From: Acidobacteriota bacterium
GTDB lineage: Bacteria; Acidobacteriota; UBA6911; RPQK01; JAJDTT01
DNA length: 40,629 nt
Direction of reading: 5' to 3'
Assembly (NCBI GenBank): GCA_028874215.1
Contig: JAPPLF010000032.1
Span: 1 to 40,629, forward strand
In this document: piece by piece, positions 1 to 40,629 of the stretch
Position numbering within the stretch: the stretch's first letter is position 1
How the letters are laid out: each line of letters opens with the position of its first letter
Position numbers and translations under genes: made by a program
The notes under the pieces: model-generated
What the model was told of the DNA's origin: nothing
Databases searched by the model: none
What the model saw: the letters and a program-made list of their open reading frames with translations, nothing else

Positions 1-150
1 CCCAAGCGCTAGGACAATGCTATGCTGATGCGAACACGGTAAAGTCGGGCTAGCGTGTTTTCAACACTCGCCCTCCAACCCTCCAAGCGTCGCTCCCGGT
101 CCATATTTCTTCCATTGGCGCTGTCACCATGCTCTTTTTTCAGCAAATCG

Positions 151-210
151 TTGAAAACTCTATATTAGTGAAAGTCTCTTGGAATTTTCACTACAATTCA
201 GTATTTTCAA
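151..210 (+). promoter_or_regulatory. Nested inverted repeats before the AbiEi-like gene
   Basis: Two inverted repeats are nested in the AT-rich stretch before the start codon at 214. The outer one is TTGAAAA (151-157) with TTTTCAA (204-210). The inner one is TAGTGAAA (166-173) with TTTCACTA (186-193). A further TTTTCAA lies at 58-64. A possible -10 box TACAAT (192-197) sits inside the array, so a bound protein would block it. AbiEi-type antitoxins are known to bind inverted repeats in their own promoters; that this gene does so is inferred. The rest of 1-150 shows nothing recognisable. Confidence 0.45.
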
Positions 211-213
211 TAC

Positions 214-1320
214 ATGCTGAAAAACCAGAAATCAGTAAAAGATCTGCAGGTCGCCGCCGTGCATGCGGCGCGTGACCTGCTCACCCATGTGCCGCACCTT
301 GTGACCAGTTCAGTTCAGCACGAACAGTGGCGTGGAAGCGACTATCCCATAGACGGACGTATCGAGTTCGACCATGGTGAGGACACCTATGCACTCGTCA
401 TCGAATTCAAGTCGAACGGTGCACCCCGTTTCGTACGGTCTGCGGTCTATGAACTCAAAGGCTACTTGGCCCATGCTCGTCAGTCCGGTCACGGGGATTC
501 CGACGGACGTTTGATCCCCATGCTCGTGAGTCCCTACCTGTCTCCCGAGTCTCGATCGATCTGCGTGGACCACGATATTGCCTACCTGGACATGGTCGGA
601 AATGCTCACCTCGCTTTCGACAATGTGTATATCGATCGGGCGGTTGCGGACAGGCCCAAGCCCGAAACCCGTGCTCTAAGGTCGATCTTCGCCCCGAAGG
701 CGGCGGCAATTCTGCGGGTGCTTCTTCGCGATCCTGGTCAGCCATGGCGTGTCACCGACCTGGCGGAAGCGGCCAATGCGAGCCTTGGCCATGTGAGCAA
801 CGTCCGTAAAGCCCTGCTCGCACGAGAATGGATCGAAAACGGGACGGACGGCACCATCCTTGTCCAGCCGAATGCGTTATTGAGGACATGGCGCGACGAA
901 TACCGCGAGCCGGCGGGTCGCCGCATTAGCGGATATACGCTCTTGCACGGCGAGCAGCTCAGCAAACAATTGTCGGGAAAGCTGAATCCGGAACCCCAGC
1001 TTCCACGCGCAGTTTTCTCGTCAAACTCGGCCGCCCAATGGATCGCGCCCTTCGCCCGGGGCGGCACACACAGCTTCTACGCCGACGAGTCTGGTGCTCG
1101 GATGCTGGAGCAGGCGTTGAAGCTTGCTCATACCGAAAAAGGAACGAATGTAGTCGTGTGCATCCCGAACGATGAGAGTTTGCTCAAGGACGCCGTTCAG
1201 CCGGCGCCGGGCATATTCTGCACCAGTCCGATCGTCACATACCTCGATCTCTGGCTCGGCAATGATCGAGAACGTGAGGCTGCCGACCACTTGGCCTCAA
1301 GGTGCTTTCCGTGGTTGTGA
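214..1320 (+). CDS. AbiEi-like winged-helix protein with nuclease-like N-domain
   Basis: This 368-residue protein resembles the COG4861 group of type IV AbiEi-family antitoxins and regulators. The N-terminal half looks like a restriction-endonuclease fold: D47 in IDGR, then E64 and K66 in IEFKS give a PD-(D/E)xK-like D...ExK pattern, followed by strands around residues 100-142 (LIPMLVSPYLS, IAYLDMVGNAHL). A winged helix-turn-helix follows at about 163-215, with the LGHVSNVRKAL recognition helix. The C-terminal third (about 270-368) is uncharacterised. The ATG at 214 has no clear Shine-Dalgarno sequence, and the nested inverted repeats just upstream suggest autoregulation. No AbiEii-type nucleotidyltransferase toxin lies next to it; the next gene is on the other strand. 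It could be an orphan antitoxin or a stand-alone regulator. Whether the nuclease fold is active is unknown. Confidence is good for the family and low for function. Confidence 0.75.
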   Translation: MLKNQKSVKDLQVAAVHAARDLLTHVPHLVTSSVQHEQWRGSDYPIDGRIEFDHGEDTYALVIEFKSNGAPRFVRSAVYELKGYLAHARQSGHGDSDGRLIPMLVSPYLSPESRSICVDHDIAYLDMVGNAHLAFDNVYIDRAVADRPKPETRALRSIFAPKAAAILRVLLRDPGQPWRVTDLAEAANASLGHVSNVRKALLAREWIENGTDGTILVQPNALLRTWRDEYREPAGRRISGYTLLHGEQLSKQLSGKLNPEPQLPRAVFSSNSAAQWIAPFARGGTHSFYADESGARMLEQALKLAHTEKGTNVVVCIPNDESLLKDAVQPAPGIFCTSPIVTYLDLWLGNDREREAADHLASRCFPWL

Positions 1321-1418
1321 CAGAGCCTCAATACGCGGGGGACTACCCCGATCGGACGACGGCGGCAGTCAAGTCCGTTCTGATCGAGAGTGGAGCCGGA
1401 AGGCACCGTCCTGCCCGG

Positions 1419-2819
1419 TCACGCCTCCGTGAAATAGAGGACCCTGGATCCGGAGGGCAGTTCCCGGCGCCGGTGGACCCGGAAGCACTTTCCCAGGCAC
1501 TCCTCGAAGTAGTCCATCCGGTAGTCGGTGTACTGGTCCTCCTTGTTCCGCAGGAGCATCCGGACCATGGGGTCGTCCCGGCGCACGAACTCGATGACCA
1601 GTGAGCCTCCCAGCCCCGAGAGCCATTCGACGAACTCCGCCAGTGGAATGTTGGCGGCGATGACCATGTGATGGATCAGCGCCAGGGAGAGGACCAGTTC
1701 CGGGGATCCTCGCTCCGTGAGGGAGGTCCTTTCCCGGCAACGCCATCCCAGTGACGGCGAGGGATCGGCCAGGTTGACCACGAGCGGAAGTATGTTGCCG
1801 GGACCCTCCCGGCGCAGGTCCCGGTAGAGGAGGTCCACCGAGGCCGAGTCCCGCTCCATGGACAGCACGTACTCAGACCCGGCGGCGGCCAGTCGCGAGT
1901 AGTCGCCCGTGTTGGCTCCCAGGTCCCAGGTCGTCTTCCATCGCTTTCGACCCACCACCCAGCGGACGAATTCCCGTTTGGCTTCCCGGTCCGGCCCGGA
2001 ATAGGTGTTGTCCCCGGCGTATCCGGTCCACTGGGAGGCGGGGGGTGTCCATCTCAGTCGTGAAACCAGCCGGGTCAGGCGGCTGACGTTGGAGAGGATC
2101 GCCTTCCGGTTGAATCCGGCGTCCTTGAGAAGCTGGCTGGCGCTCTCCTTGCGCGCGCCGTATTTCTCCTGGAAGCGGCTCTGGAGCCAGACGTGAGGGA
2201 GGACTCCGGAGCGGAACAGATCCCGGGTGGAGAGTACGTCCCGGCACTCTCGCGGCGAGATTCCGTTGAGACTCCCCCTGAGCCAGTGCTGGAACGGCAG
2301 GTTTCGATAGGCCTGCAACATCAGCGGGTACAGGTAGAGGCTGCAGAATTGCCGGTAACCCGTCCAGGCTCCGCCCGGCGGCAAGGGTTCAAAGGAGGGA
2401 ATGTCGATGAAGACCGGCCGGCTCCCGTTCCATTGAACGTTGTAGGGGGTGGCGTCCTTGAGGATCATCCCTTCGGCCAGAGACTTGGAGATCAGCCGGA
2501 GCTGCAAAAGGGCGGCATCCTGCAGCATCCGGAACGACCACTCGTAGAGATAGGAGACGTAGGGGACGGTCTCGTGGCGCAGAATCCCTGCCCAGTCTCC
2601 GGGCGGCACGTCCGTGGACGCCCATCCGTCGGCGTCCACGCGGCGGGTCCTGACGATCAGGCCCTCATCCACCAGCCGGGGAAAGAACCGGGTCTTCTCC
2701 AACCTGTCCCAGGCTTCGATGGCTTGCCGGCTCAGGGCGCGATAGACGGCCCCGTCCCGGTAGAAGACGCGGCCATGGCGATCGCGGAACGATCCAGGCT
2801 CGCTTCGGAATTCAGACAT
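1419..2819 (-). CDS. NoeA-like SAM-dependent methyltransferase with kinase-like N-half
   Basis: A 466-residue protein starting at MSEF. The upstream in-frame Met at 2933 is not preferred because it would run into the neighbouring small gene. The C-terminal half is a class I SAM methyltransferase: motif I DLGANTGD (299-306), an acidic residue after strand 2 in MERD (322-324), and ALIHH (380-384) in the motif IV region. The N-terminal half contains ILKDATPYNVQW (119-130) and FIDI (137-140), which resemble the catalytic loop and metal-binding segment of aminoglycoside-phosphotransferase-like kinases. This combination is typical of NoeA-like proteins, named after a rhizobial host-specificity nodulation gene. 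The substrate is unknown; a role in modifying surface glycans is an inference. It lies 43 bp downstream of the small membrane protein gene and is probably cotranscribed with it. No strong ribosome binding site precedes the chosen ATG. Confidence 0.72.
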   Translation of the reverse strand: MSEFRSEPGSFRDRHGRVFYRDGAVYRALSRQAIEAWDRLEKTRFFPRLVDEGLIVRTRRVDADGWASTDVPPGDWAGILRHETVPYVSYLYEWSFRMLQDAALLQLRLISKSLAEGMILKDATPYNVQWNGSRPVFIDIPSFEPLPPGGAWTGYRQFCSLYLYPLMLQAYRNLPFQHWLRGSLNGISPRECRDVLSTRDLFRSGVLPHVWLQSRFQEKYGARKESASQLLKDAGFNRKAILSNVSRLTRLVSRLRWTPPASQWTGYAGDNTYSGPDREAKREFVRWVVGRKRWKTTWDLGANTGDYSRLAAAGSEYVLSMERDSASVDLLYRDLRREGPGNILPLVVNLADPSPSLGWRCRERTSLTERGSPELVLSLALIHHMVIAANIPLAEFVEWLSGLGGSLVIEFVRRDDPMVRMLLRNKEDQYTDYRMDYFEECLGKCFRVHRRRELPSGSRVLYFTEA

Positions 2820-2862
2820 GGGAAAGGAACGATTTTCGTCGTACCGGGATGCTCGAGATCCG

Positions 2863-3060
2863 TTATTCCGCCTTCCGGCCGGTCCGCTCCAGGGATGCGT
2901 CGGCCTTGTCTGGCGCGCCCGACCGGACTCCAAGGGCAGACTTGATCCGGTGCCAGACGACTTTTCCCAAGACGGCCACTCCCGCGATGCCCCCCAGCAG
3001 CAATTGAAGAAAGAGACTCCCCGATCCGGGATCCAGGTAGGCGAGAGGTGTCCAGATCAT
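2863..3060 (-). CDS. Small YLDPGSGS membrane protein
   Basis: A 65-residue protein starting MIWTPLAYLDPGSGS. The start at 3060 has an AGGGCAGGA-type ribosome binding site just upstream; the longer in-frame extension to 3201 has no protein-like features and is rejected. After the conserved YLDPGSGS motif comes one hydrophobic segment (about residues 15-36), then a basic stretch WHRIKS and a charged tail. Short proteins with YLDPGSGS followed by a single transmembrane helix are familiar in Gram-negative genomes and, as far as I recall, often sit beside NoeA-like methyltransferases, as here. The function is unknown. It is probably an inner-membrane partner of the methyltransferase. Confidence 0.7.
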   Translation of the reverse strand: MIWTPLAYLDPGSGSLFLQLLLGGIAGVAVLGKVVWHRIKSALGVRSGAPDKADASLERTGRKAE

Positions 3061-3238
3061 GATCCTGCCCTGTACGGGTCCGGCAAGCAGGTTTCGGGCA
3101 ACTTGCCGATCCGCGCGATTGTAGCAGAGGGCAAAGAGAGAATGAGGAAAGAGTGAAGAGAAGATGGGGAGAGTCCGGCGTTGCGGCCGGTGTCGCGCCA
3201 CGGCGGGTTTCGGTCCAGGCTGCTAGAATACGCTGGTC

Positions 3239-4321
3239 ATGAAGACGCCGGAGAGCATCCTGGAGGGCGTTTACCAGGGACAACGACTGGAACCGTCCGA
3301 TGCTCTCGTTCTATTGAAGTCCGGTGAACTCCAGCAGTTGGGTCAGGCCGCCGACTGGATGCGCCGCAGACTGCATCCGGACGGAGTCGTCTCCTTCCTC
3401 GTGGACCGGAACGTCAACTACACCAACGTGTGCGTCGCCCGCTGCACCTTCTGCAACTTCTACCGCCGCCCCGGCCATGACGAGGGCTACGTCCTGTCCA
3501 ACGAGACCATCTTCAAGAAAATCGAGGAGACCCTGGCCCTCGGCGGGACCGGAATCCTGATGCAGGGGGGCATGCACCCCGATCTCAAGATCGACTATTA
3601 CGAAGAACTGCTCAGCTCGATACGGGAACGCTATCCCGCCATCCACCTTCACTGCTTTTCTCCGCCGGAGATCGTCGTCCTGGCCCGGCTCAGCCGGCTC
3701 TCCCTCCGGGAGTCGATTCGAAGGCTGAAGGCGGCGGGACTCCAATCCATTCCCGGCGGCGGCGCCGAGATCCTGACCGAGCGGATGCGCCGGGAAATCA
3801 GTCCCGGCAAGTGCACCGCCCGGCAGTGGTTGGAGGTGATGCGGGTCGGCCACGAAGAGGGGCTGCCCACCACCGCCACCATGATGATCGGAGGCGGCGA
3901 ATCCCTCCGGGAGCGGGTCGAGCACCTGGAGGGCATCCGCAGCCTCCAGGATGAGACGGGAGGGTTCGTGGCCTTCATCCCGTGGAACGTCCAGTTGGAG
4001 GGGACCCCCATGCAGGAGTCCATCCAGCGGGAGGTTGCGGCGGTGGAATACCTCACCCTCTTGGCGGTCGCCCGGATCTACCTGGACAACATCGTCAACC
4101 TCCAGGTCTCCTGGTTGACCCAGGGTCTTCAGGTGGGCCAGATCGCGCTCCATTTCGGTGCCAATGACGTGGGCAGCATCATGATCGAGGAGAACGTGAT
4201 CAGCACCGCCGGCGCCCATTACACGGCCCGGCGCTCCGATCTGGTTCAATTGATCCTCGACGCCGGCTTCGTTCCCGCTCAAAGAAACTCCGTCTACAGC
4301 ACCTTCAAGAAAATCGCCTGA
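3239..4321 (+). CDS. mqnC: Cyclic dehypoxanthine futalosine synthase MqnC
   Basis: A radical SAM enzyme of 360 residues that cyclises dehypoxanthine futalosine in the futalosine route to menaquinone. The 4Fe-4S cluster cysteines are C65, C69 and C72 in VCVARCTFCNF, a CxxxCxxC motif. Family-typical stretches include GGTGILMQGGMHPDLKI, HCFSPPEI, SIPGGGAEIL and ATMMIGGGE, and the length is normal for MqnC. The ATG at 3239 lies 9 bp after a possible -10 hexamer TAGAAT (3224-3229) and has no Shine-Dalgarno sequence, so the transcript may be nearly leaderless. It is divergent from the small membrane protein gene; the 178 bp between them (3061-3238) hold no other gene I can see. Other mqn genes are not in the window. 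The identification is firm. Confidence 0.95.
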   Translation: MKTPESILEGVYQGQRLEPSDALVLLKSGELQQLGQAADWMRRRLHPDGVVSFLVDRNVNYTNVCVARCTFCNFYRRPGHDEGYVLSNETIFKKIEETLALGGTGILMQGGMHPDLKIDYYEELLSSIRERYPAIHLHCFSPPEIVVLARLSRLSLRESIRRLKAAGLQSIPGGGAEILTERMRREISPGKCTARQWLEVMRVGHEEGLPTTATMMIGGGESLRERVEHLEGIRSLQDETGGFVAFIPWNVQLEGTPMQESIQREVAAVEYLTLLAVARIYLDNIVNLQVSWLTQGLQVGQIALHFGANDVGSIMIEENVISTAGAHYTARRSDLVQLILDAGFVPAQRNSVYSTFKKIA

Positions 4322-4347
4322 TTCCGGACATCCGCCCGGATACTCAG

Positions 4348-4387
4348 TTCCCCCGGTTTGACTCCGGTGGGGAATCCTGTATAAAAT
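4348..4387 (+). promoter_or_regulatory. argR promoter with hairpin across the -35 box
   Basis: TTGACT (4358-4363) and TATAAA (4380-4385), separated by 16 bp, form a good sigma-70-type promoter 18 bp before the argR start. The -35 box lies in the loop of an imperfect inverted repeat, TTCCCCCGG (4348-4356) with CCGGTGGGGAA (4364-4374), which could end mqnC transcription or act as an operator. The AT-rich stretch overlapping and following the -10 box could hold an ARG box, but symmetry is weak and no clear match to the consensus is seen. Confidence 0.6.
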
Positions 4388-4403
4388 TGCATTCTTCCTG
4401 GAA

Positions 4404-4847
4404 ATGAATAAGAAACTGAGACAGGAGGCCATCGTCCGAATCGTGGAGACCGAGACCATTTCCAGTCAGAAGTCCTTGCGAAAGGCGTTAATGGAAAAGG
4501 GGTTGAGTGTCACCCAGGCGACGCTCTCCAGGGACCTCAAGGAACTGGGCGTGATCAAGACCGTGGACGATGGGGGCGGGTATAAATATGCGTTCCGGGA
4601 GAATCGACGCGCTCCGCTCTTTCGGAGTTGCGAGGTCAGCGGGAACCTCCTCGTGGTGCATACGGATGCCGGGATGGCTCCGGCGGTCGCCTACCGGATC
4701 GACGAGATGGGGCTGGCGGGGATCCTGGGCACCGTGGCGGGAGAGGACACTCTCCTGGCCGTCGTTGCCGACGGCCATGATGCCCGTCTGGTGAAGCGCC
4801 AACTGGGAGCTCGCGGTGGAGGTCCCGGCCAGCGGCGGGAGCGGTGA
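4404..4847 (+). CDS. argR: Arginine repressor ArgR
   Basis: A 147-residue ArgR/AhrC regulator, which senses arginine and controls arginine genes. The N-terminal winged helix (about 1-65) carries the typical SVTQATLSRDLKELGVIK recognition segment with S42-R43. The C-terminal oligomerisation and arginine-binding domain (about 75-145) ends in GTVAGEDTLLAV, the family's GTxAGxDT-like motif. The length is normal. It opens a codirectional arg cluster, so it probably regulates its own operon from the promoter just upstream. Its 3' end lies 13 bp before the chosen argG start. The last ten residues (GGGPGQRRER) are a loose, basic tail not usual for the family. Confidence 0.95.
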   Translation: MNKKLRQEAIVRIVETETISSQKSLRKALMEKGLSVTQATLSRDLKELGVIKTVDDGGGYKYAFRENRRAPLFRSCEVSGNLLVVHTDAGMAPAVAYRIDEMGLAGILGTVAGEDTLLAVVADGHDARLVKRQLGARGGGPGQRRER

Positions 4848-4860
4848 CGCCGCCGGCGGT

Positions 4861-6132
<1,272 letters not shown>

Positions 6133-6155
6133 GGATCGGAGAAAGACAGAAGACC

Positions 6156-7571
6156 ATGACCCGATCTCCCTGGGCAGGCCGATTCACGGAAGATCCCGAC
6201 CAGGCGGTCCAGGACTACACCCGGTCTCTTCATGTGGACCGGCGATTGGCCGGCTACGACATCCAGGGCAGCCGGGCCCATGTCCGGATGCTGTGCCGGC
6301 AGGGGATCCTCAGCAGCCGGGACCGGGACCGGATCCTGCAGGGACTGGACCAGGTCGAGGAGGAGATCCGGTCCGGACAGTTTCCGTACCGGGACGAACT
6401 GGAAGACATCCACATGAACATCGAGGTCCGCCTGTGTGAACTGGTGGGCGATGAGGGACGCCGGCTTCACACGGGCCGAAGCCGGAACGACCAGGTCGCC
6501 GTGGATCTGAAGCTGTTCTGCCTGGACGCGGCGCTGGGATGGCAGGAGATGATCCGGCGGGTCCAGGAGGGTCTATTGGACCGGGCCCGAAGCCTGGAGC
6601 GCGAGCTCTTTCCCGGCTGGACCCATCTGCAGGCCGCTCAACCGGTCTCCTGGGCGCATTATCTGCTGGCCTACTGCGACATGTTCGACCGGGACCACCG
6701 GAGGCTGGCCGCCTACCGGCGCCTCCACAGCGTCAGTCCCCTGGGCGCCGGCGCTCTGGCCGGCAGCACCTTGCCTCTGGATCCGGGCTGGACCGCACGG
6801 GAGCTGGGTTTCGCCTCCAGCTTCGAAAACAGCTACGACGTGGTGGGGGACCGGGACTTCCTGCTGGAGCTGCTTCAGATCGCCACCCAGATCATGCTCC
6901 ACGCCAGCCGCATGGCCGAGGACCTGATCTATTTCTCCAGCACGCCGGTGGGGTGGGTGGAGCTTCCCGAGTCCCTTTGCACCGGCAGCAGCATGATGCC
7001 CCAGAAGAAGAATCCGGATCTGCTGGAGCTGTGCCGGGGCAAGACGGCCACGGTGCTGGGGCATGCCAGCGCCATGGCCATCCTTCTCAAGGGTCTGCCC
7101 AGTTCCTACAACCGCGACCTGCAACAGGACAAGGAACACCTCTTTCCCGCCGTGGACACGGTGGGGGAGACGCTGGGGATCCTGACCCTGGTGGCGAGCC
7201 GGATGCGAGTGGTTTCGAGTCGAATCGGACCGGCGCTGGAACGGGGATTCCTCACCGCCACGGATCTGGCGGAACACCTGGTGTCCCTGGGGGTTCCGTT
7301 CCGGACCGCTCACGAACAGGTCGGGCGCCTGGTGGCCTATTGCGTGAAGCATAACCGGACGTTGCGGCAGCTCTCCTTGCGGGAAATCCGCAAGCTTGCG
7401 CCCCGGTGCGGTTCCGACGTTCAGGGCGTCTTGAAACCGGAGGGCGCCCTCGATCACAAATTCCACTCGGGGAGCACCGGGCTGGCCTCCATCCGGCAGC
7501 AGATCGACCGCTGGGAGGACCGGCTCCGGACCCACGGGAACGGAAGTACTTCAAGGGAGGACCAGCCATGA
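6156..7571 (+). CDS. argH: Argininosuccinate lyase ArgH
   Basis: A 471-residue fumarase/aspartase-superfamily lyase that splits argininosuccinate into arginine and fumarate. The superfamily signature GSSMMPQKKNPD spans about residues 277-288, with the catalytic-loop serine at 279. HTGRSRNDQ near residue 106 is the other ASL hallmark. The start ATG follows a GGAGAAAG sequence, and the N-terminus (SPWAGRFTEDPD) matches the usual WxGRF opening of the family. Its stop overlaps the argF start in an ATGA, so translation of argF is probably coupled. The last residues (HGNGSTSREDQP) are a non-conserved tail that encodes the argF ribosome binding site. Confidence 0.95.
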   Translation: MTRSPWAGRFTEDPDQAVQDYTRSLHVDRRLAGYDIQGSRAHVRMLCRQGILSSRDRDRILQGLDQVEEEIRSGQFPYRDELEDIHMNIEVRLCELVGDEGRRLHTGRSRNDQVAVDLKLFCLDAALGWQEMIRRVQEGLLDRARSLERELFPGWTHLQAAQPVSWAHYLLAYCDMFDRDHRRLAAYRRLHSVSPLGAGALAGSTLPLDPGWTARELGFASSFENSYDVVGDRDFLLELLQIATQIMLHASRMAEDLIYFSSTPVGWVELPESLCTGSSMMPQKKNPDLLELCRGKTATVLGHASAMAILLKGLPSSYNRDLQQDKEHLFPAVDTVGETLGILTLVASRMRVVSSRIGPALERGFLTATDLAEHLVSLGVPFRTAHEQVGRLVAYCVKHNRTLRQLSLREIRKLAPRCGSDVQGVLKPEGALDHKFHSGSTGLASIRQQIDRWEDRLRTHGNGSTSREDQP

Positions 7572-8527
7572 GGGACTTCATCTCTCTGGCAGACCTGAGC
7601 CCCAGGCAGTGGACCCAGCTCCTGCATCTGAGCCGGGAGGTCAAGTCGCGGCCATCCAATTTCAGGCGCATGATTCCGGGCAAGAGCATCGTCCTGATCT
7701 TCGAGAAGCCGTCGCTGCGCACCCGGCTGACCTTCGAGCTGGGAATCCAGCAGTTGGGAGGCGACGCCGTCTATCTCGACTACCAGGAGGCCAATCTGGG
7801 ACAGCGGGAGGCTCTGAGCGACGTGGCCAAGAACCTGGAGCGCTGGTTCGACTGCCTGGTGGCCCGCACCTTCTCCCACCAGGTGCTGATCCAGCTCTCG
7901 GAGTATGCCCGTTGCTCGGTGATCAACGCCCTGACCGACGAGGAACACCCCTGTCAGGCCTTGGCCGACATCTTCACCCTGGTGGAGAAGTGGTCGAACG
8001 TGGAGGGACGGACCCTGGCCTACATCGGAGACGGAAACAACGTCTGCGCGTCGCTGGTTCATGCGGCCGCCCTCTCGGGCATGTGCTTTACGGCCGTGAC
8101 TCCCGAGAGTCGGCAGCCCTATCCGGATTGGCAGGAAGATTTCCGGCGATTGTCCACCAACGAGCGCGCCACTTGTCATTGGAGCGATTCTCCGGACGGG
8201 ATCCGGGGAGCCGATGCCGTCTATACCGACACCTGGGTCAGCATGGGCCAGGAAGGCGAGGCTCAGGAGAGGCTGGCCGAATTCCGGCCCTACCAGGTGA
8301 CGCCCGAATTGATGGCCCGGACCGGAAAGGATTCCTTCTTCATGCACTGCCTCCCGGCCCACCGGAACCAGGAGGTGACCGACGCGGTCATCGATGCTCC
8401 CTACTCGCTGGTGTTCGAACAGGCCGAGAACCGGCTCCACGTCCAGAAGGCGCTGCTGATGTGGCTGCTGGCCCCGAAGGAGGTGGACCGTTACCTGCAC
8501 CTGGAGAAATGGGCGGCGTGGAAATAG
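7568..8527 (+). CDS. argF: Ornithine carbamoyltransferase ArgF
   Basis: A 319-residue enzyme that carbamoylates ornithine to citrulline. Carbamoyl-phosphate-binding residues are in SLRTR (49-53) and HPCQ (127-130). The ornithine loop DTWVSMGQE (221-229) and HCLP (260-263) mark it as ornithine- rather than acetylornithine- or aspartate-specific. The ATG at 7568 is chosen because GGGAGG lies just upstream and the N-terminus matches the family; the in-frame start at 7406 would lie inside argH. With ArgG and ArgH it completes the ornithine-to-arginine segment in one operon. The early genes (argB, C, D, J) are not in the window. Confidence 0.95.
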   Translation: MRDFISLADLSPRQWTQLLHLSREVKSRPSNFRRMIPGKSIVLIFEKPSLRTRLTFELGIQQLGGDAVYLDYQEANLGQREALSDVAKNLERWFDCLVARTFSHQVLIQLSEYARCSVINALTDEEHPCQALADIFTLVEKWSNVEGRTLAYIGDGNNVCASLVHAAALSGMCFTAVTPESRQPYPDWQEDFRRLSTNERATCHWSDSPDGIRGADAVYTDTWVSMGQEGEAQERLAEFRPYQVTPELMARTGKDSFFMHCLPAHRNQEVTDAVIDAPYSLVFEQAENRLHVQKALLMWLLAPKEVDRYLHLEKWAAWK

Positions 8528-8561
8528 GTCCGAACGATTCGCACGAGAGGAGAGAGGGACA

Positions 8562-9269
8562 GTGAACGATTTTGAGACCGCTTCGTCCGAACCTGAACCG
8601 ATGACGCTTCTTCAGCGCGCCACCGGCGTCTTCTACCAGCCTCGGGCCGTAATGAACGCCGTGGCCGGGAATCCCACCTGGGTGGGGCCTTTGCTCCTGG
8701 TGTTGGGTTTGGGAGTGTTGACCGCATTCCTGATTCCCGACGAGGTCATGGAACAGTCGACTCGCAACATGCTCTCCAAGATGCCGGGGGGTGACGCGGC
8801 CGCGGCTGAACTGGATTCTCAAGACTTCAGCGCGACCAGCGTGACGAACCTTCTTTCCATCGTGTTCACCACGATCATCACCGGTTTGTTGATCGCTCTT
8901 TGGGGCCTGCTCCTGTTTCGAGGCATTTTGGGGGGCGAAGGACATTTCAAGCAATATTTCTCCATGGTCCTGATCTCCGGAGTCATCGCTTCCGTCGGCG
9001 GTCTGGTCAGCATTCCGATTCAGATTCAATCGGGCGATCTGTTTGCGTTCCTCAGCGTGGGGACACTTCTGCCCTTCTTGGGAGAAGGATTCTTGCGGAC
9101 CTGGATGAACGCCATCAGCCTCTTCACCATCTGGCAATGCATCGTTCTGGGCATCGGGGCCAACTGCATCGACAAGGACCTGGGCCGGGTCGGCGCCACC
9201 CTGGCATTTCTCCTCCCGGCCGTCGCCATCACCATGGTGGGATCCGCTGTCTGGCAGATATTTGCGTAA
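8562..9269 (+). CDS. YIP1-family membrane protein
   Basis: A 235-residue integral membrane protein of the bacterial YIP1-like family. After a soluble N-terminus with the common FYxPRxV-like segment (FYQPRAVMNAV, about 27-37) there are about five hydrophobic segments: roughly 40-60, 93-125, 133-153, 165-195 and 208-234. The start is a GTG with a purine-rich AGGAGAGAGGG ribosome binding site. It follows argF by 34 bp on the same strand, so read-through from the arg promoter is possible, although no functional link to arginine is evident. The function of this family in bacteria is not established. Confidence 0.75.
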   Translation: MNDFETASSEPEPMTLLQRATGVFYQPRAVMNAVAGNPTWVGPLLLVLGLGVLTAFLIPDEVMEQSTRNMLSKMPGGDAAAAELDSQDFSATSVTNLLSIVFTTIITGLLIALWGLLLFRGILGGEGHFKQYFSMVLISGVIASVGGLVSIPIQIQSGDLFAFLSVGTLLPFLGEGFLRTWMNAISLFTIWQCIVLGIGANCIDKDLGRVGATLAFLLPAVAITMVGSAVWQIFA

Positions 9270-9313
9270 CGGCTTGAAGAACGCGATCTGGCGGAACACC
9301 GGCGAGTGATCGC

Positions 9314-9343
9314 CCCGGCGCCGTCCCAATTCAGGGCGCCGGG
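9314..9343. terminator. Bidirectional terminator-like hairpin
   Basis: A perfect 9-bp GC stem, CCCGGCGCC (9314-9322) with GGCGCCGGG (9335-9343), and a 12-nt loop. It lies at the junction of two convergent genes, and the stop codon of the minus-strand gene is in the loop. There is no T-run, so whether it terminates alone is uncertain. Confidence 0.55.
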
Positions 9344-11340
9344 TCGGCCCGGATGAAAAAAGCGTAGGTGTTGGTGTCGAGGCCGTCGTAAATGATGCTG
9401 TATTGGACCATCAACTCTTTCGGCGCGCCGGTCTGCCGATCGACAAGGCAGTTGTGGCTGTACCCGTCGAGATGCCGGGCGTCGCTGCTGACGACGATCC
9501 CGTCGCTCCAGTTGATCCCGTCGTCGGACTGGTAGAGAACGAAACGGCCGCGCCCCTCCCCGACGCTTCCCGACCGCCCGTGCAGGTAGTATTTGCCCCC
9601 CAGATAGGCCAGCTCCGGATCGCGGATCTTCTGGTCCACGTAGGCCCTCTCCTGGGGGCTCCAGGTCTCTCCCTGATCCCCGCTGATGGTGTAGTAGAAA
9701 TGGTATTCGTCCCGGTGGGTGTAGGCTCCGGCAAGCAGGCGGCCGTCCTCCATGATGCACAGGGCGCCGTACCACTTGTCGGGGTCCAGCGCCAACGTAC
9801 TCCGCCGGGTCCAGGTCTGCCCGTCGTCGGTGCTGACGTAGAGCACGTGGTGACCCGAGTTGCTGTCGAAGAGGACGTAGTTGGTCGGGCCGTCTACCGC
9901 CACCGCGCAGGGATACCCCACAAAGTCGCCGTCGATGGGTGCGTACTCGGTCCAGCTGGAGCCGTGGTCGCGGCTGATCATGATCCCGCTGCCTGACCTG
10001 ACGTCGTTGTTGTTCCGATCGAAATGGGTCAGGAACAGGACGGCGGTGCCCTTTTCCGTAACCAGGCCCTCCTCGACCCAGACCGGATGCTGCGGATCTC
10101 GCAGGAATTGGTCGTAGGAATACGGGAATTTATTGTATCTCTGCCAACTCCTTGCTCCGTCGTCGCTGTAGGCGTACTCGCTCCAGCCGTCCAGGTTGTG
10201 GTCGCTGGCATTGGAATGGAAGGCCACGATTCGGCCGTTGGCGTGCTGCATGCAGACGGGACCCCCATGGGAGTTCCGCCCCGGATCGTCGTTCTGGAAA
10301 TCGACGATGACGTCGCCGAAGATCTCGTCCCCCAGGCGCGTTTCCGGATCGCTATCGTAGACCAGAGCGTTTTCGATCCGGTCATACGGCTTCAAACTGT
10401 CTACCAGGATCTCGTCGCTCCACTGGATGTCGTCGCCGGTCCCGGTGATCCCGACGGCGATGACGGCGGCGTGGAATTCGCTTTGGCCCTCCGGTACCCG
10501 CAGACACATCTCGATGATGGTGGGCTCGCTGAAATCCCAGGGAAACTGGGGTTCGTGCCCTCCGGAAACGGGCAGTCCGCCCGGTTCGCCGATAAGGTTC
10601 CCTTCCAGGTCGAAGGACCGGTAGCGTAGTTCGGTGCCGGGCGGCGCGGCTTGTCCCGGCTCTCCGGACACCACCGCCAAACCCACGTCCCGGCCGGGGC
10701 CGAAGACCCCGGTCAGGACCCGGCAGTCGCCGTCGGAAAGCCACTCACCGGGCCGCTGGCCCGCAACGGAAAAGATCTCGTCGATCTCTCCGGTGGCTTC
10801 ATGTTCCAGCAGATACCGGCCTTGAACGTCCAGCGAGTCGGCGGAGCAGGGAGCCCTGGTGAAGACCGAAACTGCTCCCACCGCCAATTCTGCCGGGTCG
10901 GCGGGAGTCAGGGTGAAGATTCGGGCTCCCCCGGCAGGCAGGTTCGTCCGGATGAAGTTCCCCTCCGCTGCCCGGCCGTTGAAGAGGGCTTCCGGAGCCT
11001 GGGAAGAGCCCCGGTGAAAGAGCAGCGCCAAGTCGCATGCACGCCCGACCGGCCCCGCGTTGGTGACCACGATCTCGGTCCGGGAGATATTTTCTCCCAA
11101 GGGTCCCATCACCACCTGGGGCAGAGTCGCCGCCGTCGTGCATCCGGGGGTGTCCCAGATGGATCGGCAGTAGGGCGTGTCCACTTGGAAGTCTGGTCCG
11201 GCAGGGGTCGAATTCGAGCCTTGCCAAGCTTGAATACTCTCCGCGAGGGACGGGGCCGAACTCGCAGTCCCGGGAGCTTCGGCGGCGGATGCTCCCATAT
11301 TGGCCATGGTCCAAGCAGCAAGAATCAGTACCCGCGTCAT
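9331..11340 (-). CDS. Exported sialidase-like Asp-box propeller protein
   Basis: A 669-residue protein with a signal peptide (MTRVLILAAWTMANMGASAA, cut near residue 20). Residues about 55-320 form a non-catalytic beta-rich region that I do not recognise. Residues about 340-669 form a BNR/sialidase-like propeller with five Asp boxes (SxDxGxxW type) at 392-399, 456-463, 503-510, 553-560 and 605-611. The arginine triad expected of true sialidases cannot be confirmed by eye, so the enzyme activity and substrate are open. A glycan-binding or exo-glycosidase role would fit the neighbourhood. The start at 11340 is chosen for the signal peptide; upstream in-frame Mets would run through the divergent TPR gene. 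Only 28 bp separate the two divergent start codons. Confidence 0.75.
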   Translation of the reverse strand: MTRVLILAAWTMANMGASAAEAPGTASSAPSLAESIQAWQGSNSTPAGPDFQVDTPYCRSIWDTPGCTTAATLPQVVMGPLGENISRTEIVVTNAGPVGRACDLALLFHRGSSQAPEALFNGRAAEGNFIRTNLPAGGARIFTLTPADPAELAVGAVSVFTRAPCSADSLDVQGRYLLEHEATGEIDEIFSVAGQRPGEWLSDGDCRVLTGVFGPGRDVGLAVVSGEPGQAAPPGTELRYRSFDLEGNLIGEPGGLPVSGGHEPQFPWDFSEPTIIEMCLRVPEGQSEFHAAVIAVGITGTGDDIQWSDEILVDSLKPYDRIENALVYDSDPETRLGDEIFGDVIVDFQNDDPGRNSHGGPVCMQHANGRIVAFHSNASDHNLDGWSEYAYSDDGARSWQRYNKFPYSYDQFLRDPQHPVWVEEGLVTEKGTAVLFLTHFDRNNNDVRSGSGIMISRDHGSSWTEYAPIDGDFVGYPCAVAVDGPTNYVLFDSNSGHHVLYVSTDDGQTWTRRSTLALDPDKWYGALCIMEDGRLLAGAYTHRDEYHFYYTISGDQGETWSPQERAYVDQKIRDPELAYLGGKYYLHGRSGSVGEGRGRFVLYQSDDGINWSDGIVVSSDARHLDGYSHNCLVDRQTGAPKELMVQYSIIYDGLDTNTYAFFIRADPAP

Positions 11341-11368
11341 AGGCCGACTATGGCAAACTGAGGTGGCC

Positions 11369-12934
11369 ATGGCAAAGGGTTCCCGGCCGCCATTTGTGCT
11401 CCTCTGGCTCCTCCTCAACCTCTTTGCTGTCCCATGGAGTCTGGCTGAAAACCAGGCGACTACGGGCGAACTCATACGCCAACACTATTCGGAGGCGCTC
11501 AACGCATTCCAAAAGGGACGGTTCCAGTCGGCTCTTTCCAGCCTGTCGGAACTCCTGGAGGTGGCCCCGCAAGTTGCCGAGGCTCACAACCTGATGGGGA
11601 TCATCCACCAGAAGATGAATCGGCCTCGACTATTTGAAGAGTCTCTCCGAACGGCCATTGAGCTGCGGCCCGATTACGTCGAGGCCCGAAGGAATCTGGC
11701 TCTTCACTGGGTCCGTCAAGGCAGGTTGGAGCCGGCGCTCCAGCAGTTCCGGAAGTTGCTGGATCTCAGTCCCGATTCGTCGGAAATCCGTTATCGAATG
11801 GGCGTTATCTACGCGGAGCTGGGTCAATTCAAAAGCGCCGTCAACTATTTGGAAGCGGTGGGAAACGAACCTCGATTCCAGAGTCGCCAATACTATCGAC
11901 TACTCGGGGAATGCTATGTGGCCTTGAAAAAACCGGAGGCTGCGGTTGTCAGCCTGGAGCGGGCCAACCGGCTGGGTGACGACAGCTTCGGACTCTGGGC
12001 CGCCCTGGCGACAGCCTACGAACAGACGGGACGCTTGGATGAGTCGGTGGCCGGTTTCAAGAAAGCCCGGGCACTCAATCCCGGCAAATGGGATTTGAGT
12101 TTTTCATTGGCTTCGGCTCTGTTCAAGCAGGGGGAGGATGAGAGCTGTCTGGCTGAACTGAGCCGTTGGCCCGAGTCCGAGAAGAATGCCGAGTACTTCA
12201 ACCTCATGGGCGCGGCCAACGCCAGGTTGGGTCAAGTCGTGGAAGCCGGCAAGTCATTCGAGAAGGCCATCGAACTGCAACCCCGAAACCAGGAGTCCCA
12301 CTACAATCTGGCGCTCCTGTTTCTGAGGGCCGATGCCTACGACGAAGCGATTACGGTCCTCGATCAGTCGTTGGCGCACTTTCCCGAGTCTCCGCAATTG
12401 CTGAGGGCAATGGGATTCTCTCAGCAACTCAAAGGGAGGTTTGAGGACGCTCAGCGAACGTTTTCAAGATTGATCGAGATTCGGCCTTCCGACAGCTCCG
12501 GCTTGCTCTATCTCGCCAGTTCATTTCTGGAAGCCGGACAACCGGAGCAAGCACTCTCGCATTTCGAGAGGGCCCGCCGGCTGTCTCCGGAAGACGGGCG
12601 CATCTACTATCTTCAGGGTCTGATCCACTCCCAACGGGGCGAAGAGGATCGCGCTCTGGCGCTTTTCGATCAATGCCTGACGCTCGATCCCGCCTTCGTT
12701 CACGCTCTCTTTCAGCGGGCAAAAATCCTCTTCACGCGGGGAGACCTTGCGGCGTCGTTGCGGGATAGCCGGCGGGCCATCGAATTGGACCCCGGGTTCC
12801 CCCAGGCTCACTTCCAGGCCGCTCAGGTACTGGCCAGGCTGGGCCGGCAAGATGAGGCGCAAGCGGAACTCAAGACCTACCGCGAACTCCAATCGAAGAA
12901 CGCCGACAAGGAGTTCCGGATTTTCAAGCCTTGA
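11369..12934 (+). CDS. Exported TPR-repeat protein
   Basis: A 521-residue protein with an N-terminal signal or anchor segment (PPFVLLWLLLNLFAVPWSLAEN). It is followed by about twelve tetratricopeptide repeats, for example ALNAFQKGRFQSALSSLSELLEVAP, SLRTAIELRPDYVEARRNLALHWVRQG and SRRAIELDPGFPQAHFQAAQVLARLG. TPR arrays bind protein partners. ATG 11369 is preferred over 11300 because GAGGTGG lies just upstream and it begins the signal sequence. Its last 11 bp overlap the 3' end of the convergent SelA-like gene. It resembles the TPR protein at 37296 in architecture, so both may serve the same system. Confidence 0.8.
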   Translation: MAKGSRPPFVLLWLLLNLFAVPWSLAENQATTGELIRQHYSEALNAFQKGRFQSALSSLSELLEVAPQVAEAHNLMGIIHQKMNRPRLFEESLRTAIELRPDYVEARRNLALHWVRQGRLEPALQQFRKLLDLSPDSSEIRYRMGVIYAELGQFKSAVNYLEAVGNEPRFQSRQYYRLLGECYVALKKPEAAVVSLERANRLGDDSFGLWAALATAYEQTGRLDESVAGFKKARALNPGKWDLSFSLASALFKQGEDESCLAELSRWPESEKNAEYFNLMGAANARLGQVVEAGKSFEKAIELQPRNQESHYNLALLFLRADAYDEAITVLDQSLAHFPESPQLLRAMGFSQQLKGRFEDAQRTFSRLIEIRPSDSSGLLYLASSFLEAGQPEQALSHFERARRLSPEDGRIYYLQGLIHSQRGEEDRALALFDQCLTLDPAFVHALFQRAKILFTRGDLAASLRDSRRAIELDPGFPQAHFQAAQVLARLGRQDEAQAELKTYRELQSKNADKEFRIFKP

Positions 12935-14117
12935 TCTCCCGTAGACGATCCACGATCAGCGTAACGTCGCCGGGCCGCAGATTCTCGGGAAAGATGATCA
13001 CCTTGCCCTTGGCGGCAAAGCTCTCGTAAACGGCGATGATGGGGTCGCCATCCTGGAGCGCGTTGATGAGGCCATGGGCGTCCAGGCCGTACTTCACCGG
13101 ATCGACGCGGATATGGGCCGCCGGGACGGTCCTGCCGCCCGGTTTCGGAAACTGGAACCTTCCACTCAGACCTTCAATCCGATTCACGCCATCCACCAGT
13201 GAATGGGTGGTCTCCTTCCAATTCTGCAGCTCCGCCGCCAGATCCCTTTCCACATAACGGGTCAAGGCGGTCACGAGACCGACGATTTCCTCTTTTCCGA
13301 CCTTGAACCCCCGTCCGATTCCGTGGTGCGGAGGGCCGGGCAGAACCCCATCATCGATCAGTTCGCGGAAACTCCAGGTTTCGGGGAAGACATCCATGTC
13401 CTGATGCTGCAGCGCGGCTGCCAGAATCAGTTCCTTTCGGCCGCAAATGAAGCCGCTCGACTGGGGTCCGCGGATGTGTTTTCCGCCGCTGAAGACCACG
13501 AGATCGGCGCCGTGCCCGATAAATCTGCGGAGGTTCTCCCGTGGCGGCAGTTCTGCGCTCGCGTCGACGATGACGGGGACCCCATTTTCTCCGGCGATTT
13601 CGGTGACCCGGGCGATGGGCAGGCTGCCGTCGGCGATTCCGGCCAGGTAAAAGACGGCGGCGGTCTTCTCGTCGATGGCCCGCTCCAGCTCATAAGGAAA
13701 TGTGGCGTAGTTGAAACCGATCTCCTTGACCCTTGCTCCCGCCGCTCTCAGGGCGTGGTCATAGTCGTTGCGGTGACCCCGCTGGATGATCACTTCGTTC
13801 TTCATCCCCCTCGTATCGGGCAGGCGATTCATCTTTTCGGGGTCGAGTCCCGTGAGACAGGCAGCCATGGACAAGGTGAGCCCCGCCGCCGCGCCCGAAG
13901 TGACGTAGCCTGCTTCGGCGCCTGTGATCCGCGAGATGGTCCTGCTTGCCGCCTCCTCCAGGTCTTCGATCCGGACAAAGGAGCGGCTGGCTTCCTGCAT
14001 CGCCTGGATCACCTCGGGGTCCATGACGCAACCGCCGACCTTGGTGCTGAAACTGCGGCCGTTGATCACTTCACGGACGCCCATCCGGCGGTATATGGGG
14101 TTTCCTGTCAGACCCAT
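12924..14117 (-). CDS. SelA-like PLP-dependent enzyme
   Basis: A 397-residue fold-type I PLP enzyme of the SelA/DgaE-like group. The PLP lysine is probably K213 in VFSGGKHIRGPQSSG, and D185 in VIVDASAELPP should contact the cofactor pyridine nitrogen. YVTSGAAAGL (71-80) is the phosphate-binding region. Relatives include D-glucosaminate-6-phosphate ammonia-lyase and other amino-acid or amino-sugar lyases, so an amino-sugar catabolic step is plausible but not shown. The start MGLTGNPIYRR has GGAGGG just upstream. Extending the frame upstream only translates the palindromic repeat (CQTWRR... twice), so that extension is rejected. It follows the phosphotriesterase-family gene on the same strand, with the repeat between them. 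Confidence 0.8.
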   Translation of the reverse strand: MGLTGNPIYRRMGVREVINGRSFSTKVGGCVMDPEVIQAMQEASRSFVRIEDLEEAASRTISRITGAEAGYVTSGAAAGLTLSMAACLTGLDPEKMNRLPDTRGMKNEVIIQRGHRNDYDHALRAAGARVKEIGFNYATFPYELERAIDEKTAAVFYLAGIADGSLPIARVTEIAGENGVPVIVDASAELPPRENLRRFIGHGADLVVFSGGKHIRGPQSSGFICGRKELILAAALQHQDMDVFPETWSFRELIDDGVLPGPPHHGIGRGFKVGKEEIVGLVTALTRYVERDLAAELQNWKETTHSLVDGVNRIEGLSGRFQFPKPGGRTVPAAHIRVDPVKYGLDAHGLINALQDGDPIIAVYESFAAKGKVIIFPENLRPGDVTLIVDRLREIKA

Positions 14118-14136
14118 CAGCCCTCCACTCTCCAAA

Positions 14137-14355
14137 AGGAGGAGCGATTTCCAATCGCCCACTCTTCGTCGCCAAGTTTGGCACACGGGAGTTCGGCGGT
14201 TAGGAAACCGCCGCTCCACATGAGGAGGGGCGATTTCCAATCGCCCGTTCTTCCGTCGCCAAGTTTGGCACACGGGAGTTCGGCGGTTAGGAAACCGCCG
14301 CCCCAGCTCCCGCTCCCAACTTTTTCTACCGGGCGTCCGCCGGACCGGGCCGGTG
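14137..14355 (-). repeat. Multi-hairpin repeat, locus A (two units plus coding tail)
   Basis: On the minus strand this locus reads: GC-rich block (14326-14355), then two copies of a unit about 87 bp long. Each unit has hairpin H1 CGGCGGTT/AACCGCCG (14281-14300 and 14194-14213), a small GCCAA/TTGGC hairpin H2, and hairpin H3 GGCGATT/AATCGCC. The GC-rich block is in frame with the upstream phosphotriesterase-family gene and encodes its last nine residues and stop. The same GC-rich block recurs twice at 40359-40580. The locus lies between two codirectional genes. Confidence 0.9.
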
Positions 14356-15294
14356 GGGGGAGTCCCTCACTACCAGGGCACGTCCGGGGTTGATCACGGT
14401 CATGCATCGAATCTGTTCATCCGTCACCCCCGCGCGCTTCAACCGGGGCAGGAATTCTCTTTGCAAATAGGCGTATCCCTTGCCTCCGTATGCCAGGAGA
14501 TGGCCCTTCATGCAAATGTCCAGCGAGAGCATGATCTGGTTCAGATGTCCCGCCGAAATCAAGGCCCGGATATTGGCAACGCGGACGTCGTCGTGAGGAT
14601 AACCGTCGCCCACGTATCCGATGTTGTCGATTCCCAGGAACACCCCTCTTTCGCCGATGGCCAGGAATCGATCCGGCACGGGACGATCTCCCAAATGGCT
14701 GATGACGATACGATCACGAGGCACGCCCTCCTCTTGCAGGAGATCGATCTGCTCGAGAGCCAGCTCGCCGAAGTGAGTGGTGTGAGTCCAGATGCTGACG
14801 CCGGTTCTCTTCTGTGCTCGAGCCGCAGCTCGAAACACCTTCTCCTGGGCAGGTGTGATGGAATAACGTTCCGTTCCGATCTCTCCGATGAATCCGGCCC
14901 GTATTCCGCTATCGCCGACCCCTTTCCGGAGCTCCTGGACCATCAGCTCCGCCAGTTGGTCCGTGGACTTCTCGCGAATCTCCGGCGGATAGACCTCCTC
15001 CCGGTACCAACCCGTCCCCATCACGATGTTGACGCCGGTCGACTGCGAGATGCGTCTCAGGGTTTCTGGTTCCCGGCCCAGTCCGATGCTGGTGCAATCC
15101 ACCAGCGTGCGGCCGTCCGCCTTCTTGAATTCGGACAATTCCCGTACCGCCAGCTTCTCCTCATCCAGGATGTTGTTGTAGCTGGGGAACAAGGGCCAAA
15201 GGTCGCAGATCAGGTGTTCGTGACAGAGGGTAAACCCGGCGTCCTCCTGGGGAATTGGACCCAAGACGGTCACGATTTCTCCCTGGCTTGACAT
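14326..15294 (-). CDS. Phosphotriesterase-family metal hydrolase with repeat-encoded tail
   Basis: A 322-residue amidohydrolase-superfamily protein of the PTE/PHP branch. Metal ligands visible are H25 and H27 in CHEH, E138 in IGEIG (glutamate replaces the carboxylated lysine, as in PHP-type relatives), H171 or H174 in HTTHF, H200 in SHLGD and D259 in LSLD. Relatives include lactonases, esterases and proteins of unknown substrate; sugar-lactone hydrolysis would suit the neighbourhood but is inferred. The ATG at 15294 follows GGGAG at a usable distance. The last nine residues, HRPGPADAR (314-322), and the stop come from a repeat found elsewhere in the window and are not part of the family fold. 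A conserved promoter-like motif at 15340-15373 points at this gene. Confidence 0.85.
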   Translation of the reverse strand: MSSQGEIVTVLGPIPQEDAGFTLCHEHLICDLWPLFPSYNNILDEEKLAVRELSEFKKADGRTLVDCTSIGLGREPETLRRISQSTGVNIVMGTGWYREEVYPPEIREKSTDQLAELMVQELRKGVGDSGIRAGFIGEIGTERYSITPAQEKVFRAAARAQKRTGVSIWTHTTHFGELALEQIDLLQEEGVPRDRIVISHLGDRPVPDRFLAIGERGVFLGIDNIGYVGDGYPHDDVRVANIRALISAGHLNQIMLSLDICMKGHLLAYGGKGYAYLQREFLPRLKRAGVTDEQIRCMTVINPGRALVVRDSPHRPGPADAR

Positions 15295-15339
15295 CAACTC
15301 ACCCGCTCCCTAACCTGCATCCAAGTCGACAAGATCGTT

Positions 15340-15373
15340 CACCAAGATAGACCGGGGACCAGGTGAAGTCCAC
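15340..15373 (-). promoter_or_regulatory. Shared promoter-like motif, copy 1
   Basis: On the minus strand: TGGACT (15367-15372), 17 bp, TATCTT (15344-15349), about 50 bp before the phosphotriesterase-family start. Copies 2 and 3 match at 31 and 32 of 34 positions, including the spacer (TCACCTGGTCCCC core). GGACTT with GTCTA would also fit an ECF-sigma-type promoter. On the other side, GTGAAGT-CC-ACTTCAC (15363-15378) is a perfect palindrome overlapping the -35 region. The divergent GH20-like gene starts at 15499. Confidence 0.7.
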
Positions 15374-15498
15374 TTCACGACGCTGGCTTGTGGGCCTGAC
15401 TTCCGTGGAGTCCAGGGTGTGGTCCCGGAACCCGAGAATAAGGGGTGTTCCCGCCCCCCGCTCTGCGGTCGCAGCCCTTCAGAGGAGAGAATAGATTC

Positions 15499-17952
15499 AT
15501 GTGTTCCGTCAGAAGGAGTTTGATCGTCCTCTCGTTTTTGCTCCCGGTCCCTGCGCTTTGGGCCACGCCCCGCGTGATTCCCATGCCTCAAGCCCTGGAA
15601 GCCGGGTCCGGGATACTGAAGAGCGGTGCAGGAGGGTCCGGCGGTTGGGTCGTGGCTCGCCCGTCGAGTAGCCGAATGGGTGAGCTTGCGGAAGAGTTTC
15701 TTCGCAAGGAGGCCGGCGCCGGTGGAGTTCGGCTGCAGATGGCGGCGGAGTGTTCCGAAACGCCCTGCATATTGCTGGTGGACTGGAGCCGAACGGAAAA
15801 CCGAACCTATGAGTTGCTGAGACTCCTTTCCGACGCCGACCGGAAGGTGCTGAACGATCCCCAAGAGACCGGCCAGGCTTATGTGATCAAGACGGATCTT
15901 CAAGGCCAACGGATACTTCTGTTCGGGTCCGCTCCCCTGGGTGTGCTCTACGCGGCGACGACTCTCGTGCAGCTTTGGTCGGTGGAGGACGGGGAGCTCG
16001 CCGTCCCTGAAGTGGTAGTGAGGGATTACCCGGACTTCAAGTACCGGGCCGCGGCGGACTGGCTCATGCGCGCCGAGCTCAACCGCTGGGGTTACGACTG
16101 GGGAGACGGCAGGAAAGCCTACATGGAACGGATCAAGCGCAAGCTCGATTTCTGTGTGCGCTTCAAGATCAACATGGTTTTCTTCGACGGCTTCGGGTGG
16201 ACCGCCGAAAAAACGCCCGGCTACGGCGCCATGATGCGGGAACTGAACTCCTACGCCCGTGAGCGGGGGATCAAGCTGGTTTATGCCGGATTCGGCGCCA
16301 ACTTCGACCCCCTGAAGGTCGAGCCCGAGCACAACATCGGGAAAGTATTTCTGAACCGGAAAAGCTACCCGAATGGGCCTACATACGCGTGTTACGGCGA
16401 ACTCCGAACACCGCTGCACCCCACGATGGGCACCTGCCGCTCCAACGAGGCGCAAAACCGGCAGATCGCCGGAGCCATCACCGAGTTGGTTCGCACGGTG
16501 GAACCCGGCGCTCTGTACATCCATCACGAGGACACGGGACACTACAAGAGCAACGTGGAGCGATGGAAGGCCCGCGATCCGGGGTGCAAGGGCCGCTGGC
16601 CCAACGACGATTTCGCCGCTATTGACGGTGGCGCCGGAGCCCTCGCCTATCGATACGGTCAGATCGTGGAAAGCGTCCAACAAGTGCGCAACCCGGATAC
16701 CGGCTACGACGCGGCGCGCGATTGCACCATCATTCTGATCTCGCCTCCTTATGGAATCGATTCCGGGCGGTCCGGCCTGGCGGACGTCGACACCGATGAA
16801 GATCTCAACTGGGAGAAAACCCTCGAATTTTGGGCCAATGCCGTATCGCTTCTGCCGTCGCAGGGCAATGTCGAGGTCGGCTTTCGAGAGATTTTTCCTC
16901 GGCAGGGAACGGGTGAACCGTGGATTCCGGCGTTCAGGGAGAGAATGGCCTCCCGAGGGTTGAGCGATAAATCCTTCATGTTCTTCCTGGGGGGCGCCGA
17001 CCAATATTCCGGCGGAGTCTTCAACTATCCGTATGCGGCGACCCCGGTCATCAACGGAATCTTTGAAGGCGCGGAAGCGATCTACAATTTCAGTGGAGGC
17101 GTCCACCAGGAACCGTTGCAGGTCGTCAACGCCGAATTCAGTTGGAATGTCGAGGCTCCCGGCCACCAGCGGCCGAAGACTTTCGAGACAACTCTGGCTG
17201 CATGGAACCGCCTCCGGTCGAACCAGGAACTTCCCGAGGAAGTGTTCGGTTCCGGAGGACTGTTCGAAGAGGCGTGCGTTCGAATCTACGGAGCGAAGAC
17301 GGGCAAGCTCATGGCGCGTTTCTTCAACTTCTTCGAACCGCTCGGGGACGATGAAATTCCCGCCTTCTACCCCAGGAAGGTCTATCCGAACACTGTCTTC
17401 TGGCGGCTCTTTCAAGCCGACAGCGCCTATTGGGGATCGGGGTCGGCGGGAAGCCGCTCGCGGGAAGACACGGAGGATGCCGCCACGGAAATCCGAATCA
17501 GGGGGCGAGTGCGGACGTATTCCTCGCAGGATTACGCTCTCTTGCAACGAAGGATCGCAGCCTTTTGGAGGCAGCTTGCCGAGGTCAATCGAAAGGGGAA
17601 GGGAATGGTGGCCGAAGCCCTCGGCGCCGGCGACGTGAGGGAGGACGCAGTGCCGGATCTGCGCCACCTGGAGCGCTGCCTCGAAGTGGGGATCCGGTTT
17701 GGAGATCTCCTGGCGTCCTATCATGACGCCATCGGCAATGGGGTGACGGGACCGGACGGACAAGGGGAAATCAGGAAGATCCTCACCGGGATCGAGCAGG
17801 TTTGGACTTACCTCGACGGCTCCTTTTCGTTGGACACGGTGGATCCGAAAGGCGGCGACCTGTCGAGTTGGACGCTGACCCTGGAGGAACTGAGAAGCAA
17901 CCTGTTGGCGTGGGCCCAGTCGATGCCCCGTCGTGGCGTCGAGTTTCGTTAG
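15499..17952 (+). CDS. Exported GH20-like protein, paralog 1
   Basis: An 817-residue protein; the start follows GAGGAG and begins a signal peptide ending near ALWA (about residue 22). Residues about 24-165 look like the zincin-like N-domain of GH20 and related enzymes, with SAPLGVLYAATTLVQL. From RDYPDFKYRAAADWL (175) to about 600 a TIM-barrel-like region carries the motifs shared by all five paralogs: YIHHED (340-345), RWPND (366-370), GFREIFP (461-467) and NAEFSWN (544-550). About 600-817 is probably helical and ends after DTVDPKGGD (779-787). E344/D345 are candidate catalytic acids, but the usual GH20 DE context is absent. Only C363 is present where paralogs 2, 4 and 5 have CxxC. The substrate is unknown; a glycosidase acting on amino-sugar- or uronate-containing glycans is inferred. 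It begins a codirectional run that ends in a TonB-dependent receptor. Confidence 0.75.
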   Translation: MCSVRRSLIVLSFLLPVPALWATPRVIPMPQALEAGSGILKSGAGGSGGWVVARPSSSRMGELAEEFLRKEAGAGGVRLQMAAECSETPCILLVDWSRTENRTYELLRLLSDADRKVLNDPQETGQAYVIKTDLQGQRILLFGSAPLGVLYAATTLVQLWSVEDGELAVPEVVVRDYPDFKYRAAADWLMRAELNRWGYDWGDGRKAYMERIKRKLDFCVRFKINMVFFDGFGWTAEKTPGYGAMMRELNSYARERGIKLVYAGFGANFDPLKVEPEHNIGKVFLNRKSYPNGPTYACYGELRTPLHPTMGTCRSNEAQNRQIAGAITELVRTVEPGALYIHHEDTGHYKSNVERWKARDPGCKGRWPNDDFAAIDGGAGALAYRYGQIVESVQQVRNPDTGYDAARDCTIILISPPYGIDSGRSGLADVDTDEDLNWEKTLEFWANAVSLLPSQGNVEVGFREIFPRQGTGEPWIPAFRERMASRGLSDKSFMFFLGGADQYSGGVFNYPYAATPVINGIFEGAEAIYNFSGGVHQEPLQVVNAEFSWNVEAPGHQRPKTFETTLAAWNRLRSNQELPEEVFGSGGLFEEACVRIYGAKTGKLMARFFNFFEPLGDDEIPAFYPRKVYPNTVFWRLFQADSAYWGSGSAGSRSREDTEDAATEIRIRGRVRTYSSQDYALLQRRIAAFWRQLAEVNRKGKGMVAEALGAGDVREDAVPDLRHLERCLEVGIRFGDLLASYHDAIGNGVTGPDGQGEIRKILTGIEQVWTYLDGSFSLDTVDPKGGDLSSWTLTLEELRSNLLAWAQSMPRRGVEFR

Positions 17953-17974
17953 AGGAAAGGAACACGGTGCACCC

Positions 17975-20461
17975 ATGAATCGATGGAGTACGTCCGGACT
18001 GCTCAGCGCGATCCTCCTGGTCATCAGCGGCCAGACCTTGGAAGGAACGCCCCGGATCATTCCCACGCCCCAGAATCAGGCTTGGGACCAACAGGCAGTT
18101 CGGTTTGAGAAAGGATCGGACTCGACCCGGCTGGTTCTGGCAGAAGGAGCTTCGGCAAAGGAACGTCTGGCGGCCGACCTGATCCGCTCCCAGGAAGTTG
18201 GAGTCTTCCCGCCGGCCACGTTCGTGACGGGCGCCGCACCTCAGCCGGTCCCGGGCGGGATCTACCTGGTGGACTGGAGTCGTGACGGCGCTTTGAAAAC
18301 GCAAGCCGATTCCGTCCTTGAGCCGGCCGATCGAGACCTGCTTTCCGATCCTGCCAAGGCCGAACAAGGGTACGTGCTCAAGGTGGTTCCGGGAAACCCG
18401 CCACAGGTCTGGCTCGTCGGTGGAAGCGCCCAGGGCGTTCTCTATGCCGCCGCGTCTCTCCAGCAGGTCATGAAGCGGGCCGGCAGTGCGGTTCTGGTCC
18501 CCAACGGCTCTATTCGTGATTTTCCGGATTTTCGCTATCGGGCCGCGGCCGATTGGTTGCTGTTGGCGGAAATCAACCGCTGGTCCTATGACTGGGGTGA
18601 CGGCAAGCAGGCCTATGTCCAGCGCATCAAGAGGAAAATCGACTTCTGTCTTCGCTACAAGATCAACCTGGTTTTCTTCGACGGGTACGGGTGGAACCGG
18701 GAGAAGTTTCCCGGCTACTCGAGAATGATGAGGGAGTTGAACGCCTACGCCAGAGCGCGGGGCATCAAGCTCCTGTTTGCCGGGTACGGCGCCAACTACG
18801 GCCGTATCGTCCGGCCCGAACACAATGTGGGCAAGGTCTGGTACAACCGCGATCACTATCCGGACGGAACCATCTATTCCTGTTTCGGAGAAAACCGTCC
18901 GGGGCGTGGGATCGTGGGAACCTGCCGCGGGAACGACGAGCTGAACCGGCTCAAAGCCGCCGAGATGGCCGACTTTGTCCGCTCCGTAGAGCCGGGAGCG
19001 CTCTACATCCATCATGAAGACCGCGGAATCGGTGATCCCAACATCGACTATCACCTGACCAACTACGAACTCTGGGTCACCTGGAAGAAGAGATGTTTTC
19101 GTTGTCGCGAGAAATGGCCCAACGACAGCCTCCTCACCAAAGACGGCGGGGCCGGAGGCGTGGCTCATGGTTACAACGAGCTCCTGCGGGCCATTCGAAG
19201 CGTCAAGAATGCCGACTCCGGTTATGACGCCGCCCGCGACTGCACCGTCATGTTCCTCAGTCCCGGTTACAACCCGTTTCCGACCCTGCCCACCGACTGG
19301 GAGAACCACCTGATCTTCTGGGAAAACGTGGTGTCGCTGCTTCCCGACGACGAGAATTTCGAGATCGGCTTCCGGGAGGTCTTCCCCCAGCAGGAAACCG
19401 ATGTGCGGTGGCTCGATGCCTATCGCCAAAGGTTGGGAAGCCAAGGCCTGAACAACCGCACCTTCCTTTTCTTTCTGGGCGGAGCCGATCTTTATTCAAG
19501 GGATTCCTTCAACTACCCCTTTGCAGGGACCGCGGCCATGAACGGGATCTTCAAGGGAGCCGAGACGATCTACAATTTCAGTGGGGCCGGCTTCCAGGAG
19601 CCGCTTCAGCTCTTCAATGCGGAGTACAGCTGGAACGTCGATGCCCCCGGCCATGTCATTCCGACCCGCTATGAGGAGACCCGATCGACTTGGCGGGCGT
19701 TGATGAACAATCGGAATCTGCCACCGGAGATCACCGGCCCCGCCGGGTTTCTCTCCGAGGCCTTCCGACAGCTCTACGGCGACGATGCGGGCGCGAAAAT
19801 GCACCGGATTTTCAACTTCTACCGGAGTCAGCGCCGGATGGAAGTGCCGGAAGGGATCGGCCGCACGATCATGGCCACCCACTACGACCGGACGGTGGAC
19901 CAGGTCTACGGAAGTGAAATCGATCTTCTGGTCCCGGTGGCGGCCGAGAGACTGTATCCCCTCTCGATCCTCTGGAGAATTCTGGCCATGGACCAGGAAT
20001 CAGGAGGCCCGGAATTGTCGGCGCGCGCCACGGAACTGACGACGCTCCTGGGTATCGGCGCCGTGGAATGGCAGAACCGGTGGGCGGAACTCTGGCAGGC
20101 CTACGACGAAGTCAACGCCGAAGCGGTCGCGCTTGTGTCCGAAGTGCTCGGGACCTCCGATCTCCGCGCCGATGCCCGCCCCGACGTCGAATACCTGCGC
20201 AAATGTCTGCGAGTGGGACGGGGTTTCTCCAGGGTTTTGAATCGCTACCATGAGGCGCTGGCGGCTTCGCTGGATAAAAAGGGCCGGGACGTCGTGGCCC
20301 CCCTGGTCGCGCGGACCGGGAACGAACTGGACGCATTGGAATCGCTCCTGGATCGGGACTTTGCGTTTGACACCGTCGATCCACTGGGCGGAGACCAAGC
20401 CACCTGGCTGGAGGGCCTGCACCAGATCAAGGCGCGCCTTCAGGACCTATCGACGGACTAA
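17975..20461 (+). CDS. Exported GH20-like protein, paralog 2
   Basis: 828 residues, starting 22 bp after paralog 1 and probably in its operon. The N-terminus MNRWSTSGLLSAILLVISGQTLEG is a signal peptide. The zincin-like domain motif reads QGVLYAAASLQQV. YIHHED is at 344-349, a CFRC pair at 374-377 precedes KWPND (380-384), and GFREVFPQQET and NAEYSWN follow. The region after about 620 has an extra insertion compared with paralog 1 (around TIMATHYDRTVDQVYGSEIDLL), then the shared DTVDPLGGD end. The start ATG lies some distance from the nearest GAGGAAAGG, so initiation may be weak or coupled to paralog 1. The palindromic repeat of locus B begins directly after its stop codon. Confidence 0.75.
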   Translation: MNRWSTSGLLSAILLVISGQTLEGTPRIIPTPQNQAWDQQAVRFEKGSDSTRLVLAEGASAKERLAADLIRSQEVGVFPPATFVTGAAPQPVPGGIYLVDWSRDGALKTQADSVLEPADRDLLSDPAKAEQGYVLKVVPGNPPQVWLVGGSAQGVLYAAASLQQVMKRAGSAVLVPNGSIRDFPDFRYRAAADWLLLAEINRWSYDWGDGKQAYVQRIKRKIDFCLRYKINLVFFDGYGWNREKFPGYSRMMRELNAYARARGIKLLFAGYGANYGRIVRPEHNVGKVWYNRDHYPDGTIYSCFGENRPGRGIVGTCRGNDELNRLKAAEMADFVRSVEPGALYIHHEDRGIGDPNIDYHLTNYELWVTWKKRCFRCREKWPNDSLLTKDGGAGGVAHGYNELLRAIRSVKNADSGYDAARDCTVMFLSPGYNPFPTLPTDWENHLIFWENVVSLLPDDENFEIGFREVFPQQETDVRWLDAYRQRLGSQGLNNRTFLFFLGGADLYSRDSFNYPFAGTAAMNGIFKGAETIYNFSGAGFQEPLQLFNAEYSWNVDAPGHVIPTRYEETRSTWRALMNNRNLPPEITGPAGFLSEAFRQLYGDDAGAKMHRIFNFYRSQRRMEVPEGIGRTIMATHYDRTVDQVYGSEIDLLVPVAAERLYPLSILWRILAMDQESGGPELSARATELTTLLGIGAVEWQNRWAELWQAYDEVNAEAVALVSEVLGTSDLRADARPDVEYLRKCLRVGRGFSRVLNRYHEALAASLDKKGRDVVAPLVARTGNELDALESLLDRDFAFDTVDPLGGDQATWLEGLHQIKARLQDLSTD

Positions 20462-20631
20462 GCGGAGCGGCGGTTTCCCAACCGCCGAACTCCCGAGTAT
20501 CAAGGTGGCAACGGAAGAACGAGCGATTGGAAATCCCCCCTCCTCGTGTGGAGCGGCGGTTTCCTAACCGCCGAACTCCGATGTGACAACTTGGCGACGA
20601 AGAATGGGCGATTTGAAATCGCTCATTGGAG
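20462..20631 (+). repeat. Multi-hairpin repeat, locus B (two units)
   Basis: Two units of about 86 bp lie head to tail in the intergenic gap between paralogs 2 and 3, starting one base after the stop of paralog 2. H1 copies are at 20468-20487 and 20554-20573; each is followed by a degenerate H2 and by H3 (GAGCGATTGGAAAT in unit 1, GGGCGATTTGAAATCGC in unit 2). The orientation is that of the flanking genes. The GC-rich coding block seen at loci A and D is absent. The second unit ends just before the GGAGGAG ribosome binding site of paralog 3. Confidence 0.9.
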
Positions 20632-20642
20632 GAGATCAAGCA

Positions 20643-23132
20643 ATGTCCCAGAAACTGTTTCTCACAGCGGCTGCGGGAATGTTCCTGATGCTGGCCCAAG
20701 CCTGTCGGTCTTCCGAAGACGATTCGGCTCGGCTGCCCTACGTAATCCCGGACCCGCAATCGATGGTTGTGGCCGGCGACCCCGTTCTCATCCCTGAACG
20801 CCCGGGAAGCGTCGCCATCGCGCTACCCGACAATCCATCCCCCAAACTGCAGTTGGCTGCTCAACTCATACGGGAACGGCTCGCCGAATTGTCAGGCACT
20901 AACGGCCTGGCATCCACCGGGCAATCCGCAAACCCGGCTGAAGAAGCCGCTCTGACCATTCGTCTCCAGGTTTGGCGAGACGGGCAGATTGCCCTGTCCA
21001 ACTCGGTGAATCTGGACAGCGAAGACATCAGCGTTCTCCGCGATACTGCAGAAACAGAACAGAGCTACGTCATCCGAATCGCAAAACAAGACGCGTACCT
21101 GGTGGGCACCACCGATCAGGGAGCCCTCTATGCGGCGGCGACCCTGATTCAACTGTTGGAATCCCGCTCCGGCCGCCTGGAACTGGCGCGAGTTCACATC
21201 CGCGACTTCCCGGATATCCAATACCGCGAGGCGGCCGACTGGTTGCAGAACGTGGAGGGCAACCGCTGGGGATATGACTATGGAGACGGTGAGGCCAACT
21301 TCATCCGGCGGATCAAGAGAAAACTCGACTTTTGCCTGAAATACAAGATCAACGCAGTGACCTTCGACGGTTTCGGCTGGACGCTGGAACCGGAGTACGC
21401 GGCTCTGATGCGATCCATCAACAAGTATGCCAGAGAGCGCGGCATCCACTTGTTCTTCGGGGGATATGGCGCCGGTTACGGGTTGGGAACCTACCAGGGC
21501 TTTTTCAACACCCCTGCCTACCGCGGGAAACTCTTCTACAATCGCCGATCGTATCCGGACGGGGAGATCTACTCCTGTATCGGCATGGCCCATGAGAACG
21601 AGCGGTTCCCGCCCCGAACCCTGGGCACCTGCCGCAGCAACGAAGCGTTGAACCGGCTCAAACAGGAGGAACTTGCCGCTTTTGTAAGGTCCGTTGAGCC
21701 CGGAGCCCTGTACATCCACCACGAGGATCTCAGCAACTATCCGGACACTCAGGTCGAATGGATGGTTCGCGCTGAAGGCTGCCGGAAACGCTGGCCCAAC
21801 GACGATCTGAAGGCGATGGACGGCGGGGCGGGAGCTCTCGCCCACGGGTACAATACGCTGCTGGACGCCATCTTTTCGGTCAAAAACGAGGAATCCGGCT
21901 ACGACGCCTCCAGGGACTGCATCGTTGTCCTGATTTCACCCTCCTACATGGCCTTCGGAGTGGGAGAGACACCCCGCCATCACGACTCCATTGAAGCGGC
22001 GCGCCAGGATTGGAACAACGTCCAGGAACTCTGGGTGAACATCTTCAAGCAGCTAAAGCATCAGGGGCCCAGGGTTCAGGGCGGATTTCGAGAGATGTTT
22101 CCCTTCCAGGGGCCGGAAGACACCTGGCCTCTTCGTCTGCACGAGAAACTGCGCGAGCTGGGCTTGAATTTCGGCAGTTATGTTTTCGTGGTGGAGGGAG
22201 CCAACTACTACAATTCCGATTCCACCTTTATGGCAGCCCCTGTTGCCAGCACCAGTTTTGCCGGGGCCACCACCCTGTACAACTTTTCAGGCACCTTCGC
22301 ACAGGAACCGCAGCAACTTCTCAATGCCGAGTATGCGTGGAATCTCAAGGCCCGGGACTTCTTCCTGCAGCCGACCATCCAGGTCGAAACCGAGCGCCGT
22401 CTCCGGGAGTACCAGGAGAACCTGGTTGAGCCGGAAGAGATCTTCTCGGAATCAGGTTTTCTGGGTGAAGCCTGCCGCGAGCTCTATGGCGACGAAGCGG
22501 GCGGGTACATGTATCAGTACTTCCGGCGCTCCCGCGAGCAGCGGGAGTTCGCTTCTCCCGGCTATTACCAGGAGGGCCATGGCCGCTGGACGCTTTCCAA
22601 GATCTACCCCATGAACACCATGTTTTACAACTTGGCCAATGCGCAGCGAACCTGGGAGAAGAACTTGGCCGATACCCAGATCGGGAAAACTCTGGTTGGT
22701 TTCGCGCGGAACGCCGGTGGCGGTCCGGACATCTCAACTCAGGATCTTTATCGAAAACTGGAGGGAATCTGGAGACTGCGTGCGGAAGTGACCCGCGAGG
22801 CGAAGGCGGATGTGGAGAAGGCGCTCCAGGTGGCCGGGTTGACGGCCGGTAACAAGGAAGACTTGAGTCATCTTTCCAAGCGCCTTGAACTCGGGTACCG
22901 GTTCTCGGCCGCTGTAGCCGCTCTTTATCGTGTCTACCAATTCCACCATGACGCCGACACCGATTCCGTCACCAAGGCGCTGGAAGAGTCGAAACGCCTC
23001 GTCGCTGATGTCGAGAGCTTCAAGGACGAGACCTTTACTTTCGCAATGACGGACCCCAGCGGCGGAGACCAGTCCTCCTGGCAGTTCTACATCGACTCCA
23101 TGCGGGACAAGCTGGACGAGCTGAAGTTCTGA
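20643..23132 (+). CDS. Exported GH20-like protein, paralog 3 (putative lipoprotein)
   Basis: 829 residues. The ATG at 20643 has GGAGGAG eight bases upstream; earlier in-frame Mets fall inside the repeat. The N-terminus MSQKLFLTAAAGMFLMLAQAC has a lipobox-like end with C21, so the protein is probably membrane-anchored, unlike paralogs 1 and 2. Motifs: QGALYAAATLIQL in the zincin-like domain, YIHHED (357-362), C380 then RWPND (383-387) with no second cysteine, GFREMFPFQ, and NAEYAWN. The C-terminus keeps TDPSGGDQSSW. It is 60 bp upstream of the TonB-dependent receptor, so a surface enzyme working with that transporter is a reasonable inference. Confidence 0.75.
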   Translation: MSQKLFLTAAAGMFLMLAQACRSSEDDSARLPYVIPDPQSMVVAGDPVLIPERPGSVAIALPDNPSPKLQLAAQLIRERLAELSGTNGLASTGQSANPAEEAALTIRLQVWRDGQIALSNSVNLDSEDISVLRDTAETEQSYVIRIAKQDAYLVGTTDQGALYAAATLIQLLESRSGRLELARVHIRDFPDIQYREAADWLQNVEGNRWGYDYGDGEANFIRRIKRKLDFCLKYKINAVTFDGFGWTLEPEYAALMRSINKYARERGIHLFFGGYGAGYGLGTYQGFFNTPAYRGKLFYNRRSYPDGEIYSCIGMAHENERFPPRTLGTCRSNEALNRLKQEELAAFVRSVEPGALYIHHEDLSNYPDTQVEWMVRAEGCRKRWPNDDLKAMDGGAGALAHGYNTLLDAIFSVKNEESGYDASRDCIVVLISPSYMAFGVGETPRHHDSIEAARQDWNNVQELWVNIFKQLKHQGPRVQGGFREMFPFQGPEDTWPLRLHEKLRELGLNFGSYVFVVEGANYYNSDSTFMAAPVASTSFAGATTLYNFSGTFAQEPQQLLNAEYAWNLKARDFFLQPTIQVETERRLREYQENLVEPEEIFSESGFLGEACRELYGDEAGGYMYQYFRRSREQREFASPGYYQEGHGRWTLSKIYPMNTMFYNLANAQRTWEKNLADTQIGKTLVGFARNAGGGPDISTQDLYRKLEGIWRLRAEVTREAKADVEKALQVAGLTAGNKEDLSHLSKRLELGYRFSAAVAALYRVYQFHHDADTDSVTKALEESKRLVADVESFKDETFTFAMTDPSGGDQSSWQFYIDSMRDKLDELKF

Positions 23133-23192
23133 TTCCGGCGGATTATTTCCTTTTTCCGACAGAGATCACAGCTACAGGGCAGTTGAGCGCCA

Positions 23193-25700
23193 ATGGCCGG
23201 TCAAGGCCTGTTTTTCGGAGTCCTCCTTTTCTTTTTCCCCGTCTGCACCATGGGTGAGAGTCCCGCAACTGCCGAGAGTGCCACAGTCAATTGCGACGAT
23301 TCGACCCCGGAGGACGAAGATGAAAATAAGCACGTAAAGCTTTTGATCAGAGTCCTTGATGAGACTGGCCAGGCTGTCGAAGGCGCCCAGGTGACACTGG
23401 TCCACCAAGGAACCTTATCCGTGTCGAAAGCAAAAACAGACTTGATTGGTCAATGCAAGTTCATCAACCTGGCTCGCTCCTCCTACCGGCTTCAGGTTGA
23501 AAAGAAAGGCTTCTATGTCGCACACCGTGATCCTGTACCGGTCCCCGAAACAGAAGCTGTAGAAGTCACACTCAATCACTACAGAGAGGTCTCCGATGGC
23601 GTGGATGTGGTTTATACCCCATCGTCCATAGATCCGAGTCAGACCGTTAGCAGCGAATCCCTGGACGCTAGAGAAATAGTAAACCTCCCCTACCCGACAA
23701 CCCGGGACGTCCGAAACGCCTTGCCGTTCCTCGCCGGCGTGGTCAAGGACAACAACGGACAAATCCACGTCAGGGGATCGGCGACCTATCAGACTCGTGA
23801 TCAATTGGATGGATTCAATGTCACTCATCCAGCCGGCGGCACACAGCGCCTTCGATTCAGTCCCGATGCCGTCCGGTCGATTCAGGTTGTGGACAGCCGC
23901 TACTCGGCTGAGTACGGGAAAGCATCAGGTGGGATCGTCAACTTTACGACTGCGACAGGAGACGATCGGTATCGCTTTTCGGCGACCAATTTCATTCCTT
24001 CTTTTCAAGACCGCAAGGGCGTACATATCAACGCCTGGACACCGAGGATGAATTTTTCCGGGCCGCTCCGCAAAGGTACAGCCTGGTTCTTTCTGGGGTT
24101 GCAGGGCGAGTACAACTTGGACGTTGTAAGGGAATTGCCTCAGGGTCAGGACCGAAACCGCGCCTGGCGATGGAACAATCTGGCCAATGTCCAAATCAAT
24201 CTGACGCCATCCAACATTTTGACTGCGGGATTTCTTGGCAATCGATATGAATCCGATCACCTGGGTTTGTCTCGATTCGATCCGTTGGAGACGACTCGCC
24301 GGCGCAGGGACCAAGCCTACCTGGTGACGTTGAAGGACCAGATCTACCTTTCCGGGGCTCTGTTGGAGATCGGATTTGCCGTGAACGAGTTCACGACCAA
24401 CGAGCAGCCACTCGGTGACTCTCCGTACCAGATCAAACCTGGCGGCAGTGGAGGAAACTTTTTCAAGCAGGCCGAGGAAGACGCTCAACGTCTTGAGTGG
24501 ATCGCGAATTTCACCTGGCCAACCCACCATTGGCATGGGCGGCACCAGTTCAAAATCGGAACAGATCTTGATCGCATCGGTTTTCAGAAATCGGAAAATC
24601 GGCGACCCATACTCGTTTTTCGCGAAGACGGCACCCTCTCCCGGGAAACGACGTTTACGGGAGGTTCGGACATCGACCGAAACAACTGGAAGGTTGGCCT
24701 GTTTGGGCAGGATCGTTGGTCATTGTCAGATCGCTGGTTGCTGGAACTGGGACTGCGATTCGACTGGGACAAGACGATTCGGCAACCGCTGATTTCCCCT
24801 CGCCTGGCCTCGAGCTACCTGTTGACTGACAACGATAGTAGCCAGGTGACGGGAGGAATCGGGATTTTTTATGACGCGACGAACCTGAACATTCTAAGTC
24901 GCCCCGCCGCAGGTCGACGAATTGACCAGGTCTACGCCGAGGACGGCACATCTCCAGTCGGACAACCCATTGAAACCAGGTTGCTTGCAAATCAAGAGAC
25001 CTTGAGGGCACCCCGATTTCTGAACTGGAGTTTGGGCCTGGAGCAGAGATTGCCCGCCGGAATCTATCTGCACGGGGAATACCAGCAGAAGAGAGGCAGA
25101 GACGGACTGGCTTTCATTCAACAAAGCCGGCAGCCAACAAGCTGGCCCAGGACCCTTGAGCTGCGCAACGTCCGCAAAGACCGCTACACAGCGATTCAAA
25201 TCACGGTGCGGCACACAATTGAAAATCGATCCAGCTTTTTCACTTGCTACACTCGCGCGAGCAGCCGTTCCAGTCATGTATTCGAGTTCGATATCGACAA
25301 CATCATTGTCGGGTCTCAGGCTGAGGGTCCGCAGCCTTGGGATACTCCCAACCGTGTTATTGCATGGGGTTGGCTGATTTTGCCAAAGGACCTGCAGCTC
25401 GCCTATTCGTTGGAATGGAGGGATGGGTTTCCGTTCAGCCTGGTCAATGAAGACCAGGCCCTTGTAGGACTGCCCAATTCACGGCGCTATCCCTACTACT
25501 TCTCGTTAAACATCCATGTGGAGCGTCGAATCCGGCTGCTGGGTCGCCATTGGGCTCTGCGAGTGGGCTTCAATGACGTGACAGGCCGCGAAAATCCTAC
25601 AGTGGTGGACAATAATGTGGATTCGCCGAATTTCATGACCTTTGGAGCAGCCCAGGGGCGAGCGCTTGTGGCCCGACTCAGATTGATCGGGCGAACGTAG
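23193..25700 (+). CDS. TonB-dependent receptor with carboxypeptidase-regulatory N-domain
   Basis: An 835-residue outer-membrane receptor of the Oar-like type common in Acidobacteriota. A signal peptide (GLFFGVLLFFFPVCTMGES) is followed by a CarboxypepD_reg-like beta-sandwich (about 45-115, VKLLIRVLDETGQAVEGAQVTLV). Next come a plug domain (about 135-260, with VRNALPFLAGV, IHVRGSATYQTRDQLDGFNV and YGKASGGIVNFTT) and a 22-strand-type barrel to the C-terminus. No clear TonB box is seen. The end (ARLRLIGRT) lacks the usual terminal aromatic residue. There is no SusD-like partner nearby. Its position after three GH20-like genes suggests uptake of their products; the actual ligand is unknown. The ribosome binding site is weak. 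Confidence 0.88.
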   Translation: MAGQGLFFGVLLFFFPVCTMGESPATAESATVNCDDSTPEDEDENKHVKLLIRVLDETGQAVEGAQVTLVHQGTLSVSKAKTDLIGQCKFINLARSSYRLQVEKKGFYVAHRDPVPVPETEAVEVTLNHYREVSDGVDVVYTPSSIDPSQTVSSESLDAREIVNLPYPTTRDVRNALPFLAGVVKDNNGQIHVRGSATYQTRDQLDGFNVTHPAGGTQRLRFSPDAVRSIQVVDSRYSAEYGKASGGIVNFTTATGDDRYRFSATNFIPSFQDRKGVHINAWTPRMNFSGPLRKGTAWFFLGLQGEYNLDVVRELPQGQDRNRAWRWNNLANVQINLTPSNILTAGFLGNRYESDHLGLSRFDPLETTRRRRDQAYLVTLKDQIYLSGALLEIGFAVNEFTTNEQPLGDSPYQIKPGGSGGNFFKQAEEDAQRLEWIANFTWPTHHWHGRHQFKIGTDLDRIGFQKSENRRPILVFREDGTLSRETTFTGGSDIDRNNWKVGLFGQDRWSLSDRWLLELGLRFDWDKTIRQPLISPRLASSYLLTDNDSSQVTGGIGIFYDATNLNILSRPAAGRRIDQVYAEDGTSPVGQPIETRLLANQETLRAPRFLNWSLGLEQRLPAGIYLHGEYQQKRGRDGLAFIQQSRQPTSWPRTLELRNVRKDRYTAIQITVRHTIENRSSFFTCYTRASSRSSHVFEFDIDNIIVGSQAEGPQPWDTPNRVIAWGWLILPKDLQLAYSLEWRDGFPFSLVNEDQALVGLPNSRRYPYYFSLNIHVERRIRLLGRHWALRVGFNDVTGRENPTVVDNNVDSPNFMTFGAAQGRALVARLRLIGRT

Positions 25701-25802
25701 CTTGCAAATTTCCTCAGAGCGGGATTCCTGTCCTTTCCGGTTTGTTCTGCAAGACAGGGAGGGCTGTTAGTCGACGTAGTCACTGCTTGAGGGGTGCTCA
25801 GT

Positions 25803-25834
25803 CGCAAGAGAGGGGACTGTCCTTCTCTCTTGCG
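25803..25834. repeat. 10-bp perfect inverted repeat beside the transposase remnant
   Basis: CGCAAGAGAG (25803-25812) and CTCTCTTGCG (25825-25834) flank a 12-base loop with GGGACTGTCC. A second, outer pair GTGCTCAG/CTGAGCAC spans 25794-25855. The loop sequence resembles ends I associate with small insertion sequences. It directly abuts the IS630-like fragment, so it is probably a leftover of the same event. Apart from this and the remnant, 25701-26130 holds no gene I can support. Confidence 0.5.
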
Positions 25835-25980
25835 TGGCGGAAATCGAACTGAGCACGCTGTGCGAACGATGCCCGGACCGCCGCATTCCCAGCCTGGCCC
25901 GGATGAAACGCGAGATCGAGGCTTGGGTCGTGGATCGGAATCAACGGCAAACCGAGATCAACTGGCACGAGAAGACAACC
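25834..25980 (+). pseudogene. IS630-family transposase C-terminal remnant
   Basis: The frame reads AEIELSTLCERCPDRRIPSL, then a helical stretch with MKREIEAWVVDRN and QTEINW, which is the typical last part of IS630-family transposases. Everything before this, including the catalytic DDE core and the WLN segment that normally precedes AEIE, is missing. The usual end (FTTxDARIKLKRLYP) is replaced by unrelated sequence. It is a dead fragment, about 45 codons long, left between the TonB receptor and the bactofilins. Confidence 0.7.
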
Positions 25981-26130
25981 GAGCCTGTTGCGCTGGATGG
26001 ATTCGCGGCGCTACGTGCGGTGTGGACGCGACACTCGAATAGTTGAGACGCTTTGTGACCGCTGCCGCCGCCAGATCGTGATCGCGTACTCGCGGGAACG
26101 GGCCGAGAAGAGAGACGGGCAACTCCGACT

Positions 26131-26673
26131 CTATTGACGTCCCTGTCCTGGGACAGGCATGACGGTCCGGCCGTTGGACGGCAAGGGTTTCGATGATGCG
26201 GGATCATTCGTCCTGTGCCCCTGACGGATGGTCAATGGAACCGAGATATCGCTCGCCGAGCGGTGTTTGGCAGCGACCTCGACGCGACCTCTGAACTCAC
26301 ACCCTTCGTCCATGCTGACCCGGACCGTGGTGAGGTCACCGTGGACCACTCCGGAGGGACCCAGAGAGACCACTTCTTCTCCCTGAAGGTTGCCTTCGAC
26401 ATGACCCTCGATCCGAATCACCCGGGCCAGGATATCGCCCTGGACCCGACCGTTGCGGCCCACCGTGACGGTGTGCCCGGAAAGCGACACCGTACCGTCG
26501 AACCGGCCATTGATGGTCAGGTCCTGAGTGCCGCTCACCTCTCCTTTGAAGACGAGGGCTTCCCCGATGAGGGCATGTTCTACAGATTCGCCGGCAGGAT
26601 CGTACAAGACCGAGGCCGGAGGCCCGGAGTCTGGGGAAGAAATCAAGGGCTTCCGGAGCTTTGTTCTCCACAT
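26131..26673 (-). CDS. Bactofilin (first of two)
   Basis: A 180-residue polymer-forming cytoskeletal protein (bactofilin, DUF583). The right-handed beta-helix core spans about residues 35-130, with the typical phrases VFKGEVSGTQDLTINGRFDGTV, GRVQGDILARVIRIEGHVEGNL and SGVVHGDLTTVRV. The tails on both sides are unstructured and Pro/Ser/Arg-rich, longer at the C-terminus. Bactofilins polymerise without nucleotide and scaffold cell-shape or envelope enzymes. The ATG at 26673 has no good ribosome binding site. It is divergent from the second bactofilin at 26978. Confidence 0.85.
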   Translation of the reverse strand: MWRTKLRKPLISSPDSGPPASVLYDPAGESVEHALIGEALVFKGEVSGTQDLTINGRFDGTVSLSGHTVTVGRNGRVQGDILARVIRIEGHVEGNLQGEEVVSLGPSGVVHGDLTTVRVSMDEGCEFRGRVEVAAKHRSASDISVPLTIRQGHRTNDPASSKPLPSNGRTVMPVPGQGRQ

Positions 26674-26977
26674 GGTGGAATCGAACGGACGACGAACAAG
26701 ACGGACGATAGCAGGTCTCTATGACGTAATCATGTCTCACATGAGGACGAGACTAAGGAAGATCAACACCATGTCTCGCCGGCTGGCGGCTCTGGAAGGG
26801 TCCGCCGAACCCCCCGGACGGCGGGCCGGCTACACGGATGGGACGTAGACGGCCACCAGCGTCTGGTGAATTTGCCCGCGTCATGGCATCCTGACACATC
26901 GACTGATGGTGCCGCCTCGTGTTTTACCCAACTCTCTGAAACAGGAGTCCGGCCGCCGCCGGTAGCAGAAGAATAGG
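26674..26977. promoter_or_regulatory. Intergenic region between divergent bactofilins
   Basis: About 300 bp with no convincing gene; a 38-codon frame at 26731-26848 is weak. It holds a perfect inverted repeat TCATGT-CTC-ACATGA (26730-26744) that could be an operator for either bactofilin gene. No clear sigma-70 boxes were found on either strand. Confidence 0.35.
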
Positions 26978-27331
26978 ATGTCAGATCTCCAAGAGCCGGA
27001 AAATCCCGAGAAACGATCCGTTATCGGGTCTGCCATCAACATCCAGGGGGAAGTGAGCGGACGTCAGGATCTGCTCATTCGTGGTCGAGTCGAAGGGCGA
27101 ATATCACTCCCCGGGTGCTCCCTCATCGTGGAGCGGGAAGGCCGGGTCAAGGCCGATCTGGAGGCGAAAGTGATTCGGATCGACGGTCATGTGGCCGGGA
27201 GCGTTCAGGGAGAAGAACAGATCCGCGTGAAGGGTCGCGCCCGAGGCGATCTGAGCGCTCCTAAAGTGATTTTGGAAGAGGGGTGCCACTACTGCGGCAC
27301 CGTCGAAACGGGCAGCCAAACTTCGCGATAG
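26978..27331 (+). CDS. Bactofilin (second of two)
   Basis: A 117-residue bactofilin whose beta-helix fills about residues 15-113: INIQGEVSGRQDLLIRGRVEGRISLPGC, GRVKADLEAKVIRIDGHVAGSV and ARGDLSAPKVILEEGCHYCGTVE. Compared with the divergent partner at 26131 it has the same core but almost no C-terminal tail, as in minimal bactofilins. The two may co-polymerise, which is common for paired bactofilins. A weak AATAGG sits before the ATG. Two codons after its stop the sequence becomes a truncated antitoxin gene, so the region downstream has been rearranged. Confidence 0.85.
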   Translation: MSDLQEPENPEKRSVIGSAINIQGEVSGRQDLLIRGRVEGRISLPGCSLIVEREGRVKADLEAKVIRIDGHVAGSVQGEEQIRVKGRARGDLSAPKVILEEGCHYCGTVETGSQTSR

Positions 27332-27336
27332 GCGGC

Positions 27337-27537
27337 GCTAAGGGGCTTTCAACCCGCAAGGCCGAGGGTCGTACCGGCGTCAATCATGCGGACTTTACCC
27401 GCATTCGCAACGTACAGCTTGACCGTTTCACCATTGACCGGCTGATAACCGTCCTCAATAGGCTCGGCCAGCGCGTAGACGTGCGAATCGAGGTTCATCC
27501 GCGTGGGGCCGCTGAAGAAGCGCCCGCGCACCGTTGA
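27337..27537 (+). pseudogene. 5'-truncated XRE-family antitoxin
   Basis: The frame reads LSTRKAEGRTGVNHADFTRI, then RNVQLDRFTIDRLITVLNRL and GQRVDVRIEVHP. This matches the helix-turn-helix and C-terminal part of HigA2-like XRE antitoxins, whose usual version is close to TGVNQADFSRIR...DRFTIDRLxxxLNRLGQ. The N-terminal half is missing and the sequence joins directly onto the end of the bactofilin gene. No start codon, promoter or toxin gene is present. It is best read as a decayed antitoxin. The stop is at 27537. Confidence 0.65.
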
Positions 27538-27589
27538 GAGCCTTTTCCCGTTCGCCTTGAGGTGGCGGGTGAGAATACGAGCCGAATGT

Positions 27590-27752
27590 AGAAATCGAAT
27601 TTCTTGTCCGTCTTGACTCTTGCTTCGCGGGAGTCCGGCGGCTAGGAAACCGCCTCCCCATGAGGAAGGGTGATTTCCTAATCGCCCGGTCCTGTTCGCA
27701 TGGCCCTCCAACTCAGGAATCGGCGGTTAGGAAACCGCCGCTCCACATGTCG
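27590..27752 (-). repeat. Multi-hairpin repeat, locus C (diverged)
   Basis: Downstream of, and codirectional with, the AlgJ-like gene (50 bp after its stop). It holds a perfect H1 (27721-27740), an H3-like GGGCGATT/AATCACCC (27668-27686), a second H1 (GGCGGTTTCCTAGCCGCC, around 27636-27654) and, in place of the last H3, a different hairpin AGAAAT-CGA-ATTTCT (27590-27604). The GC-rich coding block is absent. This is the oldest-looking copy. Confidence 0.8.
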
Positions 27753-27802
27753 TAACCTGAATGAAAGACAGGACATTCCGTTGGCCGGGATTTCCCAGGC
27801 GC

Positions 27803-28963
27803 CTATTGGCGGCTCGAATTGGAAGGAATCGAAATCTTCTGCCAGCCCTCCAGTCCGAAGCGCAGGTCCCTCTCCACAAACTCCCAAACGACTAGTTTCT
27901 TGTCCTCCAGCAGGTCGGGGTTTCTGCTCAACTGCTGCCGGACCAACGTGGACGCTCCTCCGTCATTGACGATCGACGCGACCGGACGTCTCAGGTTCCT
28001 GGCGAGATGCGCCAGAAAGCCCGCCGCTTTGGGGTTGTCGGTCTGGTAGATCCTCAAGAAGCTGTCCCCGAGGACGAGGACCGGGGAATCGGGATCGTCC
28101 TGGTAGAGGTTTCCAGTATCCGACTCGAACACTTGCCGGCAGGTGACCTCCTGGGGAGGAAAGAGCCTTTCGATCGATGGTGAACGGGCCATTCTGAGAA
28201 TGTCGCTGCGGCGCGCGGCTATAACCGGCTTTTGAGCGTATTCCTTCGAACCCGCGGTCACCCAACCCTCTCTCAAGACTCTCTGCGCCACGGCCTGAGC
28301 GGCCAATCCGGCTCCCTCCGGCGTCCAATGCGTGTCTTGCGAGAGATAGAGGGGCTCTCCGTTGGTTGAGCGGTCCCGCCGTCGCTCCTGGTGGAAAGTC
28401 CCAAAGAGATCGATGGTTGGTATCCCCGCGTCGTTCAATTGGGAGATGAACTCCAGCGTATGCGAGGAATCCGCGATTCCTTCGGGGTCAGCTCGAGAAC
28501 TGACCCGTTCGGGATAGATGCTGGCCTTGCCGGGGACCGGCACCACCAACAGTTGGATTCCGCGGTCGGCCAACTGCCGGTGAAAGTCAATGATGGCGGC
28601 GAAGGGATCCTGGAAGTCGGGTTGCCGATCCTTGCCGGGCGGGAAGGATTCGACCAGGAAACGGACCGTGGGAAGATAGAACAGCCAGCCGTCGCGCCCG
28701 ACCAAGACGTTGCTCCCGGGTTCCCCGGACAGTGGGAACCAGATGTTCCGCGCCAATGAGCGGGAGTTGCGGGCGAACCAGGAGGTCTCCTCGATTTCGT
28801 CCTCGACATCTCTGAGATGCTGCTCCGCAGGCACGTTCAACACCAATTCGGCGACGACAGGCCGATCACCCTGTGTCCACTCGAACACGACCTGAGATGC
28901 GGGAACGAAGCCGATCACGGCGAAAAATGCCGTCACCAGAAATCGGTATTTCAGTTCCACCAT
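27803..28963 (-). CDS. AlgJ/AlgX-like SGNH O-acetyltransferase component
   Basis: A 386-residue protein with one N-terminal membrane or signal segment (about 7-27) and a periplasmic SGNH-like domain. The catalytic residues expected for AlgJ/AlgX are visible: D210 and H212 in QDTHWTPEG and the nucleophile S301 in VLGDSFL. GRDGWLFYLP (89-98) is the conserved opening of the domain. Such proteins transfer acetyl groups, delivered across the membrane by an AlgI-type MBOAT, onto a polysaccharide. The MBOAT gene lies 7 bp upstream. The acceptor glycan is unknown; no alginate biosynthesis genes are present. It is the last gene of a four-gene operon and is followed by repeat locus C. Confidence 0.87.
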   Translation of the reverse strand: MVELKYRFLVTAFFAVIGFVPASQVVFEWTQGDRPVVAELVLNVPAEQHLRDVEDEIEETSWFARNSRSLARNIWFPLSGEPGSNVLVGRDGWLFYLPTVRFLVESFPPGKDRQPDFQDPFAAIIDFHRQLADRGIQLLVVPVPGKASIYPERVSSRADPEGIADSSHTLEFISQLNDAGIPTIDLFGTFHQERRRDRSTNGEPLYLSQDTHWTPEGAGLAAQAVAQRVLREGWVTAGSKEYAQKPVIAARRSDILRMARSPSIERLFPPQEVTCRQVFESDTGNLYQDDPDSPVLVLGDSFLRIYQTDNPKAAGFLAHLARNLRRPVASIVNDGGASTLVRQQLSRNPDLLEDKKLVVWEFVERDLRFGLEGWQKISIPSNSSRQ

Positions 28964-28970
28964 GGATGCC

Positions 28971-30374
28971 TCAAAACTGAAAATAGAGAAAAGGATTGAA
29001 GGCTTGACCGGACATCACTATCAGGGAGCCCAGGAAAAGGCATAGCAAGGCCATGACTTTTGGCCAGGAAAGACGGCGGGTCCACGGCTCGGCCTCGGCG
29101 GCTCCGAAGGCGAACACGCCTGCGACGGCAAAGATGAGAAGATTGGCCGGAGTGAAGATCTGGGCCGAGAGCAGCGCTGCTGAAGCCTGTTCGGAATGGA
29201 AGCCGAACATGAAGCCCAGATAGTCTCCCGCCTGGCCCAGGTTTGGGGCGCGAAAGAGGACCCACGAGAAAAGGACCAGTACGAAAGTCGCGCCCTTTCT
29301 GGCGGGAACCGGCAGGAATGCATAGAAACTGCCCTTGCCGTTCCATCTCTCCAGGCCCAGCAGGGCTCCGTGGTACGCCCCCCACACCAGAAAGGTCCAG
29401 CCGGCTCCATGCCAGAGCCCCCCGACCAGCATCACGATCATTAGATTGACGTAGGTGCGGGAGGGACCCTTCCGATTTCCCCCCAGTGGGACGTACAGGT
29501 AATCCCGCAGGAACGTGGAGAGCGAGATGTGCCACCGTCTCCAGAACTCGGTAATGCTTTCGGCGCGATAGGGAGAGGCGAAATTCCTGGGGAAGTCAAA
29601 GCCCAGGATGCGTCCCAGTCCGAGAGCCATATCCGAGTAACCGGAAAAGTCAAAGTAGATTTGGAAGGCGTAGGCGGTCACGCCGAACCAGGCTTCCAAT
29701 GCTCCTGCGGATTCAGCCCAGAACACGGCATCGGCAACGGCGCCGATGGGATTTGCCAGCAGGATCTTCTTGGAAAACCCGAGAATGAAAAGCGAGGCCC
29801 CGGAAGCGAGCCTCTCCCAGTTGTGAGTCCGCCGAACCAGTTGGGCGGCAATCGTGCGGTAGCGGACGATCGGCCCGGCAATGAGTTGAGGAAACAGGCT
29901 GACGAAGCAAGCGAGGTCGGTGAACGACCGGACTGCCGGCGCGCGGCCCCGGTAGACGTCGATCGTGTAGCTCATGGATTGGAAGGTGTAGAACGAAATG
30001 CCGATGGGAAGCGTGATGTGGAGGATCGAAAAGGTCTCGGATCCAACCAGATTCAGCAGGGTGTTCAAGTTCTCGCCGAAGAACATGTAGTACTTGAAGA
30101 ACCCCAGCAGCCCCAGGTTGGCGGTGATCGAACACACCAGCGCCGCGGTTTTTCCCCGTGTCGAGGTGGCCGGATTCGAGATGGTCTTGCCGCACAGATA
30201 GTCCACGATGGTCGAGGCCAGCATCAGAAGCACGAACCACGGCTTCCACCATCCGTAGAACAGATAACTGACGAAGATCAGGAAAAGGTTGCGGAACCGG
30301 GGCGGTATCAGCCAGTAGCTGAACAGGACGAGTGGCAGGAAGTAGAAAACAAAGATATGAGAAGTGAAGACCAA
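28971..30374 (-). CDS. AlgI-like MBOAT acyltransferase
   Basis: A 467-residue polytopic membrane protein of the MBOAT family, AlgI type. It carries YAFQIYFDFSGYSDMALGLGRILGF (236-260), FWRRWHISLSTFLRDYLYVPLGG (277-299) and the catalytic histidine H322 in GGLWHGAGW. About ten hydrophobic segments are visible. The start is a TTG: its product aligns as MVFTSHIFVFYFLP, the usual opening of AlgI proteins, and no ATG occurs nearby. The TTG lies one base after the stop of the upstream gene, so translation is coupled. It should move acetyl groups from the cytoplasm to the AlgJ-like protein for O-acetylation of an exported or cell-surface polysaccharide. Confidence 0.92.
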   Translation of the reverse strand: MVFTSHIFVFYFLPLVLFSYWLIPPRFRNLFLIFVSYLFYGWWKPWFVLLMLASTIVDYLCGKTISNPATSTRGKTAALVCSITANLGLLGFFKYYMFFGENLNTLLNLVGSETFSILHITLPIGISFYTFQSMSYTIDVYRGRAPAVRSFTDLACFVSLFPQLIAGPIVRYRTIAAQLVRRTHNWERLASGASLFILGFSKKILLANPIGAVADAVFWAESAGALEAWFGVTAYAFQIYFDFSGYSDMALGLGRILGFDFPRNFASPYRAESITEFWRRWHISLSTFLRDYLYVPLGGNRKGPSRTYVNLMIVMLVGGLWHGAGWTFLVWGAYHGALLGLERWNGKGSFYAFLPVPARKGATFVLVLFSWVLFRAPNLGQAGDYLGFMFGFHSEQASAALLSAQIFTPANLLIFAVAGVFAFGAAEAEPWTRRLSWPKVMALLCLFLGSLIVMSGQAFNPFLYFQF

Positions 30375-30375
30375 G

Positions 30376-30861
30376 CTATTCTATGACCAGGTTGGCCCAG
30401 ACCGACCAGTAGCGGGTCCCGTCTTCCTGGAACTTGTCGATCACACCCCCCATATAGTGGTCATCGAGTGGCTCCTCCAAGGCGAGACGATGCAGGTCTC
30501 CCTCCTTGAATCGCCGTACGGTGCCACCGACTTTGCCCGAGAACTCATTCTCAGCATCAGAGCGCGGTTTCAGCGGATTGTAGTGGGCCACCAGGATGTT
30601 CCTGGAACCGACCTGCCCGCGATGGACTGCCCGGACTTGGTATTTCAGGACGTAGGCATAGTCGTAGAGATCGTTGGGCGGGAACTTGCCGGGAATCTCC
30701 AGGAGTTCGGCGGTAATCTCCACACTTCCCGCAGTGGTGATCTCAGCATCGATTCCGGAAAGTTGCTGAGGTCCGCTGCACGCAGGCCATGACAGCGCCA
30801 TCAGGAACAGACCGGACGTGAAGGAACGTCCACCGGAAGAAAGCTTTATTTGCGGTCTCAC
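30376..30861 (-). CDS. Small exported protein linked to MBOAT operon
   Basis: A 161-residue protein with a GTG start that overlaps the stop of the PD40 gene (GTGA). The N-terminus (FTSGLFLMALSWPACSG) is a signal sequence with a cysteine that could be lipidated, although the preceding residues are a poor lipobox. The mature part is a single small domain with ITAELLEIPGKFPPNDLYDYAYVLKYQVRAVHRG, VAHYNPLKPR and a WSVWANLVIE end. I recall similar unnamed proteins beside AlgI-type genes, but no function is known to me. Its position between the propeller and acyltransferase genes suggests a role in the same envelope process. Confidence 0.6.
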   Translation of the reverse strand: MRPQIKLSSGGRSFTSGLFLMALSWPACSGPQQLSGIDAEITTAGSVEITAELLEIPGKFPPNDLYDYAYVLKYQVRAVHRGQVGSRNILVAHYNPLKPRSDAENEFSGKVGGTVRRFKEGDLHRLALEEPLDDHYMGGVIDKFQEDGTRYWSVWANLVIE

Positions 30862-31970
30862 TTCCGTCGAACTTCAGAGTAGGTCCAATGGGGCTCCCAG
30901 GATTCGGGCAGATGCAAGACGGGTCCGTCCTTGGTTGCCGCGTGCAGTTTGCGCAAGGCCTTGCTTTCGCCGCCGATGGTCGGAGCGTCACTCAATCGCA
31001 TCAGCGCCATGGGGGCGCCTTGTCGACGCACTCCTGCCTGATCCGTCTGTGACCGCATCACCTTGAGGTCTTCTTCAGGGGATCGCGTAAAGAGAACATA
31101 GTTCCCGTCGGGAGATATCTGGCCCCCGTAGATATGACGGCCATCCTCGCCATAGACCAAGTTTCGGTTTTGTCCGGTCTTGTCAGCCATCCAGAGTTGG
31201 GTCCACCCATGTTCGAGCTTTTGACCGGAGCGGCGAGCCATTTCACCCCCGTCCATGACTTCTTGATTGGCAGGACGGTGAGAATAAACCAGACGCCCGG
31301 AATCGGGAAACCAGTCGCCGGTGCAACAGCCGGGACCGCTGACCGAGTGCAGCGTCCCCGAATTGATCTCAATCTGCACGACGCCCCAGGCATCTCCTCG
31401 TCGATTTGCGGGGCCGCACAACATAGTCCCGTCCGGGGACCAGAACAGTTGTTGGTAGATGCCCTGGCGCGGCATCTTGCTCACCTGTGATCCGGTCTCG
31501 AGGTCATGGATCCGTATCCCATCCTTGTACAAGCAGGCGATCTGCTTTCCGTCCGGACTCCACGAGGCCCACGGGTATTCGCCTCGGCCGCCCAATTCAG
31601 CCGCGTGACTCCCATCGGAACTGGCGATGACGAGAGATCCTTGCAGACCCCAGTTGAGATGGTGAAAGGTGGAGCCGACGGCCAGCCGGCGGTAGAGCAG
31701 TTTTTTCCCGTCCGGGGAGAACCGCGCCCCCATTTCGTGCTGATCGGGTGAACTTGTCAGATTGAGTCGCCGGCTGCCGTCCGGACGGCTCATGAAAAGG
31801 TCCCAGTCGCCGCTCTCCGCGCGGGCGCTGTAGATGATCCACCCTTTTTCCCGCACCTCGTTGGCCAGGGCATCGACGCGCGGGTCCGCAGCGGACAAGT
31901 GCCCGAAGAGCATGGCGGGCAGGACGATGCCCAGTTGTAACAGTTTGCAAATGCGAGGTTTAAATGTCAC
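30858..31970 (-). CDS. Exported TolB/PD40-type beta-propeller protein
   Basis: A 370-residue protein. The GTG start at 31970 has GGAGG ten bases upstream and opens a signal peptide (ICKLLQLGIVLPAMLFGHLSA). At least five PD40 blades with the SPDG motif are visible: ARFSPDGKKLLY, ASWSPDGKQIAC, LFWSPDGTMLCG, DWFPDSGRLVYS and QISPDGNYVLFTRS. Such propellers bind proteins or glycans in the periplasm. It heads the coupled operon with the small exported protein, AlgI-like and AlgJ-like genes. The shared promoter-like motif (copy 2) lies 30 bp upstream. An in-frame ATG at 32132 is rejected because it would read through that promoter. Confidence 0.8.
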   Translation of the reverse strand: MTFKPRICKLLQLGIVLPAMLFGHLSAADPRVDALANEVREKGWIIYSARAESGDWDLFMSRPDGSRRLNLTSSPDQHEMGARFSPDGKKLLYRRLAVGSTFHHLNWGLQGSLVIASSDGSHAAELGGRGEYPWASWSPDGKQIACLYKDGIRIHDLETGSQVSKMPRQGIYQQLFWSPDGTMLCGPANRRGDAWGVVQIEINSGTLHSVSGPGCCTGDWFPDSGRLVYSHRPANQEVMDGGEMARRSGQKLEHGWTQLWMADKTGQNRNLVYGEDGRHIYGGQISPDGNYVLFTRSPEEDLKVMRSQTDQAGVRRQGAPMALMRLSDAPTIGGESKALRKLHAATKDGPVLHLPESWEPHWTYSEVRRK

Positions 31971-31999
31971 CGCGACGTGCCTCCAGTGACGAGACTGCC

Positions 32000-32033
32000 C
32001 ACTACGATAGACCGGGGACCGGGTGAAGTCCAC
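32000..32033 (-). promoter_or_regulatory. Shared promoter-like motif, copy 2
   Basis: On the minus strand: TGGACT (32027-32032), 17 bp, TATCGT (32004-32009), ending 30 bp before the PD40 gene start. It differs from copy 1 at 3 of 34 positions. It lies back to back with copy 3 (160 bp away) in the 320-bp region between two divergent operons, which otherwise holds no gene I can support. The palindrome seen at copy 1 is broken here. Confidence 0.7.
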
Positions 32034-32192
32034 CATGATCTCCGGCACCTCACGTGACCAAACGGACTTGGGTGCCCCGAATCCACGAATCACTCCGGCA
32101 ACGGAGCCTGAAATCTTTCGGGATTGATCCATTCAACAGCACCGACTGCCAGGAACGCCTGTTGGGCGTCGTCCAAGACATCCAGCAGCCGT

Positions 32193-32226
32193 GTGGACAT
32201 CACCTGGTCCCCGTTCTATCTTGGTG
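32193..32226 (+). promoter_or_regulatory. Shared promoter-like motif, copy 3
   Basis: On the plus strand: TGGACA (32194-32199), 17 bp, TATCTT (32217-32222), ending 64 bp before the start of paralog 4. It differs from copy 1 at 2 of 34 positions. TGGACA is the closest of the three to a sigma-70 -35 box. The orientation relative to the downstream gene is the same as for copies 1 and 2. Confidence 0.7.
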
Positions 32227-32290
32227 GGAAATCTCGTTGGTGGGGCAGGCTCCCATGCTCCGGAAAAACGAATCAGATGGAGGCATCGCG

Positions 32291-34669
32291 ATGAGGCAAG
32301 CCGTTCTCATTCTGTTCTTGTTTACCCCCTCGATCGTCCTTCACGGAGAAGATTCAGGCGTTTTGCCGACGCCTCAGGATTTTCAGCGGACACATGGCGC
32401 CATCTCCCTCAGTGGGGAAGTTACGGTCGACTACCTCTTGCCCGCTACGCCGTCCGAAAAGCTGGAAATCGCCGTCGGCTTGATCGACGGGGCCCTGCGG
32501 GACGCGGAAGTGGAGATCACACCGCAACGTTACGGCTTGTCGGAACAACAATCAGGCGGTGATTTGAAGATCCTGCTTGCCTCCTATGCCGACTGGACAC
32601 GCCCAGGCGGCTCGGCCCGGCGTGACGTATTGAGCTTCAGTGACCGCGAGCTTTTGAGTTCCCCAAGCGCAACCGGCCAGGAATATGTCCTCTGGGTCGA
32701 TCCGGCCAATCGAAGCATTTACTTGATCGGTTCCGGAGACCAGGGCGTTCTCTACGCAGCCGTCTCTCTGGCGCAGTTGATCCAGGGCGCGGCCGGTGAG
32801 ATCCGGATTGAAGGTTGTCAGATCAGGGACCATCCCGACTTCGAATACAGGCTGGCTGCCGACTGGCTGATGAACGTTGAAATCGATCGGTGGAGCTATG
32901 ACTGGGGCGACGGGGTCCAGGCCTATACCAAACGAATCAAGCGAAAGCTCGACCTCTGCCTGCGGCAGAAAATCAACATGGTCCTGTTTCACGGATATGG
33001 CTGGGGCACGGATCTGTTCCCCGAATTCCCGGTGATGATGCAGGAACTGAACCAGTACGCCCGTCAGCGGGGCATCCATCTGATGTCCGCCGGCTATGGC
33101 GCAAGCTATGGCATGAGCTACCAGGGCGGTCCTCTTTACGAAGAAGCGCCTTATCTGGGCAAGCTCTTCCTGAATCGGGAATCTTATCCCGAAGGGAAGG
33201 TGTATGAATGTATGGGATTCCCTTACAAGAGAAAAGGAGGAATGAATCCTCGAACCACAGGCAGCTGCCGGGCCAATGATGACCTCAATCGGCTGAAGGC
33301 CGAAGAGTTCCGAAACTATGTGGCGAAAACGGAACCTGGAGCGCTCTATATTCATTTCGAGGATTTCGGGGGATTCAACGGCACGCAGGGCTCCTGGCTG
33401 CAGCGCTGTGACCGTTGCCGCGCCCGCTGGCCCAACGACGCCCTGAAGGCTCCGGATGGCGGAGCTGCCGGACTGGCCCATGGATACCGCGAGCTGATCG
33501 AAGCCATCTTCAGCGTCAAGAATCCCGACACCGGTTACGATGCCTCGCGCGACTGTGTCATCGTCCCGATTTCGCCCGTCTACATCACGGACTCCCGAGA
33601 TCCGGCGGATTGGCAGAATGTTATTGAACTCTGGGAAGAGACTGCGCGATTGTTGCCGGCATCAAGAAACATTCAGATCGGATTCCGCGAGATTTTTCCG
33701 CAGCAGGATACGGCCAGGAGATTTGTCGACGACTACAACCAGGCGATGGTAAGGGCGGACCGGCCCTTCAAAATGTTCATGTTCTTCTGTAGTGGCGCAA
33801 ACTATTTCTACAACGACTATCCCGTTACCTCCTCTCCGGCGTTGAACGCCGCGTTTTTGGGAGCCGGCACCATCTATGACGGCGGGAACGGGTTCAACCA
33901 GGAACCGCTTCAGTGGATCGACGCCGAATACAGTTGGAACGCCCGGTCCACCGGGTTTTACCGGGACCCGAAGTCCTACGAGACGGCGATGACGATCCGG
34001 CTGGACCTTCAACACAATCGAGTTTGGCCGGAAGAGATCTATGGGCAAGGAGGCTTGCTCGAGCGGGCTTGCATCCGACTCTACGGTGAGAAAGCGGCAC
34101 CCTCGATGGTGCGTTTCAACACCCTCTTCGAGGAAGCCACCGCCGATGAGACGCCGCCGAGAATGTGGCCCAGGCTCTATCCGCTCACGGCCATGTGGCG
34201 GAATCTTGCAGTGGATCGAAGGACTTGGGGCGGACAGATTGAGCATGATCGTCTATTGCAGTTCATGAAAGAACACCAACTTTCGGCAGACGATCTTCAT
34301 TCGCGCCTCATATCCCGCTGGAGGAAGTGGGAACGAGTCACGCGGCAGGGAGCAGGGCTCCTGGAAGAAGCACTCAGAGTGACCGGGCCCTACGAGGAAT
34401 CCAGGGCCGACCTGGAGCACCTGTTGTCGACCGCACGGCTCGGAGCGGGGTTTGCCGAACTTATTGCCAACCTGCACTCCTATTTCTTGATGGCGCCCGG
34501 CGGGGCGAAAGAGGTCCAAAGGGAGTTGATACGCGAACAGGCCGAGCGCCTCGAAGTGTTCGTTCGCAACCAGTTTGGGACGGAGACGCTCCATCCCTCC
34601 GGAGGTGAAGTCGGAAGCTCTCTTGCGGCCTTGAAACGAATTCAGGAAGCCGTTTCGTCCGGCAACTGA
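32291..34669 (+). CDS. Exported GH20-like protein, paralog 4
   Basis: 792 residues, the shortest of the five. ATG 32291 has TGGAGG seven bases upstream and begins the signal peptide MRQAVLILFLFTPSIVLHG; the frame is open upstream to 32054 but this would cross the promoter motif. Motifs: QGVLYAAVSLAQL, YIHFED (353-358, with F replacing the second H), CDRC (373-376) then RWPND (379-383), GFREIFPQQ and DAEYSWN. The C-terminal TDPSGGD of the other paralogs is eroded to LHPSGGE. It heads the operon with paralog 5, TPR and CRTAC1 genes, and is divergent from the O-acetylation operon. Confidence 0.75.
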   Translation: MRQAVLILFLFTPSIVLHGEDSGVLPTPQDFQRTHGAISLSGEVTVDYLLPATPSEKLEIAVGLIDGALRDAEVEITPQRYGLSEQQSGGDLKILLASYADWTRPGGSARRDVLSFSDRELLSSPSATGQEYVLWVDPANRSIYLIGSGDQGVLYAAVSLAQLIQGAAGEIRIEGCQIRDHPDFEYRLAADWLMNVEIDRWSYDWGDGVQAYTKRIKRKLDLCLRQKINMVLFHGYGWGTDLFPEFPVMMQELNQYARQRGIHLMSAGYGASYGMSYQGGPLYEEAPYLGKLFLNRESYPEGKVYECMGFPYKRKGGMNPRTTGSCRANDDLNRLKAEEFRNYVAKTEPGALYIHFEDFGGFNGTQGSWLQRCDRCRARWPNDALKAPDGGAAGLAHGYRELIEAIFSVKNPDTGYDASRDCVIVPISPVYITDSRDPADWQNVIELWEETARLLPASRNIQIGFREIFPQQDTARRFVDDYNQAMVRADRPFKMFMFFCSGANYFYNDYPVTSSPALNAAFLGAGTIYDGGNGFNQEPLQWIDAEYSWNARSTGFYRDPKSYETAMTIRLDLQHNRVWPEEIYGQGGLLERACIRLYGEKAAPSMVRFNTLFEEATADETPPRMWPRLYPLTAMWRNLAVDRRTWGGQIEHDRLLQFMKEHQLSADDLHSRLISRWRKWERVTRQGAGLLEEALRVTGPYEESRADLEHLLSTARLGAGFAELIANLHSYFLMAPGGAKEVQRELIREQAERLEVFVRNQFGTETLHPSGGEVGSSLAALKRIQEAVSSGN

Positions 34670-34683
34670 CGAGGAGATTCAGA

Positions 34684-37272
34684 ATGCGGCGTGTCGACAA
34701 GACGGTGTTCGCGGCAGCCTTGTCCGTCGTCGTCATTGGGGTGCTGGCGACCCAGCCGGCGTGCCGCCAACAGCCCGTCGCAGGTCCTTTTATTATTCCC
34801 GATCCCCAGTTCGTTTCGTTTCAGGAACGGGACATTCTGGTGCCGAATCGAGCGGGGGCCCTGGTGATCGTTCAATTCCCAACTCCCACATTCAAAGAGA
34901 ATCTTGCTCAAGAAATCATTCTCAACCGGCTCCAGGAATTGGGGGCTGCGCCCGGCATCGCAACGGTGGTTCAGCTTCCTGCCAAAGTGCCGGAAGAGGC
35001 GCGAGAAGAGGCGCGAGCCATAATTTTTCTGGTGAACTACCATAGACGGCCCGGTTTCCCGCCGCTGGACGAGGAAGACCGTCAGGTCATCGATGACCCC
35101 CGGAATCTCGAACAGAATTATGTGATCCGTACCCAAGGCAATACAGTTTTTCTGGTGGGATCCAACGATCAGGGCCTCCTCTATGCTGCCACGACGCTGA
35201 TCCAGTTGATCGATCGGCGGGAAGAGGAGATCCGGATCGCGACGGCCCAGATTCGGGATTTCCCCTCTTTCAAATACCGGGTCGCCTCGGATTGGCTGCT
35301 CAACAATGAGATCAACCGTTGGGCATACGACTACGGCGACGGCCGCGAGAAGTACCTCGCGCGAGCGAAGAGAAAACTCGATTTCTGTCTCCTCCACAAG
35401 ATAAACGCGGTTCGTTTCGAGGGCTTTGGTTGGGCCATCGACCGGTCCCCGGGGTACAACTCCCTGATCAGGGAACTGGCAAAGTACGCGAGGCAAAGGG
35501 GAATTCGGCTTTTCCACGGGGGTTACGGCGCCGGATACGCGTTGGGCACGTACCAGTTCTTCGGTGGAACCAGCGAAGGAGGGGCGCCTTCCTATCAGGG
35601 AAGGATCTTCTACAACCGGGAATCCTATCCGGACGGCGAGATCTACAATTGCCTCGGACATCCTTACGAGGACCAGCAATATTTCGGACGCCTGCCTGCG
35701 GATTTCACCCGCGGTTTCGGCACCTGCCGGGCCAACGAACCGCTCAACAGATTGAAGGCGGAGGAACTTGCGGAGTACGTTCGCGCCCTGGAGCCCGGCG
35801 GTCTCTATATTCACAACGAAGACGTGGACAACTACCGGGACGCGGAGCCGGAGTGGAAGAATCGCCGCTGTGATCGTTGCCGCAGGAAATGGCCGAATGA
35901 CGACTTCAAAGCGCCTGACGGAGGGGCCGGCGCAGTGGCTCACGGCTTCAACGCGCTTGTGGACGCGGTCTTCAGCGTCCGGAACGAGGAGACCGGCTAT
36001 GACGCCAGGAGAGACTGCTTCGTGGGACTGATTTCTCCCGGTTACGTGACCTATGGAACGGGAGAGTCGGAGCTGTACAGCATCAAAACGGTGCCGGAAG
36101 CGCACGAAGACTGGAACAATCTATTGGCGCTGTGGACAAACGCCGGCAAGCTTCTGAATTACCAGACGCCTGAGGTCCAGATTGGATTTCGGGAAATCTG
36201 GCCGCTTGAAGAGACGCGGGAAAGGTGGATTCCAGCGCTCCAATCCCGGTTCGACAGGCACGGCCTGGAGATCGGGACCTACTTTCTCGTCTTTCAAGGC
36301 GCGGATTTCACCTACAACGACTACCCGTTCGTGACGTCGCCGCTGACCAATGTGATGTTCGAGGGGGCAACGACCATCGAAAACAGTTCCGGCTCATTCG
36401 CCCAGGAACCGATGCAACTGCTCAACGCAGCTTACGGTTGGAATACCCGAGCGCACGGCATCTTCATTCCCGCGACGACCCACAGTGAGTCGCGACGAAA
36501 TTACATGCGCGGGACCTTCAATCTGCATGAGCCGGAGGAGATCGTCGGCGAGGACGGTTTTCTGGGCCGGGCCTGCAGGAAGATCTATGGCGAACAGGCG
36601 GGCGCATTCATGTATCGGTACAACCGGCTTTACCGAGTCCAGAGCGAGTTTGCCACCGAAAAGGAAAGGGTGAATGAAACCACGCCCCATTGGGCCAGCC
36701 GGCGAATCTACCCCATGCACACACTTGCCTATAATTCTGCACGGGCTTCGCGCACCTGGAGGCCGGACCTAGCCGAAGCCGACGGGCGATTGGTGAGCAT
36801 GGCCCTGGCGGCCGCGGGGGAGGCCACGGAAATTACCGGCGCGGTGCTGCATGACAAACTGTCGAAGGTCTGGAACCTGCGAGCCGCCGTCACCCGGGAG
36901 GCGTCGGAGCTGGTTCAGACTGCTTTGCAATCGAAGGACTTGAGACCGGAGGCCAAAGAAGATCTTGAGCACCTGTTCGCCCGCCTCAATCTTGGATACC
37001 GGTTTGCCGAAAGCGTGTCGGCTCTGCACGTTGCCTACCGGGATTGCGCAACCAAGAACTCCGACGCCGCCCAAGAGACTCTTCAACGGGCCCGCGATCG
37101 GCTTGCCGAAACCGTCACCTTCATGAACGACAATTTCGAGTTTCAGATGACCGACGCCAGCGGAGGGGATCAATCCAGTTGGCGTCATTATCTGACGCTG
37201 ATCGGCGAGAAGATCGATGAACTCCAGGGTGGTTTGACAGCCGAGTCGGCATATTCCGTGGCACATGGCTGA
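34684..37272 (+). CDS. Exported GH20-like protein, paralog 5 (putative lipoprotein)
   Basis: 862 residues, 14 bp after paralog 4, with GAGGAG seven bases before the ATG. The N-terminal hydrophobic segment ends at C27 (LATQPAC), so it may be a lipoprotein like paralog 3, which it resembles most, for example in the VIPDPQ/IIPDPQ start and TDxSGGDQSSW end. Motifs: QGLLYAATTLIQL, YIHNED (375-380), CDRC (396-399) then KWPND (402-406), GFREIWPLEET and NAAYGWN. The change of the conserved NAE to NAA near the last motif is unique among the five. It probably acts in the same pathway as paralog 4. Confidence 0.75.
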   Translation: MRRVDKTVFAAALSVVVIGVLATQPACRQQPVAGPFIIPDPQFVSFQERDILVPNRAGALVIVQFPTPTFKENLAQEIILNRLQELGAAPGIATVVQLPAKVPEEAREEARAIIFLVNYHRRPGFPPLDEEDRQVIDDPRNLEQNYVIRTQGNTVFLVGSNDQGLLYAATTLIQLIDRREEEIRIATAQIRDFPSFKYRVASDWLLNNEINRWAYDYGDGREKYLARAKRKLDFCLLHKINAVRFEGFGWAIDRSPGYNSLIRELAKYARQRGIRLFHGGYGAGYALGTYQFFGGTSEGGAPSYQGRIFYNRESYPDGEIYNCLGHPYEDQQYFGRLPADFTRGFGTCRANEPLNRLKAEELAEYVRALEPGGLYIHNEDVDNYRDAEPEWKNRRCDRCRRKWPNDDFKAPDGGAGAVAHGFNALVDAVFSVRNEETGYDARRDCFVGLISPGYVTYGTGESELYSIKTVPEAHEDWNNLLALWTNAGKLLNYQTPEVQIGFREIWPLEETRERWIPALQSRFDRHGLEIGTYFLVFQGADFTYNDYPFVTSPLTNVMFEGATTIENSSGSFAQEPMQLLNAAYGWNTRAHGIFIPATTHSESRRNYMRGTFNLHEPEEIVGEDGFLGRACRKIYGEQAGAFMYRYNRLYRVQSEFATEKERVNETTPHWASRRIYPMHTLAYNSARASRTWRPDLAEADGRLVSMALAAAGEATEITGAVLHDKLSKVWNLRAAVTREASELVQTALQSKDLRPEAKEDLEHLFARLNLGYRFAESVSALHVAYRDCATKNSDAAQETLQRARDRLAETVTFMNDNFEFQMTDASGGDQSSWRHYLTLIGEKIDELQGGLTAESAYSVAHG

Positions 37273-37295
37273 CTGGGCGGAGACCTCACCGGACC

Positions 37296-38678
37296 ATGAT
37301 TAGCCTGCACCTGCTCCTGGTTGCGGTCAGCACTATATCCTCGCAGCCTCAACAGCCCGACGAGATGCCTTGGTTGACTTCTGTTTGCGCAAGTCCGGTC
37401 TCCGAGGGGCCGGGTCAAGTTCACTTCGAATCGGCCAGGTCACTGGAAAGCCGAGGCGACTACAAGAATGCCCTGGCGGCTTATCTGAAGGCGGCTTCTT
37501 CGGGCCGGCAGTGGCCCTATTGCCTCTACGTGGCGAGGGTCTACCTCCGGCTCAATGAACCAGGCGCTGCGGAGGAGAACGCCGCAGCCTGCTCCACGCT
37601 GGCGCCGGATTGCCCGGCAGCGCAGCTCACGCTGGCCTATGTGCTGGGCGAGAAGGGAGAACACGCTCGATCAGAAGAGGTCGCAGAACGGATCATGGAA
37701 TCGGACCCGCAAAATGCCGAGGCGTGGTACGTGTCTGGAAGAAACCGTTTGGCCATCAATGACGAGACTCAAGGAGAAACACGGCTTCGCAAGGCGATTG
37801 AACTTAATTCCGAACTCGCCCACGCACACCTGGAACTTGGGACTTACTACAGTCAGGAGAAATCCACTTTCGAACAGGCCCTGCGTTCCCTGGAGCGAGC
37901 TCAAGCTCTGGGATTGGGAAACTTCAAGCTCCACCTGCAATTGGGAGCTCTTCACCTGAAACGGAACCAGATCAGTACCGCTCTCCGGCACCTGGAGAAG
38001 GCTGTCGAATACAACCGGTTGGCTCCGGAGGCATACTATCTTCTCAGCCGCGCCTACAGGAGGTCCGGCGCTTTCAGAGAGTCCGGTGAGGCCCTCGATC
38101 GTTATCGAGAGCTGCAAGAGCAGACCAGCCGACTGAACGAAGAGATTGCCAGAAGTCAGAGCCTCTACCAGAAAGGCATGAAACTTCTACAGGAGAGAAG
38201 GCTGGAACCTGCTCTGGAAGCATTCCGGGAGGCACTGGGACCACATCCCAATCAGGACATCTGTCACTACGGGATCGCTCAAGTGCTTGCGCTGAAGGGG
38301 GACTCCGGGGGCGCCATCGCTGCGCTGCAAAAGGCCATAGAAGCCAGACCGTACAGCGCAGCCTACTATCGTTCTCTCGCCGACATCCTGCAAAGCGTGA
38401 AGAGAACCGCCGAGGCCATCGAAGCTCTCAGCCAAGCTGTCAGCTTGGAGCCGGCCAACGGATCGCTCCATAACCAGTTGGGAAACCTCCATTTTGCGGC
38501 CAACGCATTCGAGAAGGCGCGGGCCGCCTATGAGAGAGCGATCCAGCTCGACTCCAGGAACGCCCTGTTTCACCTCAACCTCTCATCGGTTCTCCAACGA
38601 TTGGGAAGAGTGCAGGAAGCCGCACGCCAGAGACAGATTTTTGAGCAACTCCTGTCCACGGGATCGAGTCCAAATTGA
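37296..38678 (+). CDS. TPR-repeat protein coupled to CRTAC1 gene
   Basis: A 460-residue protein with a short hydrophobic N-terminus (MISLHLLLVAVSTISS), probably a signal sequence, and about ten TPR units. Examples are ARSLESRGDYKNALAAYLKAA, LEKAVEYNRLAPEAYYLLSRAYRRSG and YERAIQLDSRNALFHLNLSSVLQRLG. A heptad-like stretch (ALDRYRELQEQTSRLNEEIARSQSLYQKG) in the middle may be a coiled coil separating two TPR blocks. Its stop overlaps the TTG start of the next gene (TTGA), so the two proteins are made together. TPR plus CRTAC1 pairs are, as far as I recall, common in Acidobacteriota and Planctomycetota, but their function is unclear. Confidence 0.8.
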   Translation: MISLHLLLVAVSTISSQPQQPDEMPWLTSVCASPVSEGPGQVHFESARSLESRGDYKNALAAYLKAASSGRQWPYCLYVARVYLRLNEPGAAEENAAACSTLAPDCPAAQLTLAYVLGEKGEHARSEEVAERIMESDPQNAEAWYVSGRNRLAINDETQGETRLRKAIELNSELAHAHLELGTYYSQEKSTFEQALRSLERAQALGLGNFKLHLQLGALHLKRNQISTALRHLEKAVEYNRLAPEAYYLLSRAYRRSGAFRESGEALDRYRELQEQTSRLNEEIARSQSLYQKGMKLLQERRLEPALEAFREALGPHPNQDICHYGIAQVLALKGDSGGAIAALQKAIEARPYSAAYYRSLADILQSVKRTAEAIEALSQAVSLEPANGSLHNQLGNLHFAANAFEKARAAYERAIQLDSRNALFHLNLSSVLQRLGRVQEAARQRQIFEQLLSTGSSPN

Positions 38679-40399
38679 GGACGGCCGTTGGACGAAACGC
38701 ATTCATCTGGTCAAACCTGTTGCTCGTTGCCGCTGGTGCGCCTGCGTCCCAGTCTTCCCCAAACGCCTATTTTTCAGACATCACCGAGCGTGCTGGAATC
38801 CGCTTTCGACATGTGAATTCCGCCAGCCCCGAGAAGTACCTGGTGGAAACAATGGGCTCCGGCGTGGCCCTTTTCGACTACGACGGGGACGGCCGGCTGG
38901 ATATCTTCTTTGTCAATGGCGGACTCGTTCCGGGCGTGACCGATCCTTCACCCGTCCGGCACGCACTCTACCGCAACCTGGGGCAGGGACGATTCCGCGA
39001 CCAGACCAGCGCCGCGGGAATCAAGGCCAGCCAGGGCTATGGACAAGGGGCTGCCGTGGCGGATTACGACGGCGACGGGGACGAAGACCTCCTGATCACC
39101 AACTTCGAAGGACGCAATGTCCTATATGCGAATCAAGGGGACGGGACTTTTGAAGACCAAACCGACGAGGCCGGAGTGGCAGGGGACGGGCGCTGGTCGG
39201 CAAGCGCGGCATTCCTGGACTTCGACAACGACGGGGACCTGGATCTCTATGTCACCAGGTACCTCGACCACAACTTCGGCAACAATCGTGTCTGTGGACC
39301 GTGGCTGGAGAAGGGCATTCGAACCTATTGCTCGCCCAAGGTCTACGACGGGCTCCCGGACCTGCTCTACCGGAACAACGGAAACGGCACCTTCACCGAT
39401 GTCAGCGAGCAGGCGGGAATCGCCCGATATGCCGGAAAGAGCCTCGGAGTCGTCGCCGGGGACTTCGACTGGGATGGATGGATCGACATCTACGTCGCGA
39501 ACGATTCCCAGGGGAACTACCTGTTCAGGAATCTTGGGAACGGTACGTTCGATGAGATCGGCCTCAATATGGGTGTGGCTTTCGATGAGAACGGGGCGCC
39601 CCAGGCCGGCATGGGAACCGATATGGCCGACTTCAATGGAGACGGCTTGCCCGATATTGCGGTTACGAATCTGGACGTTGAGTATCTTGCCCTCTACCTG
39701 AATCACGACTCTTTCTTCGAGGAGGTCGCGGCCCTCTTCGAAGTCAAATTGGCATCCCGGAATCTGGTGGGTTTCGGTGTTCGATTCCTCGATTTCGACA
39801 ACGACAGCGACCTGGATATCCTGGCTGTCAACGGACACATCATCGACAACATCGTTCAGATCCGGCCAGGATCATCCTACGCTCAGCCCAAGCTGTTGTT
39901 CGAGAATCGGGACGGACGTTTCGTCAACCAGGCAGGTCGGCCTGGTGATCTCTTGTCTCGACCCCAGGTGAGCCGCGGTTTGGCCGTGGGTGACATTGAT
40001 CAGGACGGGGACCTCGACGCCGTGGTCAGCAACTGTGGCCAAGGTCCGATGCTAATGTCCAACGACCACGGGAATGGAAAGAATTGGCTGGAAGTTCGCC
40101 TGAAGGGAATCGAGTCCAATTCGAACGGAATCGGCGCCAGGTTGGAGTTGTGGGTCGGAGACAAGCGGTTTCGAACACAGGTGCTGGGCGGGGCCAGTTA
40201 TCTTTCAGCCTCACCCTATTGGGTGCACCTGGGGCTGGGAGAACGAACCGAAGTGGATGAGCTGACGATCCGATGGCCATCCGGCACCGTGGATACACTG
40301 AAGGGAATTCGGGCCAATCAGCGACTCCAGGTCATAGAGGGCTCTCATGGTTCCTCTCAGAAGCTCTCCCACCGGCCCGGTCCGGCGGACGCCCGGTAG
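38675..40399 (+). CDS. CRTAC1-like FG-GAP/ASPIC-UnbV protein with repeat-encoded tail
   Basis: A 574-residue exported protein starting at a TTG that overlaps the TPR stop; the signal peptide is IWSNLLLVAAGAPASQ. FxDxTxxAGIxFxH at the N-terminus and EKYLVETMGSGVALFDYDGDG are CRTAC1 hallmarks. Seven calcium-binding FG-GAP motifs of the DxDxDGxxD type follow, for example DYDGDGRLD, DFDNDGDLD, DFDWDGWID and DIDQDGDLD. They form an integrin-like propeller, ending in an ASPIC/UnbV domain (about 465-545, WLEVRLKGIESNSNGIGARLELW, LTIRWPSGTVDTL). The family normally ends near VIEG; the last residues SSQKLSHRPGPADAR and the stop are encoded by repeat locus D. The role is probably extracellular adhesion or glycan binding, but is not established. 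Confidence 0.88.
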   Translation: MRTAVGRNAFIWSNLLLVAAGAPASQSSPNAYFSDITERAGIRFRHVNSASPEKYLVETMGSGVALFDYDGDGRLDIFFVNGGLVPGVTDPSPVRHALYRNLGQGRFRDQTSAAGIKASQGYGQGAAVADYDGDGDEDLLITNFEGRNVLYANQGDGTFEDQTDEAGVAGDGRWSASAAFLDFDNDGDLDLYVTRYLDHNFGNNRVCGPWLEKGIRTYCSPKVYDGLPDLLYRNNGNGTFTDVSEQAGIARYAGKSLGVVAGDFDWDGWIDIYVANDSQGNYLFRNLGNGTFDEIGLNMGVAFDENGAPQAGMGTDMADFNGDGLPDIAVTNLDVEYLALYLNHDSFFEEVAALFEVKLASRNLVGFGVRFLDFDNDSDLDILAVNGHIIDNIVQIRPGSSYAQPKLLFENRDGRFVNQAGRPGDLLSRPQVSRGLAVGDIDQDGDLDAVVSNCGQGPMLMSNDHGNGKNWLEVRLKGIESNSNGIGARLELWVGDKRFRTQVLGGASYLSASPYWVHLGLGERTEVDELTIRWPSGTVDTLKGIRANQRLQVIEGSHGSSQKLSHRPGPADAR

Positions 40400-40629
40400 A
40401 AAAAGGAAAGGAGGCGGTTTTCTAACCGCCGAACTGGAGCGGCGATTTCCAATCGCCGAACTCCTGACTGACAAACTTGGCGACAAAGATTGGGCGATAG
40501 GAAATCGCCCCTCCTTTTTCTTAGAAGCTCCCCCACCGGCCGGGGGCCGGCGGACGCCCGGCAGAAAAAGGAAAGGAGCGGCGGTTTCCTAACCGCCGAA
40601 CTGGAGCGGCGATTTCCAATCGCCGAACT
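40359..40629 (+). repeat. Multi-hairpin repeat, locus D (tandem units, cut by window end)
   Basis: One full unit of 164 bp (40359-40522) and a second, incomplete one (from 40523) in direct tandem, each opening with AGAAGCTC then the GC-rich block. The unit contains the GC-rich block, H1 (GGCGGTT 40413-40419 with AACCGCC 40424-40430), an extra GGCGATT/AATCGCC hairpin (40441-40457), an H2-like CAAACTTGG and H3 (40492-40510). The first GC-rich block is in frame with the CRTAC1 gene and ends it. In the second unit the same block has CAG in place of the TAG stop. Confidence 0.9.
40492..40522 (+). terminator. Intrinsic terminator inside repeat locus D
   Basis: GGGCGAT (40492-40498) pairs with ATCGCCC (40504-40510) around the loop AGGAA, followed by CTCCTTTTTCTT. 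This has the stem and T-run of a Rho-independent terminator, about 90 bp after the CRTAC1 stop and on its strand. Confidence 0.65.

Follow-up and report, generated by a model that had tools for sequence, protein, structure and literature searches.

NoeA and NoeB were reportedly described by Ardourel in 1995 as host-range determinants of nodulation, and their chemistry is still hypothetical. They have been hypothesised to modify Nod factors (PMC9048898). A 2022 study of the Legionella kinome reported a kinase-methyltransferase family, represented by Lani_1194, of which NoeA was named as a homologue (PMC9758233). In that study, Lani_1193 occurred in 65% of 816 neighbourhoods and the AlkP-fold protein Lani_1195 in 38%, and the family was proposed to decorate secreted signals or to act on the bacterial envelope. 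No other paper was found by a literature search for Lani_1194. WbdD of E. coli O9a also carries a kinase and a SAM methyltransferase in one chain and is a membrane-associated glycan enzyme; as the terminator of O-antigen chains, it phosphorylates the terminal mannose and methylates that phosphate, an activity with which the enzyme described below can be compared by analogy. The domain order of WbdD is methyltransferase, kinase, coiled coil (PMC3482155).

The pair of genes studied here lies on an Acidobacteriota contig of 40,629 nucleotides, the whole of which is called the window. Its features are the following.

2863..3060, minus strand: small membrane protein with a YLDPGSGS motif (65 aa), a single membrane-like helix and basic residues in the tail
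1419..2819, minus strand: NoeA-like kinase-methyltransferase (466 aa plus stop, from an ATG)
2034..2795, minus strand: predicted kinase-fold half of the enzyme, residues 9-262
2439..2459, minus strand: KDATPYN, catalytic-loop-like motif, residues 121-127 (D122, N127)
2400..2411, minus strand: FIDI, DFG-like metal-binding motif, residues 137-140 (D139)
1422..2036, minus strand: predicted class I SAM methyltransferase half, about residues 262-466, with a matching fold and a DLGANTG motif at 299-305

The sequence-only reading had regarded such a membrane-tethered pair as new. For the enzyme this did not hold, as the kinase-methyltransferase family, its homology with NoeA and its conserved neighbours, including the AlkP-fold one, are already in print (PMC9758233). 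The section on Lani_1194 in that account describes no YLDPGSGS protein. What we add is the near-identical distribution of the two proteins among genomes, the presence of the small gene inside nodL-noeA-noeB, a fusion of the small module, the link between the AlkP and small genes, and copies on viral contigs. Text searches found no paper containing strings of the YLDPGSGS or YIDPGTGS type, and those for noeA together with 'small protein' returned unrelated papers only.

The small gene comes first and is separated from the enzyme gene by 43 bp (2862-2820), which agrees with the earlier description of a 65-residue membrane protein next to the enzyme; its product starts with MIWTPLAYLDPGSGS. The ATG at 2819 was taken as the start of the enzyme; a 504-aa frame starting from a TTG (2933..1419) would run into the small gene. 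Within the genus (three sequences each), dN/dS amounted to 0.17-0.23 for the enzyme and to 0.18-0.39 for the small protein, low values indicating that both frames are conserved as proteins. Neither protein matched a Pfam-A family, and the sole NCBIfam match was with the small protein, at 15.3 bits for a cut-off of 40. An annotated S. meliloti NoeA (H14) aligned with 98% of the enzyme at 34.8% identity (E 4e-72), in agreement with its initial designation as NoeA-like, and a single-protein search of genome contigs yielded two close relatives, 88-89% identical to it, which appear to be the copies of G001 and G002 and were counted once. Just 1.4 kb of the contig extends beyond the 3' end of the enzyme gene, and a 368-aa neighbouring ORF found there (214-1320) had no match in a Pfam search. 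By eye, the frame 1302-1604 resembles the start of the gene that adjoins the enzyme in a relative (L001:7789-9557) and then diverges from it; the sequence at the 3' end of the enzyme gene therefore looks rearranged or truncated. The other flank (3239-7571) contains, according to Pfam, a radical SAM gene of the CofH/MqnC type and one for an arginine repressor, followed by ORFs that are presumably argG and argH. Nothing among the genes of this flank pointed to glycan synthesis.

We aligned the enzyme with its homologues, making 88 sequences from 83 Acidobacteriota genomes (that of the window included) and 5 plasmid records. R27, E93, W94, D122, N127 and D139 were invariant in 88/88. In the SAM motif, G301 and G305 were also present in 88/88 and D299 in 87/88. 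A D-x4-N sequence with a later Asp is spaced as in kinases, where a catalytic loop is followed by the metal-binding Asp, and the invariance of D122, N127 and D139 confirmed that KDATPYN and FIDI had been correctly picked out as kinase motifs. These three residues are the equivalents of the kinase residues D166, N171 and D184, which are conserved in the N-terminal kinase-like domain of the Lani_1194 family (PMC9758233). This family also has an Arg in place of the catalytic Lys, and R27 would correspond to the R38 of that paper. The likeness extends to the C-terminal class I SAM methyltransferase, to the full-length homology with NoeA and to an AlkP-fold neighbour at homologous loci; the window copy differs in having no linked AlkP gene. 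One homologue (L054/L072, G217) was reported by the search tool to contain an in-frame TAA.

The kinase half was modelled alone with AlphaFold from a shallow alignment of 9 rows (pTM 0.79, pLDDT 73.3). Among the matches listed, the best was with the PKR kinase (8qel_B; Z 11.2, 202 residues, rmsd 3.6 Å); that with PknG (4y0x) had an E of 1.4e-4. All of the 50 best fold matches listed by Z were kinase or kinase-homology domains, the closest including PknG, DYRK2 and PKR, which are eukaryotic-type protein kinases. APH-type kinases, named for comparison at the outset, were absent from the 50 best matches in either of two such listings, and a sequence-profile search of PDB sequences gave 0 matches for this half. 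The model of the whole enzyme (7 alignment rows, pTM 0.77, mean pLDDT 71.6) gave a listing filled by matches to the methyltransferase domain, residues 262-466. This half matched NodS (3ofk_B; Z 17.0 over 174 residues) and MePCE (6dcc_A; Z 16.4 over 188 residues), with many ties. As NodS is an N-methyltransferase, its tie with MePCE means that the fold match does not show phosphate methylation. In a profile search of solved structures, WbdD (4azw) scored best (E 0.0048), over 37 positions that covered the SAM motif only, while the phosphate-methylating MePCE had an E of 0.15. Computation thus showed, at the level of predicted models, a kinase fold in the N-terminal half, as initially suspected, and a class I methyltransferase fold in the C-terminal half, with conserved catalytic residues. 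The order of the two domains, kinase (9-262) and then methyltransferase (about 262-466), is the reverse of that in WbdD. One hydropathy window of 1.89 was found in the enzyme, at residue 375, and windows of at least 1.6 were found in 27/88 homologues. They were rejected as membrane helices, the residue-375 window lying within the methyltransferase fold.

The small protein was sought in the DNA flanking the enzyme at all 83 Acidobacteriota loci and in 5 of 65 plasmid records, using a profile at E < 0.01 (the best match of this profile with reversed sequences had an E of 1.3). It was present at 77/88 loci (72/83 in Acidobacteriota and 5/5 on plasmids), always on the same strand as the enzyme, and at least one locus had it in the fetched flank in 43/46 genera. 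The gene was mostly directly upstream of the enzyme; it was directly downstream in L025 and L084 and about 1.65 kb upstream in L083 and L085. The loci without it were 8 of the 14 in one genus (g48), L042, L082 and L126. A second look for divergent copies at these 11 loci revealed none that was convincing; a whole-genome profile search located the gene at another site in 10 of these 11 genomes. Irrespective of position, the enzyme was found in 83 and the small protein in 83 of 396 Acidobacteriota genomes, and both together in 82, so that the recurrence of the pairing, put forward at the outset, was amply confirmed. This near-perfect co-occurrence corresponded to a hypergeometric log10 p of -82.6, or -42.9 by genus. 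It was established in one phylum, with a small-protein profile built from enzyme-adjacent copies and with up to 4 (enzyme) and 14 (small protein) first-look candidates scored for each genome, so that weak copies may have escaped. Of the two odd genomes, G373 gave an enzyme split into two pieces (best E 8.8e-18) and no small protein, and G368 had the small module only (E 2.5e-8). The presence of both proteins varied together within genera, e.g. g1, g4, g6, g8, g14, g19 and g48, which indicates that the association is not only due to shared ancestry.

A gene for an AlkP-fold membrane enzyme (Pfam Sulfatase; NoeB type) was found at 40/88 loci, 34 times downstream and 6 times upstream, when tested with a profile at E < 1e-20 within 2.5 kb of the enzyme and on the same strand. 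All 40 of these loci (40/40) also had the small gene, and the 11 loci devoid of the small gene had no AlkP gene (Fisher p 0.0008, a value that ignores relatedness, 8 of the 11 being from one genus). The link went beyond the enzyme loci, since small genes located apart from the enzyme adjoined an AlkP gene in 4/10 genomes (L147, L153, L154, L155), as did a second small-gene copy in G381 (L160). The linkage of the AlkP gene with the pair is among the features that computation establishes. In 41 such AlkP sequences, four metal-ligand positions were invariant, the fifth being H in 35 and E in 6; the nucleophile was Thr in 40/41 and Ser in 1, and never Cys. A Thr or Ser rather than a Cys nucleophile goes, in the AlkP superfamily, with phosphotransfer rather than sulfatase action, and these neighbours therefore point to phosphotransfer. 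Within the first 320 residues, 40/41 of these frames had at least three membrane-like windows. With its Thr nucleophile and conserved metal-ligand positions, this frequent third gene of the cassette resembles NoeB and LTA-synthase-like enzymes, though it is not beside the window genes: no AlkP gene was found near the pair, where the downstream flank is 1.4 kb, nor beside the pair of the relative L027, which has full flanks. Two AlkP relatives were found elsewhere in the genome of the window (contigs C55 and C100). The frequencies of 77/88 and 40/88 are of the same order as the 65% and 38% reported for the neighbours of Lani_1194, and Lani_1193 may for this reason be the YLDPGSGS small protein.

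The motif of the small proteins is close to Y[LIVT]DP[GA][TS]GS, and a membrane-like helix follows it in 76/77 of them (hydropathy window of 1.98 at residue 17 in the window protein). The stretch after the helix had a mean net charge of +1.6 and was positive in 54/77. Before the motif, 69/77 frames contained a hydrophobic, signal-like segment, a count that ignored start codons and in which the motif finder chose a wrong site in at least one case. The window protein lacks this leader. An AxA-like site directly preceded the motif in 63/77, counting the PLA of the window protein despite its missing leader. The flank of a membrane helix that carries positive charges faces the cytoplasm (the positive-inside rule), and since the tail is mostly positive and signal-like segments usually precede the motif, we infer that the motif is on the outer face and the basic tail inside.

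Copies of the enzyme were also found on six distinct viral contigs (L127, L128, L130, L131, L144, L145; L129 and L132 are repeats of L128 and L127 and were not counted). Three of them (L127, L144, L145) encoded the small protein, and the same three had an AlkP gene; the small protein was not found on L128, L130 and L131. In L127 (4687-8526), the small protein, the enzyme and the AlkP gene follow in a row after a gene matching phage tail fibres. In L144 (4784-7218) and L145 (2567-5530), they are preceded by a Zot-like ATPase gene, which matches Zot-like and M13 protein I families, and the AlkP gene of L144 is cut by the contig end. The small proteins of these two contigs are variants, with MYLDPGSWS and MYLDSSAWG, and were found by searching all frames. 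In L128 and L131 (L131:5052-8755), the enzyme lies between nucleotide-sugar epimerase genes (PHROGs, tested for L131), which we take to be those of GDP-fucose synthase and GDP-mannose dehydratase, and L131 also contains a portal gene. Genes carried in this way by phages often change the host surface. Neither the window enzyme nor the phage variant matched annotated phage records, and further searches of viral contigs returned only the contig of the query or nothing.

The interpretation that we favour, with slightly less than even confidence, is that the pair forms a membrane-associated, WbdD-like unit for the modification of glycans, in which the substrate, the methyl-phosphate product, the topology and the contact between the two proteins are inferred. 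The large protein would be a cytoplasmic bifunctional enzyme, whose N-terminal kinase domain would phosphorylate a hydroxyl group of a sugar or polyol linked to the membrane, presumably in a lipid-linked or surface glycan, and whose C-terminal methyltransferase would then methylate that phosphate, as WbdD does. The small protein of the window would cross the inner membrane once and hold the enzyme at the membrane, and the NoeB-type AlkP enzyme, whose gene accompanies nearly half of the loci, would work at the outer face. In favour of this interpretation are the invariant residues, the two folds, the profile match with WbdD, the co-occurrence, the AlkP linkage, the fusion in G368 and the viral copies. 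Membrane tethering and an action on glycans or lipids had been suggested at the outset and are retained here as possible features. Several observations argue against this interpretation: the mixed neighbours, the lack of the small protein on 3/6 viral contigs and in G373, the domain order reversed with respect to WbdD, the lack of a linked AlkP gene in the window and in L027, and the tie between NodS and MePCE. The neighbours were scanned with Pfam at 50 loci, one for each genus or plasmid (111/146 candidate ORFs, 35 being left out by hand); among the 111 proteins, no family had more than 3 members in the best 25 of 150 families listed. Such a mixture fixes no sugar pathway, and we rejected the notion of a single polysaccharide pathway to which the cassette would always belong.

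The small gene was also present in the operon of noeA itself. In S. meliloti pSymA (CP140953.1; L023:5748-5963), a 71-aa 'hypothetical protein' that contains AYLDPGTGSMLVQ is encoded between nodL and noeA and overlaps the start of noeA; the order is identical in Rhizobium sp. T1470, and in strain 1021 the small protein is at NC_003037.1:419091-419303. The S. meliloti small protein was matched in 61 plasmid records (57 Sinorhizobium, 3 Rhizobium, 1 Ensifer). These numbers per genus are the same as those of the rhizobial matches of the window enzyme, as compared by number rather than accession by accession. The 4,040-base nodL-small-noeA-noeB stretch was covered to at least 80% in one place in 61 of the 64 plasmid records with any match. 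The Acidobacteriota small protein gave zero matches when searched against the plasmids by tblastn; compared with the 61 records of the S. meliloti query, this indicates that tblastn cannot link such short and divergent proteins between phyla. Located in this operon, and accompanying the enzyme nearly everywhere, the small partner gene provides a direct genetic handle on the function of NoeA.

A broader proposal is possible, and we make it tentatively, with the balance leaning against it. According to this proposal, the YLDPGTGS protein would be a general transmembrane adaptor that connects the cytoplasmic kinase-methyltransferase to an extracytoplasmic AlkP-type phosphotransferase, in a widespread, phage-mobilised system for the methyl-phosphate capping or decoration of surface glycans. 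The nodL-noeA-noeB operon would be one instance of it, with an unnamed fourth gene, and would have the rhizobial surface or Nod factors as the target of this chemistry. If true, the methyl-phosphate interpretation would extend WbdD-type O-antigen chemistry to a broad set of bacteria, and phages may use this chemistry to change the surface of their hosts.

The operon that contains noeA determines host range, and this would also fit an enzyme that modifies small signals after the manner of a decoration before or on secretion, with Nod factors as the signals of rhizobia and others elsewhere, or an enzyme that is an injected effector, the small protein being a mere co-transcribed accessory. Such functions are among those already suggested for NoeA and Lani_1194, PMC9758233 proposing the decoration of secreted signals besides an action on the envelope, and PMC9048898 a modification of Nod factors. 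The three-gene set is, however, also found in Acidobacteriota, on a planctomycete plasmid and on a Novosphingobium plasmid, and the envelope is suggested as the site of action by the membrane partners and by the copies on phages. We know of no Nod factors in Acidobacteriota, planctomycetes or Novosphingobium. We consider this explanation unlikely.

It is still less likely that the kinase half works in signalling, phosphorylating proteins or small molecules, and that the small membrane protein is its sensor or substrate. The closest folds listed are indeed those of protein kinases (PknG, DYRK2, PKR), a membrane partner would suit a sensor, and there are S and T residues within the conserved motif. 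Yet in the inferred topology this motif is on the outer face, beyond the reach of a cytoplasmic kinase, and the fused methyltransferase and the AlkP neighbour would be left unexplained.

The motif-helix-basic tail architecture resembles that of sorting tails such as PEP-CTERM or LPXTG. It is nevertheless highly improbable that the small protein is nothing but such a signal, which a dedicated membrane enzyme would process and whose processed end would be the target of the AlkP enzyme or the kinase-methyltransferase. Conserved as the motif is, no larger protein body precedes it in the alignments, and the module of genome G368 is N-terminal rather than C-terminal in an enzyme. In this genome, where a search for the kinase-methyltransferase gave no match, a YLDPGTGT module forms the N-terminus of a 419-aa protein (L161:4439-5695, minus strand), the rest of which matched Glyphos_transf (CDP-glycerol glycerophosphotransferase) with 23.2 bits for a cut-off of 22.1. 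This fusion is weak evidence that the small module serves as an anchor for glycopolymer enzymes, in line with the favoured membrane-associated glycan-modification unit. A match with the AlkP profile in L161 (E 2.1e-10) turned out by Pfam to be a 60KD_IMP protein and was not used.

Some small genes were found away from the enzyme. Second copies in G263 and G075 (L158, L159) had a match with the AlkP profile nearby, on the opposite strand, and no kinase-methyltransferase match in the same stretches. In G281 (L157:4773-9434), an extra small gene adjoins dTDP-rhamnose-like genes, which we assume to belong to the dTDP-rhamnose pathway.
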